Below, in pieces: positions 1 through 64,000 of a DNA stretch of 64,000 nucleotides; position 1 is the first letter of the stretch, and the number at the start of each line of letters is the position of its first letter. The translations under genes and the position numbers were made by a program. The notes beneath the pieces were generated by a model. The model saw nothing but the letters and a program-made list of their open reading frames with translations, had not been told where the DNA came from and made no database searches. The stretch covers positions 1 to 64,000 of IMG/VR virus record IMGVR_UViG_3300032053_000043, one strand, 5' to 3'. Origin of the DNA: a virus.

Positions 1-170
1 TGAACCACGGCTTTCACGACCGCTTCCGCTTCGTGTATACCCCCGTCCCGGTGAACGGGCATCGGCCGCGGCGCTGGCACAGGGCCGCGCTGTGGCTGCT
101 GACTGGCTGGCGACTCACGGTGCTGCTGTGCGTGGCGGCGCCTGCCGTCACCTGGCTGCTGATTCGGTGA
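1..170 (+). CDS. Partial small membrane protein
   Basis: The frame is open from base 3 and ends with TGA at 168-170. Bases 1-2 (TG) are probably the end of an ATG or GTG start just outside the window. The ~55-residue product has a basic, aromatic N-terminal part and a C-terminal hydrophobic stretch (LTVLLCVAAPAVTWLLI) that could span the membrane once. It sits five bases upstream of the RusA gene and is probably co-transcribed with it. I do not recognise a family; its reality rests on the uninterrupted frame and tight spacing. Confidence 0.45.
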   Translation, partial: NHGFHDRFRFVYTPVPVNGHRPRRWHRAALWLLTGWRLTVLLCVAAPAVTWLLIR

Positions 171-175
171 CACAG

Positions 176-586
176 ATGCTCTCTTTCATTGTCTATGGCC
201 GGCCCCAACCGCAAGGCTCGACGCGGGCCTTTCTGCCGAAGGGGACCACGCGGCCAGTCATCACTTCTGACAATAAGAGACTCAAGCCATGGCGCCAGGA
301 GATCGCGGGGATGGCCAAGTCCCTGTTGCCTTCTACCGGGGGTCTGCTGAGAACTTCCGCCGTCCGGGTGCAGGCCGACTTCTTTTTCAAGAAACCGAAA
401 TCGGCACGCAAATCGACGAAACACAAAACCACCAAGCCAGACGTGGACAAGCTGGTAAGGGGCGTGCTCGACGGTCTCACCGGGATCGCGTTCGATGACG
501 ATTCCCAGGTGACCGAGATACTGGCCGCCAAGTTTTTCGGACTTCCCGAACGCGCCGAAATCCGAGTAAGTGAGGTCCCCGCATGA
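176..586 (+). CDS. rusA: RusA-family Holliday junction resolvase
   Basis: This 136-residue protein matches RusA in length and plan: an N-terminal beta segment (MLSFIVYGRPQPQGSTRAF) and the C-terminal signature with a KPDVDKL run followed by LDGLTGIAFDDDSQV. In RusA the aspartates there bind the catalytic metal. RusA dimers cut four-way junctions and in phages resolve recombination or replication intermediates before packaging. The ATG at 176 was chosen over upstream in-frame codons because it begins the conserved domain just after the preceding gene. The stop overlaps the next start. The family call is firm; the in vivo role is inferred. Confidence 0.9.
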   Translation: MLSFIVYGRPQPQGSTRAFLPKGTTRPVITSDNKRLKPWRQEIAGMAKSLLPSTGGLLRTSAVRVQADFFFKKPKSARKSTKHKTTKPDVDKLVRGVLDGLTGIAFDDDSQVTEILAAKFFGLPERAEIRVSEVPA

Positions 587-810
587 GCCAGCGTATTCTT
601 CGCGCCGAGATCATCCCCGGCCAACCCCAGCAGCCGGCCAGCAAGATCACCCGCTTGCGCATCTGTGTCTGCTGCCATGGGCGCATCGAGCCGCCGGCGC
701 CCTATATCCACATCGCGACCGGCCCGCAACCGGACATCTGCTGGACCTGTGCCAGCGACATTTGGGAGACTTTCCACCAGGAAATCTTGAAGGCCCGTGA
801 TCGCGGCTGA
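583..810 (+). CDS. Small putative zinc-binding protein
   Basis: A 75-residue product whose ATG overlaps the RusA stop (ATGA), implying coupled translation. It carries two cysteine pairs, CVCC near residues 28-31 and CWTC near residues 53-56, a spacing typical of a small zinc ribbon. Such proteins often follow rusA in phage early operons and may bind nucleic acid or a protein partner. I recognise no named family. Confidence 0.65.
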   Translation: MSQRILRAEIIPGQPQQPASKITRLRICVCCHGRIEPPAPYIHIATGPQPDICWTCASDIWETFHQEILKARDRG

Positions 811-857
811 ACCGGAGCGGAGCGGTCTTAACTGGCCGCGCTGAAAGGGGGGAAGTG

Positions 858-2348
858 ATGTGCAACTGCGGAATAGGCGTCGTCTGTGAAGAATGCCTCA
901 AACGGAATAAGGCAGGACGGAAGGGAACGGTCATGCCAGAAGCAAGTGAGAAGGCGAGGGAGACAGTGGAAAAGATTGTTGACTACATCCGCACCAACGA
1001 GGCGTGGAACCCCGTGTATTGGTGGGAGTGGCAGCCGGAAATTGCCGCAATCATCGACGCAGAGTTCCCCAACACCCTCAGCCAACTGTCTGCGCTATAC
1101 AGCGATCACGCTGCATGGAGCCAGGTCACGTTTGGCACTGACACAGAACGCGGTCCCCTTGGACCGTTAAAGCATCTCGAAAAGGAGGCGAGAGAAGCGC
1201 AACAGGAGCCGTTCAACGCCTACGAACACGCTGACTGTTTGCTTTTGGTGCTCGACGCCTCACGGCGGTCGGGGTTGACGTTGCAGGCATTGATCCATGC
1301 GGCGGAACAAAAGTTGGCCGTGAACAAGCGGCGGGAATGGCCGAAGGGACAGGAATCTGACGATATGGTACAGCACACTGGGCCGTCGTCCGACACCACC
1401 GAGCAGGTGCGGAAACTGCGGGAGGCGCTGGAACCATTTGCTACCTTCGCAGAAAACTATGTTGATCCTGAAGGGTGGAACGATGTTGGGATTGGTACGT
1501 CACATGAACGTATCGTAGATTGGTTTGGACCATCCGACTTTCGGCAAGCCCGCACCGCCTTGGCCGGGAGCGAAGTGGAGAAGGACAACGTAAAGGGGAA
1601 AGGGTCCATTCCACTCGTTGAGTGGCATAGCCATGTACCGGCGTGCCCCTTTCGCAAGACCTACGGTGCTGAACGTTGTGCTTGCAAGATTACCATTGAG
1701 GAGACCCGCTCGACCAGTTCGCCTATAACTTCACCTGGTTATCCGCTTGGAACTCCCGGTGAAGTACCACCGCCACCACCCACTCCGGCTGAGATTGCGC
1801 GGGAGATTGTTGATCCATTCCATCACGGCAACTTCAGTTCGACTGGAGACCGTGTAGTGCGTGAAATCACCGCCGCCATCCAGTCGGAGCGGGATGGGCA
1901 GGCGAAGCGTATTCTGGCAGCGGTGGAAGTATCGAAGGAGGCTTCTGATGAATGGGAGGTGGTACTACAGAAACGCATCGAGGAACTGAAGAGGCAGTTG
2001 GCTACAGAGACAACAGCCTATGAAGGAATTGCTGAAAAGTACGTGAAGATCATGGACGATCTGTCCCCCTCATCCTGCGGCGTCAAGGGCCATTGCAAGG
2101 TGGATTTAGGTAAGGAGAGGCGGTTGAGTGAGAGGCGCGTCGTGGCACACATCTGTACTCCGTACAGCGGTGACTGTGTCAAGTTCCATCCTGGTCGGGT
2201 TGGTAATCAACGGACTTGGAGGAGTGATAAGCCAGGCAATTCGCGGATTCACGTGAACCGTCGCGTCACCAACTCCGGCGGTTACTGCGTGAGATGCATG
2301 GAGATCAACTGGGCCGTCACCGACGCGCTCGAAGCGGCTGTGGTGTGA
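858..2348 (+). CDS. Modular phage protein, copy 1 (C-terminus cut by TGA)
   Basis: A 496-residue protein of unknown function, preceded by a strong ribosome site (GGGGGGAAG). It starts with a Cys-rich segment (MCNCGIGVVCEEC), then has AAIIDAEFP, a proline run (PPPPPTPAEIAREIVDP), coiled-coil stretches, a CGVKGHCKVD motif with RRLSERR, and a terminal GGYCVRC motif. The same modules recur in the protein at 61740-63449, partly with near-identical DNA. Compared with that paralogue the protein ends early: TGA at 2346-2348 stands where the paralogue has CGG, and homology continues in frame afterwards. Function is not inferred. Confidence 0.75.
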   Translation: MCNCGIGVVCEECLKRNKAGRKGTVMPEASEKARETVEKIVDYIRTNEAWNPVYWWEWQPEIAAIIDAEFPNTLSQLSALYSDHAAWSQVTFGTDTERGPLGPLKHLEKEAREAQQEPFNAYEHADCLLLVLDASRRSGLTLQALIHAAEQKLAVNKRREWPKGQESDDMVQHTGPSSDTTEQVRKLREALEPFATFAENYVDPEGWNDVGIGTSHERIVDWFGPSDFRQARTALAGSEVEKDNVKGKGSIPLVEWHSHVPACPFRKTYGAERCACKITIEETRSTSSPITSPGYPLGTPGEVPPPPPTPAEIAREIVDPFHHGNFSSTGDRVVREITAAIQSERDGQAKRILAAVEVSKEASDEWEVVLQKRIEELKRQLATETTAYEGIAEKYVKIMDDLSPSSCGVKGHCKVDLGKERRLSERRVVAHICTPYSGDCVKFHPGRVGNQRTWRSDKPGNSRIHVNRRVTNSGGYCVRCMEINWAVTDALEAAVV

Positions 2349-2453
2349 TTTGAGTTCGTGGCACTTGAATACTGTAAACGGTGGAAAGTCATGCCATCGC
2401 AGTTCACAGACAGGGCAACAACCGCCATTCGCGGGAAGGAGGAGGGCAAATGA
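2349..2453 (+). pseudogene. In-frame continuation beyond the TGA of the modular protein
   Basis: After TGA 2346-2348 the same frame stays open for 34 codons to TGA 2451-2453. It encodes FEFVALEYCKRWKVMP and then TAIRGK, matching the C-terminus of the paralogue at 61740-63449. It is either a recently truncated tail or is made by UGA read-through. It overlaps the start of the next gene. Confidence 0.6.
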
Positions 2454-2665
2454 AAACTCCAAGGTCCAAAGTCGAAAGTCCAAGGGCGCTGACCAACGGT
2501 GAACTCGCCACGTTGATCGACGCCCTGCGAATGGCGGCCAGCGATGCCATGCGCCACATCATGGCGGTCGGTCCCTGGGACTTGATGTTCGGCACCTGGC
2601 ACGGCGCACGAAAGCGCTACCTCGCCCTGCGCCGCAAATTGCTGGCCTGGGAGCGTGCCGCGTGA
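2450..2665 (+). CDS. Hypothetical 71-residue protein
   Basis: Starts at ATG 2450 behind GGAAGGAGGAGG, a very strong ribosome site. The first ~12 codons (KTPRSKVESPR) are encoded by a heptamer minisatellite, so the N-terminus is probably unstructured. The rest is mainly helical (LATLIDALRMAASDAMRHI) and ends in a basic Trp-containing helix. No family recognised. The stop overlaps the next gene, suggesting a coupled operon. Confidence 0.6.
   Translation: MKTPRSKVESPRALTNGELATLIDALRMAASDAMRHIMAVGPWDLMFGTWHGARKRYLALRRKLLAWERAA
2459..2486. repeat. Heptamer minisatellite (CCAAAGT-type, 4 units)
   Basis: Four consecutive seven-base units, CCAAGGT, CCAAAGT, CGAAAGT and CCAAGGG, lie at the 5' end of a coding region. 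It is one of five unrelated heptamer arrays in the GC-rich parts of the window. Confidence 0.8.
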
Positions 2666-2916
2666 AATCCGCGACCTGTCCCGGCGGAGCCTGGATCCGA
2701 AATCTGCAATCCGCAATCGACTGGCTCTTCGGCTGCCCGCACCCGCGCGAGAGCTTCCCACAGCGCCGGCGCGACCGCCGCAGGCGCATCCAGCACCATC
2801 GCCCGAGTTACCGCGTCTGCCTGGGCTGCGGGCGCGAGCGCGACTATACCCTGCTCGACGCTCCGCAGCCTACAGCCTACGGCCCACGGCCCACAGCCAT
2901 CTTGGAGGTCCGATGA
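2662..2916 (+). CDS. Small Cys/His protein of a phage zinc-finger type
   Basis: An 84-residue product beginning at GTG 2662, overlapping the previous stop. It contains CPHPRESFP and, about 30 residues later, CLGCGRE. This resembles small phage and bacterial proteins of the form C-x-H-R-x-S-F-P followed by CLDCGKE. The fold is probably a zinc ribbon and the function unknown. Codons near both ends run through heptamer arrays, so the tails are low in information. Confidence 0.6.
   Translation: MKSATCPGGAWIRNLQSAIDWLFGCPHPRESFPQRRRDRRRRIQHHRPSYRVCLGCGRERDYTLLDAPQPTAYGPRPTAILEVR
2695..2722. repeat. Heptamer minisatellite (ATCCGCA-type, 4 units)
   Basis: Units ATCCGAA, ATCTGCA, ATCCGCA and ATCGACT follow each other without gaps inside the 84-residue gene and encode IRNLQSAID. 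The core differs from the array at 2459 but the seven-base period is the same. Confidence 0.75.
2866..2900. repeat. Heptamer minisatellite (CAGCCTA/CGGCCCA, 5 units)
   Basis: Units CAGCCTA, CAGCCTA, CGGCCCA, CGGCCCA and CAGCCAT run contiguously at the 3' end of the 84-residue gene, just before the ribosome site (TTGGAGG) of the Gam-like gene. Confidence 0.8.
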
Positions 2917-3428
2917 AAACCAAACCACTAGCCGATCTCGACGCCGTCAACAACGCACTCCGCCGGAAGTTGTTGGCCGAGGTGGCCATCGAAGCCATCG
3001 AGGGCCAGCTGGAGCTGGCCATCACGCCGCTCGAGGCTGCGGCCCACGACGAGGCGGCGCCCCACCGCGAGAAGATCGAGGGACTCGATGCCGCCATGCA
3101 CCTCTTCTGGGAGGCGCACCGCGACGGCCCGATAAAAAGCATCCCGCTGACTTTCGGCGTCATTGGGGAACGCAAGGCGCCCGAGAAAACCAGCCTGCGC
3201 AAGGGCTGGAAGATGTCCACCATCGTCGGGTTGATCCAGGGGCTCGGCGATTGGTGGTACGGAAAATTCGTGCGCCAGCCGGAGCCGGAGGTCAACAAAG
3301 AAGCCGTGCTGATGGCCAGCGACGACGAGCTGGAAAAGCTGCGCGCCTGCGGCGTTTCCATCGACCCCGGTGAGCCGGAGTTTTACGCCAAAACGGATCG
3401 CACCACGCTGGCCTCGGCCATGACCTAG
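2913..3428 (+). CDS. gam: Mu Gam-like host nuclease inhibitor
   Basis: A 171-residue protein with the plan of the Mu Gam family: an N-terminal coiled helix (residues ~5-60), then the signature LTFGVIGERKAPEKTSLRKG and a tail ending VSIDPGEPEFYAKTD. Mu Gam is a Ku-like dimer that coats double-stranded DNA ends and blocks exonucleases such as RecBCD. Here it would protect linear or replicating phage DNA. The ATG at 2913, behind TTGGAGG, starts the conserved domain; upstream in-frame codons run through low-complexity DNA and were rejected. The stop is TAG. Confidence 0.85.
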   Translation: MKTKPLADLDAVNNALRRKLLAEVAIEAIEGQLELAITPLEAAAHDEAAPHREKIEGLDAAMHLFWEAHRDGPIKSIPLTFGVIGERKAPEKTSLRKGWKMSTIVGLIQGLGDWWYGKFVRQPEPEVNKEAVLMASDDELEKLRACGVSIDPGEPEFYAKTDRTTLASAMT

Positions 3429-3503
3429 CCGCCCGCGTGAAGTAGGGGGCGCCCCTATGCGGGCGCCCGGTCCCAGGCCCCACAGTGAGAGAGGAGAAAG
3501 CAA

Positions 3504-3584
3504 ATGCGAACATTGATTCTGCCGATCGTTTTCGCGGCCACTGCCCTGGCACAGTACGCCGCGCGGAGGGCCGCATGCCGATGA
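3504..3584 (+). CDS. Possible 26-residue hydrophobic peptide
   Basis: Begins at ATG 3504 seven bases after GAGAGGAG. MRTLILPIVFAATALAQ reads like a cleavable signal peptide or single membrane anchor, followed by a short basic tail. It ends exactly where a heptamer array begins. It may be the remnant of a longer exported protein disrupted by the minisatellite. Confidence 0.35.
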   Translation: MRTLILPIVFAATALAQYAARRAACR

Positions 3585-3611
3585 AGGCGGAAGGCGGAAG
3601 GCGGAAGGCAG
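3584..3611. repeat. Heptamer minisatellite (AAGGCGG, 4 units)
   Basis: Three exact AAGGCGG units and one AAGGCAG, between a small hydrophobic ORF and the next gene. Confidence 0.85.
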
Positions 3612-3685
3612 TAGGTGCCGCTGGAGGCCTCACGAGTAGCGCCATCGGAGACAGGAGAGTAAGTCGCACGCGCAAAGATCGTGCC

Positions 3686-4033
3686 ATGGCGCGACGGATG
3701 CGTGACGGCCAGTGGGATTTCGCCGAACGGGTAGCAGCAACCGGGACAGTCTGGTTCAGCCCCTGGGACAAGGAAAGGCGAACCGAGTTGGCGGATGAGC
3801 TTCGCTGTTGTCTGATCTCGGGTGTGGAGATGCTCTACTGGCTGGACCAGCACCCTGAATGGTGGGAGATCGGCGAGTGGGATCACTCCAGACAGGCGCG
3901 CCCTATCAGGCTGACCGCCGCCGGTCGTGCGGCGCTGGTTGATCGCGCGAAATACGACATGGAGCCGGTCTACTGGGGATTGGTGGAACCGGGACGGCAG
4001 ACCATCCCAGCGGCACGCCGAAGGGCAAAATGA
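3686..4033 (+). CDS. Hypothetical 115-residue protein
   Basis: Start placed at ATG 3686 because the upstream part of the frame runs through a minisatellite. The product is rich in Trp and charged residues (WFSPWDKERR, YWLDQHPEWWEIGEWD). It may be a small winged-helix or phage accessory protein, but I recognise no family. The stop overlaps the next small ORF. Confidence 0.55.
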   Translation: MARRMRDGQWDFAERVAATGTVWFSPWDKERRTELADELRCCLISGVEMLYWLDQHPEWWEIGEWDHSRQARPIRLTAAGRAALVDRAKYDMEPVYWGLVEPGRQTIPAARRRAK

Positions 4034-4131
4034 ACAAGCCCAGAGACAGCATGATCGAGGGCAAACCGCCGGCCAAAAACGGCGACAACAAGAACGGCAA
4101 ATGGAAGAGCGGAACAGCCGATGGATCTTAA
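4030..4131 (+). CDS. Possible 33-residue Lys/Asn-rich peptide
   Basis: ATG at 4030 overlaps the upstream stop. The product is hydrophilic (KNGDNKNGKWKSG) and overlaps the next start at 4121. The tight chain of overlaps supports it, but nothing else does. Confidence 0.35.
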   Translation: MNKPRDSMIEGKPPAKNGDNKNGKWKSGTADGS

Positions 4132-4360
4132 CCGTCTGCGCGAACTATTGGCCAACACGGAACTCGCCTACGATCTAATGGACGAACTGTACGCCGAAGA
4201 GGCTACGGAATTGCGAGACGGATGGTGGCGATACGAAGATTCCGCACTGCCGCGCATTGACCGAGAATTAGGGCACCTCAAAGAACTTCTGCGGCAAAAG
4301 GAACAACAACTTCGGCTGGACGGCCGGCAGCACACCGAATTGCCGTGGAGGAAAGCATGA
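4121..4360 (+). CDS. Hypothetical 79-residue acidic helical protein
   Basis: Starts inside the preceding small frame and overlaps the following ATG by four bases. The sequence is strongly helical and acidic early (LANTELAYDLMDELYAEEA) and basic late (LLRQKEQQLRLDG), probably a helical hairpin or coiled coil. Family not recognised. Confidence 0.55.
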   Translation: MDLNRLRELLANTELAYDLMDELYAEEATELRDGWWRYEDSALPRIDRELGHLKELLRQKEQQLRLDGRQHTELPWRKA

Positions 4361-4497
4361 GCGAGCCACTGACGCAGGCCGATTACGACCGTCAGGAGAA
4401 CGAACGCGAGGCCCGCGAGATTCGCAACCAGCCGGCACCCGTTGACGACCTGGGCGAGTATACCCCGGAGTTGGACCAGAGCAAGGGAAGCGGGTAA
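4357..4497 (+). CDS. 46-residue protein sharing its tail with the methyltransferase
   Basis: ATG 4357 overlaps the previous stop. The C-terminus (DDLGEYTPELDQ) is almost the same as that of the following methyltransferase (DDCGEYTPELDR), and the underlying DNA is a direct repeat. It may be the original gene whose 3' end was duplicated when the methyltransferase cassette arrived. Function unknown. Confidence 0.5.
   Translation: MSEPLTQADYDRQENEREAREIRNQPAPVDDLGEYTPELDQSKGSG
4441..4497 (+). repeat. Direct repeat flanking the methyltransferase, left copy
   Basis: About 57 bases encoding VDDLGEYTPELDQ plus the stop. They match the last 57 bases of the methyltransferase (5752-5808) at roughly three quarters of positions. 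The repeat brackets the methyltransferase gene exactly. Confidence 0.7.
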
Positions 4498-5808
4498 GTG
4501 CCGGCCTATTACAACGAAAACGATCCCTTCGCGGCTGCCTGGCTGCCGGAACTGATGAAGGCGGGAGTGATTGCCCATGGTGAAGTCGATGAACGCGACA
4601 TCCGAGAAGTGCAACCCGAAGACGTGCGCGGGTTCGCCCAATGCCATTTCTTCGCCGGCATTGGGGTCTGGAATTACGCTCTTCGCCGAGCCGGATGGTC
4701 AGACGATACTCCCGTTTGGACAGGGAGTTGCCCATGCCCGCCGTTCTCCGTCGCTGGGAAGAAGAAGGCATGTCCAGCGTGCAAAGGCCGAAACCCTGTG
4801 CCGCATGTTGGACGAACTGGCTTCTTCGTATGCTGCGTATGCGGCCACGAATGGTTTGCCGATGCCCGCCATCTATGGCCGGAAATGTGGCGACTTATCC
4901 GCGACGGACGACCGCGATGTTTCTGCGGAGAGCAGGTTGCGGGAAGTGACGGCGAAACTTGGCTCGCGGCTGTTCGTGCTTCGTTGGAAATACTCGGATA
5001 TGACATTAGGGCCGCGAGTCTTAACGCTGCGGGCCTCGGGGCGCCGCAGATCCGGCAGCGGCTATACTTCCTGGCCGACACCGCAGGTCAGCGAAGCAAC
5101 CAGGGGCGGGCAAGCCAAACGGGCAGGCGGACGGAAACAAAACCTCAACGATTTCGCGATGCTGGCGAGTTGGCCGACGCCGCAGAGCCACGACGAACGG
5201 GAGCGCGGGAACGTGATGGCGGACCATCATCACTTCCCCCACGACCTGAGCAATGCGGCGAAGATGGCGAGTTGGCCGACGCCGCATACGCCGGACGGCG
5301 GGCGCATTCGGAAATCGCAACCGCATGGGAGCAAACGGCAGGCAGACATCGAGACCGTGGCGAGTTGGGCCACGCCGCGATCGGTCGAGGCGGGACACTC
5401 AACGGGCAATCCGGATCGAGCAGAAGACAGAAAATCGAGATTGGAAGACCAGGTCTTTCTGGCGACTGGTTGGGCCACGCCGAGATCAACGGACGGCGAG
5501 AAGCGTGGGCCGAATCAGCACGGCAGCAAGGGCGATCTGATGCTGCCGAGCCAGGCTTCACTAACGGCTTCTGGGCCGACGCCGAATGGCTCCACTGCCG
5601 CCCCGAGCCAGGATACCCCGACGGCCGCTGGCGGGCAGTTGAACCCGGCACATTCCCGCTGGTTGCAGGGGCTCCCGCCCGAGTGGGACGCCTGCGCGGC
5701 TACGGTAACTCTCTCACGGCGCCGGTCGCGCAAGCCTTCATAGAGGCATATGTTGACGACTGCGGTGAGTACACCCCGGAGTTGGACCGAGAAAAGGGAC
5801 CCGAGTAG
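4498..5808 (+). CDS. DNA cytosine-5 methyltransferase with zinc-ribbon insert
   Basis: A 436-residue enzyme with C5-methyltransferase motifs in order: motif I FFAGIG (51-56, AdoMet), motif IV SCPCPPFS with catalytic Cys80, a motif VI equivalent GEQVAG (144-149), motif VIII QIRQRLYF (184-191) and motif X GYGNSLTAPVAQAF near the C-terminus. Between IV and VI a Cys-rich insert (CPAC, CCVC) looks like a zinc ribbon. The middle region has repeats of GELADAA type. It would transfer a methyl group to cytosine, probably protecting phage DNA from restriction. It starts at GTG 4498 right after the previous stop and ends with TAG. A second long frame overlaps most of it. Confidence 0.9.
   Translation: MPAYYNENDPFAAAWLPELMKAGVIAHGEVDERDIREVQPEDVRGFAQCHFFAGIGVWNYALRRAGWSDDTPVWTGSCPCPPFSVAGKKKACPACKGRNPVPHVGRTGFFVCCVCGHEWFADARHLWPEMWRLIRDGRPRCFCGEQVAGSDGETWLAAVRASLEILGYDIRAASLNAAGLGAPQIRQRLYFLADTAGQRSNQGRASQTGRRTETKPQRFRDAGELADAAEPRRTGARERDGGPSSLPPRPEQCGEDGELADAAYAGRRAHSEIATAWEQTAGRHRDRGELGHAAIGRGGTLNGQSGSSRRQKIEIGRPGLSGDWLGHAEINGRREAWAESARQQGRSDAAEPGFTNGFWADAEWLHCRPEPGYPDGRWRAVEPGTFPLVAGAPARVGRLRGYGNSLTAPVAQAFIEAYVDDCGEYTPELDREKGPE
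4571..5743 (+). CDS. Overprinted +1-frame protein with SWPTP repeats
   Basis: A 390-codon open frame lies wholly inside the methyltransferase gene, shifted by one base. It has repeated SWPTP motifs (ASWPTPQ, ASWPTPH, ASWATPR, TGWATPR) and a C-terminal QLNPAHSRWLQGLPPEWD, which resembles the LTPxExxRLQGFPDxW motif of C5 methyltransferases. I recall phage proteins of this type in databases, usually annotated hypothetical or methyltransferase-associated. The SWPTP repeats are the same DNA as the LADAA repeats of the other frame. It is either a genuine overlapping gene or a long by-product of biased codons. No clear ribosome site is seen. Confidence 0.45.
   Translation: MPMVKSMNATSEKCNPKTCAGSPNAISSPALGSGITLFAEPDGQTILPFGQGVAHARRSPSLGRRRHVQRAKAETLCRMLDELASSYAAYAATNGLPMPAIYGRKCGDLSATDDRDVSAESRLREVTAKLGSRLFVLRWKYSDMTLGPRVLTLRASGRRRSGSGYTSWPTPQVSEATRGGQAKRAGGRKQNLNDFAMLASWPTPQSHDERERGNVMADHHHFPHDLSNAAKMASWPTPHTPDGGRIRKSQPHGSKRQADIETVASWATPRSVEAGHSTGNPDRAEDRKSRLEDQVFLATGWATPRSTDGEKRGPNQHGSKGDLMLPSQASLTASGPTPNGSTAAPSQDTPTAAGGQLNPAHSRWLQGLPPEWDACAATVTLSRRRSRKPS
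5752..5808 (+). repeat. Direct repeat flanking the methyltransferase, right copy
   Basis: Encodes the C-terminal VDDCGEYTPELDR and the TAG stop. It is the partner of 4441-4497. Confidence 0.7.
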
Positions 5809-5840
5809 CACCTAAATCACACGAAAAGGAGAGTAACACG

Positions 5841-6071
5841 ATGGCGCAGAAAGACACAGTGAAAACGGTTAGCGACATGATGCGCGAACTTCAGGCCGAG
5901 ATCGAGGCCGTCAAGAACGGCAAACTCGATGAATCCAAGGCGCGCGTCGTGGCCCGGTTTCGCGGCCTGCAACTGAAGACCGCGGAACTCAACCTGCAAT
6001 TCCAGCGGCTCACCAAGGGGCGGTTGCCCCAAACGGAGATGCCGCTGTTGCAGGCGCCGAAAGCAGCGTAG
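5841..6071 (+). CDS. Small helical phage protein (76 residues)
   Basis: Starts at ATG 5841 behind AAAAGGAGAG. The sequence is almost entirely helical (MMRELQAEIEAVKNGKLDES, then FRGLQLKTAELNLQF). It resembles a common class of small phage proteins with an L-x-x-G-K-[IL]-D helix hairpin, which have no assigned function. Its TAG stop (6069-6071) lies inside the first AGCGGC anchor of the following array, so the array begins precisely at the gene's end and may share its transcript. Confidence 0.7.
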   Translation: MAQKDTVKTVSDMMRELQAEIEAVKNGKLDESKARVVARFRGLQLKTAELNLQFQRLTKGRLPQTEMPLLQAPKAA

Positions 6072-6552
6072 CGGCATTATTCGATGCCACGCGATGTGAC
6101 CGGACAAAGCGGCAGGACTAGACTCTATGGCGCAACATGCGACCGAGCGGCGCGACTCTACACGACCAGACTGCACGCAGCGGCTAGACCGCACCGGGTT
6201 GCACATGACCGGACTGGATACCACATAGCGGCTCGATGTGACTAGACAATATGTTACTTTACGGAGCGGCTAGATCGTACACCATGTTATTGGACAAAGC
6301 GGCCCGACAGGGCATGGCCCAACGATACTTAGCGGCACGGCGTGACTGAATCGAACGCAATGGAACGAGACTAACTCGAACGCAGCGGCCCGACAGTAAC
6401 AGTATATGACGAGACACAGCGGCGGGACAGCGTAGCACCGCATGGCATGCGATCCCACCCGACTCAGCGGCACGGTTAGATCGTACTGAACATGATTCCG
6501 CCACACGTAGCGGCTCTGCCGCACTCCGCCAGATTGAACGAGACGTAGCGGC
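6070..6552 (+). repeat. Pentamer-phased array with 13 AGCGGC anchors
   Basis: AGCGGC starts at 6070, 6108, 6146, 6179, 6227, 6265, 6298, 6331, 6384, 6418, 6466, 6509 and 6547. Spacings are 38, 38, 33, 48, 38, 33, 33, 53, 34, 48, 43 and 38, all of the form 8+5k except one extra base. Counting five-base units from each anchor gives 76 units (one six-base variant taken as a unit). Of these, 65 read NNN-A-pyrimidine and 10 NNN-G-pyrimidine; the only exception is TAACT. The base before the A is often G (GAC/GAT). The first three bases of each unit vary freely. A five-base period precludes ordinary coding. The array fills the 500-base leader of the gene at 6577. It is not a known repeat class that I recognise. 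Confidence 0.9.
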
Positions 6553-6576
6553 CCCACACAACGAAAGGAGACAGAC

Positions 6577-7326
6577 GTGAACTATACAAAAGAGCAACTC
6601 ACCGAAGCGTACATTGCGCGCACGGCGGTTATTACCGCCCAATGCGCCTTTTCAACCGACCTGGTAGGCGGACAACCGGCCGATGAATCCGGAGTCGCCG
6701 CCTACGTGAAGCACCACCTGAAACTCGAAGGTGACGAAGCAACAGCGGCCGTCAAGCGCATTATGGCCGAAGAAATTGGAGAACGCGAGACCACCCCGGA
6801 AACCGGCGAACTGGAAGCCAAACTCAGTTACGGGATCAACGTCATCCGGCGCACCGAACACGGCCCCTGGATTGGGAACTGGATGGTCAAAGCCTGCTTC
6901 AAGCAGGCGGCCTCCCGGCTGCGCATCTTCAAGGAGATCATCGGCACCAAGGGCGACATGGCCGAAGCCGGCCAGGTATCCGCGGTCGGCATCAGCTTGG
7001 TCGAGGCGGATCACCCTGAGCGCATCTATCTGCGCGCCGCGAAACAGGACAAGCCCGCCTCGACCTACTGGCGGAAATTCATGGGACGCGTGCAGACCCC
7101 GCGCGGCGAGAAATCCATCATCCACGATTCGGAATGCGCCGATGCCGGGAGCCGGTTCGCCTTCCAGTACCGACTACTGCCGGGAAAACTGAAAGAAGAC
7201 GATCTGCGCGACATCTGCGCCTGCGCCATGATCGTCGGGCTCGGCAGCGCCAAGGCCCTGGAATGCGGGAAGTTTTCCATGCCCGCGGGATGCACCATCA
7301 ACTTTCCGAACGGGAAGAAAGCCTAA
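6577..7326 (+). CDS. Phage protein with possible Cas7/RAMP-like fold
   Basis: A 249-residue protein starting at GTG 6577 or the equivalent first codon, behind GAAAGGAG. Residues 97-115 (GPWIGNWMVKACFKQAASRL) resemble the loop and helix of Cas7/RAMP proteins (PGSSLKGxLR type). Residues 193-233 (FAFQYRLLPGKL, then GLGSAKALECGKF) resemble the late strand and the Gly-rich GxGxxxxxGxF loop of those RNA-binding ferredoxin folds. It also recalls phage and prophage hypothetical proteins with IKGFLKEA and GLGQWRNSGKGRF motifs. This is motif-level resemblance read by eye, not a proven homology. It lies 24 bases after the pentamer array and before the integrase; the array may be its ligand or leader. 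Confidence 0.5.
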   Translation: MNYTKEQLTEAYIARTAVITAQCAFSTDLVGGQPADESGVAAYVKHHLKLEGDEATAAVKRIMAEEIGERETTPETGELEAKLSYGINVIRRTEHGPWIGNWMVKACFKQAASRLRIFKEIIGTKGDMAEAGQVSAVGISLVEADHPERIYLRAAKQDKPASTYWRKFMGRVQTPRGEKSIIHDSECADAGSRFAFQYRLLPGKLKEDDLRDICACAMIVGLGSAKALECGKFSMPAGCTINFPNGKKA

Positions 7327-7382
7327 CAATGACAAATCCGAAAAACCACCCTCTCCTCTCTTTCATTGAGGAGGATACCACC

Positions 7383-8570
7383 ATGGCCCGAAGACCTCTG
7401 CAGAAAAAGGGATACCTGAAACAGATTGGCCCGAGTTGGTTTTTGCGCTGGCATGAGGATGTTCGCCTGGCCGATGGCACGATAGCGCGCGCCCACCCCG
7501 GCCGCGTGATCGCCCCGGCCGAAGGCCCCGGAGCCCTCAGCCACCGCGAAGCCAGCCGGCTCGCCTGGACCGAAATTCTCAGCAAACTCGATAGCTACAC
7601 CTGCCACCCCGGCTCCATCATCACCTTGCGCGAATTCATCGAGGCGAAATTCCAGCCCCAGGTCATCAACAAGCGGCACCCCGGCGGACAAGAACATTGG
7701 AAAACCATGCTGGGCCACATCCTGCCGGCGCTGGGCGCCATCGAACTGCGCGCCTTCAGCCTTGACCGCGTACAGCGGTTCCTGGACGGCAAGGCTCAGG
7801 AGACCTTCAGGGGCCGGCGGTATTCGGTCCAAACGCTCGTTCACTTACGGAACGCCCTCACCAGGATCTTCCGCCGCGCACGCAACCTGGACCTTTTCCC
7901 GGCCGACCGGACGCTGCCCACCGACGGCCTTGAACTACCGCCCATGCACCGGAAGGAACGGGGCTCCCTGACCATCGGCCAGGTGCGGGGCCTGATGGCG
8001 GTCCTGGATTCGCCCGTCCGTGAGCTCGTCCTGTTTCTGAGCGTGACCGGCTGCCGCATCAGTGAGGCGCTGGGGCTCCGGTGGGACCGGGTAGACTTCG
8101 ACCGCGCGCAGATCGTAAAGCGTGAGACATTCCGCCGCGGGCGGTGGGGGACCCTGAAGTCGGACGCCAGCCGGCGCAACATCCCGGTGCCCGATGAACT
8201 GCTGACCGAACTCGCCCGGCTGAAGTCGAGAACGCGCTGGAACGCCCCCGGGCACCCCGTCTTCGCCTGCCAGAGCACCGGCACGCCGCTTTCCGCGGCC
8301 AACATCCAGGCGCGCGTCCTGAAGCCCAAGGCGAGGCTGCTGGGTGTGCCGGCGGGGGTCTCTTGGCATTGGCTGAGACACGCCAACAGCACATGGCTGG
8401 CGGCCGGCGGGGTCAACACAACCGACCGGCGGCTACTCCACGGGCACACCTCGGACGAAATGGACGCACTCTACACGCACGGCAACCCGGAGGCGGTTCG
8501 CCAGGCCATGCAGTCGCTCACCAAGTCACTGCTGAAAGGGGATTCCGATGGCCGAAACATCGTTATGTGA
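7383..8570 (+). CDS. int: Tyrosine site-specific integrase
   Basis: A 395-residue tyrosine recombinase. The N-terminal part contains a SAM-like core-binding domain (LGAIELRAFSLDRVQRFLDG, then VHLRNALTRIFRRA). The catalytic domain shows the Arg box (TGCRISEALGLRW), a Lys region (TLKSDASRRNIPVP), the HWLRH box and the terminal LLHGHTSDEMDALYTHG with the nucleophilic Tyr. It would integrate the phage at a host attachment site. ATG 7383 was chosen because GAGGAGG precedes it; ATG 7329 has no such site. No attP core is identifiable without the host sequence. The GC-rich composition matches neighbouring genes. Confidence 0.92.
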   Translation: MARRPLQKKGYLKQIGPSWFLRWHEDVRLADGTIARAHPGRVIAPAEGPGALSHREASRLAWTEILSKLDSYTCHPGSIITLREFIEAKFQPQVINKRHPGGQEHWKTMLGHILPALGAIELRAFSLDRVQRFLDGKAQETFRGRRYSVQTLVHLRNALTRIFRRARNLDLFPADRTLPTDGLELPPMHRKERGSLTIGQVRGLMAVLDSPVRELVLFLSVTGCRISEALGLRWDRVDFDRAQIVKRETFRRGRWGTLKSDASRRNIPVPDELLTELARLKSRTRWNAPGHPVFACQSTGTPLSAANIQARVLKPKARLLGVPAGVSWHWLRHANSTWLAAGGVNTTDRRLLHGHTSDEMDALYTHGNPEAVRQAMQSLTKSLLKGDSDGRNIVM

Positions 8571-8805
8571 AATCGCCTGCCCCGGTTGTCAAGGGAAATT
8601 CGGAAGGTCGCTCGACGGTCAAACCTGGATCGGGTACAAGGGCCGGTGGTGGCATAAGGACTGCGCCCCAAGGGGCGCAAAGAAGGAACCCAATCCAATT
8701 CCCGGAGAGACAATCCCCGTGAGTGTCCCGAGGGGATGCGACGCGAACTCGTACATCCACGGATTTGGCGACGGCATATTGTACGCCCGCCGCGCGAAAG
8801 GATAA
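8548..8805 (+). CDS. Small Cys-motif protein (85 residues)
   Basis: ATG 8548 lies within the integrase 3' end behind AAAGGGG. The N-terminus has CEIACPGCQGKF and later WWHKDC, consistent with a small zinc site. It also has a YIHGFGDGILYARRAKG tail. No named family. It is presumably coupled to the integrase. Confidence 0.6.
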   Translation: MAETSLCEIACPGCQGKFGRSLDGQTWIGYKGRWWHKDCAPRGAKKEPNPIPGETIPVSVPRGCDANSYIHGFGDGILYARRAKG

Positions 8806-8820
8806 ACTGAGGAGGGTGTC

Positions 8821-9360
8821 ATGAACGAGAAACTGAACGAACCGACCATTGAGGAAATCAAGGAAGCACTGGCGAAGATCACTCCGGGAGAGTGGGGTTG
8901 CGGAGGCGGACGTTATCTGCCAATAGTTGCGATTTGTAAGAACAGATACACGCAGATCGGTCGCGCCGAGGGCTGTGCAGATCGGCTATCGAACGAAGAA
9001 ATAGAGGCGAACGGCAGACTGATGGCCGAGAGCCCGCGCTACATTCGGTTCCTGTTGGCGACGGTCGAGGCGCTGGAATCATGGATCAAGGCGGCCAACC
9101 AGTTCGCGTGGGTTCACGATTCGTTCTGTCCGCGCCGGAAGGCCAATGCTGCTTGCACCTGTGGCCTGGACGGTTTCCTGTCTCGACCGCGTCTGTTCGT
9201 GGACTCCTACAAGCAACGCGTCGAGGCTCTGGAGAAGGCCCTGTCCGACCTGATGGCTTGGGGCGTTGAACATGACAATCCGGGCATCGGGTACATCACC
9301 GTGCAGGTGGACCGGGCGGCGGTGGAGCAGGCGAGGGTTCTTCTGAAAGGAAAACCATGA
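8821..9360 (+). CDS. Ead/Ea22-like phage accessory protein
   Basis: A 179-residue protein starting at ATG 8821 behind GAGGAGGG. It has KITPGEWGCGG near the N-terminus, NGRLMAESPRYIRFLLATVE at residues ~60-80 and a Cys cluster (CPRRKANAACTCG). The TPGxW ... N-x-R-L-x-A-x-x-P pattern is seen in Ead/Ea22-like early proteins of lambdoid and other phages, whose role is unclear. The rest is helical. The stop overlaps the next start. Confidence 0.6.
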   Translation: MNEKLNEPTIEEIKEALAKITPGEWGCGGGRYLPIVAICKNRYTQIGRAEGCADRLSNEEIEANGRLMAESPRYIRFLLATVEALESWIKAANQFAWVHDSFCPRRKANAACTCGLDGFLSRPRLFVDSYKQRVEALEKALSDLMAWGVEHDNPGIGYITVQVDRAAVEQARVLLKGKP

Positions 9361-9737
9361 AACTTGAACAGTGGTGGGAGAAGGCGAAGGCTGGGGAACG
9401 AAATGCGCTGGTGGCGCGACGGGTTATGAGCATCCCGACCGAATTGATCCACCACCAGCCAGCAGGCAAGGAAATCACCTATGGCGGGATTACGTGCCGC
9501 GTGGCTGCTGTCGCTGATTACCAAGGCAGCATCCCGGATGCCTGGGATGTGGTGGAGAAGATGCGTGCAGGTGGTTGGTTCTTGCAGATCAAAGGCCCTG
9601 CGGACTCCCGGTGGGCGGGTGCGGTCCAGTTTACGAGGGATGCGGCGGGACCGCTTTCCGTGTGGACGTTGGGCCGTTCGGTTCAAGAGGCAACGTGCCT
9701 TGCCGCGCTGAAGGCGGTCGGCGTGGAGGAGGTTTAG
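9357..9737 (+). CDS. Hypothetical 126-residue protein
   Basis: Starts at ATG 9357, overlapping the previous stop. The protein is mixed alpha/beta with many Trp residues (LEQWWEKAKAG, then GGWFLQIKGPADSRWAGAV). I recognise no family. It is the last plus-strand gene before the convergent late region; its stop codon (TAG) overlaps the 3' end of the facing minus-strand gene by four bases. Confidence 0.6.
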   Translation: MKLEQWWEKAKAGERNALVARRVMSIPTELIHHQPAGKEITYGGITCRVAAVADYQGSIPDAWDVVEKMRAGGWFLQIKGPADSRWAGAVQFTRDAAGPLSVWTLGRSVQEATCLAALKAVGVEEV

Positions 9738-10084
9738 CTCGGCCTCTTCTCCCCCTCAACCGTGACGACCGTCCCGAGTAGCACCGCCGCGGCCTTTAGG
9801 TCCTTGTCCAACTGATTCCGATTCGCCACCCACTGCCGCCACATCACCCCCGAAGCAATCGGCATCGCCAGGAAAAATCCCATGAAGGCCGAGGTGACCA
9901 TCCGCCAGCCAGGCGACAAATTCCCGAGCTGGTAGAACCACGCCATTGCGAACGGCCCCCACTGCGCGCCGAACGTGGAGGCCGTCGCCATGAAGGTATC
10001 CAGCAGGACGGCAGAAAACACCTTGAGCGCACTCGTCTGCCGCCAGCCCGAGATGAAGTCGGGCAGTTTGATGTCGCCGGCCAT
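9734..10084 (-). CDS. Holin-like membrane protein, GC-rich copy
   Basis: 116 residues from ATG 10084. Hydrophobic stretches at about residues 20-50 (LKVFSAVLLDTFMATAST) and 60-85 (MVTSAFMGFFLAMPIASGVM), then a charged tail. By hand alignment about four fifths of the first 99 residues match the protein at 38874-39215. Both lie beside predicted cell-wall hydrolases, which is the basis for the holin suggestion. A role as another membrane or virion protein is possible. The start is set by the shared N-terminus (DIK-PDF-SGWRQT). Confidence 0.6.
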   Translation of the reverse strand: MAGDIKLPDFISGWRQTSALKVFSAVLLDTFMATASTFGAQWGPFAMAWFYQLGNLSPGWRMVTSAFMGFFLAMPIASGVMWRQWVANRNQLDKDLKAAAVLLGTVVTVEGEKRPS

Positions 10085-10089
10085 CGAGG

Positions 10090-10293
10090 TTAGACCGGCG
10101 GCTGGTAGGCCGTGGTGGCCGGCGTCCCGTCGGGGTTCGTCTTGAAGTTCCAGTGGGCCTTCAGCCAGCCGGCTGCCGCGATCACTCCCAGCACCACGGG
10201 CTTCCACTTCGGTGAAACGTAGTCGGTCGCTCCCACGCCAATGGCGCAGATACCGCAGACCACGAAGTACGCCACGTTCAACACTTTCGTCAT
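10090..10293 (-). CDS. Small membrane protein of the lysis region
   Basis: 67 residues from ATG 10293, behind AAAAGGAGAG. Two hydrophobic segments (VAYFVVCGICAIGVGA and PVVLGVIAAAGWLKAHW) suggest two membrane passes, like class II holins. It lies between the holin-like gene and the next small membrane gene. Whether this or 9734-10084 is the true holin cannot be decided here. Confidence 0.6.
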   Translation of the reverse strand: MTKVLNVAYFVVCGICAIGVGATDYVSPKWKPVVLGVIAAAGWLKAHWNFKTNPDGTPATTAYQPPV

Positions 10294-10316
10294 AACACTC
10301 TCCTTTTCCGCGCCTC

Positions 10317-10535
10317 TCAGCGCCTTACTGTCCATTCAACGACCCCAACTGCCAAGCCGATGGCCCCCAGGCCGCGCCACAGCCAAGATTCGAGTTTCGT
10401 CACGCGCGCCTTCAATGTCGAAAGTTCCCCTGGCTGCCCGTTGCCGAACAACCGTTGTTCCATGCGGTTTAGCACCAACTCGATCAATTCCAACCGCGTC
10501 TCGATGGTCTGCGGTCCCAATCCTGGTGTCGCCAT
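10317..10535 (-). CDS. Coiled-coil protein with C-terminal membrane anchor
   Basis: 72 residues from ATG 10535, which has GAGGGGG upstream; an earlier GTG was rejected. Residues 8-48 form a coiled-coil pattern (TRLELIELVLNRMEQRL, then LKARVTKLESW) followed by a single hydrophobic segment (GLGAIGLAVGVVEW). This layout suits a lysis accessory or XhlA-like membrane protein next to an endolysin. Confidence 0.6.
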   Translation of the reverse strand: MATPGLGPQTIETRLELIELVLNRMEQRLFGNGQPGELSTLKARVTKLESWLWRGLGAIGLAVGVVEWTVRR

Positions 10536-10576
10536 GGCGATCCCCCTCAGTTTATTTGCCTGCTCGCGCAGGCTTG

Positions 10577-11116
10577 TCACGCTTCACCCCACAATTCCGG
10601 GTTGGCCACCGGCGGCACCATCACCCGGTATTCGGTCTTGAACCACGTTCCGTTGTCGAATATCAGCGCCACCCGCCGTGGAGGGAGCCCGCGCCGCCAT
10701 TGGACGTGGAGCCATTCCTTGCCGGCACGTTTTTCGTGGATCACCTTGTCGATCGCCAGATAGGACCGCAACCGGATCCTGTCGAACGCCGCTTGCACCG
10801 TCATGCCGGGCACAACGAAATCGACGGCGCACTGAAGCGGGGTGGCGACGTGGAAGCTGTCCGGCACGCCCCCCACCACGGTGTTGAGCCGCGGGCAGCG
10901 ATACGCCGACGTGATCTGCACTGGCTTGCCGAGCAGTTCCCGAATCGGCTCCAGAATCTTCGCGCAGAACTCTTCGAACATCGGGATGCAGTCGGCCGGC
11001 ATGCAGTTGGTGAAGTCGTGCGAGTTTTCCTCGAACTCCTCCATGGTGAAATGCTCAGAAAACTGCCGCCTGACCGCCGCCAGCCTCGCTTCGCCCTGCA
11101 ACTGCGATTTTGTCAT
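10577..11116 (-). CDS. Peptidase M15-family endolysin
   Basis: A 179-residue predicted zinc peptidase. The conserved block reads ITSAYRCPRLNTVVGG, then SFHVATPLQCAVDF, and IHEKRAGKEWLHVQW, supplying the His, Asp and His expected to bind zinc in M15 D-Ala-D-Ala carboxypeptidase or L-Ala-D-Glu endopeptidase folds. It would cut peptide cross-links of host peptidoglycan at lysis. It is followed by three small membrane proteins, a typical lysis cassette. No signal peptide is seen, so export would need a holin. Confidence 0.85.
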   Translation of the reverse strand: MTKSQLQGEARLAAVRRQFSEHFTMEEFEENSHDFTNCMPADCIPMFEEFCAKILEPIRELLGKPVQITSAYRCPRLNTVVGGVPDSFHVATPLQCAVDFVVPGMTVQAAFDRIRLRSYLAIDKVIHEKRAGKEWLHVQWRRGLPPRRVALIFDNGTWFKTEYRVMVPPVANPELWGEA

Positions 11117-11250
11117 TGTCGCCCCCTGTGGTAGGATTGCCAGATGAGGTGACGTATGGACTGAGACGAAAGGCCATCCCGTTTGGTCGTGTCCGTGTTC
11201 ATGCTGTACTGCGGCATCATTTTCCTGGCTGCCCTCGTCTGGGCGGGGCG

Positions 11251-13326
11251 CTACTTGGGAGTTCTTCCCTGACCGCCGGCCTGCGCCAGAAGCTCCACAT
11301 ACCGCCTCCCCACCTCTATCAACTTTGCGCTGCGGGCCTCGTCAGAGAGCGTCCTGTCCCGGGCAATCGCATCCCCTTCCGTGCGAAGTTGCTGGAGTTC
11401 GTTGGCCATCCGGGGCGATGCCTTCGCGGTTTGAACGTCTCGCGCGACGACCGCTGAAGGTTGCGGGTTCTGGAATTTCGCTCGGCTGTCCGCGATCCTG
11501 GACGCGACCGCTTCGGCGGTCGCTTCGCCGGTCGGGACGCTCAACGTCGATCCGGTCTGCGGGTCGTTGAACATATACATGTCCGGAACGCGCCCCGCCA
11601 CGCCGTTTTGCAGGCCCACAAACTTCCCGCCACCCTGCTCGATGGCCGCGATGTCGCGCTGGCGGGAGACCGTCGCCGGGGAAACAGGCGTTGTCTCTCG
11701 CGCCGGGGCCGCTGGGCTGCCAGCCGACCGGGTCGCCCGTCCCAAGGCAAATGGGGGATTTGACACTGGCGGACCCGGAACCGGGCCCATCGCCCTGCCA
11801 ACTGGGCGCCGACCGAGAGAGGAGGCCAGCCGGTTTTCCACCCCGGCCGCTCTGGTTCGGTAGAATGGCGAATCATGCAGGGCTTCAGCGACACCCCCCA
11901 CGATGCTGCCAGCCGCCGCACCGGGGTATCCGCCTACCCATGCCCCAACCGCCCCTCCGATACCTCCGCCGCGCACCAGTTTCAGGCCCCGCCTAACGTC
12001 GTGACTCTGGGATGCTCTTCTTTGGATGGTTGCGTCCACCACCGTTTGCAGATTCCTGTAGAACGAAAACTCATTGTTGGCCGCGGCAAGGTCCGGGAAC
12101 TTTGAATTGAGGACGTCCCGCAGGACGTTGGTAGCGGCTTCCTACGCATGAGCCTCAAAGCCTTTTGTCTCGTCCACCAGGAACGCCATTTTCTTCTTCG
12201 CCACCGCGTCATCCAGGAACCTGCGCACGGCCACCAAGTCTTCCGGGGTGATCGTTGGACCGTATTTGGCGACGATATCCTGGACTTCCTGAATCTGATT
12301 GACAGGGGCCTCCCGGTGCGCAGTGACCTTCCCCGTTTCTTTGCTGGTCAGGGTGTAATCCGGGTGGCTTTTCAATCCCTCCAGCCTGTCGATGATCGGT
12401 GCGGTATCGAGCCGGGCGCCGGAATCTGTGGCCTGCTTCACGGCGGCTTCGACGGCACCCCCATGCTCCGCAACTCCCTGGGCGGCTTGTTCACTGAGAC
12501 CCTGTAGAGTCGTTGCCTTGATATTGCGATCCAGGATCCCGGGGACAACCTTTTCGGACGCGATGACCTTCAGTTTCTTGGTCGTTGCTCCAAGCACCCG
12601 TTCGATATTGGTTTCGGCGGTCCGCCTCAGTAAATTGGCGGTGGGGGGCGCAAGGCGTTTCGTAGCCGCCGCGCCCTTCCCAATCGCCCGGCCTCCGTAT
12701 CTGCCGAGTGCCGCCACACCCGCAGCCGTGGTCGCCATCTCCGCAACCGCACCCGGCAAGTCAGCGCCCGCAGTGCGCAGCAACCGCTCGGTGGGCAGAC
12801 CAGTCGCCGCTTCGATGCCACCAGCGACGGCGCCGGGGATGTCGCCCCGGCGGGCAAACCCCAGGGCCTCTTGGCCCTTTTCCAATGCGGCCTGAGCGGT
12901 GCGATGGAAGTACAATCCACCCGGGCCGGTAAGGGCAGCGCCAAACTCCGGCCAACTGGTCGGCGGGGCCAACGCCGTTTCTACCGGCCCCGTGACCATG
13001 CCGGCAAGATTCTTGAGGCCCCGACCAATTCCACGAACGGGTTCCGGGGGTGGGGCTGTGCCCTCAATCTGCGTTCTCCAGCCGCTCCTTGGCGTTCCAA
13101 TCATCGCCTCAGCGACGCCAAGACGCGGTTCAGGTGGACCTTCGGGTATTCCCGCAGCCTCTCGTAGCCGAGGCGTCGCGCCTTCAAGTTGCCCCGGCTG
13201 CCCAGCGATCTCAGCGCGCGCCCGCCGCAGCGTGGAAACCGGCACCGGCCCGGCCATCGGCTCAGTGGCATATTGATCCCACTCATCCGTCGCAGGCACC
13301 GCGTATTTGTCCCACTTGTCGGCCAT
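11251..13326 (-). pseudogene. Ejection-type virion protein gene interrupted by in-frame TAG
   Basis: From ATG 13326 (MADKWDKYAVPATDEWDQYA) the frame runs 394 codons to TAG at 12142-12144 (minus strand; context FEAHA-stop-EAATNV). It then continues open in the same frame to 11251, about 691 codons in all. The sequence after TAG (NSKFPDLAAANNEFSFY) reads as natural protein and no start with a ribosome site is evident. The opening DKW-x-Y repeats, Ala/Gly-rich hydrophobic stretch and helical body resemble internal virion (DNA ejection) proteins. It is a point nonsense mutation, suppressed amber, or sequencing error. Other genes here use TAG as stop, so wholesale recoding is unlikely. Confidence 0.7.
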
Positions 13327-13327
13327 C

Positions 13328-15085
13328 TTATTTTCCCATTACCGCTTCTGGATGAGCCTTCCTAAACTCGGCGATCTTCTCGTTGGGGATGTTCCACGAT
13401 CCTCCGGTCGGGGAAGTGAATCGAACCGTTCCCGGCGGAGCAGTTACACCCGGCTGCCCGCCCGCCGGTTGCTGTGCCCCGCCGCCCGCCGCCGGACCGC
13501 TGCCAATCCTGAAGGGCACCCCGATCTTCTCCGCTGCGGCCATGCCTTCTGGACTGATTGGGTCTTCGAGGTCCTTCTTACTCACCCGCTTGTACCGCCA
13601 GTTGGCCGCAGTGACGCGATCTTTGGCAGTCTTCCCCATTTGCTTTATGGCACTTGCCCACGCCGCCGGGGAGGAATCATTCGCCAGCATTATATCGGAA
13701 GACTTCCGATCCATCTCATAGAGAGCACGGTTGTTTAACAGGAAACTCTCGAATTCTTTCTTGGGAGCTTCGGCGGCAACAACCAGCGCCCGGATGTCGG
13801 GGTTCCCCGCCGCCCGGTCTCTCAACCAGTTCCAGGGTTTGTTGATGAGTGGCGACCCAGTTAACCGAAGATGTTCGATAACGTCGTGGAGTTCTCCGGC
13901 GTGCTGCAGGAAGGTGTCGAACGATTTCAGTTGGGTTCCTTCCTGCCCCGTGGTGAACAATTCTTCATTCTTGATCTTGCGGTTAAGCTCGGCTATGTTG
14001 AAGGCCGGGTTCAGCTTCTTGACCTTGGCGTAGAGCAGGATGAGTTGGGGACCACGGAAACCCGCGATCTCGCGGATGCTCGAAAGATCGCCGCTGGCAA
14101 GCGACTGCGCCGCGATATCGAGCGCCTGTTCGGTTTCATCACGCTTTTCGGCGGCTTGCTGAATCGTGAGGCGTGTCCCTATCGTCGCTTCGGCTTCATG
14201 GCCTTTCAGCCACGCTCGATCTTCGGCGCTTACCGGTTTACCGAGTCCCATATCCTGCCGGATTCTGACGGCCCTGCGCTTGTCTTCCACCGCTGGCTCT
14301 GGTTTCTCTTCCTTGGTGACGAATCCGGGTATCGGCTTGCCGGCCGCGTCCGTAATCTCCCTGGTGCTCGTGTCCTGGAACCCGACCACCGCCACCAAGT
14401 TGCCGGTCACATCGGGGGCAAAGCCGGGGACCCGTTGGTAGGTCTTCTGGGGTTGCTTCTTCGCAAGTGCCTCGCGGTGTTGCTTCTGGCTTGCGTAGTC
14501 GCCGATCTTCGCTGTGGAAAGGCGCGCCTCGCGCTCTTCGGTCATGGTGCGGCGCTCTTCCTCCGCGACTTTGGTCAGGTCGGCGATGCGCTTCTCGCGC
14601 ATGGCCTGCCCGACTCCGGCCCGACCGAGTGCTTCCCGATACGGCCCGCCGAAGTATTCTTCGTGCGCCCGCGCCCCGGCCCCCATGCCCCCGCCCGCCG
14701 CCGCCAGGAATTGCCCGACGCCGCCCACGATCTTCGAGCCCAGCGACGGCTTGTAGACTTGGCCGCCTTGCTCGAAGCCGCCCCAATCGCCCCGTCGGAC
14801 GGGCAAGGCCGGTTGCGGCCCTTCCATCTCCCGGCGCAGAGCCTCAAGCGCCCAGCTTCGTTGCTCTGGCGTGGCAGCAGGCCCCGGCGTTGGGGGCCCC
14901 TGGGCAATCTCCGGCTCCGGTGGCGTCGGTTCGTTCTGGGCCGTTTCCGGTGGCAACTCCGACTGTTCATCCGGCGGCCTCGGCCAGTCCGAACCCAAGG
15001 GCCAGAGCGGCCGGCGCCCCCGGCGGCCCAACCCCAGGTAGCCCGCCCAGTCCCGTTGTCCGAGTGACATTGCATTTGCACCCAT
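13328..15085 (-). CDS. Large internal virion/ejection-type protein
   Basis: 585 residues, mostly helical and charged, with a Pro/Gln-rich N-terminal 70 residues, a Gly-rich hydrophobic patch (IVGGVGQFLAAAGGGMGAGA) near 115-135 and coiled coil around 140-210. No enzyme motif seen. Its position between two similar proteins in the late operon and its composition suggest a DNA-ejection or internal head protein. The assignment is by context. Confidence 0.6.
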   Translation of the reverse strand: MGANAMSLGQRDWAGYLGLGRRGRRPLWPLGSDWPRPPDEQSELPPETAQNEPTPPEPEIAQGPPTPGPAATPEQRSWALEALRREMEGPQPALPVRRGDWGGFEQGGQVYKPSLGSKIVGGVGQFLAAAGGGMGAGARAHEEYFGGPYREALGRAGVGQAMREKRIADLTKVAEEERRTMTEEREARLSTAKIGDYASQKQHREALAKKQPQKTYQRVPGFAPDVTGNLVAVVGFQDTSTREITDAAGKPIPGFVTKEEKPEPAVEDKRRAVRIRQDMGLGKPVSAEDRAWLKGHEAEATIGTRLTIQQAAEKRDETEQALDIAAQSLASGDLSSIREIAGFRGPQLILLYAKVKKLNPAFNIAELNRKIKNEELFTTGQEGTQLKSFDTFLQHAGELHDVIEHLRLTGSPLINKPWNWLRDRAAGNPDIRALVVAAEAPKKEFESFLLNNRALYEMDRKSSDIMLANDSSPAAWASAIKQMGKTAKDRVTAANWRYKRVSKKDLEDPISPEGMAAAEKIGVPFRIGSGPAAGGGAQQPAGGQPGVTAPPGTVRFTSPTGGSWNIPNEKIAEFRKAHPEAVMGK

Positions 15086-15097
15086 TGCGCCCCCTTC

Positions 15098-16318
15098 CTA
15101 TCCCCACTGGTCCGATGGGTTCACCTGCTGCGTTTTCGGTCGCCTGCTGAACAGGCTCCCCCAGCTAAACGGTCGAGGATTGTTCGCACTGGTCGCCGTG
15201 TTGCTGGCGCCACCCGAGGGCGACCAGGTTCCCGGCGACCCGCCACCCGAGAACGTGTTGAAGAAGCTCGACGCGAACCCCGGCTGTCCGGCTGTCGTGT
15301 TCGCCTGCCCGGTGATGGCCCCGGCGTAGCCCAGGTTGCTTTGCGCCCTCAACCCCTCCAACTGCTGTAGGCGACTCAGGTCCTGCGCGCTCAGGTTACT
15401 GAACCCGGCGCCAGCCGTTGTGTTGGCCCGCTCCCGCGCCTCCTGGATCGCCGTCGTCGCGCCCACGTCCGCCCCGTAGACGTCCTTGGCCGCCGCGCCG
15501 CGGCTCCGCTGCGCTTCCTGGATGGCCGCCCGCCGCGCTTCGCTGCCGTAGGCCGTGGACGCGATCCGCTGTCCAGCGATGGTCCCGGCGGTTCCCGTGC
15601 GCTCTGCGGCAATCGTTCTGGCCGCCCCGGTTCGCTGTGCCGCCAGCCGGTCGGCCGCCGTTGCCCCCATCTGGTAAATGTCCCCCTCATTCCTCATGGC
15701 AGTTTCGGAGGCCGTCTCGCCCTGCTCCCGCGCCATCTGCGCCAGGGTCGCATTCATGCCCGGCACGTACCCGCCGCGGCGTGCCGCCATCCGCCCGGCT
15801 TCCCCGCGCGCTGTCTGATAAGCCCGCGAGATCCCGGTGCCCGATACCGCCCGCATCTCCTGCGCCCGCTCGGGAGTCAACTCGATCTGCGCTCGTTCTT
15901 CCGGCGAGTAATACAGGCTGGCCTGCTCTTCGGGGGTCATGTACATCCCTTCGCCCCCAGCGCCGTATTCCAACCCCGATCGCTCCCCCGCCGTCAGGTC
16001 CAGACCTTCGCGCGCTTCGTCGGAGTAGTCCAGCGCCCTCCGCTGCTCCGGCGTCATCTGGAGTTTTTCCTGCTCTTCTGGCCTGAATCCGCCGGTGCGG
16101 TAAACGTCGCTGTAGATGTCCCAGGCCTGGCCGCGCGGCGCCAGATAATCAGTGGTGGCATTTCCGAGTTTGTCCTGGTAGTAGGATTGCTCGTTGATGT
16201 CCCGCCCGCGCAGCCAGTTGGCTTGCGCTTCCAGCTCTTTCTTTTTCTTGCGGGCCGAGATGCCCGAGATGATCCCGCCCACCACGCTCCCACCGAGATT
16301 GATTGCTGCTGATGCCAT
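15098..16318 (-). CDS. Ala/Arg-rich internal virion-type protein
   Basis: 406 residues starting ASAAINLGGSVVGGIISGI, a Gly-rich amphipathic or membrane-active segment typical of phage ejection proteins, followed by a Lys-rich patch. The middle is very rich in Ala, Arg and Glu (GEAGRMAARRGGYVPGM), with a short repeated pattern TxEQRxxLxYS around residues 85-150. The C-terminal part is Gly/Ser rich. It is the GC-rich counterpart in position and style of 30564-31634. Function inferred from context only. Confidence 0.6.
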   Translation of the reverse strand: MASAAINLGGSVVGGIISGISARKKKKELEAQANWLRGRDINEQSYYQDKLGNATTDYLAPRGQAWDIYSDVYRTGGFRPEEQEKLQMTPEQRRALDYSDEAREGLDLTAGERSGLEYGAGGEGMYMTPEEQASLYYSPEERAQIELTPERAQEMRAVSGTGISRAYQTARGEAGRMAARRGGYVPGMNATLAQMAREQGETASETAMRNEGDIYQMGATAADRLAAQRTGAARTIAAERTGTAGTIAGQRIASTAYGSEARRAAIQEAQRSRGAAAKDVYGADVGATTAIQEARERANTTAGAGFSNLSAQDLSRLQQLEGLRAQSNLGYAGAITGQANTTAGQPGFASSFFNTFSGGGSPGTWSPSGGASNTATSANNPRPFSWGSLFSRRPKTQQVNPSDQWG

Positions 16319-16385
16319 CGTTTTATCCCCCTATCCTGCTTGTCTATTCCGGTTCCCGCGCCATTCCGGCGAGCTGGGAACGCTA

Positions 16386-16730
16386 CTATGGCCGAGCCGC
16401 GGTAGGAGGCGGCAACATCACCGGCGGCGAAGGGGGATTGCGGCAAGCGCGCAGGGCCCCACTCAGAGTATCGACCATGCCCTCCAGCTCTGCGATGCGC
16501 CGCCGTGCCGCATCCTCACGCATCAGTGCCGCGCCGTAGGCGGCGAGAACTTCCTGCTCGGTGATAGCAGGCTGCCACGCGGGGCGTTGTGGGGCCGGCG
16601 CCTGAACCACAGGCGTCTTATTGCTGGACGGCGGTTTCTCTGGCCGGCCCGGTTCCTGCGCGGGTGAACTCACCGCGGAGATGCAGAGGGCGCAGAGAAG
16701 AAAAATGAATGGCCGCATCGTCATCAGCAT
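16386..16730 (-). CDS. Exported small protein of unknown function
   Basis: 114 residues behind AGGAGG. The N-terminus (MRPFIFLLCALCISAVSSPAQ) is a clear signal peptide, followed by a Pro-rich linker and a short coiled coil (EDAARRRIAELEGMVDTLSG), ending in prolines. Signal peptide plus periplasmic coiled coil could suit an outer spanin subunit or a fibre-associated protein. Neither can be shown. It follows the tailspike gene with a one-base overlap. Confidence 0.55.
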   Translation of the reverse strand: MLMTMRPFIFLLCALCISAVSSPAQEPGRPEKPPSSNKTPVVQAPAPQRPAWQPAITEQEVLAAYGAALMREDAARRRIAELEGMVDTLSGALRACRNPPSPPVMLPPPTAARP

Positions 16731-19459
16731 CAGCAGGTTCCTCCTGTCTTAAGCCCGCCGGTAAACGTGATCGTGCAGGTTCCTGTGCCGGCCGCGTCGC
16801 GCACCGTGATCGTCAGGCTTTGCCCGCCCGATCCGTTCGCCGTGAACGTTGTGGCCGCGAATTGCCCGGCAGTGTCCAGCCAGGCATATTCCGTGCCGCG
16901 CAGCCGCATACTAAATCGAGTTGCACCGCTGCCGGCATGGTCTATGTACACGGTCTGCCAGTAATTATCGGCGCCGAATTTCGGCCCGAGAGCGGCATTG
17001 CTGTAGAGGCCGAAATACGGATTCTGCGCGCCAGTGCCGCTCACGCCGGCACGCAGGGCCTCGATCGAGCTGTTATCCCCGCCTGTGACCATGAAAATTC
17101 CTGCAGGCGCGCTGGCCAGTGGGACGGATGAGGTAAACCCGCCGGTCAGACTTGTCAGCCCCGCAACGCCCAGCGTATTGCGCAGAGTGGTCGGACCATT
17201 CACGGCCAGGGTAGCAAATGTCGGGTTGCCGGTCTCGCTACTGCTGAGTAGCACGGCGGAAACGTCGTCAACGTAGAAGTCATTGGTGCCGGTGAACTCG
17301 CCGAACGCTAGACGCTGCCCGGTGCCGCCGAAATCATCCAGGCGCACAATGAGCTGGAAATCGTTCCACTCGCCGGTGGTGATTGCAGCGCGGGCGGTGC
17401 GGAAGTCGTAAAAATTGTCTGTCTGCGCGCCGTTCCACACAGACCCCCAGCCGAAGTGCACGGTCCCTGTCTCGACATATACGGAGGCCCGCAGTAGTGC
17501 ATACCCGGACGACGGCAGACCCATCAGCGTTTGGTAGATCGCGGCGTTCGTGCAGTGGTAGGAATAAGTTCCCGTCCGTGATCGCGTGGCGCTCTTGACA
17601 CATGACCCATATTGGCTTGTCCAACCCGCCGTGGTGTCCTCGAAACTAGGTTCCAGGACGTAGTTGCGAATCAACCGAACCTCACCGAAGACACAAGCCT
17701 CGGTGGTGCTATTGCAGCGCAACGCGATCCGCCACGAACCAGCAGCAAGCGCAGCCGTCGTGGTCCAGCGGTAGGGCGGCCGGGCATTGCCGTCATTGGG
17801 CGCGATCAACCAGCCAGAATCGACCAGCACGGCATCGGTATCACTGCGGCGAATTTGGAAACCGGCGACGGCATTTTCCGTGGTCGCCGTGTAAAGTGCC
17901 GAGAAATAGGCGCTGGCGCTGATGGTGTCGGCGATGTCCTGTGTCACCTCGCAGGGCGCCGACGAGCAGACCAGCCGCAGGTAGCGGTCACCGGTAATAT
18001 GATTGAGCCATGCCGTTTTGGTGCGGGTGGCGCCGGCGCCCGCCGTCCAGGCCGTCAGGCCCGCGGATTCCATATCCCAATCGGAAACAATCGAGGGGTC
18101 GAGGGCCTGCTCCAGTATGGGGAATTTGTTGCGCAACGCGCATTGGCCCTGGCCGAATTTCGTATAGATGGAGCTGGCGCAGGTTTGATCACGGACCACG
18201 TTGAAAAAACCAGCGTCGTTGATCCCCGCCAGTGATTGACTGTAGAGGAAGTGCGATTGCCTCACCTGCGGTCCCAGATAGGCGTCAGCGGTTCCCTGGT
18301 GGTACGAATAGCCGCCAAGCACGTTCAGGCCCTGGGTATCTTCGGCTCGGATGTTGACCGCACTGTTGGTCTCGAAGTGGTCCCCGACCGATGTATAGAG
18401 CTGGAACTCTGCGCGTTTCTGCGTGGGTTGAATCAGCAACCCGTAGGTATTGAAGTTGTGAAGATTGCCGGAGCTGAAAACATCCTGTGTGGTTGAGTCG
18501 CTGAGTTTCACGCCGGCGACATCGTTATTCAGGAAGAACCCGTCGCGCAGGCTGAGCCGATTCACGCCGGTCATGAGATGCAATCCAGTGCCTTTGCACT
18601 GATAGACGCCTAGGCGATCCAGTACCATCGTTTCATCCGAGGCTGACTCGCCGACCAGTACGCAGTCATGAGCAACCGTTTGGTTGGCCTTGTTGCCGTC
18701 GAACAGCAGAGCGAACATGTTCACCCGCGATTTCGCGCCCGCGCCATAGGTGAACATGCTGCTGTTCGCGCCATCGCCCAATGACAGCGTGGTCGAAAAC
18801 AGTCCCGTCCCGCGGATGGTGCGGTTCGACCCGCTGCCGTAGGTGCCGGAGAGATCAATGGCGCTGCCGAGTTTGAATGTCCCACCGGGGATGAAGGTAT
18901 CGCCGCGGCCGGTCGGCAGGGACATGGCGGCAGCCGTGATTGCCGCGCTCGAGTCCATGGTGCCGCTAGAATCCCCGCCCCACCATCGGGGATCGGTCGT
19001 GCCGTCCACCTCGACTGTCCCGGTGCCGCTGAAAATCCGGTGTCCATCCGGGTTATCGACCGAGCCAGCGGCGAGAACCAAAACCCTCGGGGAATTTACA
19101 ACGAAGCTGCTGCCGGGGCCGAAAGTGACCGTGATGTTCCCTGGCACCGTCAGATCGACGGCCAGGGTATAGGCCGCCGCCAGATGGAGACGCGCTGGGG
19201 CGGTTATGCCGCTGAAGATGTCGGCCGCAATGGTCGCCGCGCCCAGGATACCGCTGGCATCGCATTCGCCGCCGCCCTGGGCCTGGACGCCGGCCAAGCA
19301 GGCGGCGATCTGTGCCGCTGGCGTGCCGCCATAGAGCGCGGCGCGGTGGACCTTGGTCGCCGGGTCGACGGGCAGCGCCGTGGCCTGGCCGCCCTGGGCA
19401 AAGCAGAAGGCAGTAGGCAGAAGGCAGACGGCGGCGAGTAGAACAATTAAGCGTTGCAT
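16730..19459 (-). CDS. Tailspike-like protein with signal peptide
   Basis: 909 residues. The N-terminus (MQRLIVLLAAVCLLPTAFCF) is a signal peptide, part of it encoded by a heptamer minisatellite. Residues ~75-430 show repeated short strands with Gly/Asn turns (TFKLGSAIDLSGTYGSGSN, VLDRLGVYQCKGTGLHLMTG), as in right-handed beta-helix pectate-lyase or tailspike folds that bind or cut polysaccharide. The middle has two carbohydrate-binding-like jelly-roll stretches (GWTSQYGSC region). The C-terminus (YWQTVYIDHAGSGATRFSM) resembles fibre tips. A Sec signal on a virion spike is unusual. Confidence 0.7.
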   Translation of the reverse strand: MQRLIVLLAAVCLLPTAFCFAQGGQATALPVDPATKVHRAALYGGTPAAQIAACLAGVQAQGGGECDASGILGAATIAADIFSGITAPARLHLAAAYTLAVDLTVPGNITVTFGPGSSFVVNSPRVLVLAAGSVDNPDGHRIFSGTGTVEVDGTTDPRWWGGDSSGTMDSSAAITAAAMSLPTGRGDTFIPGGTFKLGSAIDLSGTYGSGSNRTIRGTGLFSTTLSLGDGANSSMFTYGAGAKSRVNMFALLFDGNKANQTVAHDCVLVGESASDETMVLDRLGVYQCKGTGLHLMTGVNRLSLRDGFFLNNDVAGVKLSDSTTQDVFSSGNLHNFNTYGLLIQPTQKRAEFQLYTSVGDHFETNSAVNIRAEDTQGLNVLGGYSYHQGTADAYLGPQVRQSHFLYSQSLAGINDAGFFNVVRDQTCASSIYTKFGQGQCALRNKFPILEQALDPSIVSDWDMESAGLTAWTAGAGATRTKTAWLNHITGDRYLRLVCSSAPCEVTQDIADTISASAYFSALYTATTENAVAGFQIRRSDTDAVLVDSGWLIAPNDGNARPPYRWTTTAALAAGSWRIALRCNSTTEACVFGEVRLIRNYVLEPSFEDTTAGWTSQYGSCVKSATRSRTGTYSYHCTNAAIYQTLMGLPSSGYALLRASVYVETGTVHFGWGSVWNGAQTDNFYDFRTARAAITTGEWNDFQLIVRLDDFGGTGQRLAFGEFTGTNDFYVDDVSAVLLSSSETGNPTFATLAVNGPTTLRNTLGVAGLTSLTGGFTSSVPLASAPAGIFMVTGGDNSSIEALRAGVSGTGAQNPYFGLYSNAALGPKFGADNYWQTVYIDHAGSGATRFSMRLRGTEYAWLDTAGQFAATTFTANGSGGQSLTITVRDAAGTGTCTITFTGGLKTGGTC
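19403..19430. repeat. Heptamer minisatellite inside a signal peptide (4 units)
   Basis: Plus-strand units GCAGAAG, GCAGTAG, GCAGAAG and GCAGACG. On the coding (minus) strand they encode the CLLPTAFC part of the tailspike signal peptide. Confidence 0.8.
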
Positions 19460-19959
19460 CGCACCCTCACCTCCAAGTCAGAACACCCGGCGGGCACGCT
19501 GCCGGTGACCTCGTACTCGATCCAGTCATAGGGCAGCCGTGCAATAAGCGAGGAACCGGGTATGCTGGCTTCTGTGTCTCCAGCGGCAATCGAGAGTGGA
19601 AGTGCCTGCACGATGGTTTTCACACCGGCAGACCAGCGCTTATGGAATACGATGATCTCCAGTGTTCCGCTGTCCCACACCGTAGGCGTCCAAATCGATA
19701 TGGTGTCCATCGGGCCAGCCCAGTGAAACGAGTTCCAAAGTCCCGGGTTACCGAGCAGTACGCGTCCCGGCAGCCCAAGGATGAATGCCTCCGCCCCACC
19801 ACCGCCGCCAGAGGCCTCAGCCACTATGTTGGTCACGTCTCCCGGTAAGTCGGGTTGCCGCTGGGCAAACTCAATGATCCGCCGCAACAGGTCCCGCAGG
19901 GGCACATTATCCCGGATGCTGGGATGATCGAGTTCCGGCGCGAAGATTCGCTTGCCCAC
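19447..19959 (-). CDS. Virion-associated protein, unknown (170 residues)
   Basis: Starts at ATG 19959, just after the large tail protein. The N-terminus is helical (LRDLLRRIIEFAQRQPDL); after a Gly linker comes a beta-rich C-terminal domain (ISIWTPTVWDSGTLEIIVF). It resembles a small head-tail or fibre-attachment protein with N-terminal helix and C-terminal sandwich, but I cannot name a family. It overlaps the spike start. Confidence 0.55.
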   Translation of the reverse strand: MGKRIFAPELDHPSIRDNVPLRDLLRRIIEFAQRQPDLPGDVTNIVAEASGGGGGAEAFILGLPGRVLLGNPGLWNSFHWAGPMDTISIWTPTVWDSGTLEIIVFHKRWSAGVKTIVQALPLSIAAGDTEASIPGSSLIARLPYDWIEYEVTGSVPAGCSDLEVRVRCNA

Positions 19960-19960
19960 T

Positions 19961-22843
19961 TTACATGCTCCGATAGCCGTGAGGTTTGGCGTACACCCTC
20001 ATGCGGCAGAGGTCGAAATGCTCGTCCACGTTGTTGCAACTCAGGTCCACCCGCAGGCGCTCGTGGCGGATGTTGATTTGGTTCGTGATGTCCTGCGCGG
20101 GGTTCTCCGTCAATGGCAACGTCTTCGTCAGTTTCACAACCTCATCAATGCCGTAGAATCGTACCCATAGGCCCCGCAGCGTGATAATTCCTCCGGCCCC
20201 GGCTTCATCTACTCCGGCATTGGCGTAGGTGAATTGCGTGGCGTTCAGATACGAAACCTCAATGTCAGTCCCGTTGAAACTATTTGGCGTCACTCCGGCG
20301 ATATTCACCCTGTCCATGGGTTGCAAGCGATGGTCCGCCGTGGTCGTAACTGTGACCAACCCGAACGTTCGCGCGATGGTTAAAACCGTGGGAGTGATCG
20401 GCGCCCCTTGCACCCGCATCGTAACGCCCCGGAAAAGATTCAGACCTTCCTTCCGTGGGCAAACAGCGCCGCAACGGTATTGCTGCGCGATGGCGACCTT
20501 CGTGGCCGGCCCGATCAAGTCGGCATGGACCACCGCATCGAAGACCCCGACGTAACTCCCGTCGGAGCTCACGTAGAGCAGTTCGGCCCCATCAACCACC
20601 AGCGAACTCGGCACGTTCCCAGCGAATGTCCAGATGGACCGTTTCGTTTTCTCCTCCAAAATGTCAAACACAATCATCTGGTTCGGAACTGATAACCCGA
20701 CGCCGGGCACCAGGACCAAGACGCGATCCATGGCGACATCAACACGCACTTCCGCGCGCGCGAAGGCCGCGTTGTTTAGCGCCAGCCAAGTTGGCCGAAT
20801 CGTCTTTGTGATCGGGGTCGGTTCGCCACCGTCGAATTTGTAGAAACCTCGCGCCTCCAGCAGATACGCCACGCGCTTGTCGTTGTCCTCATCGGCGCCC
20901 CCGCCGGCCACGCAACTCGGTCCCGAAGATCCCACTCCAGCCACCCGGAACAACGCCCACTCATAGGGCTGCCCGCCATTGTCCTGGGTGGCCCACAAGG
21001 CGCGTTCCTTGGTGTAGTAGAGGGTGTCGCCCTGCTGGAAGATGTTGGTCAACCGCTGGCTGTCTTCTCGGCGGACGGCCTGGAACCCCGTCGCCGCGTT
21101 GAAATTCTCAGGTGCGTCCGGCTCAGAAAATAGAACCAGGCTAGAATCCGAACCATCTCCCAGTAAGGCCAGCCGCATATTGAAGAAGAAAGGAACCATT
21201 TGGCCCGTCAACGTGTGCCGATAGCCCAGGAGCGCCGCAGCGTCTTCGCTCTGCTTGACTTCCGTGTCGCTCAGGTTCAGGGTTACGGTTGCCGTGCCCA
21301 CTGCGAGGCTCGCCACCACGTAGAACTGCAGTAGGCCAGCCTGCGTCATAATGATGTGCAGCTTCGTGACGTGGGCGGCATAGTAGGTCGCGCCGTACAG
21401 GCCTTGATCGAGGTAGACTGGAAGATTGGCAATCACCAGATTGTGCGGGCCGCCCAACGTAAGTGTCGCCGCGCCCCATCCCCCGTGCGTGCAAGCCGAG
21501 GTGGTCACAATGGCATTACCCGCCGCCCCTGGCGTCCGGGCTTCCACAACCTGTGTGGTGTTGGTGTTGGTGGTGGCCTTCACGGTGGGGTGCATTGCCA
21601 GGCAGGTATAATCAATGCCCGGCAGGCCCGCGAAGTTTATGGCGGATTTCAGGTTGTCGAGTGCCGCCGCCAATGTCCCGCCGATCAAGACTTCGCCTTC
21701 AATTGTCGTCAGCGGCCCCGTCCTCCAAGTATATGTCTTGGTGTCAATGGTGAGGGTGTCGCCGTCATGCGGCACATCCGTCCCAGTGAAGGTGCCCGTC
21801 GCCCCGTAGTTCACCGCCGTGAATTTCGGCCAAGTGGTGTAGTAGGCGACCGCCGTTTGAGCGCCGGCGGTGGTCGTCAGATGCAGCAGGATCGAGGTGA
21901 TTACATGATCCACCGTGTACTCGATATAATTGATGGTAACTTTCTGGCCCGCCGCTATGGCCGTGAAGTCGTCTCCCGAGACCCATGCCACAATGTAGTC
22001 CAGGCCTGATACCGAAGTCGTCACCGTCCCCGACCGCTCATACTTAAAGGCCGGCCCCACCCAGCCGCTTCGCGTTTCCGCCAGCACTCCAAAGTAGTGT
22101 TCACCTGGAGTAATCGAGCCGGCGGCCGGTTGGGTGAAAGTCAGACTGGATTGCGCTTCGGCGGCCAGCGCGAAGGGCATTATGTTCGGCCACGCCCAGG
22201 TCGGATCGTAGAGATAGGGCGGCAGTGTTCCCTGGTAGGCGTCCGAGAAGCAAATCACCGCTCGGTCGTTGTAGGGAGCGATGCGGAAATGCACCGTCGT
22301 TGCTGGCAACCCGGCCAGTAAATCCATCGTGAAATACACGGTCCCGGTAAATGCCCCGAACGTGATGGTGTCTATCGGGATGGTGAAGTTGCTCCCGTCG
22401 ATCTTGGTCACGATCCGGGTCCCATTGATCGCCGCCCAGGCACCGGTGGCCCCCGCAATCTTGATCGTCATGGCACTCGGCAGGCCATGATTCCCTACCA
22501 CCGTCAACTTCGTCGGGCTGGCGTTCGACCCCGCCACAATCTGCATTGCCATCCTGAGAGTAGGATTGCCGGCCGTGGCGTAAAGCAGCAGATGCCGCCT
22601 CGAGAAAGGCGCGGCCGTCAGAAACAGTTCTTGATGAAGGATGCCGGGGCTCGCGGCTTGTCCCGTGAGGAACTTCACCGCTTGCCCCGGCCGTTGAAAG
22701 ACCGAACTGGGAGTGAAGGCGCAGTTCAGGGCGGGGTCTGCATACTCCTTTGGAACATCCTGGGGATCTCCGATGGTCCACAGCCCCAAGAATTCTTCCA
22801 GTTCGAGCTTGTCGAATTGTTGCAGACCCCCGCCCATCGCCAC
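19961..22843 (-). CDS. Large tail tube/nozzle-like protein
   Basis: 960 residues. The opening (LEEFLGLWTIGDPQDVPKEY) and blocks such as GSDSSLVLFSEPDAPENFNA and TNIFQQGDTLYYTKERALW resemble the beta-propeller-like nozzle proteins of short-tailed phages, also seen in 36491-37753. Around residues 350-460 it has a domain with DTLTIDTKTYTWRTG and GEVLIGGTLAAALDNLKSAI, which recurs in the next gene. A fibronectin-like C-terminal part follows. It probably forms or caps the tail tube. Confidence 0.65.
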   Translation of the reverse strand: MAMGGGLQQFDKLELEEFLGLWTIGDPQDVPKEYADPALNCAFTPSSVFQRPGQAVKFLTGQAASPGILHQELFLTAAPFSRRHLLLYATAGNPTLRMAMQIVAGSNASPTKLTVVGNHGLPSAMTIKIAGATGAWAAINGTRIVTKIDGSNFTIPIDTITFGAFTGTVYFTMDLLAGLPATTVHFRIAPYNDRAVICFSDAYQGTLPPYLYDPTWAWPNIMPFALAAEAQSSLTFTQPAAGSITPGEHYFGVLAETRSGWVGPAFKYERSGTVTTSVSGLDYIVAWVSGDDFTAIAAGQKVTINYIEYTVDHVITSILLHLTTTAGAQTAVAYYTTWPKFTAVNYGATGTFTGTDVPHDGDTLTIDTKTYTWRTGPLTTIEGEVLIGGTLAAALDNLKSAINFAGLPGIDYTCLAMHPTVKATTNTNTTQVVEARTPGAAGNAIVTTSACTHGGWGAATLTLGGPHNLVIANLPVYLDQGLYGATYYAAHVTKLHIIMTQAGLLQFYVVASLAVGTATVTLNLSDTEVKQSEDAAALLGYRHTLTGQMVPFFFNMRLALLGDGSDSSLVLFSEPDAPENFNAATGFQAVRREDSQRLTNIFQQGDTLYYTKERALWATQDNGGQPYEWALFRVAGVGSSGPSCVAGGGADEDNDKRVAYLLEARGFYKFDGGEPTPITKTIRPTWLALNNAAFARAEVRVDVAMDRVLVLVPGVGLSVPNQMIVFDILEEKTKRSIWTFAGNVPSSLVVDGAELLYVSSDGSYVGVFDAVVHADLIGPATKVAIAQQYRCGAVCPRKEGLNLFRGVTMRVQGAPITPTVLTIARTFGLVTVTTTADHRLQPMDRVNIAGVTPNSFNGTDIEVSYLNATQFTYANAGVDEAGAGGIITLRGLWVRFYGIDEVVKLTKTLPLTENPAQDITNQINIRHERLRVDLSCNNVDEHFDLCRMRVYAKPHGYRSM

Positions 22844-22846
22844 TCC

Positions 22847-23989
22847 TTACGCATAGATCGCCGGCCCGGTGCGCCGCAGGATCACGCCGATCACCAGACC
22901 TACCGTGTTCGTGACCGTGCCGGTGAAGTCCAGGCCAATCGCGTACCCCTTGCGCAATTGCGTGTTGAAGATGGTCCGATGCGGCAGGCCGACGACGGAA
23001 CTGTTGATCGGAGTGCCCGCCAGGTCCATCTCGGCCGCCAGCATTGCCGTCCCGCTGGCTACCGCAACCCCGTTCGCGCAGGAACGCAGCATCAGCGTCA
23101 TGTCCGTGCCACTGGCGAAGGTGACCCCGACGAAGCTGGCGTTGGCGCAAGTCTCGGTGGAAGCGAAGGCGTTGCCTGCCGTGCCCTTGACCCGCGCGTT
23201 AAAGACCGTGGTTGTACCGTCCGAGGACAATCCCAGGATTCTCGAATGCGCCACGGTCCCGGTGCCGTACAACGTCCCTTCACCCGCGGCCTTGTTGACC
23301 GCCCGGAGGATGTTCAGGTGGCTGGCCGTCTGGTTTGCCCCGATCAGCACCTCGTTCGCCACCGCGGGGATGCTCAGGACCGCCACGTAGGCGTAGGTCT
23401 TGGCCGTTGCGCCCGTACCCAAGGTCACGGTCTCAGCGTCCAACCCGCCCGTGAAAAGGGCACCGCCGGTAAACGTGATATGCCCCGACCCGCCTCCCGC
23501 GATGGTGCTCGCAATCGCGTTTCCACCCACTCCGCCCGTGCGGGCCTGGAAGGTCTGGTCCGTGGCCGTGTTGGTGGTCGCCTGGACCGTGGGATGCGCC
23601 ACGGCGCAGGAATAATCCGTGCCCGGGGTGCCCGTGTGGTTCACCGCGGACAAGGCGTTGTCCAAGGCCACCGCCGCCGAACCGCCAATCAGGATTTCTC
23701 CTTCCACCGGCGTCAACGCTGTCCTGAAGGTGTAAGGCTTGGTGCCCAGCGTGAAGGAATCGCCGTTATGCGGCGTGTCGGCGGCGTTCAGAACATTCGT
23801 TGCCGCAATCCAGCCCGTGAACACGCCGCCACTCGTCAATGTTGCGGCGGCCACCGCCCCGCCCGATCCCGACCCGTTGCGGGCGATCACCCCGATCAGA
23901 TCGTAATCCTCGTCGGCGGGGACGAAAAACCGATCCACGCATCCCACCGCATCCAGACAAATCGCAAATCGTTCGAGTCTCCGACCCAT
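22847..23989 (-). CDS. Tail-associated protein with two NEVLIG domains
   Basis: 380 residues. Two copies of a ~100-residue beta-rich domain: first with DSFTLGTKPYTFRTAL and GEILIGGSAAVALDNALSAV, second with KTYAYVAVL and NEVLIGANQTASHLNILRAV. The same domain is found in the 960-residue neighbour and in many phage tail proteins I recall. The C-terminal ~90 residues are a separate beta domain. Probably a tail decoration or fibre-base protein; exact role unknown. Confidence 0.6.
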   Translation of the reverse strand: MGRRLERFAICLDAVGCVDRFFVPADEDYDLIGVIARNGSGSGGAVAAATLTSGGVFTGWIAATNVLNAADTPHNGDSFTLGTKPYTFRTALTPVEGEILIGGSAAVALDNALSAVNHTGTPGTDYSCAVAHPTVQATTNTATDQTFQARTGGVGGNAIASTIAGGGSGHITFTGGALFTGGLDAETVTLGTGATAKTYAYVAVLSIPAVANEVLIGANQTASHLNILRAVNKAAGEGTLYGTGTVAHSRILGLSSDGTTTVFNARVKGTAGNAFASTETCANASFVGVTFASGTDMTLMLRSCANGVAVASGTAMLAAEMDLAGTPINSSVVGLPHRTIFNTQLRKGYAIGLDFTGTVTNTVGLVIGVILRRTGPAIYA

Positions 23990-24037
23990 TTTCTGCTCCT
24001 CTTCTCTGCGGTACCGCTTCGTGGGTTCGCAGAATCA

Positions 24038-25330
24038 CTAACCGCATCCCCTCCGTCTCCGCCCCGCGTTCCGGTAGGGTTTCGGGCCGCGGGGAATGCC
24101 CTGTTGTGCCTTGACCGATATGTTGATCACCGCCCACTTGGCCCTTTCGTACTTGCCCTCCAGGTCGGCCGCCAGCGCCTGGGTCTCTTCCTTGCGCTTC
24201 GCCGCTTCCGCCGCCACTCCGTAGACCATCGGCCAATAATAGGTGTGGAAACCGCTCGGGTTCGCGGAAGTCGGATAGCCGTACAGCTTCGTGTAGCGAA
24301 CCTGGATCAACTGCGCGACCGTCGCCGCGTTCACCTTCAGCGCTAGGTCCGACCATTCCCAAAACGTCAGGTTGGCCGGCGGTGATACCGGGTCCGGGTC
24401 CAGCCGGTCGCACTTCGCCACTTCCGTCCACTCGTTGCCCGCCGTCTCCCGCTGGAAGATCGCCAGCGGTTCAACCAGATCCGCCGGCAGCCCGGTAATC
24501 GTTACGGCGTTCGCCACGTAAGCCAGGGCCGCAGTCGTCTCGCCGAACTCGATGGAGTGCTGCCGCAATTCCGCCTCGATCTGCTCTTTCACCGAACCCG
24601 CGAGTTCCAGGAGGAATGAATCGGCAAACTTCGACTTCGCCGTATCCATTACCTGCACCCGCACCGAATCGAGCCAGGTGTGTGCTGCCCGATCCGGCGC
24701 CGGCCCGCGCAGCACGCCTTCGAGCTTCTGTTTCTCGCGCGCCACCGCGATCTTCAGTGAGTCGATGTAGCGGGCACCGTTGGCCTTGGCTTCGGCATCC
24801 AGCCCCGTGGGAGTGGCCGCCAGGGTCGCTATCCCATAGACCAGGGGCCAGTAGCAATTCTCGAAACCCACCGCCGTGGCACCCACCGCATAGGCCGCCT
24901 GGGACTCGTAGCGGATCAGGACTTCGCGGTTGCCCGCCGCGGCCGGCACGCGCAACGTCCCGTTTGCCCACTCGTAGGAGCCGAACACCGCCGGGGCCGC
25001 GGCCAGGGGCGCCGGAAGTTCCCGCTTCCGCTCCATCACCGTCCAGTCCGCAGCACCCGCCGCCCGCTCCCATATCTCGATGGGCGCGTAAAAGTCCGTC
25101 AGGGTCGCCAGGGAAACCGTCGTTGCTCCGCCCGCAACCGCGATCGCCGCGGAAACCTTTTCGGCGAATTGCAGACCATCGGCCGAGAGGACGTTCTGAA
25201 TTTCTCCGTGCGCCTGCGCCGCGAACGGGAGTAGGTAAGCGGACGTGTAAACCTCTCTAGCGGTATCATTCAAGAGGTTCGCTGCGTCGGCCATCGCCTG
25301 TTCGAACGTTCGGGATGAAATGGAACTCAT
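24038..25330 (-). CDS. Tandemly duplicated head-to-tail adaptor-like protein
   Basis: 430 residues made of two related halves. Helical segments surround a small beta domain in each: IEIWERAAGAADWTVMERKR with ENCYWPLVYGIATLAA in the first half, LAIFQRETAGNEWTEVAKCD with HTYYWPMVYGVAAEAA in the second. Single-copy proteins of this plan (for example 37756-38472 here) look like adaptors joining portal and tail in short-tailed phages. The duplication could make one chain fill two positions of the ring. The C-terminus is Arg-rich. Start ATG 25330. Confidence 0.65.
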   Translation of the reverse strand: MSSISSRTFEQAMADAANLLNDTAREVYTSAYLLPFAAQAHGEIQNVLSADGLQFAEKVSAAIAVAGGATTVSLATLTDFYAPIEIWERAAGAADWTVMERKRELPAPLAAAPAVFGSYEWANGTLRVPAAAGNREVLIRYESQAAYAVGATAVGFENCYWPLVYGIATLAATPTGLDAEAKANGARYIDSLKIAVAREKQKLEGVLRGPAPDRAAHTWLDSVRVQVMDTAKSKFADSFLLELAGSVKEQIEAELRQHSIEFGETTAALAYVANAVTITGLPADLVEPLAIFQRETAGNEWTEVAKCDRLDPDPVSPPANLTFWEWSDLALKVNAATVAQLIQVRYTKLYGYPTSANPSGFHTYYWPMVYGVAAEAAKRKEETQALAADLEGKYERAKWAVINISVKAQQGIPRGPKPYRNAGRRRRGCG

Positions 25331-25341
25331 GTTCTTTCTTC

Positions 25342-26178
25342 CTACCCCTCTGCCCTACCGTGGACACGAGACCTGATCAGGCTAGAACTAGCCCCTAACT
25401 GCACCGCTATCGAACGAAAAGACCATCCTGCTTTCCGCAATTCACTGACATCGGTTGCTAAAATGTCGCGGCGGTACCAAGGACTGCGTTCTCCCCGCTT
25501 TGCATCGGACATTTTTAGCCGTGCCTCGGGACTTATCACTTTCCCTAAGCAACGCTTGTTGCCGAGGGCCGATTCTCTAAGTTTGTTGCGTGTCTCTGCG
25601 CTCACTATCCTCCCGCGCAGGCCGCTGGATATTTTTGCCCGCGTTTCAAGGCTAAGCGTTTTGCCACGGTGCCTCTCACTGATTTTCTGCCGTTGCTCCA
25701 GACTCAACGTCTTTCCTGCGCGGTGCTGATTCCCCATCATCCTTTCGGAAATCCTCCTACGATGTTCAGGCGTAATAGTCTTGCCGCGATGCACATTCCC
25801 TATTTTCCGTTTAGTCTCAGGAGTGGCTAAGTCTCCCTCTCCACCAAATGTAGAGTTGTATCCGAACGCTGGATCATGGGATTTCAATAGCGCAATCCAT
25901 TTCATTTCTAGTGCATTCGCGACCTCGTGATTCTCGGCGCGCTCGATCTCTAAGACTTCCCATGATCCCGGACCATATTTGAGAATGGCTCTTGAAAAAT
26001 AAACTTGGGGACGCTTCCTCGCATCCCAGAGGTGTTGGCGCCATCTTGCGGACACCCGTTGTCCAGTCTTGCCAACATAACATTTCCTGTTCGTCCGGTT
26101 AATCACCAGATAGACGGATACATTCACACCAACCCCCGCCATCGCCTGCGTAAAGGTTCGCTGTGCTATGGTACTCAT
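25342..26178 (-). CDS. GIY-YIG homing endonuclease
   Basis: 278 residues. The GIY-YIG core reads VYLVINRTNRKCYVGKTG, with Arg in VSARWRQHLWDARK and a downstream Glu (ANALEMKWIALLKSHD) and Asn/Gly-rich YNSTFGGEG. After it come five or more repeats of a DNA-binding NUMOD-like motif (TKRKIGNVHRGKTITPEHRR, QRQKISERHRGKTLSLE) and a C-terminal helix-turn-helix. The gene has visibly lower GC than its neighbours. Its first 14 codons copy the start of the adjacent adaptor gene, showing it was grafted onto that gene's 5' end. It would spread by cutting empty alleles. Confidence 0.9.
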   Translation of the reverse strand: MSTIAQRTFTQAMAGVGVNVSVYLVINRTNRKCYVGKTGQRVSARWRQHLWDARKRPQVYFSRAILKYGPGSWEVLEIERAENHEVANALEMKWIALLKSHDPAFGYNSTFGGEGDLATPETKRKIGNVHRGKTITPEHRRRISERMMGNQHRAGKTLSLEQRQKISERHRGKTLSLETRAKISSGLRGRIVSAETRNKLRESALGNKRCLGKVISPEARLKMSDAKRGERSPWYRRDILATDVSELRKAGWSFRSIAVQLGASSSLIRSRVHGRAEG

Positions 26179-27083
26179 ATGTTCTCAATCGCGGCGACCT
26201 GCGCCGTGAAGGTCCCGCTCGAGCAGGTGGCGTCGATGTCAATGTACCAAGTAGCCGTCGAGGCAATCGCCGCTGTCGCCGGGGCGCCAATCAATTGCGG
26301 AAGCACGACCGCTCCGGCGGTGGCGACCCCTGCCGCCTGCACGCTCGTTGCCGAGCGCACCGTTACCAACGCCTCGAACCCCGCCCAGGCGTTCGCTACC
26401 TGTGCCGCTGAAGTGGTTGAAATCCACGCCTGGTTGTCGCTCGTCGTCCCGTTCGCACCTGCTCGTACCCTGAAGATCAACGTGCCCGTGGAAGACGAAT
26501 TGCCGACAACCCGCACGCGGAAGGTATCTCCAGTTGCAACCGAGTTCGCTGCGATCGCGCACTTGTAAAGCAGCGTCTCGCCGGTCCCTGACGTAGCGAC
26601 CGCTGCGGGCATGGTACAAACCGCGATCAGCTTCTTCTTGCCTGCCAGCGTGGTCTGTAGGTTCGTCACATCCGAGATGGGGTGAGCATGGGAAGCAGCG
26701 GCTTTGCCTGCAAGGTCCGTTGTGAGATTCGTGACTTCGCTTTCGGCGTGGCCGTGTGAACTCGCGGCCTTGCCATTCAAGGCGTTTGCCAGGTCCGTTT
26801 GTGAACTCAGAGTTCCAGTAATCGCTCCCCAAACTCCGCTGCCGCCCGCTGGAGAATCGAACGGTACCCAGGCCGAGCCGGTGTCAGTGCATTGAACCCG
26901 CTTTGTACCGCCGCCCACCGTGCAACTTGTCGAGGCCAAGGCATTCGTGATTGTGGCAAAGCGGCCCTCGCATCCCGCAGTCGGAAGGTCAGCAACCAAG
27001 AGGCGGCCGAGGTACACATTGCAATCCTGATCGGCCTGAAGGCTCAGTGCTGCGAAGGTGAAGATTGTTAGGAGTAACCGCAT
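26175..27083 (-). CDS. Secreted tail-fibre-like protein
   Basis: 302 residues from ATG 27083. A signal peptide (MRLLLTIFTFAALSLQ) precedes a Cys-containing segment, then repeated collagen- or fibre-like heptads (LANALNGKAASSHGHAESEV, then DLAGKAAASHAHPISDV), as in phage fibre shafts, and a C-terminal beta domain. It probably is a fibre or fibre tip, despite the signal peptide. The start overlaps the stop of the upstream gene (TAATG). Confidence 0.65.
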   Translation of the reverse strand: MRLLLTIFTFAALSLQADQDCNVYLGRLLVADLPTAGCEGRFATITNALASTSCTVGGGTKRVQCTDTGSAWVPFDSPAGGSGVWGAITGTLSSQTDLANALNGKAASSHGHAESEVTNLTTDLAGKAAASHAHPISDVTNLQTTLAGKKKLIAVCTMPAAVATSGTGETLLYKCAIAANSVATGDTFRVRVVGNSSSTGTLIFRVRAGANGTTSDNQAWISTTSAAQVANAWAGFEALVTVRSATSVQAAGVATAGAVVLPQLIGAPATAAIASTATWYIDIDATCSSGTFTAQVAAIENI

Positions 27084-27466
27084 TAGAACCCCAATCTCGC
27101 AAGCAGTATGTCCCGCTGCGCTGGTGTGAGCAACTGCCACACGTCGCGCCGGAATTGCGTCTGGGCCTGTTTGTCCTGAGCCGCCAGCGACCGAACTTGC
27201 CGAGACAATGTGCCGATGCGGGCGAGGTCAGGGCTTGGAGCGTCCAACAGGACTTCCAGTTCGTCAACAGTCGAGGCCATCTGCACCTGCAAATTGGTGA
27301 CGGCATCGTTGCGCGCTTGAGTCAGCGTTGCCACTGCCTGCTGCTGCACTTCGGTCAGATTCAGACCGGCTAACGGAGAAGCGATCAGGGCCATGGGCGA
27401 GAGTTGCGCGGCGGCTATGGGAACCAAAACTAGACTAACAACCAGGACCATCAAAAGTCGTTTCAT
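27083..27466 (-). CDS. Spy/CpxP-like periplasmic LTxxQ protein
   Basis: 127 residues from ATG 27466. Signal peptide KRLLMVLVVSLVLVPIAAAQ, then an all-helical domain with two LTxxQ-like motifs: LTEVQQQAVATL near residue 40 and LTPAQRDILLARLGF at the C-terminus. This is the hallmark of Spy/CpxP periplasmic chaperones and stress sensors. Its location between two fibre genes suggests a role in handling the exported fibres or in host envelope stress. Family by motif; role inferred. Confidence 0.6.
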   Translation of the reverse strand: MKRLLMVLVVSLVLVPIAAAQLSPMALIASPLAGLNLTEVQQQAVATLTQARNDAVTNLQVQMASTVDELEVLLDAPSPDLARIGTLSRQVRSLAAQDKQAQTQFRRDVWQLLTPAQRDILLARLGF

Positions 27467-27474
27467 CTTGCACC

Positions 27475-30400
27475 TCAGTTGAAAATCAGGTACGTATAGC
27501 ATGCCGGGTCTGTTGTTGGTGCCACGTCAATCGCAATCGTGAAACTGGTCGCAGCGGTCTTGGCCGTCACCCTGGCCGTGCCGAGCACCAAGTCGGACTG
27601 CGTGTTACAGGTCACGCTCAGTTCCGTTCCCAGTGAATTGTCCCGCGTGACCATGATACGACTGGTGGCCGTGACTGCCGTAGTGTTCACTACAACTGCC
27701 GTTGCCGTTGCCGAGATGATAACCGCTCCGGCAGCAGCCGTTCCGCAGTCGGCAGGTGTGGCGGTGCCGTCGGCGCAGTTGGTCGTTGTATTGTAGGCAC
27801 TGGCTCGTATTGGCGCGCCGCCACTGTCGTCGGCCAAGCGACTCTCAAGTTCCACGGCGCTAGTCTTAAGCGCGGGATAAGATGCAGTCGTGCCGCCGAA
27901 TTGCAACATAGTGAAACCGGATGCCGCACCCCATTTCCGAAACGTCAGGTATCCATCCGCTGCGCTGCGCACGGCGGACCCGTTCCACCAAGATAAGTCA
28001 TAAGACAGGGGTATATATACTGGACCCCATAGCGTTGAAATTCCTACCACGTGGAACTGAGTGTTTGGCTGGTATCCAAGCATCGTACCAATGCCAACAT
28101 AACCAGTCACCGGGTCAATCTTAATGACCCGCGTCCCATCCACCCAAATCCCCCCGGTAGTGCTGTCCGTCGCATTGCACCCCACGGTCAGCGAACCGTC
28201 TGCGGTGACAAAATCATAAGTGGTGGTGCTGTTATCCGCAATCGTGGGCGATGCGCCGACTTGGTATAACGGCGTGGTGGTTCCGGCTTTCGACGCGCAG
28301 ACATTCCGGCCCGTGGTCACGTCAGAAGTGCCAGTAGGAATGGCACTCAACGGCACAGTAGCATTCGCTCCGCAAGTCTGCGCGGCGCTGGCTGCTCCGT
28401 ATTGCGTCTCGCCATTCGCAGTCACGAAGGTCGTTACGAAGACGTGCGTACCTGCCGTACATGAACCGCCAGCGGTAGGAGCATTCGAGGTTGGCGCTCC
28501 TGGTGTGGCCTCGGAGATGAACCTCAAGTGCCCGTAGTCGATACGAGAATTGCCGTTGTAGACGTGAAGTTTCTCGGCTGGCGCCGTCGTCCCGATGCCG
28601 ACGTTGCCGGGAATAGAAATCGTACCAGAACTAGGATTACTAATTGTGTCTCCATGCGAGAGCCGAACATCGGCAACTCCATACGAAGTGCGACCCATCC
28701 CGACAAGAGACAGGTCCAAGCCATAATCAAAGGGAGCACTAGTATTGAAGATATATGCCTTGAACGCCGCTCCAGCTCCGGCAGACGATTCGCTCAACGC
28801 ATTGCCTAGGATGGCAGCAAACGCGGCATTAGCCTTCCTGCGACCCGTTTCCATGTTAAGCAAAGCACCGACAGCCCCGTCAATCTGCGAAGTGCTGAGG
28901 GTGACTCCTGTGCTAAGGTAACTTGAGCCAAAGGCTCCGAAGATTCCTGAAGAGCCTGGATAACCGTTGAAGGTTACAGTTCCGTTAACTCGTAGAGTTC
29001 CGAAGGTGCCGTAGGCTTGACCGATGGTAGTTCCGGTATCAATCAGCGCGTCTCCTACTGCTCCATAAACTGCTACGGCAGTCCCAACCTTGACTTCAGT
29101 GGTGCTATTCGATCCCCAAACCTGATCGTATGCGGTCGAGCCTGTGTCTTGAAGCGAATGGAAACGACCACCTACTAAGTAACCTCCGGAAGCGTGATCC
29201 CCACCAGTGCTCTTAACTCGGCCCTCTACACCTCGAAGCACCGAGCTAAGACTCATATCTGAGGTGAGGAACGTCGAGATGCCTTGCTGGGTACCAGAAA
29301 ACGCAGAACGATCTGAGTAAGAAGCAGAAGTCCCATACCTCAACGCGCCCGTAAAGTTGAACATTCCATTAGTCTTATTGTCAATGGTCTCCCCACTCGA
29401 CATTTCGATCTCGGCGGTTCCGATAGTCGCATTGAGCATTGAGAGACCATAGGTCCAGCCGGTCGTACCAGCGTCACTCAGAAAGAATCCATGGGTGACG
29501 GCGTTAGTAGTAGACTCGTTGTAACCCCAAAAGGCGTGGAAGTTATTGAGGTTCCCAACGGTCCCGCCAGTAAAGTAAGGAGCCATGTAAGAGCGAACAC
29601 CTGTGAAGGCAGTCCATTGCTCCGCTACATTATCCGCAGCCGTTCGTACTGAGGCGTCAACACCGAATGAACTCCGCGCTGTCGCGCCAGGGTAGCCTAC
29701 ATTATCGGTGTAGGTTCTGAAGTGCCCACCGCGAAGAGTAATTGACTCATCTGCCCCACGTGAACGGGCTACGCCTTCCACAGCGGTCATTACGTAATTC
29801 GCATTTGTGGTGTCTGTACGATTAATGGCGAAGTAAGCAGCGTCGATGTCAGCCGCAACGTCTACTGGAATACTTTTGACGACGTTTAGTAAGTAAGTCG
29901 CGTCGGCAGCTATACCCAAACCAAGACGAGCAAATTGCGGTGTCGAAGTCGTGGCAATATCCTGCGGAGTCGAAAGTGTAATAGTTCCTGCGCCAGGCGT
30001 CGAAGTAATTTGATTCGTTGTGCCGGCTACACTTCCAAGAACAGGAACGTCTCCAGTTTTGCCAATAAGTATTTGCCCATCTGTCGGCGCAGCCGTTGTA
30101 ACAGCTTGCTTTAAAGCGTTCGAGTAAACAAAGGCTTTCGCTGTCCAAGAAGCGAAAAGGGGAGGATCAGTCAATGGAAGATTGATGTACCCCGAATACG
30201 ACGCAGTCACAGAGCCAGTTCCCGTAACTGGCGTTGAAAACGTAATCCTCACATAGTTCGCAGAAGCTCCAAAAATAGTCGAAGTCCCATTACTTGTACA
30301 AGTCTGCGCGGTGACTAAGTCAGTCCAACCACTAGTACCAGTAGCACTTTGCTCAACGACTACTTCGCACTTGGAAACAGTCCCCGACTTATTCCAAGCG

Positions 30401-30555
30401 AGCTTGTGGTAAGCTACGCTTGTACCGATTTGCTTTTGAGCACTCGAAGAGGCCGCGCCGGTGGCGGTGCCGACGTAGGAGAAATACATCGCGTAGTCAT
30501 CGGCGAACGTTGGAAAAGCCAAAAGAAAAACGACGAACAGAAGTCTCTTAAACAT
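27475..30555 (-). CDS. Giant fibre-like protein with signal peptide
   Basis: 1026 residues. Signal peptide MFKRLLFVVFLLAFPTFA, then a ~100-residue N-terminal beta domain with SGTVSKCEVVVEQSATGTSG, a fibre-like segment (TDGQILIGKTGDVPVLGSV), a long repetitive region with many Gly/Ser/Thr, and an IGTTAPAEKLHVYNG block typical of phage fibre proteins near an intramolecular-chaperone or trimer tip. The C-terminal ~100 residues again are beta-rich. No enzyme motif. GC content drops within this gene towards its 5' end, near the compositional border of the window. Confidence 0.65.
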   Translation of the reverse strand: MFKRLLFVVFLLAFPTFADDYAMYFSYVGTATGAASSSAQKQIGTSVAYHKLAWNKSGTVSKCEVVVEQSATGTSGWTDLVTAQTCTSNGTSTIFGASANYVRITFSTPVTGTGSVTASYSGYINLPLTDPPLFASWTAKAFVYSNALKQAVTTAAPTDGQILIGKTGDVPVLGSVAGTTNQITSTPGAGTITLSTPQDIATTSTPQFARLGLGIAADATYLLNVVKSIPVDVAADIDAAYFAINRTDTTNANYVMTAVEGVARSRGADESITLRGGHFRTYTDNVGYPGATARSSFGVDASVRTAADNVAEQWTAFTGVRSYMAPYFTGGTVGNLNNFHAFWGYNESTTNAVTHGFFLSDAGTTGWTYGLSMLNATIGTAEIEMSSGETIDNKTNGMFNFTGALRYGTSASYSDRSAFSGTQQGISTFLTSDMSLSSVLRGVEGRVKSTGGDHASGGYLVGGRFHSLQDTGSTAYDQVWGSNSTTEVKVGTAVAVYGAVGDALIDTGTTIGQAYGTFGTLRVNGTVTFNGYPGSSGIFGAFGSSYLSTGVTLSTSQIDGAVGALLNMETGRRKANAAFAAILGNALSESSAGAGAAFKAYIFNTSAPFDYGLDLSLVGMGRTSYGVADVRLSHGDTISNPSSGTISIPGNVGIGTTAPAEKLHVYNGNSRIDYGHLRFISEATPGAPTSNAPTAGGSCTAGTHVFVTTFVTANGETQYGAASAAQTCGANATVPLSAIPTGTSDVTTGRNVCASKAGTTTPLYQVGASPTIADNSTTTYDFVTADGSLTVGCNATDSTTGGIWVDGTRVIKIDPVTGYVGIGTMLGYQPNTQFHVVGISTLWGPVYIPLSYDLSWWNGSAVRSAADGYLTFRKWGAASGFTMLQFGGTTASYPALKTSAVELESRLADDSGGAPIRASAYNTTTNCADGTATPADCGTAAAGAVIISATATAVVVNTTAVTATSRIMVTRDNSLGTELSVTCNTQSDLVLGTARVTAKTAATSFTIAIDVAPTTDPACYTYLIFN

Positions 30556-30563
30556 CTTTTACC

Positions 30564-31634
30564 TCACGAAAATGGTGGTAACGACTCCGTCGGCGATCTT
30601 TGTGCGCCTCCAGTTGACGTGGTCGGCGTGGCTGTAGTCCCGCCCGGCCAAATCGTTTTGTAAATGTCCAAGCCCGCTTGCGCGATACTTCCAGCTCCAG
30701 CCAGAACCGCGCCGGTAGCTCCTATTCCACTTGTCTTACCAAGGTACGGAGGAAACGTGGTAGCAAGTCCGTAAATCAGATTAAGAAGTGGTCCGTACTC
30801 CGGCTGTGTCCTGATGAACTCTGCAAGAGTTCGATTAATCGCTGCTTGATCCATCCCCTGGAAAAGTTCGCCAAGCTTCTGGGCTGCTGGGTACAAAAGA
30901 TTCAGTGCTTGCACCTGACGACCCCGCGCGGATTCGAGTGCCGTTGTTTCCATTCCCCCAAACATCGCCGCTTTTTCTCTCGCAGCCTGCAAATTGTAGT
31001 CGGTCATGGCTTGGCCATAAGGCGAGCTGGTCATGCCACCGCCTGCGGCGAATCCTTCTGCGACATTGGCTTCGCCCATTCGGTACTGGCGCTCCATCGC
31101 ACTTTGCATCTTCGCCCACTGAGCCGTTTGGCTCACAGGCATACCAGTCTTGACCATCTCCCCAAGCGTCCCACCCCCTGTACCAGCCATAGCGCCTTGG
31201 AATTGCTGCAGAAGGTCCGCAAGCAATGGAGTCATTCCAGCGGAAAGCTGTCCTGGATCCGTTACACCTCCGGTACTTGGCAACGCCGCCGTACCACCGT
31301 AAGGCGTCGCGCCCTTACCGATTTGGCTGCTAAGGTAAGCAAGCAATTGATTGGTAAAATCAGGCGAAATAGGGCCACCCGCCACATACTGTCCGGTATT
31401 CTTTACGTCGTAAGTCTGTGGTTGTACACTTGGAGTTGTTAAAGCAAATCCAGACGAACCTTGGCCAGCCGAAGGCGTAAACGTACCAAGACCACCCAAT
31501 GGGAAGCTAAAGCCATCTCCGCCTCCATAGCCTCCGTAAGGATCTCCACCGCCATACGGATCCGAACCCGCCATAAGATTGGAAGTCGTCAAAGGAAACG
31601 CCGGCGCTGCCGGAGAACCACCCGCGACAGCCAT
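30564..31634 (-). CDS. Internal virion/ejection-type protein, lower-GC copy
   Basis: 356 residues. N-terminal 80 residues are Gly/Tyr/Pro rich (GGDPYGGYGGGDGFSF); the middle is helical with Met/Ala (GTLGEMVKTGMPVSQTAQWA, then YGQAMTDYNLQAAREKAAMF); a hydrophobic stretch (GAVLAGAGSIAQAGLDIYK) precedes a Thr/Ser tail. This pattern matches phage proteins ejected with DNA and the protein at 15098-16318. No motif proves function. Confidence 0.55.
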   Translation of the reverse strand: MAVAGGSPAAPAFPLTTSNLMAGSDPYGGGDPYGGYGGGDGFSFPLGGLGTFTPSAGQGSSGFALTTPSVQPQTYDVKNTGQYVAGGPISPDFTNQLLAYLSSQIGKGATPYGGTAALPSTGGVTDPGQLSAGMTPLLADLLQQFQGAMAGTGGGTLGEMVKTGMPVSQTAQWAKMQSAMERQYRMGEANVAEGFAAGGGMTSSPYGQAMTDYNLQAAREKAAMFGGMETTALESARGRQVQALNLLYPAAQKLGELFQGMDQAAINRTLAEFIRTQPEYGPLLNLIYGLATTFPPYLGKTSGIGATGAVLAGAGSIAQAGLDIYKTIWPGGTTATPTTSTGGAQRSPTESLPPFS

Positions 31635-31642
31635 AGTACCTC

Positions 31643-31912
31643 CTACTTCAGGTAGATGAAAAGTTGTCCGCTGTCAAGCGTCGGAACGATAAGTCCGTCG
31701 ATCCACCCAGGCGATACACGTATTGCAGACAAGTCCGCTTTTCCATTGCTGGAAAAAACAGGAGCACCCGCAGAATTCTGGATTACAGCCGTATGTGCGT
31801 CGGCGGTGTAATTCGCCCAGACAAGCTCTTTAATGTTCATACGCCCGTTGAAAAGAACAGACGCTCCTGGAGTATCAATGTATATCGGCCTAGTCCCAAT
31901 TGTGTTTGCCAT
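31643..31912 (-). CDS. Small structural-type protein (89 residues)
   Basis: Start at ATG 31912 (MANTIGTRPIYIDTPGA), with AGG nine bases before it; a TTG three codons upstream is too close to the AGG. The product is beta-rich (VLFNGRMNIKELVWANYTAD, VIQNSAGAPVFSS) and resembles small phage structural proteins found near tail genes. A palindrome overlaps the start region. Confidence 0.6.
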   Translation of the reverse strand: MANTIGTRPIYIDTPGASVLFNGRMNIKELVWANYTADAHTAVIQNSAGAPVFSSNGKADLSAIRVSPGWIDGLIVPTLDSGQLFIYLK

Positions 31913-31935
31913 AAGTGTCAACCTACTTTACACTT
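31913..31935. repeat. Imperfect palindrome, family AAAGTGTYAAC...
   Basis: AAGTGTCAACC then ACTTTACACTT: inner arms are imperfect, outer arms AAGTGT/ACACTT perfect. It overlaps the start codon region of the 89-residue gene and is one of five related palindromes in the lower-GC part. Confidence 0.5.
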
Positions 31936-33185
31936 CCGTTTTTTTGTAAAGACTTAACCAAGCCAAGCTTGTCCATATCTCCATAGAACAATGGACACAA
32001 ATCGGTTCGGTAGAATTTCCTCCGAAGCCTCAACTGCGAAGCAACCTGCAACGCAGCGGCTCCCGCCTCAGGCGATGTTTTGCCATAGCCGCAGGCTACG
32101 CCCACAATTCCGTGTCCTCCAGAAGTGACATACTTACCATCCTGCGAAAGCATTACTTCGTAAGGAGCAAAGTGGGCCAAATCCACGTCTTGCAGCGAAA
32201 GACCAGCCTCGGCTTTGTACTCTTCGTAAGGCCACGGAAGTACGGTAATCCTTATGCCAAAGGCGTAGCCACTTCGCAGATTCATTTCACGAATACTACC
32301 GTATGCTAAATCATGGAAAAACTGACCCAAGTCACCTTGGAACAACTCCGTGAACAAAGTCGGAGCGGCATCATAGCCGAAACGTGGCGTAAACTCCAAA
32401 CCGCAGATTTCGCCTTCTTCAGTGACTATCGAATTCAAGTCCAACGGACCCACGTAACCGCCTTCGGCTAATACTTTAGTATAACTGTCAAGGCAATCAC
32501 ATTCGTCAGACTTTACCCAAACGACGTTTCCGGCGCAACCCATTGATGGACCAAGTTCGTCATTAGCTAAGTGCTTACGCTCAAGTGTGTGGTTAAGTGG
32601 CCTAATAAATTCTTTACCGTTAAACCAGCCCTCAAGGGAGATGGCTACGCCTTCCACAAATTCTTGCAGCTCGAAGCTTGGTTCGCCGCGCGAAGCTTCT
32701 TCAAGCTTATTAAGCTCTTCGATTAAATCCTCGGCGCCTTCGGATACGTAGCTAGGAAAAGTACCACTTAGATTGCCTGTAGGCTTAATTGCAAAACGTT
32801 CGTTAGAATGCTTTTCTGCGAACTTTGCGGCTTCCTCGAAAGAATCAAATTCCCAATTCCTCGGAACACGAAGTCCGGCTTTCTGCATCAGCTTTCTGGA
32901 GAAAGCACGATCGTTCTCAAGCCTATCGGCTATCAAGGCCCCACCTACTACTTTGTAGCCCGCCTGCTTTAGCATTGTGCAAAACGGACCGAAACCCACG
33001 GTATCTGCGATAATGATAGTCCTTTCTGGAATGCCACGCAAATCCGAAACTTGATCTATTAGACCAAGTCCAACTTCTTGACACTTATCGTCCCGGATCC
33101 ACATAGCAACGCTATTGCCTTCGGCTTTCAGCCGAATTGCTACTGAAAGGCTATCGCCGGATTCGCTAAGAATTAGGAAGTGCAT
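31923..33185 (-). CDS. ATP-grasp enzyme, PurD (GAR synthetase)-like
   Basis: 420 residues with the ATP-grasp plan: an N-terminal Rossmann-like part (MHFLILSESGDSLSVAIRLK), a DRLENDRAFSRKLMQKAGLRVP helix-loop, a lysine on a strand (RFAIKPTGNLSGTF), acidic strand (ELQEFVEGVAISLEGWFNG) and a metal-binding block (GEICGLEFTPRFGYDA). The closest family by eye is phosphoribosylamine-glycine ligase, but key substrate residues cannot be checked. It sits amid tail genes, where nucleotide enzymes are unexpected. It could ligate amino acids or modify a virion or envelope component. Confidence 0.75.
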   Translation of the reverse strand: MHFLILSESGDSLSVAIRLKAEGNSVAMWIRDDKCQEVGLGLIDQVSDLRGIPERTIIIADTVGFGPFCTMLKQAGYKVVGGALIADRLENDRAFSRKLMQKAGLRVPRNWEFDSFEEAAKFAEKHSNERFAIKPTGNLSGTFPSYVSEGAEDLIEELNKLEEASRGEPSFELQEFVEGVAISLEGWFNGKEFIRPLNHTLERKHLANDELGPSMGCAGNVVWVKSDECDCLDSYTKVLAEGGYVGPLDLNSIVTEEGEICGLEFTPRFGYDAAPTLFTELFQGDLGQFFHDLAYGSIREMNLRSGYAFGIRITVLPWPYEEYKAEAGLSLQDVDLAHFAPYEVMLSQDGKYVTSGGHGIVGVACGYGKTSPEAGAAALQVASQLRLRRKFYRTDLCPLFYGDMDKLGLVKSLQKNGSVK

Positions 33186-33243
33186 TTACTTTACCGCAGC
33201 CAGCCAGCATCAAGAACAGCGCGAGAATGGGCGCGAGTTTCAT
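33166..33243 (-). CDS. Possible 25-residue lipoprotein
   Basis: From ATG 33243: KLAPILALFLMLAGCGKVN, a textbook lipoprotein signal with lipobox LAGC, then a short tail and TAG. It lies between two tail genes and its end overlaps the ATP-grasp start. No good ribosome site is visible, so coupling to the upstream stop would be needed. It could be a spanin-like or superinfection-exclusion lipoprotein. Confidence 0.45.
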   Translation of the reverse strand: MKLAPILALFLMLAGCGKVNALPNS

Positions 33244-33245
33244 GG

Positions 33246-34280
33246 TTAGAAGAACTGCTCAAAGTCCGCTGCTACCGAGTAAGCAGCCGCCCGCGAAACA
33301 CGTGCAACGTTGGCCGCAAGTCCGGCGGCTCCTGCGAATCGGAATCCAACCGTCACGGCCCCACTTAGAACGGTCGCGCTGCCTAGCAACATGGGTTTTT
33401 TGAACAGTGGAACCCCACCCAGGTAAACGTTCATCCCGCCAGCGGGAATGCCACCGATGGTACCGGTCGACAGGTTCGCAACCATCTTTACCTTGTGCCA
33501 CCAATGTCCAGAGACGCAACCGGGAGCGGCACCGCCGCCGCACTGGCGCAACTCACCGACACCAGAAACGGCTTTGTAAATATCAATGTTCGCGGCGTTG
33601 TTGTCGAGTACCCTGTAATTATCCGTAGCCTCGCTTCCCGCCTTGGCAATTATGATCCCCACCGTATTCGCAGCGCCGGCGTTTGCAAAGTCTACTTGTA
33701 GGCAAAGCAGTTCGCCGGTAGCGGGTGCCAAAGATATAGATGAATACAGGAAAAAGACGTTGACCGCACTCCCGACAGGATTGAAAAACTTCATGTGGGA
33801 AATATGGTCATGTGCGGCATCGCCCGAGTCAGCATCAGCGGTCACAAGTTGCGTCACGTCACCAACAACCCACGGCCCGCCGGCTCCAGTATAGGCAATG
33901 GAAAATTGAGTAAAGTCAGTCCCGTTCCATTTCCACAGCGAAGTATAAGGTGGAATGGTACCACCTGGAATCGCCGCAAACGTCAAATCTACACGCTTTG
34001 CGCCTGGGTTGTCTGCAGCGGTAATTCCCACGTTAGCGCCCGGAACAACATTGAAACCTGGTTCAGTTCCAACTAACACGCCCGACTTTTGTACCCCAAC
34101 ACCCGCAAACGGTTCCCCAACAGCAGCTACAGTTTGCGAAGAAGTTCTGCGAAGTTGCTCGGTAGATTCACCTATTTGATTAACAGCCGTAGCAATAGCC
34201 AAGTACATTTCGTACAAAGCACGATTCACCTCCGGATCGCGTACCGCAAGGAACGGCGGCTGATATGGAAGTCTTTCCAT
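33246..34280 (-). CDS. Tail/fibre-type protein (344 residues)
   Basis: Starts at ATG 34280. N-terminal 45 residues are helical (RALYEMYLAIATAVNQIG), resembling trimeric fibre attachment helices, followed by GVLVGTEPGFNVVPGANVGI, a linker often seen in phage fibres, and a C-terminal jelly-roll-like beta domain (DYNYRVL, MKFFNPVGSAVNVFFLYSSI) of lectin type. Probably a receptor-binding or decoration protein. Confidence 0.6.
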   Translation of the reverse strand: MERLPYQPPFLAVRDPEVNRALYEMYLAIATAVNQIGESTEQLRRTSSQTVAAVGEPFAGVGVQKSGVLVGTEPGFNVVPGANVGITAADNPGAKRVDLTFAAIPGGTIPPYTSLWKWNGTDFTQFSIAYTGAGGPWVVGDVTQLVTADADSGDAAHDHISHMKFFNPVGSAVNVFFLYSSISLAPATGELLCLQVDFANAGAANTVGIIIAKAGSEATDNYRVLDNNAANIDIYKAVSGVGELRQCGGGAAPGCVSGHWWHKVKMVANLSTGTIGGIPAGGMNVYLGGVPLFKKPMLLGSATVLSGAVTVGFRFAGAAGLAANVARVSRAAAYSVAADFEQFF

Positions 34281-34282
34281 TA

Positions 34283-36490
34283 CTACGTACCTTCCCGCAC
34301 TTCACCGCGAGGTTCAACACGGAAAAGTTCTTCCGTAAACGAAAGCGGCCCGCCCAACGCAGCTCTATTAAGAGTAAACTCTATAATTTCTTCGTTGATT
34401 GCCAAATTCGTCTGCGTCCATTTAACAAGTTTGTCTGCGCCTCCGGTTCCGATTGTGACTGAAATCGGCCCAATCGTCTCCCTCTTCGATTTTGCCGTAA
34501 GGCTAAATGCCGCCACTCCCAAATCTTCGTATTTAATCGTTGCATACGGAATGTGTTTCTCGGAACCGGAAAGTTGGAAGTCATGGGTTCTTACGAAGTA
34601 CGCTGCTTCTTCGCAATCAAGATTGGTTGGATTAGCTTTAAGCACCGTGCTACCAAAGGTAAACAACCCCAACGGCGTAGCCGATACGGGATAAGCCGAT
34701 GCAACAGCCGGTAAACCACCAAGAACAGAGAATTCACTCCATTCATCTATGCCATAGGCCATTTCGGTAATCGAAACCGGCCCCGCACCGGCGCCCACAT
34801 CGAGGGTTATCACAGCATATTCGCCCTCAACATGAAACGTAGCTACTCCTTCTTTAAGAAGATTATCCGCACCGACTGTTCCTATTGCGATTTCCTGGTA
34901 CCCGACGTAACTACCAGCGACAGTTGTAACTGCTACAGTAGATTGACCAAGGTCTTCATATTTCAACCTAAACTGGAAAGGAGACTTATCAACGAACGGC
35001 CCACCGAAATTTGTGGTTTGCGTTAGTGAAGCGGCTGCTTCACAAGCTAAGTTGGTTGGCTCAGTCTTCTGAGTAGAACTACCAAAAGCAAACAAGCATT
35101 GCGGACCACCTGTTACAGAGTAGGCCGTTACTACAGCCGGCAGACTACCAAGAATGGAAAGTTCCTTTCCTTCATCTATTCTATAAGCTATTTCAGTGAT
35201 TGAAACCGGCCCGGCGTTAGCGCCCACACCAAGCGTTACTTCAGCATACTCACCTTCTTCATAAGATGTGAATAACGCCTCTTTAATAGAATTATCCGCT
35301 CCAACAGTCCCTATTGCAGTCTCAACATAACCAGTAAAACCTCCAGCGACAACAGTAGCACTTACAATAGATTGGCCAAGGTCTTCGTATTTCAGGCTGA
35401 GTTGTGTAAAAGCCTTATCAACGAACGGACCACCAAGGTTCGTAGTCTGTTTCAGTGAAGCCGTTTCTTCACAAGCGAAGTCAGTTGTACTAGCTGATTT
35501 CAGTGTAATACCAAAGCTAAGAAGCGCCTTAACCGTTCCGGTTACAGGATAAGCCGAAGTCAAAGCAAGTCCCGTATACGCAACAACATACAACTCCGAG
35601 CCTATTGGATCATCACTTAGAACTTCGAGGAGGTCATCAAGGGTCTGAGTACCAGTCGCCCTTGATATAAGCGTTAAGAATAGTAAAAGCGAAGTACCGG
35701 GAAGTAAAACACTAGGAAGAACCGGAATCGGAGGTAAAAGTCTAAGAGGATATAATACATTAATCGCGTAGATAGTAAGAGGCAAATTCCCAGAACTCAC
35801 CAACATCAAGTGCAACTCGTTGGACTCTTGATCCAGAATAATTCCGCCTGTGAAATCCTGGCCATCAACCCAATCAAACGACCACGAACTAGGGGAAATT
35901 GACAGCCTCGATGAGCCAGCTTTTTGCGCCCATCCACTTACTGAAACAGTAATAGGAGTAACACTTCCAGTGTTCGTAATGGTTAATGTATCGCTTAGTA
36001 ATGTGTTTACATCAAAAGTAACAAGGTAAACATCATCATAACCAGAAGTGTGTGCAACAGCCGTTGTCCCTTGCTGCCCACGCAGAACGGTCCAATCCAA
36101 ACCAACAATAGTTTGGATCTTCATGCACTCGTCGTCTTTTAGAACATAATCACCTTCGGCAAAGCCAGCACTGCTAGATACCGTAAGTGCTACAGTTGTA
36201 TCGTCAATGTCAATCGTTAACGAAGTAGTAATTCCACTAACGTTTGGAGCACTCTTTGGCTCGAACCAAATCCTAACTTTAGCAGTCGCACCCGCGGCCA
36301 TCGCAAACGAAGGAACGAAACCCGTAAACTCTTCGATTCTGAACTTCGTACCAGTGGTTAAAGCCCACACCGTCACATTTAGCGAAGCATCGCCGTCATT
36401 GTATAAATACAAATCCGACCCTATAGAAGAGTCAACGACGACGCTTCTATGAAAGATTACAGCCGGATTTACTAACAGTAAACCAGCCAT
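34283..36490 (-). CDS. Tail protein with three repeated beta domains
   Basis: 735 residues. Three consecutive ~130-residue repeats in the C-terminal half share landmarks: NLGGPFVDK, LKYEDLGQS, AIGTVGADN, EGEYA and GPVSITE. The last repeat is more divergent. The N-terminal ~330 residues hold Ig/ASH-like beta domains (SNELHLMLVSSGNLPLTIYA). The repeats probably form a string of beta sandwiches in a tail or fibre structure. No known family named. Confidence 0.6.
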   Translation of the reverse strand: MAGLLLVNPAVIFHRSVVVDSSIGSDLYLYNDGDASLNVTVWALTTGTKFRIEEFTGFVPSFAMAAGATAKVRIWFEPKSAPNVSGITTSLTIDIDDTTVALTVSSSAGFAEGDYVLKDDECMKIQTIVGLDWTVLRGQQGTTAVAHTSGYDDVYLVTFDVNTLLSDTLTITNTGSVTPITVSVSGWAQKAGSSRLSISPSSWSFDWVDGQDFTGGIILDQESNELHLMLVSSGNLPLTIYAINVLYPLRLLPPIPVLPSVLLPGTSLLLFLTLISRATGTQTLDDLLEVLSDDPIGSELYVVAYTGLALTSAYPVTGTVKALLSFGITLKSASTTDFACEETASLKQTTNLGGPFVDKAFTQLSLKYEDLGQSIVSATVVAGGFTGYVETAIGTVGADNSIKEALFTSYEEGEYAEVTLGVGANAGPVSITEIAYRIDEGKELSILGSLPAVVTAYSVTGGPQCLFAFGSSTQKTEPTNLACEAAASLTQTTNFGGPFVDKSPFQFRLKYEDLGQSTVAVTTVAGSYVGYQEIAIGTVGADNLLKEGVATFHVEGEYAVITLDVGAGAGPVSITEMAYGIDEWSEFSVLGGLPAVASAYPVSATPLGLFTFGSTVLKANPTNLDCEEAAYFVRTHDFQLSGSEKHIPYATIKYEDLGVAAFSLTAKSKRETIGPISVTIGTGGADKLVKWTQTNLAINEEIIEFTLNRAALGGPLSFTEELFRVEPRGEVREGT

Positions 36491-37753
36491 TTACGTAGTA
36501 TAAACCGAACCGATGGTTCCAAGGACTCCGGCGGACGAACTGAACCTCACCCACGTTTCGTCGTCCATTTGGAATACCCAAACGGCAGTAGACCCGGACT
36601 TTGGAATAACAAGCCAGTACGATAGAAAGTCGTAGCCAATTCCTAGATTAGGAATAATCTGCCCAGTCACCGTACCATTGGCCAACGCAAGATCAGCGAA
36701 AATCTTCTTCTTAACGGCGCGACCAATAGATGTAACTTCAAGTCCTCTCACACGGTAAATATCATCAGCAGAAACAAAGATAATATGCTGATTGCCATAG
36801 GCAGCAAGTGAGTAAGGGTACTTATTACCGATACCTGTAGGCTGCACCGAAAAATGGCTGAACGCGAACGGCGACGTGCCAACGCCAGTCGGAATCATTG
36901 CCGATATACCATTCTCACGGAAGATAAGTCCATTGTTCCCCGAAACCGCAAAGCCGTTGATTTCGTCGGGGACCTCCATAAGATCAGCCAAACCCGATGA
37001 AAACGAAGTCCAATTATTGGGATTCCCCGCACGACACCAACGGATTCTTCGGGGATAGAGAACGGCACTTTCTTCGGTGTACGCGAGTATAAGTCTACTT
37101 GCCAAAACGCCCATGAAACGGGCGCCACCCGGAACATCTCCAGCAAGAGATAATGCCTTGCTACCATCGGTGTAGCAAACCTTCGTTGGTCCCTGAGAAA
37201 AATAAATACGGTTGTTTATACATGCATTACCAAACGGCCGGTTTGCTTGACCAAGATCCGTCACGGTTGCGGGCATGGTAAGATTGTTCCAGTATACAGA
37301 ATAGGCAACGCCATTCTGCACACCTGCAGAGCCAGTCAGCGTCAAAGAAGTATCGTTGGTAACAGACGCGATTGTATACTCAACGGTGTTAATGGTAATC
37401 TTTACGCCAACCGCGCCGGCTCCTGTTGCAAACTTCGTACCAGAAACCCACGCCACAGCCGTACCGTTTGTGTTAACAACTCCAGTTGTAGTCGCAAGTG
37501 CATATGCATTGTAAGTAGTCAAAACCAACGAATGTAAACTACCATTCCTATCCATGAAGGACTGCATCAAGCGGATGGGCTTCCCATCAGGGGCGGTGCC
37601 AAAGGCAGTTAGCTTCGGCCTTGTTTGAATGCGGCCCTTTTGGGTAAAGAAATTAAGAACGTCGTCAAAGGCGTTGAGCGGCGCGTATGGTCTCGCAACA
37701 TCATCTCGAATGCCACCCCACGGCCCAGAAACTGGAATCTGTTTGTAAGCCAT
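36491..37753 (-). CDS. Tail tube/nozzle-like protein, lower-GC copy
   Basis: 420 residues starting YKQIPVSGPWGGIRDDVARP, a style seen in short-tailed phage nozzle (tubular B) proteins. Later strands (NRIYFSQGPTKVCYTDG, GLIFRENGISAMIPTG, DIYRVRGLEVTSIGRAV) suggest a beta-propeller. It follows the adaptor directly, the order portal-adaptor-nozzle expected for such tails, and is the partner of 19961-22843. Confidence 0.65.
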   Translation of the reverse strand: MAYKQIPVSGPWGGIRDDVARPYAPLNAFDDVLNFFTQKGRIQTRPKLTAFGTAPDGKPIRLMQSFMDRNGSLHSLVLTTYNAYALATTTGVVNTNGTAVAWVSGTKFATGAGAVGVKITINTVEYTIASVTNDTSLTLTGSAGVQNGVAYSVYWNNLTMPATVTDLGQANRPFGNACINNRIYFSQGPTKVCYTDGSKALSLAGDVPGGARFMGVLASRLILAYTEESAVLYPRRIRWCRAGNPNNWTSFSSGLADLMEVPDEINGFAVSGNNGLIFRENGISAMIPTGVGTSPFAFSHFSVQPTGIGNKYPYSLAAYGNQHIIFVSADDIYRVRGLEVTSIGRAVKKKIFADLALANGTVTGQIIPNLGIGYDFLSYWLVIPKSGSTAVWVFQMDDETWVRFSSSAGVLGTIGSVYTT

Positions 37754-37755
37754 AG

Positions 37756-38472
37756 CTACGCTTTCCCATGTGCAACTTTCGTTGACAAGTCACCGAACGG
37801 CAATTCACCCGCCTCATACTCCGCCTGCATCCCCGTCATGCGACTGGCGATTAAGCCCGGCTGGCGCTTTCCACTTCGTGGATCAATGAAACCATAAAGC
37901 AAGTCACGAATCGCAGTAGCACGATCATGTTCCAGAAGCTCCGTGAAACCACGCAACGCAGCGCAATAATCCACGATTTCGAGCCAGTCATCCGAAACTG
38001 CCAACTCAGTATTCTGCACGGTTCCCGAAATGGTAGGCAAAAGCCAAATACGCCAGCGTATTGTATAGACTTTATCCGCAAGGGGGCGTATAAGAACCTG
38101 ACGAACAAAACTCGGGGTCTGCAAGACCCATGTACAATAAATCGAGGGCTTTGTTTTTGTGGTTGTTGAATAATTATCAATCTCGCGGATATTCTTCCGT
38201 GCCAACGTAGTTGACTGTTTTGTAGAAGTATCTATAATAGCAAGGCTACGAATGGCCCGCGTTCCAGTTGGATACGTGTAAGTCCCGGTTTCCGATGTAC
38301 CACCTATAGTAACTCCATCATAGGTACTAAGAAGCTCATCGAACGGATAAGCCATGGCTAGTTCGATATACGCATCGCGTAGCCACAGATAAATTCTTGT
38401 AGTCAAATCGGAACGATTTCCGAGCTTTTGCTTGACGCCATCCGCACGATCCGTAATCTTTTGGAAAGCCAT
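37756..38472 (-). CDS. Head-to-tail adaptor-like protein (single copy)
   Basis: 238 residues from ATG 38472. The N-terminal helices (TTRIYLWLRDAYIELAMAYP) and following beta domain (SLAIIDTSTKQSTTLARKNI) fit adaptor proteins that sit under the portal in short-tailed phages. It is the single-copy counterpart of the duplicated adaptor at 24038-25330. Assignment from plan and order, not from a firm motif. Confidence 0.6.
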   Translation of the reverse strand: MAFQKITDRADGVKQKLGNRSDLTTRIYLWLRDAYIELAMAYPFDELLSTYDGVTIGGTSETGTYTYPTGTRAIRSLAIIDTSTKQSTTLARKNIREIDNYSTTTKTKPSIYCTWVLQTPSFVRQVLIRPLADKVYTIRWRIWLLPTISGTVQNTELAVSDDWLEIVDYCAALRGFTELLEHDRATAIRDLLYGFIDPRSGKRQPGLIASRMTGMQAEYEAGELPFGDLSTKVAHGKA

Positions 38473-38473
38473 A

Positions 38474-38887
38474 TTAAGCGTAGAAAGTATGATTACCAAG
38501 CTTCGCCGTTATCGGATGCTCATCAGGTTTATCCAGTATCTGTTCCTTGAACCATTGTGATGTCATTGTATCCAGATTCGCGTAATATAATGCGTTGTGA
38601 GTGATATCTATGTCCGTTTCGTCGTACACCTTCCAAGCGATGTCCATTGCCGCCTCGAACATTGAATTGGGCCGGACAGGCCACAATACCGTTTGTGAGT
38701 CGCCAAGCACCGTCATGGAAGAGAACTGATTCTTAGTGGCAATTACTTTAGAGTAATCTCCCCAATGAGCACGGACCCGATTAGCGACGACGTGAGCGGT
38801 AGCACGCATGCCATCAGGGCCCTCACCGCGGGACTCCCGCCAGATGAGTACTGCAAGCGCCACCCGATTGTAATCAATCCACTCCAT
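38474..38887 (-). CDS. SleB-like cell wall hydrolase
   Basis: 137 residues matching the SleB/Hydrolase_2 fold: AVLIWRESRGEGPDGMRATA contains the catalytic Glu, followed by HVVANRV and the NALYYAN strand. These enzymes cut the glycan strand. It is the second, unrelated hydrolase of the window (the other is M15). It lies next to holin-like genes, so it is probably the endolysin of the lower-GC module. No signal peptide. Confidence 0.8.
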   Translation of the reverse strand: MEWIDYNRVALAVLIWRESRGEGPDGMRATAHVVANRVRAHWGDYSKVIATKNQFSSMTVLGDSQTVLWPVRPNSMFEAAMDIAWKVYDETDIDITHNALYYANLDTMTSQWFKEQILDKPDEHPITAKLGNHTFYA

Positions 38888-39215
38888 CCGACTTTCCTCC
38901 GCTGGTTAACACCACGAACGCCGCTTTCAGGTCTTTGTCCAATTGATTCCTGTTGGCCTGCCACTGCTTCCACATAACGCCTGTAGCTATAGGCATAGAC
39001 AAGAAAAAGCCAACGAAAGCTGAAGTGGCCATTCGCCAACCCGTAGTCATATGACCCAACTGGTAAAACCAAGTCAAGGTATACGTCCCCCATTGAGCAC
39101 CGAACGTAGCGGCAGTGGCCATGAAGGTGTCCAGAAGTACAGCAGTAAACACCTTCAGCGCGGTCGTCTGGCGCCAGCCCGATGCGAAATCGGGAACTTT
39201 GATGTCGACGGCCAT
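38874..39215 (-). CDS. Holin-like membrane protein, lower-GC copy
   Basis: 113 residues, about four fifths identical by eye to 9734-10084 over 99 residues. Hydrophobic segments LKVFTAVLLDTFMATAAT and MATSAFVGFFLSMPIATGVM, with a conserved RNQLDKDLKAA helix. It overlaps the SleB-like gene start. The paired copies flank different endolysins, which supports a lysis role. Confidence 0.6.
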   Translation of the reverse strand: MAVDIKVPDFASGWRQTTALKVFTAVLLDTFMATAATFGAQWGTYTLTWFYQLGHMTTGWRMATSAFVGFFLSMPIATGVMWKQWQANRNQLDKDLKAAFVVLTSGGKSDGVD

Positions 39216-39410
39216 TTACTTAGTGAAAACATCCTTGTGGTCAGCCGCCGCTTTCAGACCCAGTAGCACCGCAAGACCAGTAACCACTCCCATAACTTCT
39301 TGGAAGTTAGGAAGTTCACCTGTCGCGTGCCATTTAACTGCAAAGCCAAGTAGTGCGGCAACACCGCCGATAACTCCCCAAATCGTAGTACGAAGCGATT
39401 TCGGTTGCAC
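39216..39410 (-). CDS. Small membrane protein (64 residues)
   Basis: Start set at GTG 39410, behind AAGGAGAG, rather than a long upstream extension that overlaps the preceding gene. Two hydrophobic stretches (IWGVIGGVAALLGFAV and VMGVVTGLAVLLGL) suggest a holin or antiholin. Confidence 0.6.
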   Translation of the reverse strand: MQPKSLRTTIWGVIGGVAALLGFAVKWHATGELPNFQEVMGVVTGLAVLLGLKAAADHKDVFTK

Positions 39411-39411
39411 T

Positions 39412-39636
39412 TCAACTCTCCTTTTCTTCCTCTTTATGGCGCTCGTCACATACCTTTTGCAGAACGTAACGAGCGTCACTGTGATTCTGAAGGTCCAACA
39501 AATCGGCCTTCGTTAAGACTTCCTTCTTCAGACTTCGGAACATGCCCCAGGCAGCACCGGCGCTAAAGATTACGCCAGCGGCGCCTGAGATAACTGCTGT
39601 TCCTTCCCAAGTCAGTTGGAATAGCGCCAAAGCCAC
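39412..39636 (-). CDS. Membrane-anchored coiled-coil protein
   Basis: 74 residues from GTG 39636, behind GGAGG. An N-terminal membrane segment (AVISGAAGVIFSAGAAWGMF) is followed by a charged helix ending in KEEEKES. It resembles small phage lysis-accessory proteins. Its end touches the next gene start. Confidence 0.55.
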   Translation of the reverse strand: MALALFQLTWEGTAVISGAAGVIFSAGAAWGMFRSLKKEVLTKADLLDLQNHSDARYVLQKVCDERHKEEEKES

Positions 39637-39645
39637 AAACGCCTC

Positions 39646-39843
39646 CTATTTCACCTGTGAAACTTCGCTTTGCGATAGGAAGCCCTGGCGTATGTCCAAC
39701 TTCTTCTCGACGAATTTGCATTTATCGAGATTCTCATCGGACATTCCGCCAGAGCCTCCATAGACTTTGCGAAGGTTCTCGCATTGCTCGCTTCGCGTGC
39801 GACCGAAGCGGAGCGTTCGCGTCTTGCTGGTTTTAATCAACAT
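39646..39843 (-). CDS. Hypothetical 65-residue basic protein
   Basis: Begins MLIKTSKTRTLRFGRTRSEQ and ends in a charged tail. Its ATG overlaps the stop of the beta-helix protein. No motif recognised beyond basic, helical character. Confidence 0.5.
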   Translation of the reverse strand: MLIKTSKTRTLRFGRTRSEQCENLRKVYGGSGGMSDENLDKCKFVEKKLDIRQGFLSQSEVSQVK

Positions 39844-40826
39844 TACGCGGCCCTTAGAATAAGCCCAGCTTCGTCGAAGTTCCCGGCCATACGAAAGATT
39901 AACGGAACAACAATGTCAGCGCCATCGGCCTTCGCCTCGACAGCAAAGTGCGCGAAGTAATTATCGAGGAGTCCACCATCACCGTGTAGGCAAGCGTACT
40001 TATTGTAGCCGTAGGAACCTACATCGTGGGCGAAGTAGTTACCGCAAACGGTGCTGTGGGTGATAACGCTACCGCCTCCGGCCTGCATGTAAATGTCACA
40101 GTCGATAAGTGTAATATCCCCTGTGAACACGTTGCGTTCAATCCGAGTACCTTTGACTGTCCCGGCAGCCGAAACCATACGAACGCCTACACGACAGTTC
40201 TCGAAGCGGTTGCCAATGATATTGTTGTACCAACCACCGTGGATAACAACGCCACCACCCTCGGTTGCAACTCCAGCACTGCCCTTGCCATTACGAATGT
40301 GGCAATTGTAAACCGAACAGCCTTCAGCTTGGTAAGTCGTACTACCTTCGCTATGGAAGTAGACATTACCATAGGCAAGGTCGTCTCCAGTACCGTTGAT
40401 GTCAAGGTTCTCAATTGCAACGCATGGAGCATTAACGGTAATAATCGGAGTGTGCAACGTAAGCGCCGCTTTGATCTGCAAACCAAAAACATCATGGATG
40501 TTATGGGGAACGCCGACCAAGGCAAGGTGGCTCTTCGCGTAAGCGATGCTAAGATTTCCGGCCGCTGCCGTTTCGCGGTACGCGACTGGGTCGGTATCCG
40601 CAAAGCCTTTATCGAGGATGTAGATTACATCGTAGGCAGAGGCCAGGAAAATGGCTCGTCCGACGGTAGCTAACGCCGTGTCCGGCGAATCGCCTTCAGC
40701 CCCATCATGACCGGATATTCCATCTACAACCCAAACACGCGATGCGTGAGCACTTTTATGCTTCCAACCAAAGTGGTTCGCACCAATCACAGGAGAACCC
40801 TGAATACCTCCAGGAAAGTTCGTCAT
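39843..40826 (-). CDS. Right-handed beta-helix virion protein
   Basis: 327 residues from ATG 40826, behind GGGAGG. The body shows repeated coils with Asn/Gly turns (IENLDINGTGDDLAYGNVYF, GGWYNNIIGNRFENCRVGVR, TRIERNVFTGDITLIDCD), typical of pectate-lyase-like beta helices. It is located between capsid and lysis genes, so may be a capsid-associated or tail decoration protein. No signal peptide. Confidence 0.65.
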   Translation of the reverse strand: MTNFPGGIQGSPVIGANHFGWKHKSAHASRVWVVDGISGHDGAEGDSPDTALATVGRAIFLASAYDVIYILDKGFADTDPVAYRETAAAGNLSIAYAKSHLALVGVPHNIHDVFGLQIKAALTLHTPIITVNAPCVAIENLDINGTGDDLAYGNVYFHSEGSTTYQAEGCSVYNCHIRNGKGSAGVATEGGGVVIHGGWYNNIIGNRFENCRVGVRMVSAAGTVKGTRIERNVFTGDITLIDCDIYMQAGGGSVITHSTVCGNYFAHDVGSYGYNKYACLHGDGGLLDNYFAHFAVEAKADGADIVVPLIFRMAGNFDEAGLILRAA

Positions 40827-40830
40827 TGTA

Positions 40831-41076
40831 CTACCTCCCAATCAAATTCGGATGTCTACGTACACGAGCCGTTTCGTCTCTCGGTTCCTCGCCAGCGTGA
40901 GCCAGTGTCTCTCTTATCTTCCGCTGGCGCACCAACTGCGTTTCGTTATCAACATCCTTTGGACAGAGGAGCAAACCATCTTGCATTTGCAACTGATCCA
41001 AGGGAAAGTCAAACTTACAACGGTCGCACCTCGACCAGGACACTCCGCGCAAGCCACTATGTCGCTGCGACGGCAC
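40831..41076 (-). CDS. Small zinc-ribbon protein near the capsid gene
   Basis: 81 residues from GTG 41076, behind GGAGGG; a TTG further upstream is less likely. Contains SRCDRCKFDFPLDQLQMQ followed by LLCPKDVDN, a treble-clef or zinc-ribbon pattern. Similar small proteins occur near phage capsid genes; role unknown. Confidence 0.6.
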   Translation of the reverse strand: MPSQRHSGLRGVSWSRCDRCKFDFPLDQLQMQDGLLLCPKDVDNETQLVRQRKIRETLAHAGEEPRDETARVRRHPNLIGR

Positions 41077-41090
41077 AGGCAGACCCTCCA

Positions 41091-41115
41091 AAAGTGTCAA
41101 CTAAACTAACACTTT
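41091..41115. repeat. Imperfect palindrome AAAGTGTCAAC...AACACTTT
   Basis: Same family as those at 48685, 50714 and 53181. It lies between the capsid gene end and the zinc-ribbon gene, on the late side of the genome. Confidence 0.55.
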
Positions 41116-42064
41116 AGGGCGTCGTGCCCCAAGTCCCAAGCCAAGAAGCAGCACCTACCGAATACCGACAGTAAGCGATATTCTTTACCGACAGAGTATC
41201 AAAGTCGTCAGAGTAATCTTCGGTAAGCGGCTTGCGGTCAAAGAACTTCAGTTGGTGAAACTGCTTCTCACAAAGCAAACCCCACGCCGTTGGTGACGTA
41301 AGGTATTTACCTACCTGGAACTGCAAGCCCTGACGTAGAAGGGCATTGACTTCATTGTTAGCCGTTCCCGGCCTGTTCGGCGAAGCGAGGTACTCAATCG
41401 CAACGAAAATCAGTTCTGGAGGAATCCAAAGATACGCCGGACGCAAAGCGACTGGGAAACCAACAGCGTCGATTAAACGCTCGAAGTGCCGAATCCCAAG
41501 TTGAAGCGACGTTTGCGATATGTCCATGTCCGTCGCCGGCCTGTTTGGATACGTTCCAGCGGAAGCAATAATTCCGCTAACACCAGGTCCAAGAGTCGTT
41601 GCGGCAGCACCACCGAGCAAGGGATGTGCCGAGTTGAACAGACTAACACCGTCGTTCGATGTTACTGTAGTGAAGCCTAGGTTAAAGATATTAGCACAGT
41701 CCTGTTCTTTACGGAAATTCGCGGACCGTGTTAACGTCTTTGGTGCCTGACGAATGAGGTTGTACTTATCGTCCTCGATAAGCTCGAAGCTAGCACGCAC
41801 GCCAAGAGCAAAGGTAGAGTGCATGAAACGCACTGATGGACCTTCAATCAAGGCAGTGTAGTTAATAGCCTCACTCTCTGGCTTTTCAACCATTGGCCCG
41901 CCTCCAGCATATTCGATTTCATCTTCGTAGGCAGAATCCGAAGCTTCGATGTTGAAAACCTTATCGAATTCGGATTCTGCTTGAAGTAGGTCGTTCCACT
42001 GAATAAACAGATGGTGTAGACCTAAAGCCAGCACTTGTGAATACTGACCGCGTACCATCGACAT
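41114..42064 (-). CDS. Major capsid protein
   Basis: 316 residues with the outline of Mu-type (gpT-like) HK97-fold capsids: an N-terminal helical part, TLTRSANFRKEQDCANIF followed by TSNDGVSLFNSAHPL, and SGIIASAGTYPNRPATDMD. The LFNSAHPL phrase is typical of that family. It follows scaffold and head genes in order. The capsid would self-assemble around the scaffold. The gene start has a run of GGAGGAGGAGG. Confidence 0.8.
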   Translation of the reverse strand: MSMVRGQYSQVLALGLHHLFIQWNDLLQAESEFDKVFNIEASDSAYEDEIEYAGGGPMVEKPESEAINYTALIEGPSVRFMHSTFALGVRASFELIEDDKYNLIRQAPKTLTRSANFRKEQDCANIFNLGFTTVTSNDGVSLFNSAHPLLGGAAATTLGPGVSGIIASAGTYPNRPATDMDISQTSLQLGIRHFERLIDAVGFPVALRPAYLWIPPELIFVAIEYLASPNRPGTANNEVNALLRQGLQFQVGKYLTSPTAWGLLCEKQFHQLKFFDRKPLTEDYSDDFDTLSVKNIAYCRYSVGAASWLGTWGTTP

Positions 42065-42119
42065 TTCTCCTCCTCCTCCTCCTCCTCAACTCACGAATGC
42101 TCGTTCCAAGCGGAACGTC

Positions 42120-42686
42120 TTACGCGAACCAGTGTATAACAGCCGGCATGACGATGAAGTAAACTCCACGGCGCGAGGCCGCAGCAAGATTCTTCTCGCT
42201 TTCGTCAAGATCAACAATCTGCACAGCAGCATTGCCACCAGTTTTGGACTTATCCACGTACCAGTAGCCATCAGAGTCGATGGTCAAGCCATAGTTAATA
42301 CCAATATCAGCTTGAGTCAAAGACTGTCCAGTTGGATTGATCTGTCCTTTAAATACCGTTTCGACAACAGCAAGTTCAACTCCGCAACGGCCATCGTTGA
42401 TGGGCGCGCCACGCGGAATCTTGACGGCGGAAGGCATGTGCGGAACGGTGCCGTAGTGAAGTGTGTGCGGTACACCAGCTACAGCAAGACCACTTCCCGC
42501 TTCTTGACTAAACCCAACGATGGAATCAGTCAAGTCAGTGCCATCCCACGCTTGCAGAAAGCCGTCGGTATGGATTTGAACTGGAGTACCATCCAAGAAG
42601 GTCTTGGACGCACCTTCTTTAAGCCTCCGCACAGCCGGCTGGTTGTCAGTCGTTGTACGGCAAGCTCGGATCGGCATTGACGCCAT
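42120..42686 (-). CDS. Head decoration/stabilisation-type protein
   Basis: 188 residues, beta-rich with Gly turns (TPVQIHTDGFLQAWDGTDL; VFKGQINPTGQSLTQADIG). It lies directly upstream of the capsid gene in transcription order, where phages of this type keep a decoration protein. Composition fits a small barrel; the family is not named. Confidence 0.6.
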   Translation of the reverse strand: MASMPIRACRTTTDNQPAVRRLKEGASKTFLDGTPVQIHTDGFLQAWDGTDLTDSIVGFSQEAGSGLAVAGVPHTLHYGTVPHMPSAVKIPRGAPINDGRCGVELAVVETVFKGQINPTGQSLTQADIGINYGLTIDSDGYWYVDKSKTGGNAAVQIVDLDESEKNLAAASRRGVYFIVMPAVIHWFA

Positions 42687-42689
42687 TTC

Positions 42690-43166
42690 TCAGCCTCCTA
42701 TTCCTTTAAGATCTTTCTCGTTTGGGGTAAAAACGGACATCTTCCGTTTGAGTTCAGGCGGCTCACTAACTCCGCCTAAAGCTTCTTTAAGAACACGCTC
42801 TCCAGTCTTGCCATCCTGTTTCGAACCAGAAGCTCTAAGCGCACGCTGTACATTGTATTTCTGTTCGCCAAGAGCTTTATTGCGGTCGATTTTCATTAAA
42901 ATCAAATCCATGCTTTTGAAATGACCGTCTTTAAACACGACACCTGGAACTTCGGCGTCGACCGGAGTCGCGTTGACATAGCCCTTAGCTTTGGCTTGAT
43001 CATATAGGAAACCGTCCTGGAAGGAACAGTTCGCCCACTTGAACCAAAGCGTAGGATTCTTCGAAATTACATTCTCAATTCCAGTAGACGTAAGCGGCCT
43101 TGCAATGATGTTATCATCGAACAGGAAAGCCGCATCGCGTCTTCCTTGTGGTGAAAGCTGTGGCAT
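42690..43166 (-). CDS. Head-region protein, unknown (158 residues)
   Basis: Between scaffold and decoration-type genes. Contains LTSTGIENVISKNPTLWFKW and LRASGSKQDGKTGERVLKEA. Mixed alpha/beta, no recognisable motif. By position a head-completion or scaffold-related protein. Confidence 0.55.
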   Translation of the reverse strand: MPQLSPQGRRDAAFLFDDNIIARPLTSTGIENVISKNPTLWFKWANCSFQDGFLYDQAKAKGYVNATPVDAEVPGVVFKDGHFKSMDLILMKIDRNKALGEQKYNVQRALRASGSKQDGKTGERVLKEALGGVSEPPELKRKMSVFTPNEKDLKGIGG

Positions 43167-43169
43167 GTT

Positions 43170-43904
43170 TTACTCCTTAGCTTGAAACGATACGTGACCA
43201 CTTGGACTGACCTGCATACGTTCCTTTTGTGCAAGAAGGTGTTCCGGGGAAATCTTCAAACTACGGGCCATCTTCACTTCGTCCTCGGTTAGTTCGGCCT
43301 TCTTCGACGGAGACAAAGGACTAGCTCCACCACCAGATTCGATAAAAAATTCCGACTTGTCTTTGGTGATAAGTTCACCGGCGTGTGAACCGACAACCTG
43401 TTGGAATACACGCTCGTAAGTCTCTGGAAACTGACGGAATTGCAGTGGGACCGTCTCGAAAAGCTTATCGACCTCCCCACGGAACTTCGTCAAAAGCCTC
43501 GCGTGCAAAGGGCTCTGCTGAACACGCTGCTCACCAATAAACTTCGCGGACTGCGCAGCAAGAGCTAACTGGTTTTGGACAATCGGACCAAGACGTTCAC
43601 TAAAGGCTTTGTCCTCATCTTCGAGGATACTCGTTGGACCTGTTGTTGCAGTAGCGGCCGCTGCACTATGACGGTTCGCTTCCAAAACTTGGATCGAAGC
43701 CTGCGCAGCCTGCAAATCCGCTTCGGCTTTCTGTAGAGCCGCTGTACCCTGCGCGTGGGCTGTCTTAGCAGTCTCGTGCTCCGCCGACGCTGCACGAAGC
43801 GTTTTAAGCTCCGCAACGATCTCGCCAGGCGTCTTTCCTTTTAATTCCTCCGGCATGTCGCCTTCGTCGTCTTTAACCGGAGGGTCACCCCTTGTCCACT
43901 TCAT
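43170..43904 (-). CDS. Scaffold-like protein
   Basis: 244 residues, strongly helical and charged. A central coiled coil (AALQKAEADLQAAQASIQVL) is flanked by acidic N-terminal residues and a basic C-terminal region (SPSKKAELTEDEVKMARSLK). These features, plus position between portal and capsid, are typical of phage scaffolds. It overlaps the preceding small gene. Confidence 0.65.
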   Translation of the reverse strand: MKWTRGDPPVKDDEGDMPEELKGKTPGEIVAELKTLRAASAEHETAKTAHAQGTAALQKAEADLQAAQASIQVLEANRHSAAAATATTGPTSILEDEDKAFSERLGPIVQNQLALAAQSAKFIGEQRVQQSPLHARLLTKFRGEVDKLFETVPLQFRQFPETYERVFQQVVGSHAGELITKDKSEFFIESGGGASPLSPSKKAELTEDEVKMARSLKISPEHLLAQKERMQVSPSGHVSFQAKE

Positions 43905-44169
43905 GTTTACTCTCCTTTTTCTTGAGTTCTTCCGGCAATGCCAGAATCTTCTTTAGCACCGCTACCGCGCCCTGCGCCTTAAAAACCTCATTGAGATTGC
44001 TGGAGCATTCCAGGGAGTGTTGCCAATGCCCCAGCTCCCCCTTGATCCACTCCAGGAACACTCGCGCCGGCTGGCTGTCCAACCATTGGTGAACCACCTC
44101 CGCCTGTCTTGGCTCGTAGATGCTCAATTTGCGCCTCCGGTACAAGCCTTGTAGGCTCATCCTGACCAA
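43885..44169 (-). CDS. 94-residue protein overlapping the portal 3' end
   Basis: The frame starts 182 bases inside the portal gene in another frame. The C-terminal two thirds (SLECSSNLNEVFKAQGAVAV then ALPEELKKKESKHEVDKG) form a plausible helical hairpin of a kind often found after phage portals. The N-terminal part may be a non-functional extension, though no internal Met offers a later start. It overlaps the scaffold start by 20 bases. Confidence 0.5.
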   Translation of the reverse strand: MVRMSLQGLYRRRKLSIYEPRQAEVVHQWLDSQPARVFLEWIKGELGHWQHSLECSSNLNEVFKAQGAVAVLKKILALPEELKKKESKHEVDKG

Positions 44170-45895
44170 AGTTCCTCAACACGGATTTCATCAACGAATC
44201 CGCCGAACGGATCGCGTCTATTAAATAATTCTTAATTTCTGGAGGAACCATTTGGTTCGCGGCTTGCCCAATCATGGCAGCTATCGCCCCATAATGCTTC
44301 ATCATAATCTGAACTAACATAATGTCGGCTTGCTTTTCAAGTTCACGATTCAGCGAAGCCGTCGCCGCAAGGACAGGCATAAAAACGGTCTTATTTTTAA
44401 TTGCATCGAAAGCCTTCCGCAAATGCTCGGCTGACTTTCCGTACGAAGCAAAACGACCTGGATCTGTACCGAAGTACGCAATTTCATTTGCAATAACGCG
44501 ACCAAGACGCAAGTGTGCGGTACGAATATCGCTGATGTGCATATCAGTACGTGTGTTACCTTCCTGTAAAAGGGACAACGTACCCATTGCGGTGTATACA
44601 CCACGTTTCGTAAACGTACCCGCGCCAAAGCCTTGCATCGGGGGCGAAACGCCACTTAGCTTGTCAGCTAAGTCAAGACTTAAACGCTCCTCGTCGATGT
44701 TCACCTGCGAAGGCTCGCCATGAGAAATTGCCTCGATGTCGTCCTTCTCAGCCGGTATATGAGCACCCGGATATATATCAAAGCCCTCGCCCGCAGCCGG
44801 AGTATTCGGCGAAACACGAAACATCTTCGCATTGGCGACAGTTTGTGCATCACGTCTCTGATTATGAATCTGCGAAGTTTCTTCCTGAAAAGTCGAGAGC
44901 TTCTCAGCAAGTCCGTAACCGTAGTAGCTTCCGTCACGCGGAAAAAGCCTTGCGCCAATCCAAGGTTCGTCGGGGAAGAATGAGAAAATACTTCGTAGAA
45001 GCGTACCGGAGTTGTAGTGATAACAGGCTATCAACCTTGCTTGCGAAGTTCCTTCTCCGTAAATGCACCAGCACTCGTATATATACCACTCCCGGGAGTC
45101 CGGTCCTTGAATGGTTTGCGCTCCCACTTTGCTTTCAACTTCTTTTTGCGGAGCAGTTGGGCCTGATGCATCGGGTGAAGCAACAACGGCGTTGTAGATT
45201 TCGTTCTCTTTTCCACGCGCATACAATTCTCTAGCGAAACGGCTCTCAAGTTCTTGCAGATTCAAACGAACGCGGTGCGCCTTGAAACTAGCGTTCTTCA
45301 GAACGTTCGTTTGTACAGGAATGAACAAATCCTCGAAGAGAACCTTTTCCGGACGAGGACCGTCGTAAACAGTGTCGTCGATGAAATCGTACTTACCAGT
45401 ACCATCACCCGATGGAACGGCAATCGCTTCGACTTGCGTTTCCCACGGACATTTGATAACCGACGTTCCGTATTGCACAACATCGTTGAGGAACTCACGG
45501 TAAACGCGGTACAAATCCAATTCTTCAGGCTCAAGAGCCAAATCCGTTAAGTAACGTTCAATCGCCATACGAAGCGGTTCGGCATCGCCTCCAAAATCGC
45601 CACCGACTTGGAAAGGCCATATTGGACGAAGTTTGTAAATTGCGGCAATTAGCCTTGCTACTAACGTATCGGCGTGTATAGCCACGATTGGAACAACAAG
45701 GTTACTGGCGTTCGGGAATGGATAGTTGCGTATCCTCTGTAAAGGCTGGGACTCGTAAACACGCCGCCAGCTTGGGAGCTTAGTTTCATGGATTTCGCGG
45801 AGACCTTCGATGCAGGAACGCAGATTTTCCTTTAGGAAGGCTTTGAACTTCGTTTCGCCTTCCTTCGAGAAGTTCACATGGATAGGCTGGACCAT
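43988..45895 (-). CDS. Portal protein
   Basis: 635 residues. The shape is that of P22-type portals: helical clip and stem, an alpha/beta core (YRVYREFLNDVVQYGTSVIK; LFEDLFIPVQTNVLKNASFK) and a long helical region (LGRVIANEIAYFGTDPGRFA), then a Pro/Gly-rich C-terminal tail that ends in a barrel-like amphipathic stretch. It would form the twelve-fold ring through which DNA passes. It is directly followed by scaffold and capsid genes. Confidence 0.85.
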   Translation of the reverse strand: MVQPIHVNFSKEGETKFKAFLKENLRSCIEGLREIHETKLPSWRRVYESQPLQRIRNYPFPNASNLVVPIVAIHADTLVARLIAAIYKLRPIWPFQVGGDFGGDAEPLRMAIERYLTDLALEPEELDLYRVYREFLNDVVQYGTSVIKCPWETQVEAIAVPSGDGTGKYDFIDDTVYDGPRPEKVLFEDLFIPVQTNVLKNASFKAHRVRLNLQELESRFARELYARGKENEIYNAVVASPDASGPTAPQKEVESKVGAQTIQGPDSREWYIYECWCIYGEGTSQARLIACYHYNSGTLLRSIFSFFPDEPWIGARLFPRDGSYYGYGLAEKLSTFQEETSQIHNQRRDAQTVANAKMFRVSPNTPAAGEGFDIYPGAHIPAEKDDIEAISHGEPSQVNIDEERLSLDLADKLSGVSPPMQGFGAGTFTKRGVYTAMGTLSLLQEGNTRTDMHISDIRTAHLRLGRVIANEIAYFGTDPGRFASYGKSAEHLRKAFDAIKNKTVFMPVLAATASLNRELEKQADIMLVQIMMKHYGAIAAMIGQAANQMVPPEIKNYLIDAIRSADSLMKSVLRNFGQDEPTRLVPEAQIEHLRAKTGGGGSPMVGQPAGASVPGVDQGGAGALATLPGMLQQSQ

Positions 45896-45899
45896 GAAA

Positions 45900-46028
45900 C
45901 TACTTCCGTCTCCTATGAGGCTTCTGCCCAGTCGAAGCTACGCATACCGCGTAAGGGTTTACCTTTTTCTTCCCACGTCGATTCCGCGCTCTAACATGCG
46001 CGATGCAACGCATGAGCTTCGCTGACAT
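45900..46028 (-). CDS. Small basic protein between terminase and portal
   Basis: 42 residues from ATG 46028, overlapping the terminase stop (TAATG). MSAKLMRCIAHVRARNRRGK followed by KVNPYAVCVAS: very basic, two Cys. Small phage proteins with AK-V---K---NPYAVC phrases are familiar to me from near terminases; function unknown. Confidence 0.55.
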   Translation of the reverse strand: MSAKLMRCIAHVRARNRRGKKKVNPYAVCVASTGQKPHRRRK

Positions 46029-47713
46029 TAGTTCACTCCCACCGAGTAAGGCTTCCCCATTTCCTGCAGACGTTGTCTATTAGACGCCATCCATGCAGGC
46101 ATAAATTTAGAATAGGCAAAGCTTTTCAACACTTGTGGCGCGTAAGCCAACGCATCGAGGATGTCGCAGAACCTTCCCTTTGGGAACGTCGTGTATTCCC
46201 CAATGAAATCCCCTTGATGCCTCTGGCACCAGAAACGTCCTTCTTCAAAGATTGGTTGTAAGACGGTAAGAATGCGTGATTCCTTACGGCGTGTGATAGT
46301 TCCGTCCGGCCCTTCGACTTCGCCCTTGAGCGGGATTATCTTCAGATAACGATTCGCTTGTCGATTGCGATAGTCGATATGATAAGCAACAAACCGCTGT
46401 GCAGCGACCGTTTCAACGCCAAGTTTACGAATGTTCCACTTATCAGCAAGCTCATAAATCTTACCGAAGTAATCGTCGTAAGGCGCAGCATTTGCCCAAC
46501 AATCTAGCAAGTAATAATGGTCGTCGTCGCTTAATCCCAATACGACCACGGAGTGGCGGCAACGCCCCAAACCAGCGTTGCCGGCGTGCGCTGGATCGGT
46601 AACCTCAGCTAATCCGAGATGTGTAATCTCAATGTCTCTACGAACGCTACCATCGTAGACCTCGTGTTGGACAACGAGACGACCGTCTGGTTTGGTAAAG
46701 AGTTTGAAGTGACGCAGCCACTCAGGATGGAAAGCCGCGTTCTCAGGGGCAGCGGGGTTATTAAGGAACTGCGCGGAGAAGTTGTAACTACCAAGTTTCC
46801 TCCGAATTCGTTCGAGCTTCTCGACAGAGAACATTTCCGGAAAGATCGGCGTATCCGGAGGATGTTCTGGGCAACAGCCGCCCAAGGCGCTATGCGAACT
46901 TATTCTGAACCAAGGTTCGTGTTCACGAAGGAAGGTATTCAGATCGTGGTAAGACCACCGATTGCCAACGACAAGTTCATCGTTTTCGTGGATTGCATCT
47001 TGCGACTCAAAGGCACCAACGACAAGTCGATGGTAGTCTACTGTCTTATCCATCACCGATTGCGACTCAACGGCTTTGCGGCCCACTAAATCATCCTGGA
47101 CGATCCGTATGTAGTGCCTACTTTGCAAGGCGGAGCCCACGCCGATGAAATCGAATGTTCCTTCGCCGTGTGAAGCTCCGCCCTGTGGTCGACGGCAATG
47201 CAAGGAGAAGTTGGTCCAAGTTTCTGTGGTAGTAGGAAGAGTTTCAGGAAAAAGGGCCCGATAAACGGAGTTCGACTCAAAATGGCGGCGCGTCCTAGAA
47301 CCAAGCATCGCTGCGTTAGTAATCGTCTCACTAACAAGGAGAGTTCGCGTTGCCGAATCATGGACGCGCCGCATGAAGGCAAGGAACTCCGCGGAGTAAC
47401 CAAGTTTACTTAACAAGTCGGCGTCGGAATTGCCAAAGGGCAAAGCCCACCACATCGGAAGAGCTTCGCTACAAATGGTCGTCTTAAAATGGTCCCGTGG
47501 CAATTCGTAAAGGTCTTTGAGATGGGAACGCTCAAAAGAAAGACAAACAGGAAGGTGCAAACGGGGAGTAAGATGATTACGGCGAAGCGCGACTTTTGCG
47601 AAGTAGTATAAACTACCAAGCGAATTTATTCGGTGTGTTAGCAGTTTCGCTTCGGCAGAAGACGATTCTTCGATGGGAATTAGTCTAAAACGTTCTGCTA
47701 ACGTATCTGCCAT
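46028..47713 (-). CDS. terL: Terminase large subunit
   Basis: 561 residues. ATPase: Walker A-type LPRDHFKTT (71-79), Walker B IRIVQDDLV. Nuclease: acidic EVTDPAHAG, GVETVA and RFCDILDALAYA residues for the RNase H-like active site. The motor packages DNA and cuts concatemers. The P-loop lacks the usual first glycines but PR---K-[ST]T is common in this family. It is followed by a small basic gene and then the portal. Confidence 0.85.
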   Translation of the reverse strand: MADTLAERFRLIPIEESSSAEAKLLTHRINSLGSLYYFAKVALRRNHLTPRLHLPVCLSFERSHLKDLYELPRDHFKTTICSEALPMWWALPFGNSDADLLSKLGYSAEFLAFMRRVHDSATRTLLVSETITNAAMLGSRTRRHFESNSVYRALFPETLPTTTETWTNFSLHCRRPQGGASHGEGTFDFIGVGSALQSRHYIRIVQDDLVGRKAVESQSVMDKTVDYHRLVVGAFESQDAIHENDELVVGNRWSYHDLNTFLREHEPWFRISSHSALGGCCPEHPPDTPIFPEMFSVEKLERIRRKLGSYNFSAQFLNNPAAPENAAFHPEWLRHFKLFTKPDGRLVVQHEVYDGSVRRDIEITHLGLAEVTDPAHAGNAGLGRCRHSVVVLGLSDDDHYYLLDCWANAAPYDDYFGKIYELADKWNIRKLGVETVAAQRFVAYHIDYRNRQANRYLKIIPLKGEVEGPDGTITRRKESRILTVLQPIFEEGRFWCQRHQGDFIGEYTTFPKGRFCDILDALAYAPQVLKSFAYSKFMPAWMASNRQRLQEMGKPYSVGVN

Positions 47714-47803
47714 TTCGTTTTATGGCAGGAGTCAGGATGCACGGCCCGACCCCTATTTCGCCCCCGTACAGGCTCATTCTGTACCATCTGCAGTAGTACA
47801 GAG

Positions 47804-48304
47804 TTAGTTCGGTTTACCGCTAGGTCCTATCGGCCCTGCAATTACTTCAGCTACAATAGCATCCGCTTCGCGGCCAAGGTTTGCGAGTAACTCACCCGGA
47901 ACGTGTGGAGAATCCGGCGACAGACGAATCGCGTCTTTTACAAAGACCCTCTTCGGATCTCTGTCGAGAATTTCCTTGGCTGCTTCAAGCCTTGCTTTTA
48001 AATCACGTTTCTGTAAGACTCCGTCCACGAGTGCCCTCATTGCCGCAGGAACCGCTACCGCGAAGTGTGCCCGAAGCGCATCGGTTCGACTTGCGAGAAT
48101 GCCGTCGAGCTTTGAAATTACGCCAGTAAACTCCGCCTCTTCTTCAAGTTTATACTCCGGCAGTGCTACTATTCTACTAAGACAGCTTTGCGTTAAGCCA
48201 AGTCCCCGCATGATTTGTTGGTCTTTGATTCCTTGGCAACGCAAGCGTGCTATCTGCGCAATTTTCAGACGAACTTTCGTGTGGAATTTGAACTTTGGAA
48301 CCAA
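47804..48304 (-). CDS. Terminase small subunit-like protein
   Basis: 166 residues. An N-terminal helix-turn-helix-like part (KIAQIARLRCQGIKDQQIMR then GLTQSCLSRIVAL) and a helical middle (ARTDALRAHFAVAVPAAMRA) match small terminases or phage DNA-binding adaptors. It is the first gene of the late operon, starting next to the early promoter. A role in DNA recognition for packaging is inferred. Confidence 0.65.
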   Translation of the reverse strand: MVPKFKFHTKVRLKIAQIARLRCQGIKDQQIMRGLGLTQSCLSRIVALPEYKLEEEAEFTGVISKLDGILASRTDALRAHFAVAVPAAMRALVDGVLQKRDLKARLEAAKEILDRDPKRVFVKDAIRLSPDSPHVPGELLANLGREADAIVAEVIAGPIGPSGKPN

Positions 48305-48424
48305 TTCAGAATCCTCAAAGCTCGGCTAGATAAACCACTGGTTACGTAGTAAGTGTCTCATTGAAGCGGGCTTTGTGTCAAGGAAACTTTTTTTGTAAGT
48401 TCAATTGAATCAATCGTTTACGAC

Positions 48425-48454
48425 TTGACAGTGAATGCTTTATACAAGTAAAAT
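48425..48454 (+). promoter_or_regulatory. Sigma70-like promoter, start of early region
   Basis: TTGACA at 48425-48430, 18-base spacer and TAAAAT at 48449-48454. Transcription would start about 48461, at or beside the ATG 48463, giving a leaderless or nearly leaderless message. It lies in the divergent gap between late and early operons. Confidence 0.65.
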
Positions 48455-48462
48455 ATCAAGTG

Positions 48463-48723
48463 ATGCTCTGCCCACTCTGCGAAGGCTCTGGCGAACTGCA
48501 CTCAAGCCAAACAGTAACTCCGAAAGAGGCCGGCTTTATTCTAAAATTGAACATGCCTTCTATCTACCAATATATAAGACGTGGAAAACTGTATGCAGAG
48601 CGTCTTAGTTCCAACGGTCGCCTTACGATTACCAAAGCTTCGCTTATGGAATTTATGGGACTTAGGAAACGAAGCGCGAAGCAAAAAGTATCAACGAAGT
48701 TAACACTTTCGCAAGGAGCGTAG
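48463..48723 (+). CDS. Helix-turn-helix DNA-binding protein (excisionase/MerR-like)
   Basis: 86 residues. N-terminal Cys pair (CPLCEGSGE) followed by TVTPKEAGFILKLNMPSIYQ and YIRRGKLYAERLSSNGRL, a winged helix like Xis or MerR DNA-binding domains (helix-turn-helix 17). First gene of the early operon and candidate ligand for the dispersed palindromes. A promoter lies immediately upstream; the message would be almost leaderless. Its last codons overlap one of the palindromes. Confidence 0.7.
   Translation: MLCPLCEGSGELHSSQTVTPKEAGFILKLNMPSIYQYIRRGKLYAERLSSNGRLTITKASLMEFMGLRKRSAKQKVSTKLTLSQGA
48685..48709. repeat. Palindrome AAAGTATCAAC GAA GTTAACACTTT
   Basis: Eleven-base arms with a mismatch, three-base loop. 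It overlaps the C-terminal codons of the DNA-binding protein gene. Family consensus: AAAGTRTYAAC-N3-GTTRAYACTTT. Confidence 0.7.
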
Positions 48724-48725
48724 AC

Positions 48726-49109
48726 GTGCGTAACTTACTTTGTACCGCTGCGGTGCTTATGGCAGTAGCTATTGCCGTAGGCGCCATCGACGAGGAGACA
48801 AAAGACATGAAACCCATCCAACTCACTAGTGAGGAAAGAATCACCGCTGAAGCCCTTGCACTAAGAGTGCGTACCGCTGAGCAAGAACTTGCCTTATTGG
48901 AACAACGTCACGCAGTTGTTTTACAACAACTCCCGTTTCTCCGTCAGAAGCGTGATGGTTACGCCAACGAAGTTCTCGCAGAGCACAAAGCTCTCAAAGG
49001 AAGCACAATAAACTGGACCGACGGAGTTATTATTCCTCCAACGCCAGAGGCAAAGCCTCCAAAGACGGAGCCCGCGAGCGCGAAGAAAGATGAATCCAAA
49101 ACGAAGTAA
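48726..49109 (+). CDS. Exported coiled-coil protein
   Basis: 127 residues from GTG 48726, with AAGGAG upstream. Signal peptide (RNLLCTAAVLMAVAIAVGA), then a coiled coil (LALRVRTAEQELALLEQRHA) and a Pro/Lys-rich tail. In an early operon such a protein may act on the host envelope, for example in exclusion. Family not recognised. Confidence 0.6.
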   Translation: MRNLLCTAAVLMAVAIAVGAIDEETKDMKPIQLTSEERITAEALALRVRTAEQELALLEQRHAVVLQQLPFLRQKRDGYANEVLAEHKALKGSTINWTDGVIIPPTPEAKPPKTEPASAKKDESKTK

Positions 49110-49326
49110 CAAAGTTATTTTCATCGACTGCGAAGGTATCCACGAAATGCAAGCCGATGCGAACCGTTTACTTAGTATGCGCCTTGATAACATACCACAA
49201 TTCCCCTACAAACGTAAGCGAAGCTTCCATCCTTTCTTCTCCCGTTTCCTCTTCTACCCCCTTTTAGTTTTCCTCTCCATAACACTCTCCTTATTCCTCG
49301 TCCGGCTTTGCCAAAGATACTTCTGA
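49090..49326 (+). CDS. Small C-terminal-anchored membrane protein
   Basis: 78 residues starting at ATG 49090 inside the previous gene. A basic stretch (FPYKRKRSFHPFF) precedes one membrane segment (FLFYPLLVFLSITLSLFLV). Unknown function. Confidence 0.5.
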   Translation: MNPKRSNKVIFIDCEGIHEMQADANRLLSMRLDNIPQFPYKRKRSFHPFFSRFLFYPLLVFLSITLSLFLVRLCQRYF

Positions 49327-49657
49327 TTCTGCCAAAGGTACTCGTAGAGACTCTGATTTTTTCCTGGAAAAATTGTTTAGAGGGCCAATAGGGTTAAGGT
49401 TTAGATTGTAGGTTTAGGGCCTACGCCCTCCAGTACCTTCGCAGTCAATGGCGAAGTAGTAAATAGCACACTACTTGTAGAGCCAAGCTAGACTGAAGCT
49501 GCGCGGCTGACTTGTCTGTACCACCGTACAGGTCCACAAAGCCGAGCAGCGGCTCACTTTGACAATTCGATTAGGACTGAGCAAACGCTAGTCTCCCGTA
49601 TGAGCGGGCGCGCGCGCAAGCGCGAATCTAAACGCAAGCTCATGAACGGGGGATGAC
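49327..49657. other. Intergenic region with several hairpins
   Basis: No convincing gene in ~330 bases. It has GAGGGC...GCCCTC, a CTGTAC-CACC-GTACAG hairpin near 49514, a GCCGAGC/GCGGCTC pair near 49540, and GC-rich CGGGCGCGCGCGC before the next gene. It could hold regulatory or structured RNA, or an origin. Nothing here decides. Confidence 0.5.
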
Positions 49658-49972
49658 ATGACTGAAGTAATCAAAAGCAACGGGTCCATCGAACTTACAG
49701 GTAAGAGTGCCGATGCGCTGCATGAGTACTGCGACATTGCACTAGACGAAACGGGCAAGCCCGCGAATCCTGCAATCGTTGCAAACCTCGCGCTTCGCAA
49801 GGGCCTGAAAGCAAACGCAAGCTACCTCAAGACAATGACCAGAAACGGGCTCGCCGACACACTACGCAAGCTACGCGTCAACGGGGCCGGCGAAGACGTT
49901 TGCAACCGGGCACAGGACCTCTGCTTTGAGAAAATGGACCGGCTGGACGCCTACATCAAGTCCGTTGAATAA
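49658..49972 (+). CDS. Hypothetical 104-residue early protein
   Basis: ATG 49658 behind CGGGGGATG. Mixed helical protein (ADALHEYCDIALDETGK; LRKGLKANASYLKTMTRNGL) with a C-terminal amphipathic helix. No family recognised. Single gene between two spacer regions. Confidence 0.55.
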   Translation: MTEVIKSNGSIELTGKSADALHEYCDIALDETGKPANPAIVANLALRKGLKANASYLKTMTRNGLADTLRKLRVNGAGEDVCNRAQDLCFEKMDRLDAYIKSVE

Positions 49973-50060
49973 CGGGTGTCCAATGCGCTGACAAGTCTCA
50001 GAGACTTCGCCCGCGCATACGGGGGATTAGCGAAGCTTCAAAGAAAGGGGGATGTGAAAC

Positions 50061-50453
50061 ATGCCGAGATTCGATTCGAACGAATCTCGCCTAAACCGTA
50101 CTATCGACCGCGGACGCGGGCGTGACATAGATTCTCTATTCACGCCTTTTAAGTCCCGACGCATACCAACACAATCGCCTAACGATTCGTTACCGAAACG
50201 TGAATATCCGTTAGGAAGTGGGTATGTCAAGGGTCTTCCCAAAGAATGCAAGCATTGTGGATACACGCAAGTGCATTGCAAGTGTGGAGCATTCGTTTGG
50301 GATACACCACAAACGCCCGCGGGTCGGAGAGTGCGAAACGGCGAGATCGTCACCGACAGTTTGCTACTTGCAAAGTTCATGTGTATACACGCAGTGCCGT
50401 ATGTTTTCAACGGCACGAAGTATGGATGTAAACGGTGTAATCCACGTTCGTGA
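50061..50453 (+). CDS. Zinc-binding protein (130 residues)
   Basis: Starts at ATG 50061 behind AAGGGGG. The N-terminal third is Arg-rich; a treble-clef-like motif (CKHCGYTQVHCKCGAFVW) follows, then a second Cys pair (GCKRC) at the C-terminus. Probably a small nucleic-acid-binding protein. Function unknown. Confidence 0.6.
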   Translation: MPRFDSNESRLNRTIDRGRGRDIDSLFTPFKSRRIPTQSPNDSLPKREYPLGSGYVKGLPKECKHCGYTQVHCKCGAFVWDTPQTPAGRRVRNGEIVTDSLLLAKFMCIHAVPYVFNGTKYGCKRCNPRS

Positions 50454-50472
50454 ACACCAACACGGAACGTGA

Positions 50473-50498
50473 TGTGTGTGTGTGTGTGTGTGTGTGTG
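50473..50498. repeat. TG dinucleotide microsatellite (13 units)
   Basis: Thirteen consecutive TG units just downstream of the zinc-binding gene stop. Such a tract is prone to slippage and can form left-handed DNA. Confidence 0.9.
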
Positions 50499-50704
50499 CG
50501 TTTTATGTGTTTACGCGCGTGCTTCCACGTTCCACGTCAGTCGCACGTGACGTTTCGTGTGTCTACGAATTGACACGTTTAACTTCGTTTTGGCGTTTTA
50601 AGTCTTTGGCAAATTCGTTGCGTCTTGGTGTCTTATTATTATAATCCTATCCATCTATGATATATATATTTTTTAATAGGGACAGAATCCAGAGCAAGGC
50701 ATAG

Positions 50705-50747
50705 CCTTTGGCTAAAGTATTAACTTAGTTGACACTTTTGCCAAAGG
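50705..50747. repeat. Long palindrome CCTTTGGC...GCCAAAGG
   Basis: Outer arms CCTTTGGC/GCCAAAGG are perfect; inner part is AAAGTATTAAC-TTA-GTTGACACTTT, the family palindrome. The hairpin of about 20 base pairs lacks a clear T run, so it may act as an operator or processing site rather than a terminator. Confidence 0.7.
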
Positions 50748-50886
50748 CAACACTGTTGCGTTTCGCAATCTTCGATGAAGCACGGGTGGGTAGTGTGTAA
50801 CGTGGAAACACAGCTACACGTGTAAAGCACACAGAGCACACAGCACAGAGTATTTTATAACTTCTTTGTTTTCAGTAGTTTGCAAC

Positions 50887-50915
50887 TTGACAACACTTCG
50901 CACACACAGTACACT
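50887..50915 (+). promoter_or_regulatory. Sigma70-like promoter
   Basis: TTGACA 50887-50892, 17-base spacer, TACACT 50910-50915. About 30 bases before the TTG start of the next gene. Confidence 0.6.
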
Positions 50916-50945
50916 CATAAATGAAGGCAACAAAGGAGTGTAACT

Positions 50946-51371
50946 TTGGACCAAGAACTTTGCACTTGCAGACGACCCGTTTCAATTCGGCATTGTCCCA
51001 ACTGCGGAAGCACAAACGCCTACGCAAGACACTCAAGTTCAGTGATTCTGGAGAATCCACTTTCGCCAAGCGAACGTATAGTCTTAAGAGGATTCATGTG
51101 TCGTAGATGTGGTACTACGTACCACGAAGGTGAGGAATGCAAAGCGCCGAAGGCAACAAAGCCAACCGACACTGGCACAAGAGTAAGCCCAGATGTACCA
51201 CTTGATAGACAAATGGGCCCACTTATAGCAAGAGCGTCGGACGTGGGCCGCAGGCGTATATTGGGATACCTAAATAAATATCCCTCCAACTTTACGGTCA
51301 AGGCGGTTCACGTAGACGAACACGGGGTGGTAACGATAGATGAATCCATACACGAAAAGGCTTCGCCATGA
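50946..51371 (+). CDS. Zinc-finger protein (141 residues)
   Basis: Likely TTG start at 50946, seven bases after AAAGGAG. N-terminal CTCRRPVSIRHCPNCGSTNA and later FMCRRCGTTYHEGEECK form two zinc sites. The C-terminal region has a short helical part (GRRRILGYLNKYPSNFTVK) and a beta end. Perhaps a regulatory nucleic-acid binding protein; no family named. Transcribed from the promoter above. Confidence 0.6.
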   Translation: MDQELCTCRRPVSIRHCPNCGSTNAYARHSSSVILENPLSPSERIVLRGFMCRRCGTTYHEGEECKAPKATKPTDTGTRVSPDVPLDRQMGPLIARASDVGRRRILGYLNKYPSNFTVKAVHVDEHGVVTIDESIHEKASP

Positions 51372-51463
51372 TTGTATCAATTGCAATTGGCATTGTACTA
51401 GCGTACGTTGTACTTTGTGTCTTGGGATTAGTCTTTGAACTAATCGTAGATTGGTTGTCCTAA
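51368..51463 (+). CDS. 31-residue membrane peptide
   Basis: ATG 51368 overlaps the previous stop (ATGA). IVSIAIGIVLAYVVLCVLGL is one membrane span, ending LIVDWLS. Coupled translation suggests it is real. Function unknown. Confidence 0.55.
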   Translation: MIVSIAIGIVLAYVVLCVLGLVFELIVDWLS

Positions 51464-51471
51464 CGGACGTT

Positions 51472-51623
51472 GCGTTCTGGGTTGGAAGATTAGAACACTC
51501 CGTTCGGCGTTTACACCGTAGCGACCGATCCTAGCATATGCGGAGAGAACGGTACTTCCAGCCCAGAACGGAGCGTCCTTCCTGATGGTACGAGTCGGTT
51601 CGATTCCGACTGAGGATGCTCCA
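51472..51623 (+). ncRNA. Putative structured RNA with T-arm-like hairpin
   Basis: Two large stems: 51473-51488 pairs with 51555-51570 (16 pairs, one G-U), enclosing an internal CTCCG/CGGAG helix. Then GGAGCGTCCT (51570-51579) pairs with AGGATGCTCC (51613-51622) and encloses GTCGG-TTCGATT-CCGAC, a perfect tRNA T-arm mimic. It follows a promoter-driven operon and precedes a coding start. No complete cloverleaf can be drawn, so tRNA is not claimed. Confidence 0.5.
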
Positions 51624-51645
51624 CACAAAGATGAAAGGGGGACGT

Positions 51646-51879
51646 ATGCACACAGAGACCTACACAACAAGAAAGGGCCGTACACTGTTCCGGCCCGTCC
51701 TCTCCGAAGAGGAAATAGGAGCGGCGGTAATGGGAAGCAACGACGACGGCTTCTGCCTTGCCTGCGGCGCGTTTGGGCAGCAAGTGGAACCCGATGCCCG
51801 CCGCTACACTTGTGACTGCTGCGGTGAGCCGAAGGTGTTCGGAATACCCGAACTGTTGATAATGGGTATTGTACAATGA
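51646..51879 (+). CDS. Small zinc-ribbon phage protein (77 residues)
   Basis: ATG 51646 after AAAGGGGG. Reads RTLFRPVLSEEEIGAAV, then GFCLACGAFGQQVEPDARRY and CDCCGEPKVFGIPELLIMG. It resembles a small phage/bacterial protein of this layout that I recall, with two Cys pairs and no known role. Earlier ATG codons lie in the hairpin and were rejected. Confidence 0.65.
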   Translation: MHTETYTTRKGRTLFRPVLSEEEIGAAVMGSNDDGFCLACGAFGQQVEPDARRYTCDCCGEPKVFGIPELLIMGIVQ

Positions 51880-52151
51880 CGAAAACCAAGTATGCCAAAG
51901 CACAAGCCGCAAAGCAGCGTTTGCTTGCGGAAGCGAAACTTCGTTCCGAACGGCAGCGGAAGCTTTCGCTGGAAGTACACCGCAGGTTGCACGCAATCGA
52001 CGAACTCGCTAACGCGGTACAAATTCCAATCTTCAAAGATTGGGTCAACACGGAACTTCGTGAAGAGCGTGCCGCGAAGCGCAATACGTTTCGGATTTGG
52101 CGCAAAGCGCAAGCTCAAAAGACGATCCTCGTTTCGAAGGAGCAAAGCTAA
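51876..52151 (+). CDS. Basic helical protein (91 residues)
   Basis: ATG 51876 overlaps the prior stop. Lysine/Arg-rich helix (KAQAAKQRLLAEAKLRSERQ), ending KAQAQKTILVSKEQS. Perhaps nucleic-acid binding. No family. Confidence 0.5.
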   Translation: MTKTKYAKAQAAKQRLLAEAKLRSERQRKLSLEVHRRLHAIDELANAVQIPIFKDWVNTELREERAAKRNTFRIWRKAQAQKTILVSKEQS

Positions 52152-52354
52152 TGGCAACCGCCACACAACCCGTATACTCCGTATACGTTCCCAACGACGC
52201 CGTGCGGATGCACTTGCGTTTGGCGATTTCGCACATTACGGAGTATCTAGGAAAGCTACCACAACCCAGATCGCCTAACGATCTGTTTCACCTTGAGTTA
52301 CTCGGAACGGCGCTGACGCTGTTATATAAAGCGGGGGAAGGAGCTTCGTTATGA
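52151..52354 (+). CDS. Hypothetical 67-residue protein
   Basis: ATG 52151 overlaps the upstream stop (TAATG). Helical: HLRLAISHITEYLGKL then FHLELLGTALTLLYKAGEGA. Unknown. Confidence 0.5.
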   Translation: MATATQPVYSVYVPNDAVRMHLRLAISHITEYLGKLPQPRSPNDLFHLELLGTALTLLYKAGEGASL

Positions 52355-52515
52355 AAACCTTCGTTGTAACAACGAAAGTTTTGGTGTCCGCGGAGACGCC
52401 GGAAGCGGCAAAAGAGATAGGCGAGTTTTTCCTGTTCAAAAACTGGCGCCGCGACACCGACAAAGAAGACGGAGAGTTACTCTCCATACACGTAGAAGAA
52501 AGGTTCAACGAATGA
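52351..52515 (+). CDS. 54-residue protein in the coupled operon
   Basis: ATG 52351 overlaps the previous stop, and its own stop overlaps the next start. KTFVVTTKVLVSAETPEAAK then LLSIHVEERFNE: an alpha/beta plan. Too short for a standard frame list but supported by tight coupling. Function unknown. Confidence 0.55.
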   Translation: MKTFVVTTKVLVSAETPEAAKEIGEFFLFKNWRRDTDKEDGELLSIHVEERFNE

Positions 52516-52706
52516 CGAAGAAAGACTATAAAGCATTCGCAAAAGCGATCGCCGAAGTATGGAAGAAAGCGGATAGCGAGAACTGTCTTTTAGGCGTGTA
52601 TTTCTGGTTGTTGGTAGCGAAGATTAAATGTATCTTCGCCAAAGATAATCCAGACTTCAATGGCTTCGACTTCGATCAGGAAGTCGATAGAAAACGATTG
52701 GGGTAA
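52512..52706 (+). CDS. Hypothetical 64-residue protein
   Basis: ATG 52512 overlaps the stop upstream. DYKAFAKAIAEVWKKADSEN and VYFWLLVAKIKCIFAKDNP: amphipathic helix and aromatic strand. Resembles small phage proteins with no known role. Confidence 0.5.
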   Translation: MTKKDYKAFAKAIAEVWKKADSENCLLGVYFWLLVAKIKCIFAKDNPDFNGFDFDQEVDRKRLG

Positions 52707-52707
52707 C

Positions 52708-52836
52708 ATGAGAATCATCCTACGATCCTCGCCCAAAACCATCGAACGATGGAAGTTCATCGTCGAAGTCACGGGCCTTTGGGCTTGTTGGTTTTTAGTC
52801 TTGTGGTACGGAATATCCAAAGGATGGAAGGAGTAA
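52708..52836 (+). CDS. 42-residue membrane peptide
   Basis: ATG 52708 one base after the previous stop. Basic N-terminal part then one hydrophobic span (FIVEVTGLWACWFLVLWYGI). Probably a small membrane protein. Confidence 0.5.
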   Translation: MRIILRSSPKTIERWKFIVEVTGLWACWFLVLWYGISKGWKE

Positions 52837-52840
52837 CAAA

Positions 52841-53155
52841 GTGGCAAGCGCACAATTTCCGCGTTGCAGTTCGTGTAGACTTCCTGAACATTTCAAGAAT
52901 GTGTTCATCCTCGATCCGCGAGGCGTGGGGGGACATGGCTGGTTACTCATCAACACGCAAAAACCGGGTCCCCGTTCGGGTTTCAACGCAGTTGAAGCCA
53001 CTTCGCTTTCGGAAGCGTTGGAGTGTATGAAAGTAGTACACTTTTTTACAACGGAAGTAAAAGAGAAAGCCGCGTGGGCGGCGCTGAAGAAGTTCATTAC
53101 TTCCAAAGCGAAGCATCCACGTAACTGGAGACAAAAGCTTGGATGGAAGGAGTAG
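52841..53155 (+). CDS. Hypothetical 104-residue protein
   Basis: GTG start 52841 behind AAGGAG. CSSCRLPEHFKNVFILDPRG, then NAVEATSLSEALECMKVVHF: one Cys pair and alpha/beta fold. Unknown family. Precedes a palindrome. Confidence 0.5.
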   Translation: MASAQFPRCSSCRLPEHFKNVFILDPRGVGGHGWLLINTQKPGPRSGFNAVEATSLSEALECMKVVHFFTTEVKEKAAWAALKKFITSKAKHPRNWRQKLGWKE

Positions 53156-53180
53156 CTTCGCTGGCAAACATGAACTAATA

Positions 53181-53209
53181 CGAAAGTATTAACTTTGTTG
53201 ATACTTTCG
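53181..53209. repeat. Palindrome CGAAAGTATTAAC-TTT-GTTGATACTTTCG
   Basis: Thirteen-base arms with one mismatch: the best copy of the AAAGTRTYAAC family. It stands alone between two operons, upstream of a small gene. Confidence 0.75.
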
Positions 53210-53228
53210 CAAAGCGATAAGGCAAATT

Positions 53229-53396
53229 ATGAAACAACGTCACCACGCCGCTGGCTACGTTTACCAACCCCGCAAGAGCGACGATCCCACGCGGGTCCAA
53301 TGGCTCATTGCCAAGCAACTCCGTAGAATTGCCAAGCGCGAACGCGCCAGAAAGGAAACTGAACATGAAACCAAAGTGCAAATTGACCGGCGTTGA
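53229..53396 (+). CDS. 55-residue basic protein
   Basis: ATG 53229. KQRHHAAGYVYQPRKSDDPT followed by a helical Arg/Lys-rich stretch. It overlaps the start of the next gene (53365) in another frame. Nucleic-acid-binding by charge only. Confidence 0.45.
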   Translation: MKQRHHAAGYVYQPRKSDDPTRVQWLIAKQLRRIAKRERARKETEHETKVQIDRR

Positions 53397-53550
53397 TGGA
53401 AACGTTTTCGCTATTATCGGACAAGTTCGCAGTGTACTAAGAAAGGCCGGGCAACAGGATAAGGCCGCGGAGTTCTGCAAACGTGCCTTGATGTCTGATT
53501 CCTACGACGCCGTGCTGCGACTTTGCTTCGACTACGTAGATGTTTCGTAA
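53365..53550 (+). CDS. Conserved 61-residue phage protein
   Basis: ATG 53365 behind AAAGGAAAC. CKLTGVDGNVFAIIGQVRSV then LRKAGQQDKAAEFCKRALMS ... CFDYVDVS. I recall small phage/bacterial proteins with the order KC-LTG-DGN-F---G, LRKAG and a terminal DYVD; no function is known. The upstream in-frame Met was rejected. Confidence 0.65.
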   Translation: MKPKCKLTGVDGNVFAIIGQVRSVLRKAGQQDKAAEFCKRALMSDSYDAVLRLCFDYVDVS

Positions 53551-53578
53551 CTCGTTGAAAACAAAGGAGTTCACTCGC

Positions 53579-53607
53579 TTGACAGCTTTCGCTTTCTGTG
53601 CTACACT
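53579..53607 (+). promoter_or_regulatory. Sigma70-like promoter
   Basis: TTGACA 53579-53584, 17-base spacer, TACACT 53602-53607. It precedes the 53734 gene by about 125 bases. Confidence 0.55.
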
Positions 53608-53733
53608 TCCATCATGGCGCGCGACCGGGGGCTTCCAAGTACATTCTCACAAACATCCGCTTCCTTCCCCGGTCGCAGGATGCGAGTGTCTTTAGTACTA
53701 GAGGCCCTCGGTCAGGTTTGGTAAGGAGTTTCA

Positions 53734-53967
53734 ATGAGCGCCCTTTCGCAAATAGCCGATATGCTGGAGCGTCAGAGGCTCGAACAGAGTTCCCTTCCGA
53801 AGGAATACTCGGTTCAAGTAACGCTGTTTGAATACCAAGGCCGTTGTCCAAAAGCAATTTGGACTATTTCTTCGGTGTTAGGTGGGCTTGAGGACGCCAA
53901 AGCACTCTTTGAGTGCACGAAAGATACTCTAAGAAAGCGCGCGGAAACCGTCGAAATCGACTCGTAA
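53734..53967 (+). CDS. Hypothetical 77-residue protein
   Basis: ATG 53734 behind TAAGGAG. LSQIADMLERQRLEQSS then VQVTLFEYQGRCPKAIWTIS, then helix. Alpha/beta protein, perhaps small regulatory. No family named. Confidence 0.5.
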   Translation: MSALSQIADMLERQRLEQSSLPKEYSVQVTLFEYQGRCPKAIWTISSVLGGLEDAKALFECTKDTLRKRAETVEIDS

Positions 53968-54013
53968 GAGCCTGCAAACAAAAGAGTTACTAACATGCAA
54001 AGCATGTCTGTCC

Positions 54014-54041
54014 TTGACAGGGCAGTAAAAAGTGCTATAAT
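54014..54041 (+). promoter_or_regulatory. Strong sigma70-like promoter
   Basis: TTGACA 54014-54019, 16-base spacer, perfect TATAAT 54036-54041. It is upstream of the 54098 gene and of the structured RNA at 54570. Confidence 0.75.
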
Positions 54042-54097
54042 GAAATTGCAATGGGCGCACGCCGCCCAAATTCACAGAATAGTAGAGGAGAGTCCAT

Positions 54098-54562
54098 ATG
54101 CAAAGCGTTCTCGAAACGGTCTATGGAATCAAAGCCGTAGATTCCAAAGGCAAGGAGAAAATCGACGTTATCTCCGAGAAGAAGTACGAGACTCTGATGT
54201 CCGAAAGGACCGAAGGCGAACCCGAACCAGACATTTCTGCAATCCAATGCTTCAAGCGTTACCTCATCGAAACGCTGGAAGACTTCGTCAACCTTGTTCC
54301 GGATGTTGCGGAACAACTCAATATAATCAACCGTACGGTGGGTATCAAGGAGACGGACGCGATGCGCGACCTACTCCGCACCGCCGGATTCCAGGGAACC
54401 GAAAGCGTTTACGACTTGGCGCCGGCTATTGCGGCAAAGTCCGAAGGACGCAAAGCGGCATCGCCACTGGAAGCTACACTTCGTTCGGCGGGAAAGCTCT
54501 CCGGCGAAGACATTGCAAAGCTTCTGGTGCTGTTGCAGGAGAGGCTCCAGGCTACTTCGTAA
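54098..54562 (+). CDS. Hypothetical 154-residue early protein
   Basis: ATG 54098 behind AGAGGAGAG. Helical: YLIETLEDFVNLVPDVAEQL, RDLLRTAGFQGTESVYDL and EDIAKLLVLLQERLQ. May bind protein partners. Followed by a structured spacer with a terminator. Confidence 0.55.
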   Translation: MQSVLETVYGIKAVDSKGKEKIDVISEKKYETLMSERTEGEPEPDISAIQCFKRYLIETLEDFVNLVPDVAEQLNIINRTVGIKETDAMRDLLRTAGFQGTESVYDLAPAIAAKSEGRKAASPLEATLRSAGKLSGEDIAKLLVLLQERLQATS

Positions 54563-54569
54563 CGAAGTT

Positions 54570-54780
54570 CAGACTCCGGATGCCCCCGCCGGGTGTTCAA
54601 CTCACCTGTAAGGGCGGTCAACCAGCGGGGGACCACTCGGAGTCTGAGCAAGTTGGCGCAGAAGCTACGCTATCGTTCGGGCGTAGCTCGGCGTCCCCCG
54701 GGACCGCCGGGTGTTCAAAGGACAAGGTCTCCAGTCATCCTCCAGACCATGTCCAAAGGACATCCGGCGGTTCTTTTTGT
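54570..54780 (+). ncRNA. Putative structured RNA ending in terminator
   Basis: A 239-base gene-free gap. CAGACTCCG (54570-54578) pairs with CGGAGTCTG (54638-54646), containing CCCCCGC (54583-54589) paired with GCGGGGG (54625-54631). AGCTACGC/GCGTAGCT (54663-54670, 54681-54688) forms another hairpin. ACCGCCGGGTGT (54703-54714) pairs with ACATCCGGCGGT (54760-54771) followed by TTCTTTTTGTTT, a terminator. GCCGGGTGTTCAA occurs twice. Multiple stable stems and a terminator suggest a small regulatory RNA. Confidence 0.6.
54703..54780 (+). terminator. Rho-independent terminator
   Basis: Twelve-base stem ACCGCCGGGTGT/ACATCCGGCGGT with a large internal hairpin loop, followed by a T-rich tail TTCTTTTTG. 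Last element of the structured RNA and end of the promoter-driven unit. Confidence 0.65.
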
Positions 54781-54801
54781 TTCTAGCGAAAGGAGAAACG
54801 T

Positions 54802-55044
54802 ATGAAAGACGCGGAACGATACGCGGTAAAAGCGGGATTCATGCTGGACATTCCAGCACCTGAAGTAATCCGAATCCAAATCGCCTCCGACGGAAAAACG
54901 GTGTGGATCAACACGGAAAACGGGTGTGTTTTCAGGGCGTGTCGCATTAAGGAATTGAATTTGCAAGACGACCGCTTTGAGGACCTTCAAGGCTCCTTTG
55001 AAGCTGGTCTTGTGGCGGCGTTAGGAGAAGAGGAAACAACGTAG
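54802..55044 (+). CDS. Hypothetical 80-residue protein
   Basis: ATG 54802 behind AAAGGAG. Beta-rich middle (EVIRIQIASDGKTVWINTEN), C-terminal helix. Stop overlaps the next GTG start. Perhaps a partner of the J-domain protein by coupling. Confidence 0.5.
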   Translation: MKDAERYAVKAGFMLDIPAPEVIRIQIASDGKTVWINTENGCVFRACRIKELNLQDDRFEDLQGSFEAGLVAALGEEETT

Positions 55045-55532
55045 TGCGCTTAACCTCAACAATCTGGTGGGACACACGTATTCAGGCTTACAGGATGCGT
55101 GCGCCTTTCGAAGCGAAACTCATTGACTTTCTTAAATCCACGATTCCATCCAGTCAGCGTAGTTGGGAGCCGAAAGTAAAGGAATGGATATTCGTCGAAT
55201 TATATTATGTTCCGATGAGATTCATGGCCGAACGCATGTGGCCCGGTTCAACGTTCGTTTCCAAAGAAGAAACCGAAGCCGCAGAGCGCACCGCTGGTGC
55301 GCAGGCGCGTTCCGCTATCAGTGGAGCTTCAAAGACAGAATTGTGGCAAAAGTTCGCAGAATTAACGGGTTGCGTTGGGGTAAGCGATGCCTCAAAGATT
55401 GGTCTTGATAAGGCAAAAGCCAAAGTCGCTTACTTACGGGCAATGATTAAATTCCATCCCGACCGTGGAGGCGACCCCGCGAAAGCGACGGAACTGAATG
55501 TAGTTTGGAAGGAGCTTGAAAAGCTTTTGTAG
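55044..55532 (+). CDS. J-domain protein of a phage type
   Basis: GTG 55044 overlaps the previous stop. N-terminal ~120 residues are unlike known domains (TSTIWWDTRIQAYRMRAPF). The C-terminal part carries YLRAMIKFHPDRGGDPAKAT, with the HPD motif of J domains that stimulate Hsp70 ATPase, and a terminal W. It may recruit host DnaK for replication or assembly. The domain call is fairly firm, the use inferred. Confidence 0.75.
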   Translation: MRLTSTIWWDTRIQAYRMRAPFEAKLIDFLKSTIPSSQRSWEPKVKEWIFVELYYVPMRFMAERMWPGSTFVSKEETEAAERTAGAQARSAISGASKTELWQKFAELTGCVGVSDASKIGLDKAKAKVAYLRAMIKFHPDRGGDPAKATELNVVWKELEKLL

Positions 55533-55548
55533 AAAGGAGTAATCCCAC

Positions 55549-56220
55549 ATGGGAGACGCAATCGTTACAACGAAAAAAATCGGCCTCGCGCCGAAGCCCG
55601 GTTCGCTCCGCGACCGTTTAGCGAAAGCCAACGGCGCCGGCGCAAGCGAGAAGGCTTTGTACCTACTCTTAGATTGCTCTGGTAGTATGTCATCTTGCGA
55701 TGGTACCAGAGCAAGCAAGATCAACTTGCTAAAGCAAGCCGTGGACCGCCTGCTAATCGAAGCCTGCAACAAGCAAGTTCGCATAATCGCTTTCCCCGAA
55801 AGCGATAGCTGTCCCGCACCGCGTCCAGCGTTGCTGCTCAAAGCCGACGTTGATGCGTTGCAAGCCGGCGGCGGTACGCCTATGGGGCAAGCTTTGGCTA
55901 CTTTGTATGACGAAGGCGCTAACGCAGAGCGTGCTATCATTGTCTCCGACGGAGACGCCACTGACCATCCCCTTATCGTGCTACGGGACGTTCTCGAAAA
56001 AGGAAACGCCATCATAACCGACTGCGTACACATTGGTACTTCAAGTGACGGCGAAGCTTTGCTTAAAGAAATCGCTTCGCGTACCGGAGGTATCTACATA
56101 AAGTTTACAAGCGTGGAAAATTTCCGAACTTCGTTCAAATTCTTGGCTCCGCAGCATAGGGCTTTGCTCTTGGAAGCCGGAGCCGCTGCAAAGCTGGGAG
56201 CGACGGAGGTACAAACGTGA
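55549..56220 (+). CDS. VWA-domain protein
   Basis: 223 residues. LLLDCSGSMSSCDGT (residues ~42-56) is a MIDAS motif; GGGTPMGQALATL and IIVSDGDATD supply the other metal ligands. VWA proteins bind partners through a metal ion, often with ATPases. Function in phages is obscure. It follows the J-domain gene. Confidence 0.8.
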   Translation: MGDAIVTTKKIGLAPKPGSLRDRLAKANGAGASEKALYLLLDCSGSMSSCDGTRASKINLLKQAVDRLLIEACNKQVRIIAFPESDSCPAPRPALLLKADVDALQAGGGTPMGQALATLYDEGANAERAIIVSDGDATDHPLIVLRDVLEKGNAIITDCVHIGTSSDGEALLKEIASRTGGIYIKFTSVENFRTSFKFLAPQHRALLLEAGAAAKLGATEVQT

Positions 56221-56447
56221 TCCACGACGGATTTACTCACCTAAACCTTTCTAGGCAACGCAAACACCAACTGCGCTGCCTAAAGCATGGACTGTGCGAA
56301 AGGTGTAGCCGCCGCAAAAGGTTTAGGGGCACAGGATGCTGTCGGCGCTGTATGTACAAAGTTCGACTACGAACGCGTCAACGGGATGGATGCAAAAGGC
56401 AGCAGATCGGCGGACGCGGACATCCACGAACGGAGTTGAAAACATGA
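56217..56447 (+). CDS. Cys/Arg-rich zinc-finger protein
   Basis: GTG 56217 overlaps the VWA stop. CLKHGLCERCSRRKRFRGTG and CCRRCMY: four Cys in two pairs with much Arg, resembling small phage zinc proteins of the RxxGLCxxCxR type. Nucleic-acid binding likely. Confidence 0.55.
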   Translation: MIHDGFTHLNLSRQRKHQLRCLKHGLCERCSRRKRFRGTGCCRRCMYKVRLRTRQRDGCKRQQIGGRGHPRTELKT

Positions 56448-56665
56448 CTCGTTGGTCCGAAGACGAATCCAACTATTGCGCTACCTGCGGTAAGCCTGCA
56501 ATCGAACCGCGTACGATTCCCGGTCCAACTGGCCCTGGCTTTCCCGCTGGAGGTGGTCCGCCGGAAACCGAAGGCTTCGCCTGTTTAAATTGCGGAGCGG
56601 TCCTTTGTGAGGATTGTTTCATTGGAAATGACGGTTTGTGTGCTGATTGTGAGGTCGAAGAATGA
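56444..56665 (+). CDS. Double zinc-knuckle protein (73 residues)
   Basis: ATG 56444 overlaps the previous stop. CATCGKPAIEPRTIPG, CLNCGAVLCEDC and CADCEVEE: three Cys pairs, so probably two zinc ions, ending acidic. Function unknown. Confidence 0.55.
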   Translation: MTRWSEDESNYCATCGKPAIEPRTIPGPTGPGFPAGGGPPETEGFACLNCGAVLCEDCFIGNDGLCADCEVEE

Positions 56666-56901
56666 CTGTAGACCAAGTTCTTAACAGCAATTTGTGGACG
56701 CCAGCCGAAAAGTCTGTTGTCAAATGGCAGTTTCGCAAGTTTGGACACTTCTTCACGGCGCTCTTTGGGACAATGGCTCGCGCAGACGAAGAGAATCTAA
56801 CCAAGCTTGCGCTTGGCTTTCCGGATGAAGTCGCCGGCTTCCGTGAGTGGGCGCATGGCAACCTCGCGGAGCGTTTGCGAAAGGCAGGGTTGGAGATTTG
56901 A
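56662..56901 (+). CDS. Hypothetical 79-residue protein
   Basis: ATG 56662 overlaps the previous stop. LNSNLWTPAEKSVVKWQFRK then ENLTKLALGFPDEVAGFREW: helical; resembles small phage proteins. Its stop overlaps the FtsK-like start. Confidence 0.5.
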   Translation: MTVDQVLNSNLWTPAEKSVVKWQFRKFGHFFTALFGTMARADEENLTKLALGFPDEVAGFREWAHGNLAERLRKAGLEI

Positions 56902-57995
56902 CCCAAGAACAATTAGAAACGCTCGCGTCGCTAATCGAACGTCTGCATTCCCTTGGCGTAACTGCGAAGTTCGTGGACGTTGCCGAAGGCCCTGTAGTCA
57001 CGGTGTACCGATTCTTGCCTACAGGCAAAACGCGGGTGTCTCACCTTGAAGCTTTGAGCGCCGACTTCGCGGTAGCGACTGGTAGCGAAGCTATTGTCGT
57101 GAAACGTGTTCCCGGCGATACTGCCGTTGGCGTTTTCGTCCCGAATCGCGTGCGGGTGCCCGTACATTTCCGTGATTGCGTAGCCAAGGCTTGGGGAGTC
57201 AAGGACGAAAAAGCAGTCCCGCTTTGCCTTGGGATCGACAATTATGGAAACTTCATTGTCGAGGACCTTGCAGAGATGCCACATCTTCTTGTTGCGGGCT
57301 CGACTGGCTCGGGAAAATCTACCCTTTTAACTTCGTTAATCGCCGCAAGTGTTTACTTAGTTGATAGTTCTAGATTAGCACTAATACTTTCCGATACCAA
57401 AGGTGTGGAGTTCGCGCATTTCGCAAAAGTTCCGCATTTGCTCTTCGAGCCAGCGACAAGTCCGTACCAAACCTGCGAAAGGATGGAGTGGCTCGTAAAC
57501 GAAACGGATCGGAGGATGAAGGAATTCAAGTACGCCGGACTCCGTAACATCAAAGAATACAACGAAGGAAACCAAAAGCCATTTCCGTTTATTATCTTGA
57601 TAATCGACGAACTCGCAGATATTCTAACTGATAGGTCGAAGACCGACGACAAACTTTCCCTTGGAAAGCTCGCTGCGGCGCAGTTATCAAGAATTGTTGC
57701 GCGATCCCGTGCGGCTGGTTGTTATGTAATAGCCGCAACGCAACGACCTTCGGTAGATATTGTAGCAGGCTCAATTAAGAGTAACTTTCCCGCGAGAATT
57801 TCATTCCGCTTGCCATCGCAAATCGACAGCCGAACAGTTTTGGGGTATGGTGGCGCGGAGCACCTACTATCGCAAGGCGATATGCTATTCGTTAATCCGA
57901 ACAAGCCGGGCCTCATACGGTTGCACGCGCCTTTGGCATCTTACGTAGACGTGGAGGCTTGCGTAGAAGCTTCAGTAAGGAGTACCAATGCCTGA
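56898..57995 (+). CDS. FtsK/SpoIIIE-like DNA translocase
   Basis: 365 residues from TTG 56898 (overlapping the previous stop TGA). N-terminal winged or beta part GPVVTVYRFLPTGKTRVSHL, Walker A LLVAGSTGSGKSTLLTSLIA, Walker B IILIIDELAD, and VIAATQRPSVDIVAGSIKSN. The plan is that of the FtsK motor without the C-terminal gamma domain. Hexamers pump DNA. In this operon it may act in replication, segregation or an anti-host step. Strong family, inferred role. Confidence 0.85.
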   Translation: MTQEQLETLASLIERLHSLGVTAKFVDVAEGPVVTVYRFLPTGKTRVSHLEALSADFAVATGSEAIVVKRVPGDTAVGVFVPNRVRVPVHFRDCVAKAWGVKDEKAVPLCLGIDNYGNFIVEDLAEMPHLLVAGSTGSGKSTLLTSLIAASVYLVDSSRLALILSDTKGVEFAHFAKVPHLLFEPATSPYQTCERMEWLVNETDRRMKEFKYAGLRNIKEYNEGNQKPFPFIILIIDELADILTDRSKTDDKLSLGKLAAAQLSRIVARSRAAGCYVIAATQRPSVDIVAGSIKSNFPARISFRLPSQIDSRTVLGYGGAEHLLSQGDMLFVNPNKPGLIRLHAPLASYVDVEACVEASVRSTNA

Positions 57996-58647
57996 AGTAG
58001 ATGGATGTGAACATCTCTGTCCAGACTGCGATGCACTTTGGTATCACATCTTAGCTGAAAGGGAGCACTGCCAAATACCGCTATTAAAATGGCGTTGTCC
58101 AAGGTGTGAAAAGGCACACCAAGCAAAGTTGGTGGAAGCTTTCCATAAGATGGTTGATATGCCCACGACGAAAGCGGGCTCCTTTTATCTTTGTGGCAAG
58201 GAGCGAATGGAAGAGGAACTTCTCAATGACACCGCTCCGCAAACGTCAACCGTGTTGGTGTATCGTCCCACGACTGAAGCTCTTGGCGCCTGCGCCGAAT
58301 TTGCTCGACAATGCGAAAGTGCCGCGGGTGTTACGGAAGTGAGGAAGATTCTGGACGATTCGCGTGGAGCGGAGTCCGCGGCGAGGAACTTATGGTTGTT
58401 TCGTGGTCAGCTTACACTCATCGCAGAAGCAGAGCTTGCTCACCGCATGATGCTTCGTAGTAAGAGGTTCAGCCGGACGCTCACCGCAAAGGCGAAAGCC
58501 ATGGGCGTTCGCGTGAAGGAAAAGTCTTTAGACAAGAAGCACGCAAAAAAGTCCAAAAATTTTTCCGAAGCAGAGTTGCAAGCTTTGGCTGCGAAGTTAG
58601 CAGCGCTGGGAATCTCGCCGGAGAAGTTGAAGGAGATGCTTGGATGA
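57988..58647 (+). CDS. Zinc-binding protein of unknown function (219 residues)
   Basis: ATG 57988, overlapping the FtsK end. Two Cys motifs (CEHLCPDCDALWYHILAE and LKWRCPRCEKAHQAK) form zinc sites; the C-terminal half is basic helical (RTLTAKAKAMGVRVKEKSLD; LQALAAKLAALGISPEKLKE). Perhaps a partner of the translocase. Confidence 0.55.
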   Translation: MPEVDGCEHLCPDCDALWYHILAEREHCQIPLLKWRCPRCEKAHQAKLVEAFHKMVDMPTTKAGSFYLCGKERMEEELLNDTAPQTSTVLVYRPTTEALGACAEFARQCESAAGVTEVRKILDDSRGAESAARNLWLFRGQLTLIAEAELAHRMMLRSKRFSRTLTAKAKAMGVRVKEKSLDKKHAKKSKNFSEAELQALAAKLAALGISPEKLKEMLG

Positions 58648-59027
58648 TCCAAGCCTACGGCGACACGTTCCGTTTTACCTACGCCGATGGTCGTGTTTTA
58701 GACGACATTTCCCAGGCGTCCTCCGAAGAAGTAGCAGAGCTGTTAGCAAGCTACCGTGGTCTGGTACGCAGCTTGGAGCACTCGCTAGACGAAGCTCGTA
58801 AGAGCCACGCGGCGCGAATTACTCCGTCTGGAACAGTTAAAATACGCATCGGGACCACGAGGCGAAGAGCTTCGCCAAAGATGTTGAAAACAGGGTTGGC
58901 TGCGCTTGCGGATTCTATTCTAACCGCCGACCGCGAGACGGTGGCCGCGTTAATTAAGCAGTTGTCCGGTGTTTCGCAGCCGAAAGGCGTACCACAAAAT
59001 GTCAACGACGATGATTGCCCCTTCTGA
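58644..59027 (+). CDS. Protein with SSB-like acidic C-terminal tail
   Basis: 127 residues, start overlaps the previous stop. Helical (QASSEEVAELLASYRGLVRS; LADSILTADRETVAALIKQL). It ends NVNDDDCPF, close to the SSB-Ct tail (acidic residues, then PF) that binds host recombination and replication proteins. No OB-fold is seen. It may compete for, or bring in, SSB partners. Confidence 0.6.
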   Translation: MIQAYGDTFRFTYADGRVLDDISQASSEEVAELLASYRGLVRSLEHSLDEARKSHAARITPSGTVKIRIGTTRRRASPKMLKTGLAALADSILTADRETVAALIKQLSGVSQPKGVPQNVNDDDCPF

Positions 59028-60132
59028 GGTTGTACGGACACCGAAGGCATTATACGAAGTCCTTCCGGATGGCCGCTGGAAATTTAACATCGACCATACA
59101 ACTTTGCAATCCTTTACCACTTGTGAAAGGCTTTTCAAATTCAAACATCTCAATAACGCCCGCCGTAGAGGCGGCTTCGCCTTTAATACTACTGTAGGCA
59201 TTTGGTGGTCCGAGGTAATGTCGGAGTTTTACGAAAGTATCCATGATAATGGTAAAGTAACACTTGGCGAAGCCGTGCAAAGCGCAGTTAAATACTGGCT
59301 ACGCTATGACATGGAACGATTCAAGACAATCGCATTGGAGAAGTACCAAAAGTTTGGGGGCTCCGAGATAGGAGTTGGTTTACGCCCTAACAGCGGTTTA
59401 CACGCCGGCGCCGATACAGAACGTTACGTAAACTTACCTACTGGCGCCATCGCTATGGTCAGTGAATACTGGACGCAACGCGCTGAAGCGGATGCCAGAG
59501 ACTGGAAAATACTCGCAACTGAAAGCCATTTCGGAATCACTGATGATCTAATTCTTGCCGAAAACGAATACGTAATTGTAAATTGGACGGGGCGTATTGA
59601 CTTGGCAATTCTGGATCACCAAGGCCGGCTAATTCCGGTTGATTTTAAGACTAGAGACTACGTCGATCCCGCTGCGATTCTACTCGACTACAAGCCACAT
59701 CCGCAAACCGCTGGCTATATAGTAGCAATGAACCATCTTGCGGGTCAGCTTGGTGTACCACGGAACGTGGATCGTTGTATGTTGATTGTATGCGGACGGT
59801 TAACGCCTGCGGAGCCGCGCAAGAAAGGTAATCCAAAGAAGCCCCGCTTCGCACAAGTGTACGTTCCATATTCGCAAAGCGAACTTGCGGAGTGGCAAGA
59901 GCAGACGCTAAGGAAAGTATCGCGTATGCGCGAAGCCCTTGAAACAAACTTCTTTATTACCAAAGAAGTCTCTTGTCACAATCAATTTGGGAGCCCGTGT
60001 GAATTTAGGGAAGTTTGCAACAAGCCTCCTGAAGTCCGCGATGCGGTTCTCCGAAGGGATTATGAGGTTATACTTCCCTGGAGTCCCGCTCGTCCTGACG
60101 ATAGGAGTGTGGGAAAAGGAGAGAAACCGTGA
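58999..60132 (+). CDS. PD-(D/E)XK nuclease with iron-sulfur cysteines
   Basis: 377 residues from ATG 58999. TTCERLFKFKHLNNARRRGG near the N-terminus and CHNQFGSPCEFREVCNK near the C-terminus give four Cys as in Cas4/AddB-like nucleases. The catalytic core reads TGRIDLAILDHQGRLIPVDF, KTRD, and a Q-x3-GY box. It likely digests one strand at DNA ends for recombination. The start is inside the previous gene. Confidence 0.85.
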   Translation: MSTTMIAPSEVVRTPKALYEVLPDGRWKFNIDHTTLQSFTTCERLFKFKHLNNARRRGGFAFNTTVGIWWSEVMSEFYESIHDNGKVTLGEAVQSAVKYWLRYDMERFKTIALEKYQKFGGSEIGVGLRPNSGLHAGADTERYVNLPTGAIAMVSEYWTQRAEADARDWKILATESHFGITDDLILAENEYVIVNWTGRIDLAILDHQGRLIPVDFKTRDYVDPAAILLDYKPHPQTAGYIVAMNHLAGQLGVPRNVDRCMLIVCGRLTPAEPRKKGNPKKPRFAQVYVPYSQSELAEWQEQTLRKVSRMREALETNFFITKEVSCHNQFGSPCEFREVCNKPPEVRDAVLRRDYEVILPWSPARPDDRSVGKGEKP

Positions 60133-60305
60133 TAATTTTGGTTCTCGACGCTGAAGAGCAAAAAGTTTTACTTTCGGCACTGGATTACGGCGCATGGAGT
60201 AAAGAAGTTCTACCGTATGTTCTTGCTTTACCGAAGCGCATAAAACTTGCACAAAGTTTCCTCCGGAATGGGGAGGAAAGTGTGGGGGAAGGAGACGTAC
60301 TGTGA
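60129..60305 (+). CDS. 58-residue hypothetical protein
   Basis: GTG 60129 overlaps the nuclease stop and its stop overlaps the next start. IILVLDAEEQKVLLSALDYG then a helix with KRIKLAQSF. Helical small protein between recombination genes; unknown. Confidence 0.55.
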   Translation: MIILVLDAEEQKVLLSALDYGAWSKEVLPYVLALPKRIKLAQSFLRNGEESVGEGDVL

Positions 60306-61120
60306 TCCAACCCATGGATTTGAAAAACACCAAACCGTTTGGTCAACTAACATTGGCTATCGTCGGCGCTCCCAAGAGCGGGAAGTCACGGCTTGCGTCC
60401 ACCGGGCGCAAGTCTATGCTCTTCCTTGACTACGATCTTCGCAGCGAGGCTATTGCCGGCAGGGACCAAACCTTCGCGGTTAAGATGATCGACCCACCAG
60501 CACCGGGAAACGCTACGTCCGTTCCGGACACGTTCGACATTCTATCTTCGATAGAAAAAAGCCGTAAGGTTTGCGAACTGTCTTCAGCCGCAGGCAAGCT
60601 GTTTCCGGAAGCGGATCCGTCTCTGGAACTGAAAACGCTAGTAATAGACAGCGCCGATTCGCTGGCGAAGCGTTCACTCAACTTCTTACTTTCCTCATCC
60701 GACAAAATTCGTCACTCCCTGACTGTCGGAAAGTTCACCCACTATACCCCTAACAGTTGGGTTGGCTGGGTCGCCGACGTGGGCCTTGTGGAAAGTATTG
60801 TACTTCGTTGTATTGCAACAGGACTCGATGTGATCTTCGTTCTCCACGAGGCCCCTGAAGAATCAGCGGAGTCGACCGAGGAAAGCCCAAAGTTCACCGG
60901 CCGTATTACGGTGTATCCAGTGCGCTACGGCCGTCTCTTGAAATACTTCAACGAAGTTTGGCGTATGCAGTTGGTCCCGGGGAAAGAGGGACGGTACGTA
61001 CCGCAGGTGCGTGTCTGCCAAGATTGGAATTTCAACGCTTCGACTTGCTTGCAACTTGATCCGGTTGAAAAGCCGGACATTGCAGTGATGCTTGCCAAGC
61101 AACCAACGAATGTTCGTTAA
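60302..61120 (+). CDS. RecA-fold ATPase, Sak4/AAA_24-like
   Basis: 272 residues from GTG 60302 (ATG 60314 is an alternative). Walker A LTLAIVGAPKSGKSRLAST, Walker B TLVIDSADSLAKRS. The order matches phage Sak4-type single-strand annealing or RecA-superfamily ATPases (AAA_24). With the nuclease and ssDNA-binding-like genes it forms a phage recombination set. Confidence 0.8.
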   Translation: MIQPMDLKNTKPFGQLTLAIVGAPKSGKSRLASTGRKSMLFLDYDLRSEAIAGRDQTFAVKMIDPPAPGNATSVPDTFDILSSIEKSRKVCELSSAAGKLFPEADPSLELKTLVIDSADSLAKRSLNFLLSSSDKIRHSLTVGKFTHYTPNSWVGWVADVGLVESIVLRCIATGLDVIFVLHEAPEESAESTEESPKFTGRITVYPVRYGRLLKYFNEVWRMQLVPGKEGRYVPQVRVCQDWNFNASTCLQLDPVEKPDIAVMLAKQPTNVR

Positions 61121-61164
61121 CAACCATCGCTACGGCGATGAATCAAAAAGGAGAGTAAGACCAA

Positions 61165-61671
61165 ATGGCCAAAATCAAGGTCTCAAGGGAATCCTTGGAG
61201 TTTGAAACGTATCCCCCTGGGGATTACGTTGTCCAACTACATGGTTTCAGACCGAAAAAGTCGAACGACAAGAACTCCACCAACCTACAGCCCCAACTCA
61301 AAATCGTGGGGCACCCTACGCTTGCCGGCAAACACGTCTTCTGCAACCTGAATGACGGTGCCGGATTCATTATCCGCGACTTCGTCCATTGCATGGGCTT
61401 GTTTATGGACAACGAAGTTCCGGGTCAGGAAGTCGGGGACCGGGGTCTAGAACTTCCTGGGGAGTTTGTGAATTGGGACGATGCCGATCCAAGCAAAGCT
61501 CAATATGCCGGTCCGCTTTTGGGAAGAACCGGCCGTATTGAGCTTGCTGAAACGCAGGCGCGTGACAAAAGTGGAAACGCTGTTCCGAACAAAACACGGA
61601 ACGAAGTTAAGCGTTTTTATTGCGCGGCACCGGGTTGCACGGTTCAACACAAGGAGTCGCTTATCCGTTGA
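61165..61671 (+). CDS. Phage ssDNA-binding-like protein
   Basis: 168 residues behind AAAAGGAGAG. SLEFETYPPGDYVVQLHGFR, QPQLKIVGHPTLAGKHVFCN and an OB-like beta pattern resemble phage ssDNA-binding proteins that accompany Sak4 ATPases (DUF669-like). The C-terminal region is basic. Context supports it more than sequence. Confidence 0.6.
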   Translation: MAKIKVSRESLEFETYPPGDYVVQLHGFRPKKSNDKNSTNLQPQLKIVGHPTLAGKHVFCNLNDGAGFIIRDFVHCMGLFMDNEVPGQEVGDRGLELPGEFVNWDDADPSKAQYAGPLLGRTGRIELAETQARDKSGNAVPNKTRNEVKRFYCAAPGCTVQHKESLIR

Positions 61672-61680
61672 ACGAAGTAG

Positions 61681-61712
61681 CGCAAGCGGAGCTTTTGCAT
61701 ACTCCGCTTGCG
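61681..61712 (+). terminator. Hairpin at the composition border
   Basis: CGCAAGCGGAG (61681-61691) and CTCCGCTTGCG (61702-61712), perfect 11-pair stem, 10-base loop, followed by TTCTTACTA. A weak T tail. It marks the point where GC content and gene style change. Confidence 0.6.
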
Positions 61713-61739
61713 TTCTTACTAAGGCGAAAAGGAGCAACC

Positions 61740-63449
61740 ATGACGAAAGCAGGAGCAAGTGAAAGAGCGTTGAAGGCGGCGGAGGAAGTGAGGTCGCTCG
61801 CCATGGACTATTTCGGTTACGCCACGGCGACTGGCGACACGAATGAGGTATACCAGAAATTCCCGGTAACAGGGGTGGCCGCAATCATCGACGCGGAGTT
61901 CCCCGCTGGCGATAGGCGGAAAGGTGAACGCCGCGAAGGTTCATCGTCGGGAACGGATAAAGACTATTGCCTTGCTGATGGTTCCTACCGCCGCAAGTCC
62001 GAGCGTCGCAAGAACACCACCGAGCAGGATGGGCAGGCGATTGGAACTCCCGGTGAAGTACCACCGCCACCACCCACTCCGGCGGAGATTGCACGGGAGA
62101 TTGTTGATCCATTCCATCACGACAACTTCAGTTCGACTGGAGACCGTGTAGTGCGTGAAATCACCGCCGCCATTCCACTCCAGTCGGAGCGGGAGAGGCA
62201 GGCAGACCACGCTGAAGATGCACGATACTACCAGCGGTGCAACACGGATCAGGCGTTCCGCATCGTGGAACTGGAGCGGCAGTTGGCTGATCTCCTCCAG
62301 TATGTTACGAACTGCGCCAACATTTTACCTGGAAGTGGTATACTTGCCGTGAAGATTAAGCGAGTTATGGACGACCTTGACAAGCACCAGCAAGAAGTTG
62401 CGGAACTGAAGCTGCAGAACGCACAGAACGTCGGCATCATTCGTAACTTGACCGAGCAATCCCGAGGCCGCTGGCGGGTTCATCCCGACGAAGACGGTGA
62501 AGCCGGTGAGACATGGGCTGCTGCCTTTGCTGATTGTGATATGCAGCGCATGGAACTGGAGCGGCAGTTAGCTGAACAGCTAACGGCAAACGACCTGATA
62601 AATGAGCAATACGATGCCGCGTTGGACGTCGTGATCGAGCAGCAAAACCGCGCCAAGGTTGTAGAGGCACAACTTTCCCCCTCGCCCTGCGGCGTCAAGG
62701 GCCATTGCAAGGTGGATTGGACGGAGAGGCGGGCAGGTGAGAGGCGCGGAAACGCGGTTCCTGGCATCGAGGATCGTCGTAAGTATGGATCAGGTGGATC
62801 GTGGTTGGAGCGTCGCATCACCAACTCCGGCGGTTACTGTGTGCGCTGCGGGGAAGCGGAGGAGGCTAAACTAGAAGCCATACGCCATGTTGCAACTGGC
62901 TGCGGTCTTGCTTGTCGGCCACGCACTAACCTGGATGACCTTGTGACTGCGATCAAACACGAAACGGGGCGGGCCGTCACCGAAGCCCTCGAAGAATGCT
63001 GCATGGTCCTCTGTACCCATTGCCATTGCCTTTGCTGCGGACCAGAACCAGGCAATGCGGAAGTGAAACCTGCCGTGTTAATAGAGGGCGGGTGGTGGCA
63101 CCCGGTAATCTGGTTGCCAAGCGGGGGAGCGGATCGTGTGCGCTGCGGAGCAGCCGCCATTCGTGGGTCGGTGCAAAGCCTGCGCGAATGGTACGCATGT
63201 CGCATCACCGACTCCGGCGGTTACTGCAGGAGATGTAAAGAAATCAATAGGGCCTGTGCAGAAGCAGAACTATCCGAAGCGGAAAGGCAAGGAGAGAGAA
63301 TCGAGAAGGCCGTCACCGACGCCCTTGATGCGGCTGTGGTACGGTTTGAGTTCGTGGCACTCGAATACTGCGAACGCTGGAAAGTGATGCCGAAGCAGTT
63401 CATTGATAAGGGGACGGCCGCCATTCGCGGGAAGGCGGTGAAGGGATGA
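61740..63449 (+). CDS. Modular phage protein, copy 2 (full length)
   Basis: 569 residues from ATG 61740 behind AAAAGGAG. Modules shared with 858-2348: AAIIDAEFP, GTPGEVPPPPPTPAEIARE, STGDRVVREITAAI, CGVKGHCKVDWTERR, TNSGGYCVRC and TDSGGYCRRC, ending VRFEFVALEYCERWKVMP. It also has RRKGERR/RRKSERR patches and coiled coils (ELERQLADLL). Two GGYC-RC motifs may bind zinc. Function unknown; a large early accessory protein. Confidence 0.75.
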   Translation: MTKAGASERALKAAEEVRSLAMDYFGYATATGDTNEVYQKFPVTGVAAIIDAEFPAGDRRKGERREGSSSGTDKDYCLADGSYRRKSERRKNTTEQDGQAIGTPGEVPPPPPTPAEIAREIVDPFHHDNFSSTGDRVVREITAAIPLQSERERQADHAEDARYYQRCNTDQAFRIVELERQLADLLQYVTNCANILPGSGILAVKIKRVMDDLDKHQQEVAELKLQNAQNVGIIRNLTEQSRGRWRVHPDEDGEAGETWAAAFADCDMQRMELERQLAEQLTANDLINEQYDAALDVVIEQQNRAKVVEAQLSPSPCGVKGHCKVDWTERRAGERRGNAVPGIEDRRKYGSGGSWLERRITNSGGYCVRCGEAEEAKLEAIRHVATGCGLACRPRTNLDDLVTAIKHETGRAVTEALEECCMVLCTHCHCLCCGPEPGNAEVKPAVLIEGGWWHPVIWLPSGGADRVRCGAAAIRGSVQSLREWYACRITDSGGYCRRCKEINRACAEAELSEAERQGERIEKAVTDALDAAVVRFEFVALEYCERWKVMPKQFIDKGTAAIRGKAVKG

Positions 63450-63562
63450 GCGGCCTGATTCTCACACTGGCGATTGTAGCGATATACTTCAGCATCTTCC
63501 GCTACAAGCTGGAACGTCACAATGATAAGACCATTGAGTGGCTGAAGAAGGAGAAACCATGA
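63446..63562 (+). CDS. 38-residue membrane peptide
   Basis: ATG 63446 overlaps the previous stop. SGLILTLAIVAIYFSIFRY is a membrane span, followed by a charged tail. Its stop overlaps the next ATG. Confidence 0.55.
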   Translation: MSGLILTLAIVAIYFSIFRYKLERHNDKTIEWLKKEKP

Positions 63563-63864
63563 CCAGACGAGGAGCAGTTGCGTTACTGGCGGTTGTTGCC
63601 GGTATTACATCAAAGTTGGCCGCTTCACAGGTACTCGCTACTTTCAAGGGCGTTGTCACCAAGAAGAAAGAAGCCGCGTACCAAGCATGTCTTGCCAAAC
63701 ACGAGAAACAGAATACCATCGCTTTCGAATGTACGCCACCCGACCTCGACGCGCCTTATTGGTGCGAGATCAACGCCGATAACTGGGGCGGCATTCGCAT
63801 CGTCTCCGGCAAGGAAACCATTGAGATCACAATGGCGGAAGTGATGGAGGCGCTGAAACTGTAG
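63559..63864 (+). CDS. Hypothetical 101-residue protein
   Basis: ATG 63559. N-terminal hydrophobic part (AVALLAVVAGITSKLAASQ), then a lysine-rich helix and FECTPPDLDAPYWCEINAD, ending ETIEITMAEVMEALKL. Alpha/beta small phage protein; unknown. A signal or anchor at the N-terminus is possible. Confidence 0.5.
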   Translation: MTRRGAVALLAVVAGITSKLAASQVLATFKGVVTKKKEAAYQACLAKHEKQNTIAFECTPPDLDAPYWCEINADNWGGIRIVSGKETIEITMAEVMEALKL

Positions 63865-63889
63865 TTCATCCTGGAGTGAAAGGAGCACC

Positions 63890-64000
63890 ATGAAAGAAGA
63901 GTCGGGGTGTCCAACAAGAGAATCACAGGTCCAACAAGCTCTCGCGGCCCTCGAACAAGTTATAGGAGACTTGAAAACCAGGCCAGAACTTCTAGGCGGG
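63890..64000 (+). CDS. Partial protein at the right edge
   Basis: ATG 63890 behind AAAGGAG; 37 codons remain open at the window end. KEESGCPTRESQVQQALAAL then EQVIGDLKTRP. Helical; too short to name. Confidence 0.4.
   Translation, partial: MKEESGCPTRESQVQQALAALEQVIGDLKTRPELLGG

Follow-up and report, generated by a model that had tools for sequence, protein, structure and literature searches.

A second reading frame inside a phage C5-cytosine methyltransferase gene probably encodes its target-recognition subunit

Can one segment of DNA specify two proteins at once, and if so, what might the second one do? The question is raised by a methyltransferase gene in the window analysed here, a stretch of 64,000 nt that makes up positions 1 to 64,000 of the IMG/VR virus record IMGVR_UViG_3300032053_000043 (75,103 bases). 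The first-pass annotation had pointed out that GAGTTGGCCGACGCCGCA reads as ELADAA in the methyltransferase frame (frame C) and as SWPTP in the +1 frame (frame T), which is correct for two copies, from 5167 and from 5269. The long open second frame that it described is present as well (4571-5743, 390 codons without a stop), as is its LNP..GLPPEW block, LNPAHSRWLQGLPPEW. Its count of six motif copies holds if variants are included (three SWPTP, one SWATP, one GWATP and one SGPTP) and fails for exact SWPTP. Two alternatives had been offered, selection on both frames or an annotation artefact, and the former proved right, in that +1 stops are few and synonymous sites are constrained among homologues. 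We conclude, with a probability of roughly 0.8, that the two subunits of a C5-cytosine methyltransferase are encoded by one and the same DNA, T being the recognition subunit. The features of the locus are as follows.

4498-5808, + strand: frame C, Dcm-like C5 methyltransferase, putative catalytic subunit (436 aa, GTG start)
4563-4567, + strand: GGGAG, candidate Shine-Dalgarno sequence, 9 nt before ATG 4577 of T; putative in the window
4571-5743, + strand: frame T, +1 ORF, putative target-recognition subunit, probably starting at ATG 4577; stop 5741-5743
4732-4749, + strand: motif IV of C, PCPPFS with the catalytic Cys; onset of strong synonymous constraint
4901-5038, + strand: helix plus beta-hairpin of T (AF2 block means about 67-89), proposed docking element
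5038-5061, + strand: motif VIII of C, GAPQIRQR
5072-5584, + strand: cassette array of T, WxTP/GPTP units starting at 5072, 5171, 5273, 5366, 5471 and 5573
5083-5547, + strand: linker of C across the cassettes; open, with drifting amino acids, predicted disordered
5633-5689, + strand: C5 motif IX-like block of T, GQLNPAHSRWLQGLPPEWD, so named for its resemblance to single-chain relatives
5692-5715, + strand: motif X of C, LRGYGNSL; overlaps the end of T

Frame C belongs to the C5-cytosine methyltransferases: it matches PF00145 at 1.5e-11 and PHROG 363 at 1.4e-61, and it carries motifs I, IV (Pro-Cys, in the form PCPPF), VI (GEQV), VIII and X. The AF2 model of C, built with 82 sequences, places core residues 1-200 mostly at pLDDT 80-97, most of residues 209-349 below 50, and motif X in a folded helix, part of it at about 91; a Foldseek search with this model retrieved M.HhaI (9.4e-7) and M.HaeIII. 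Between motifs VIII and X we find neither a target-recognition domain (TRD) nor a motif IX belonging to C, because the segment is neutral in this frame and predicted disordered and the IX-like block lies in T. Frame T matches PHROG 1008 (6.2e-26) as well as PHROG 31772 and 27243, and searches of Pfam and NCBIfam with it returned no match. Frame C also has an insertion (4771-4851) that is missing from ten aligned phage homologues; it is mostly predicted folded and contains two CxxC pairs (CPACKG...CCVCG) in a zinc-ribbon-like arrangement.

Around the gene, positions 2655-3425 match Mu Gam (PF07352, 3e-16) and positions 7350-8567 match phage integrase (PF00589, 1.3e-15). A perfect 7-bp tandem repeat, GAAGGCG in 3.9 copies, occupies 3583-3609. 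The apparently non-coding segment 6070-6552 holds 13 copies of AGCGGC spaced 33-53 nt, the spacings differing mostly by multiples of 5 and the spacers resembling strings of NNNAC pentamers. At about 28000 the G+C content drops from about 0.60-0.62 to about 0.50, and it stays low to near the end of the window.

The homologue set comprised 80 IMG/VR and 80 genome loci fetched by C-frame patterns only, plus 12 phage loci, of which L009 and two others came through T-frame hits. Stops were counted in the 155 genes in which C is open from motif I to motif X. Another 15 genes fell outside this test when their motif X was not matched by the pattern; 13 of these carry a differently spelled motif X, and in the remaining two, L058 and L110, C ends early. 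The C frame of L058 stops right after the Pro-Cys of motif IV and that of L110 inside the cassettes, suggestive of broken genes or sequence errors. L024, L157 and L170 were also missed, by the FFAG pattern. When synonymous codons are shuffled gene by gene, 406 stops are predicted in the +1 frame of the 155 homologues; the real sequences have 2. The +1 frame is stop-free in 150/155 genes (153/155 without the last codon), and the +2 frame averages 12.2 stops. Frequent +1 stops in homologues, which the first-pass annotation had named as evidence against selection on the second frame, are thus not what we observe. The window alone has 0 +1 stops against 4.3 expected (p = 0.005), and its third frame has 14 across the C gene. 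When 257 flanking ORFs were treated in the same way, 3193 stops were observed against 3337 expected. In the converse comparison, with T codons shuffled over the cassettes, the C frame has 0 stops against 269 expected in genes preselected with C open, and the third frame has as many stops as expected.

For synonymous sites, 148 genes were aligned by codon and the codon usage of flanking ORFs served as the expectation; the check that had been proposed for the methyltransferase frame came out in favour of strong constraint among homologues. The mean excess synonymous identity of C is 0.08 for codons 3-36, 0.17 for codons 37-57 and 0.03 for codons 58-79, and from codon 80 to about codon 406 it reaches 0.44, 0.50, 0.49 and 0.64 in blocks. 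Many synonymous positions past codon 80 are near invariant: among genes with the commonest residue, codon 178 is GCG in 137/137 and codon 381 is GTT in 140/140.

Sorting substitutions by their effect in both frames allowed selection to be read region by region in the 117/170 genes with all landmarks, the pairs being ungapped, 80-97% identical and not independent. Before motif IV, the N-terminus is under selection in C (dNN/dSN 0.18) and neutral in T (dNN/dNS 1.14). Both frames are selected across motifs IV-VIII (C 0.22-0.42, T 0.37-0.71) and again at the C-terminus (0.22-0.49). Inside the cassettes T is selected (dNN/dNS 0.17, dSN/dSS 0.23) and C is not (1.30, 1.83), which goes beyond the first-pass annotation in placing selection there on the SWPTP frame only. 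Pairs 70-85% identical gave the same order of rates. In the catalytic and C-terminal regions, doubly silent changes are common (SS 0.76-0.79) and changes silent in C only are rare (SN 0.17-0.28), so the constraint acts on a second protein. Our reading is that C has to be read across the cassettes to reach motif X and that the residues encoded there hardly matter. Openness beyond codon usage and purifying selection on the alternative frame together make this a dual-coding gene, and we regard the +1 ORF 4571-5743 as confirmed to be a second gene overprinted on the methyltransferase gene, one that is presumably translated.

These data leave next to no room for the idea that T is a mere shadow of C, its frame opened by GC-rich codon usage and its similarity inherited from the methyltransferase. 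Similar C proteins do yield some +1 similarity and most homologues are GC-rich, but a shadow ORF produced by GC content is refuted by the stop counts (2 against 406, with flanking controls near 1), by the synonymous constraint in C, by the selection map, with cassettes conserved in T and not in C, and by frames that are open in AT-rich phages too. It is just as hard to believe that the constraint falls on the DNA or RNA, through recombination sites between cassettes or RNA structure, rather than on a second protein. The DNA of the repeat around TGGCCGACGCC is conserved and might act as a recombination joint; nevertheless, the third frame contains its expected stops, and the disparity between doubly silent and C-only-silent changes means that the frame-resolved substitution rates largely refute constraint at this level.

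The family has an internal start signal for T. Asp is found at codon 37 of C in 137 genes, and 101/137 encode it as GAT before G, which creates an ATG in frame T, where 51 would be expected. This ATG is accompanied by a Shine-Dalgarno sequence of at least 4 nt in 70/137 genes (8.0 expected), of at least 5 nt in 45 (1.6 expected) and of 6 nt in 23 (0.6 expected), the typical start region being GAAAGGAGCATTGAGGATG. In the window, codon 37 of C is not Asp and there is no ATG at the family start position; to judge from the sequence, T probably starts at ATG 4577, preceded by GGGAG at a distance of 9 nt.

A scan of IMG/VR for VEWMMG[FL]P, which we take to be a T-frame motif, returned at least 120 loci. 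Type A, T ORFs without motif X, accounts for 58 distinct sequences among the matches listed, 2 of these misfiled: L196 and L274, candidates for a T without C, proved to be chains in a single frame, with T in the +1 frame of the chain, and were dropped. Among the matches listed, 56/56 type A ORFs lie in the +1 frame of a stop-free C frame, and the 8 type A loci at GC below 0.45 have 0 C-frame stops where 57 are expected. Type B, in which the FVEWMMG block shares a frame with motif X, comprises 49 distinct sequences among the matches listed; in 43/49 of them PTP-like matches are more numerous in the +1 than in the own frame, and the +1 frame of 35 linkers has 2 stops against 24 expected. Two fused chains, L236 and L207 (type C), carry the cassettes in-chain between motif VIII and the FVEWMMGLP block, which is the TRD position, and each matches the family of C (PHROG 363) as well as that of T (PHROG 1008). 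At the split loci L195 and L205 (type D), C ends after motif VIII and has motifs I-VIII only, and an overlapping +1 gene carries the hairpin, the cassettes, IX and X. With hhalign, window-type T aligned to fused L207 over the cassettes only (probability 94.8%) and to the split T of L195 over the IX block only (probability 12.7%). Given that other phages have T and C joined in a single chain, or as tandem split genes with IX and X on the T side, the reading we favour for T is that of the TRD subunit in a two-subunit methyltransferase. L009 (Komagataeibacter phage phiKX1), annotated as hypothetical proteins only, has an intact T and a C without the usual C-terminal sequence around motif X.

The 427 cassettes extracted from 258 T-type sequences form 141 single-linkage clusters, 101 of them singletons and the largest, probably chained, with 132 members. 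Sixteen clusters have five or more members; the majority of them turn up at more than one position, and some include both type A and type B sequences. The cassettes are thus exchangeable units, similar in length, that recur in different contexts, as in a multispecific TRD array. The second cassette of the window, WPTPQSHDERERGN..., is related to one in L243, a locus found through the T pattern; Tandem Repeats Finder, run on the window, did not report the cassette array. Motifs are divided between the frames, with the cassettes and the motif-IX-like block in T and motifs I-VIII and X in C. The earlier hunch that the LNP..GLPPEW block is a C5-methyltransferase motif gains support, in that a similar block directly precedes motif X in single-chain relatives, and when ten single-chain sequences and two split ones are combined in a profile, the IX-like block and motif X are collinear with M.HhaI 269-307. 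The piece by itself gave no significant match to M.HhaI (i-Evalue 1.8e3), and it is the single-chain relatives that support its identity as motif IX.

Modelled by AF2 alone, with 127 of 147 extracted sequences (phage-record loci and near-duplicates left out), T reaches a pLDDT of 57.5 and a pTM of 0.29. Confidence is high mainly in the helix and hairpin at residues 109-154 and in an insertion helix specific to the window, and because the rest of T is poorly predicted no TRD fold is visible. Failure to fold alone fits a subunit in need of a partner, and does not prove it. Comparison of the T profile with PDB sequences yielded nothing relevant; a dipeptidyl aminopeptidase match (E 0.65) was weak and taken as chance.

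Might T be a coding frame and yet not a subunit of this kind? Programmed frameshifting could fuse the catalytic N-terminal portion of C with T's cassettes and motif IX in a single chain, as a second enzyme form, and the natural single-chain fusions L236 and L207 lend this some appeal. We consider it improbable, however: the conserved internal Shine-Dalgarno sequence and ATG upstream of motif IV would serve no purpose if the product arose by frameshifting, the constraint on T extends over motifs IV-VIII too, and motif X would require a second shift back. We are similarly doubtful that T is a separate protein doing something else, for example as an anti-restriction protein or as a regulator or inhibitor of the enzyme, and has only its DNA in common with the methyltransferase. 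Such a role would suit a protein without matches in Pfam or NCBIfam whose structure, modelled alone, is of low confidence, but in fused and split relatives T sequence occupies the TRD position, accompanied by motifs IX and X, and C itself offers no TRD that is selected or folded.

A two-subunit enzyme is the simplest account, because C lacks a TRD and motif IX, and T has modules for the TRD position together with an IX-like block. Dual coding, selection per region, the start signal of the family, the conserved architecture and the natural fusions and splits were computed directly; the model that we build on them is as follows. Frame C would yield a catalytic subunit consisting of motifs I-VIII, a meaningless but open linker and motif X, and frame T, read from its own internal ribosome-binding site, would yield a recognition subunit with a docking hairpin, a row of cassettes of ~30 residues and the motif-IX-like block. 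T would assemble with C and so fill the small (target-recognition) domain that C is missing, each cassette probably recognising one target sequence, and, with cassettes being swapped between phages, the enzyme may protect phage DNA against several restriction enzymes. More broadly, we lean towards the view that this is a very large and ancient class of phage C5 methyltransferases with its specificity in another frame of its own catalytic gene. The C frame would provide an open, otherwise free linker for cassette recombination, the specificity part would have moved among nested, fused and split states, the cassettes would be uncharacterised DNA-recognition modules, and many databases would hold one half only.

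PHROG 1008 (T) and PHROG 363 (C) are both labelled DNA methyltransferase and kept as separate families, with no mention of the shared DNA. By tblastn, T occurs in 137 phage records and C in 286; among the matches listed, most records annotate one frame, and both are annotated in K1ind2, PhiXhv-5 and Paenibacillus phage Leyra (gp61/gp62). Many relatives are probably half-annotated, since one frame is usually recorded. M.EcoHK31I-like genes were also sought on plasmids (queries T and C of L177, T of L230 and T of the window), and no named relative appeared among the matches listed, which are annotated as cytosine methyltransferase, as hypothetical or not at all. A literature search with little reach into subscription journals found no description of the overlap in phages; how widely the overlap occurs, the selection map and the assignment of the TRD seem to be new. 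We judge it unusual for phages so diverse to retain a same-strand overlap of ~1 kb, and in this case selection can be told apart for the two frames in each region. Should T be the recognition subunit, anyone who followed the annotations and cloned only C would obtain an enzyme that is inactive or lacks specificity; predictions of phage methylation and host range would suffer, and the cassettes would be natural, exchangeable modules for DNA recognition.

Among known enzymes, M.AquI is described as a C5 methyltransferase split into polypeptides with motifs I-VIII and IX-X (PMC3404938), and on that description M.AquI (CYCGRG) is like the split loci L195 and L205. Unlike in M.AquI, the window keeps motif X in C and has T nested within the C gene. 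In the phages SPbeta, phi3T and SPR, multispecific C5 methyltransferases have several short exchangeable recognition units of about 40 residues each, in frame within one chain; T shares the exchangeable units, but has them in the +1 frame. The precedent for a split enzyme of this kind is M.EcoHK31I, whose small subunit is reportedly encoded in another frame inside the large-subunit gene, both subunits being said to be needed. It is termed naturally split in PMC3439449, and PMC3404938 places motifs I-VIII and X in the large subunit and motif IX in the small, with the predicted TRD assigned to the large one. By these descriptions, M.EcoHK31I (YGGCCR) resembles C and T in subunit layout, a large subunit with I-VIII plus X and a small one with IX, the IX block here not being significant against M.HhaI alone. 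M.EcoHK31I is a restriction-modification enzyme with one site, whereas here we have phage enzymes with several cassettes in many lineages, and a selection map. The recognition part would also sit in the small subunit here, in contrast to the large one in M.EcoHK31I as given in PMC3404938. The selection map argues for a TRD in the small subunit and against the large-subunit placement, which is thereby called into question for split enzymes such as M.EcoHK31I.

Follow-up and report, generated by a model that had tools for sequence, protein, structure and literature searches.

The locus and its five-base phase

What is encoded by a tract of about 480 bases that keeps a five-base rhythm and stands directly before the gene of a small phage protein? 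The tract lies in a window of 64,000 nucleotides (positions 1 to 64,000 of IMG/VR record IMGVR_UViG_3300032053_000043), which was taken from a virus record of 75,103 bases. Genes for a terminase large subunit, portal/head-tail proteins, a major head protein and a tyrosine-type integrase were identified, and this gene content marks the virus as a tailed phage that is probably temperate. The tract (6070-6552) sits between an open reading frame (ORF) of 76 amino acids (5841-6071), just 5' of it, and the gene of a 249-amino-acid protein with a GTG start (6577-7326), hereafter called the RAMP gene from its predicted fold. The last junction of the tract and the run-out to the ribosome-binding region of that gene (AAAGGAG) occupy 6547-6576, and all of these features are on the plus strand. 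No promoters or terminators were found by consensus scan. Elsewhere in the window, a perfect tandem repeat (GAAGGCG, 3.9 copies) was observed at 3583-3609.

The tract contains 13 copies of the anchor AGCGGC (at 6070, 6108, 6146, 6179, 6227, 6265, 6298, 6331, 6384, 6418, 6466, 6509, and 6547), which bound 12 segments with a total of 76 full five-base units. When these were read in strict phase, 61 had the form NNN-A-Y, 10 the form NNN-G-Y, and 5 were misfits, i.e., 71 of 76 (93.4%) conformed to NNN-purine-pyrimidine. Four of the five misfits, located in segment 6384, trace to one additional base after CCGAC. Once this slip was allowed, the counts became 65, 10, and 1 (TAACT), exactly as reported by a first-pass annotation made from the letters alone. 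That annotation had also put the chance fit at about one in four, which agrees with shuffles of the bases within each segment (2000 replicates; mean 25.4%, maximum 43.4%), and it had proposed autocorrelation at lag 5 as a check. Identity was indeed 0.383 at lag 5 and 0.355 at lag 10, with lags 15 and 20 also elevated, against values of mostly 0.2-0.25 at other lags. Likewise, the array parser assigned the tract (span 6060-6617) a score of 176.6, compared with at most 10.5 in shuffled controls.

All segments of the tract are 5n+3 bases long because two free bases stand before every AGCGGC, and the anchor therefore resets the phase between its AGC and GGC halves. The tract can thus be written as 12 complete modules delimited by AGC/GGC, all on the plus strand, of the form GGC-NN-(NAY-NN)n-AGC with n = 5-9. 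Specifically, six units are found in modules 1 (6070-6107), 2 (6108-6145), 5 (6227-6264), and 12 (6509-6546), five in modules 3 (6146-6178), 6 (6265-6297), and 7 (6298-6330), eight in modules 4 (6179-6226) and 10 (6418-6465), and seven in module 11 (6466-6508). Module 8 (6331-6383) is the longest, with nine units, and holds the misfit TAACT. Module 9 (6384-6417) comprises five units plus the extra base, a phase slip that was inferred by the array parser too.

Several ordinary sources of such a pattern were rejected. Chance or base composition was ruled out by the shuffles and by the blind finds in other contigs described below. Protein coding was dismissed through an all-against-all ORF comparison, in which no conserved ORF overlapped the array other than those that overlap the RAMP gene, in line with the original view of the period as real and non-coding. 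Known RNA families (hammerhead and others) gave no Rfam match at six loci, and a structured leader was discarded because the folding z-score of the array RNA was 0.49, no better than shuffles. By these same two measures, no structured 3' tail was seen for the array.

Related viruses carry the array and the protein together

When the 6577-7326 protein was used as the sole query, no relative was retrieved from viral (IMG/VR), phage, or genome collections, and plasmids returned chance-level E-values only. The family was opened up by the array pattern. A scan of IMG/VR for two anchors with phased units, with no protein information, returned ten stretches on six viral contigs, all of which share the segment grammar. 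On five of them a gene for a homologue of the protein is present (28-58% identity, E-values from 5.7e-18 to 2.6e-95). Family-profile searches then added five further contigs (L037, L041, L043, and subsequently L089 and L093), and each of these has a five-base array beside the RAMP gene on the same strand. At least ten other viruses share the pair, and in all 11 gene-bearing contigs the array and the RAMP gene lie on the same strand. Across the record of the window and nine related contigs, the arrays obtained parser scores of 67-465 (shuffled ceiling as above), and the genome-wide maximum of a model-free period-5 scan fell within the array in eight of ten. Family members are known solely from IMG/VR contigs, and a profile scan of genome contigs with one narrow pattern detected no cellular homologues.

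The absence of a conserved phase in related genomes had been set beforehand as the outcome that would count against the pattern. The phase is present in the arrays of the related viruses, and the suggested tie to the 6577-7326 protein is borne out by the recurrence of the pair, with a protein that is predicted to bind RNA. The idea that the first three positions of each unit are free needed amendment. Over 202 modules from ten contigs, positions 1 and 2 are at maximal entropy (1.98 and 2.00 bits), whereas position 3 leans towards G (44%; 49% in the window), and G ranks first or close to first there in every contig. Position 4 is A in 84% and position 5 a pyrimidine in over 99% of cases, both figures being somewhat flattered by an array parser that favours A and Y at these positions. 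Of 160 raw distances between neighbouring anchors, which do not depend on the parser, 125 were 3 mod 5. The shared grammar is GGC-NN-(NAY-NN)n-AGC, in which n is usually 4-9 with a median of 6 units (7 NN pairs), and at the AGC/GGC junctions two triplets abut with no free bases between them.

Some members depart from this scheme. L043, the most distant homologue (24% identity), has the anchor TGCGAC in place of AGCGGC and an unchanged phase rule, and in L089 the fourth unit position is looser. Near-identical duplicated modules were observed at L028 and L030 (in G006 and G003, respectively), where whole anchor-bounded units are repeated. These apparently represent recent whole-module copying, which would be expected of modules that evolve as units.

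Arrays were also observed away from the gene. Contig G005 (IMGVR_UViG_3300023202_000383) carries a clean array that follows this grammar, with 38 units and 7 anchors, at 119327-119573 on the minus strand (loci L027 and L029), and the family protein was not detected anywhere on this 256-kb contig. It may be an orphan array, or its partner may be too divergent to see. In G001, small array-like tracts with scores of 22-26 lie off the main locus, at 48962-49052 (plus strand), 91964-92039 (minus strand), and 93910-93965 (minus strand), and these are possibly stray modules.

Apart from ORFs that overlap the RAMP gene, the 76-amino-acid ORF, a candidate accessory (vap-like) gene, is alone among the neighbours within 6 kb of the RAMP gene of the window in being shared with other loci. 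Its homologues are found at a near-equal offset 5' of the RAMP gene in G001, G002, and G007 (blastp E-values of 5e-6 to 1.4e-5) and also in G003 (E-value 3.6e-4), which makes four relatives in all. Since only this ORF and the RAMP gene are common to the loci, the cassette appears, from gene content, to move between otherwise unrelated gene neighbourhoods.

A predicted Cas7-like RAMP protein beside the array

The AlphaFold2 model of the 249-amino-acid protein reached a pLDDT of 35 for the protein alone and of 78 with nine homologues. The top PDB matches of this predicted structure in Foldseek were Cas7-like RAMPs (Cmr, Csm3, and type VII Cas7; E-values about 1e-6), VIA-align against Csm3 gave a Z of 10.8, and the best viral structure match is annotated as a 'Cas system-associated RAMP superfamily protein'. 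A single family member matched the PADLOC Csm4 model (E-value 1.4e-5) and, weakly, type IV Cas7, which taken alone would be modest support. The protein has a glycine-rich loop, GLGSAKALECGK (residues 221-232; 7237-7272, plus strand), within which G221, G223, S224, and G231 are invariant among 11 homologues. The modelling thus predicts a Cas7-type RAMP fold and a protein that would bind the array RNA.

This prediction bears on the comparison originally drawn with TRAP, under which the protein would bind five-base RNA repeats 5' of its own gene and regulate its expression. The window itself, where a five-base period precedes the RAMP gene, would suit such a leader. Among the relatives, however, the term leader proves too narrow, as the array follows the gene in G004, G008, G009, and L093 and flanks it on either side in G001 and G002. 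With as many as 38 junctions and 217 units (G009), the arrays also far exceed the size of a leader. The free positions are at maximal entropy, and the variable bases resemble guide information. Moreover, the TRAP ring protein binds (G/U)AG RNA repeats, whereas the fixed bases here are A-Y and the neighbour is predicted to be a Cas7-type RAMP. We rejected a TRAP or trp-leader type of RNA on these last grounds and consider regulation of this kind exceedingly unlikely.

A second alternative places the function in the DNA, with double-stranded sites of the iteron, centromere, or origin kind whose A-Y step is read every half turn. Five bases are indeed close to half a helical turn, and both anchors and phase are conserved. 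On the other hand, the array always keeps to the strand of the RAMP gene in the gene-bearing contigs, and the one-base slips, together with a three-base phase reset at each junction, would turn the sites round the helix. The ligand of solved Cas7 RAMPs is single-stranded guide RNA, and described Vipr loci with the same period yield small RNAs, according to the preprint cited below (PMC13142463). A DNA-level role is accordingly rated as highly improbable.

The closest relatives of the protein appear to be Vipr proteins. The first-pass annotation knew of no described repeat class of this form, but a preprint from 2026 (PMC13142463) reports VIPR, a possible precursor of CRISPR that uses a GGY/NN code and in which Vipr, a phage RAMP, is accompanied by VIPR RNAs (vrRNAs) of YNNGG five-base repeats. 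We took ALH47069.1, the product of a RAMP-like gene of fitting length beside GGY tracts, as the Vipr of Escherichia phage SUSP1. Profile-profile comparisons with Vipr (SUSP1 and relatives from other phages) aligned 125-128 columns including the glycine loop, with P-values of 2.3e-4 and 5.1e-5 (the latter over 128 columns), and hhalign paired the GLGSAKALECGK loop with GVGDWRPRFGRF of SUSP1 Vipr. When the Vipr profile was run over every ORF of the ten contigs, it matched the array-adjacent protein of G004 and nothing else (E-value 0.007). PHROG 4652, the family of SUSP1 Vipr, matched two family members weakly (E-value 0.03).

A probable template for short guide RNAs

We consider it very likely that the stretch is the template of a short guide-RNA array for the neighbouring RAMP, and that the two form a divergent VIPR system in a temperate phage. 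Computation established the five-base phase and its conservation, the same-strand pairing with a single protein family, and the RAMP fold predicted for that protein. From the analogy with VIPR we infer the guide function, the processing at AGC/GGC, and the read-out rule in the family of the window. The array would be transcribed, and RAMP subunits would coat the transcript, each gripping one NAY triplet. The two variable bases before each triplet would then be offered for pairing, so that two target letters are read and one is skipped per unit, a proposal that follows the 1-nt skip rule of the preprint (PMC13142463). The leaning of position 3 towards G looks more like protein contact than target information, which favours two letters plus a skip over three letters. 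The AGC/GGC junctions, which lack free bases between triplets, would separate individual guides with 6-10 NN pairs each, and it is probably there that the RNA is processed or the guides are bounded. The bound complex may block transcription in rival phages, prophages, or satellites, and the small ORF upstream could be a helper.

Natural targets were sought under nine read-out rules in the family contigs and known Vipr loci (about 1.7 Mb, both strands), and no enrichment over shuffled guides was obtained. Exact patterns from three long guides had 0, 2, and 0 matches in IMG/VR, the two matches being those of module 8 and at the level expected by chance, with the wobble placement of the skip base not established. 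A contiguous NNN reading of the guides against phages gave no match. This absence of targets weighs little because the search was limited to exact patterns, three guides in IMG/VR, and about 1.7 Mb of local sequence.

The missing targets would also fit an RNA decoy or structural scaffold, i.e., an array RNA coated by the RAMP in which the variable bases hold no target information, and maximal entropy at positions 1 and 2 is expected from drift as well as from guide choice. Such a role is at odds with the discreteness of the modules and with the use of the variable positions as guide letters in the closest characterised relatives (PMC13142463). We regard a decoy or scaffold as quite unlikely and retain the guide-array reading.

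Comparison with known systems

The Cas7 backbone of class 1 CRISPR-Cas (Csm3, Cmr4, type VII, and type IV Cas7) shares the predicted fold with the family of the window and, as the model suggests, an oligomeric RNA-binding backbone. In class 1 CRISPR, base pairing is broken at each sixth position, in contrast to the five-base period found here. Membership of class 1 was rejected, as there are no identical (CRISPR) repeats in the array region and the shared neighbours are the RAMP gene and the small ORF only, with no cas genes among them.

The likeness to VIPR is closer. In the preprint (PMC13142463), seven types with differing array architectures are described, with SUSP1 and a Pseudomonas fulva prophage (type II) as examples, and the definition admits a GGY triplet or 'a related consensus'. 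The variable NN letters of the vrRNAs read DNA with one base skipped, and most natural targets are rival elements (PMC13142463). As in the SUSP1 and P. fulva systems, the locus is minimal and phage-encoded, its single RAMP protein has a glycine-rich loop, another small gene lies close by, and the adjacent tandem five-base repeats combine two hypervariable bases with a conserved triplet that ends in a pyrimidine. The fold search and the profile match point to a Vipr-type RAMP (RRM core and glycine loop), and the adjacent repeats with hypervariable NN were found at the DNA level. Known Vipr loci in isolated phages all have five-base arrays beside the gene. Among these, Vibrio phage 1.266.O and Listonella phage phiHSIC (L009 and L010) were seen to have RGC-NN tracts with hairpins and a repeated GGGGTAAAACTCAA between them.

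There are also differences. The triplet consensus of the family of the window is NAY, with G as first base in the proportion given above, rather than a strict GGY. Its tract is cut by AGC/GGC into modules with a median of 6 units, compared with described vrRNAs of 9-16 repeats and a structured 3' tail (PMC13142463), and no such tail is recognisable here. The protein, of about 250 amino acids, is similar to Vipr at the profile level only, and the accessory ORF has no sequence similarity to SUSP1 Vap1.

It is conceivable, at somewhat less than even confidence and judged against the part of the preprint available (PMC13142463), that the family is an undescribed VIPR type with an NN-NAY code and with AGC/GGC guide boundaries made by omission of the two free bases between triplets, in which one tract gives rise to 12 to about 50 short guides. 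If so, the phage would carry a programmable array for DNA recognition that has punctuation of its own. The family indicates that such tracts can have another fixed triplet (NAY) and can be punctuated by phase reset. The 11 gene-bearing loci, with about 200 modules, lie outside the characterised VIPR clades. They could be used to test noncontiguous guide reading by RAMPs, the separation of guides, and the universality of the two-letter, one-skip rule.

Phase-reset punctuation was also found, in a different form, in the Vipr clade of Gordonia phage UmaThurman and cyanophage Cy-LDV1 (L011-L019). Both groups have long RAMP-adjacent arrays, phase-shift junctions, and short modules, whereas the triplet in that clade is GGY, the junction is GGY-A-GGY, and module lengths are mostly 4 mod 5, as against 3 mod 5 in the family of the window. 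Since those arrays are junction-divided as well, AGC/GGC looks like a second form of that punctuation.
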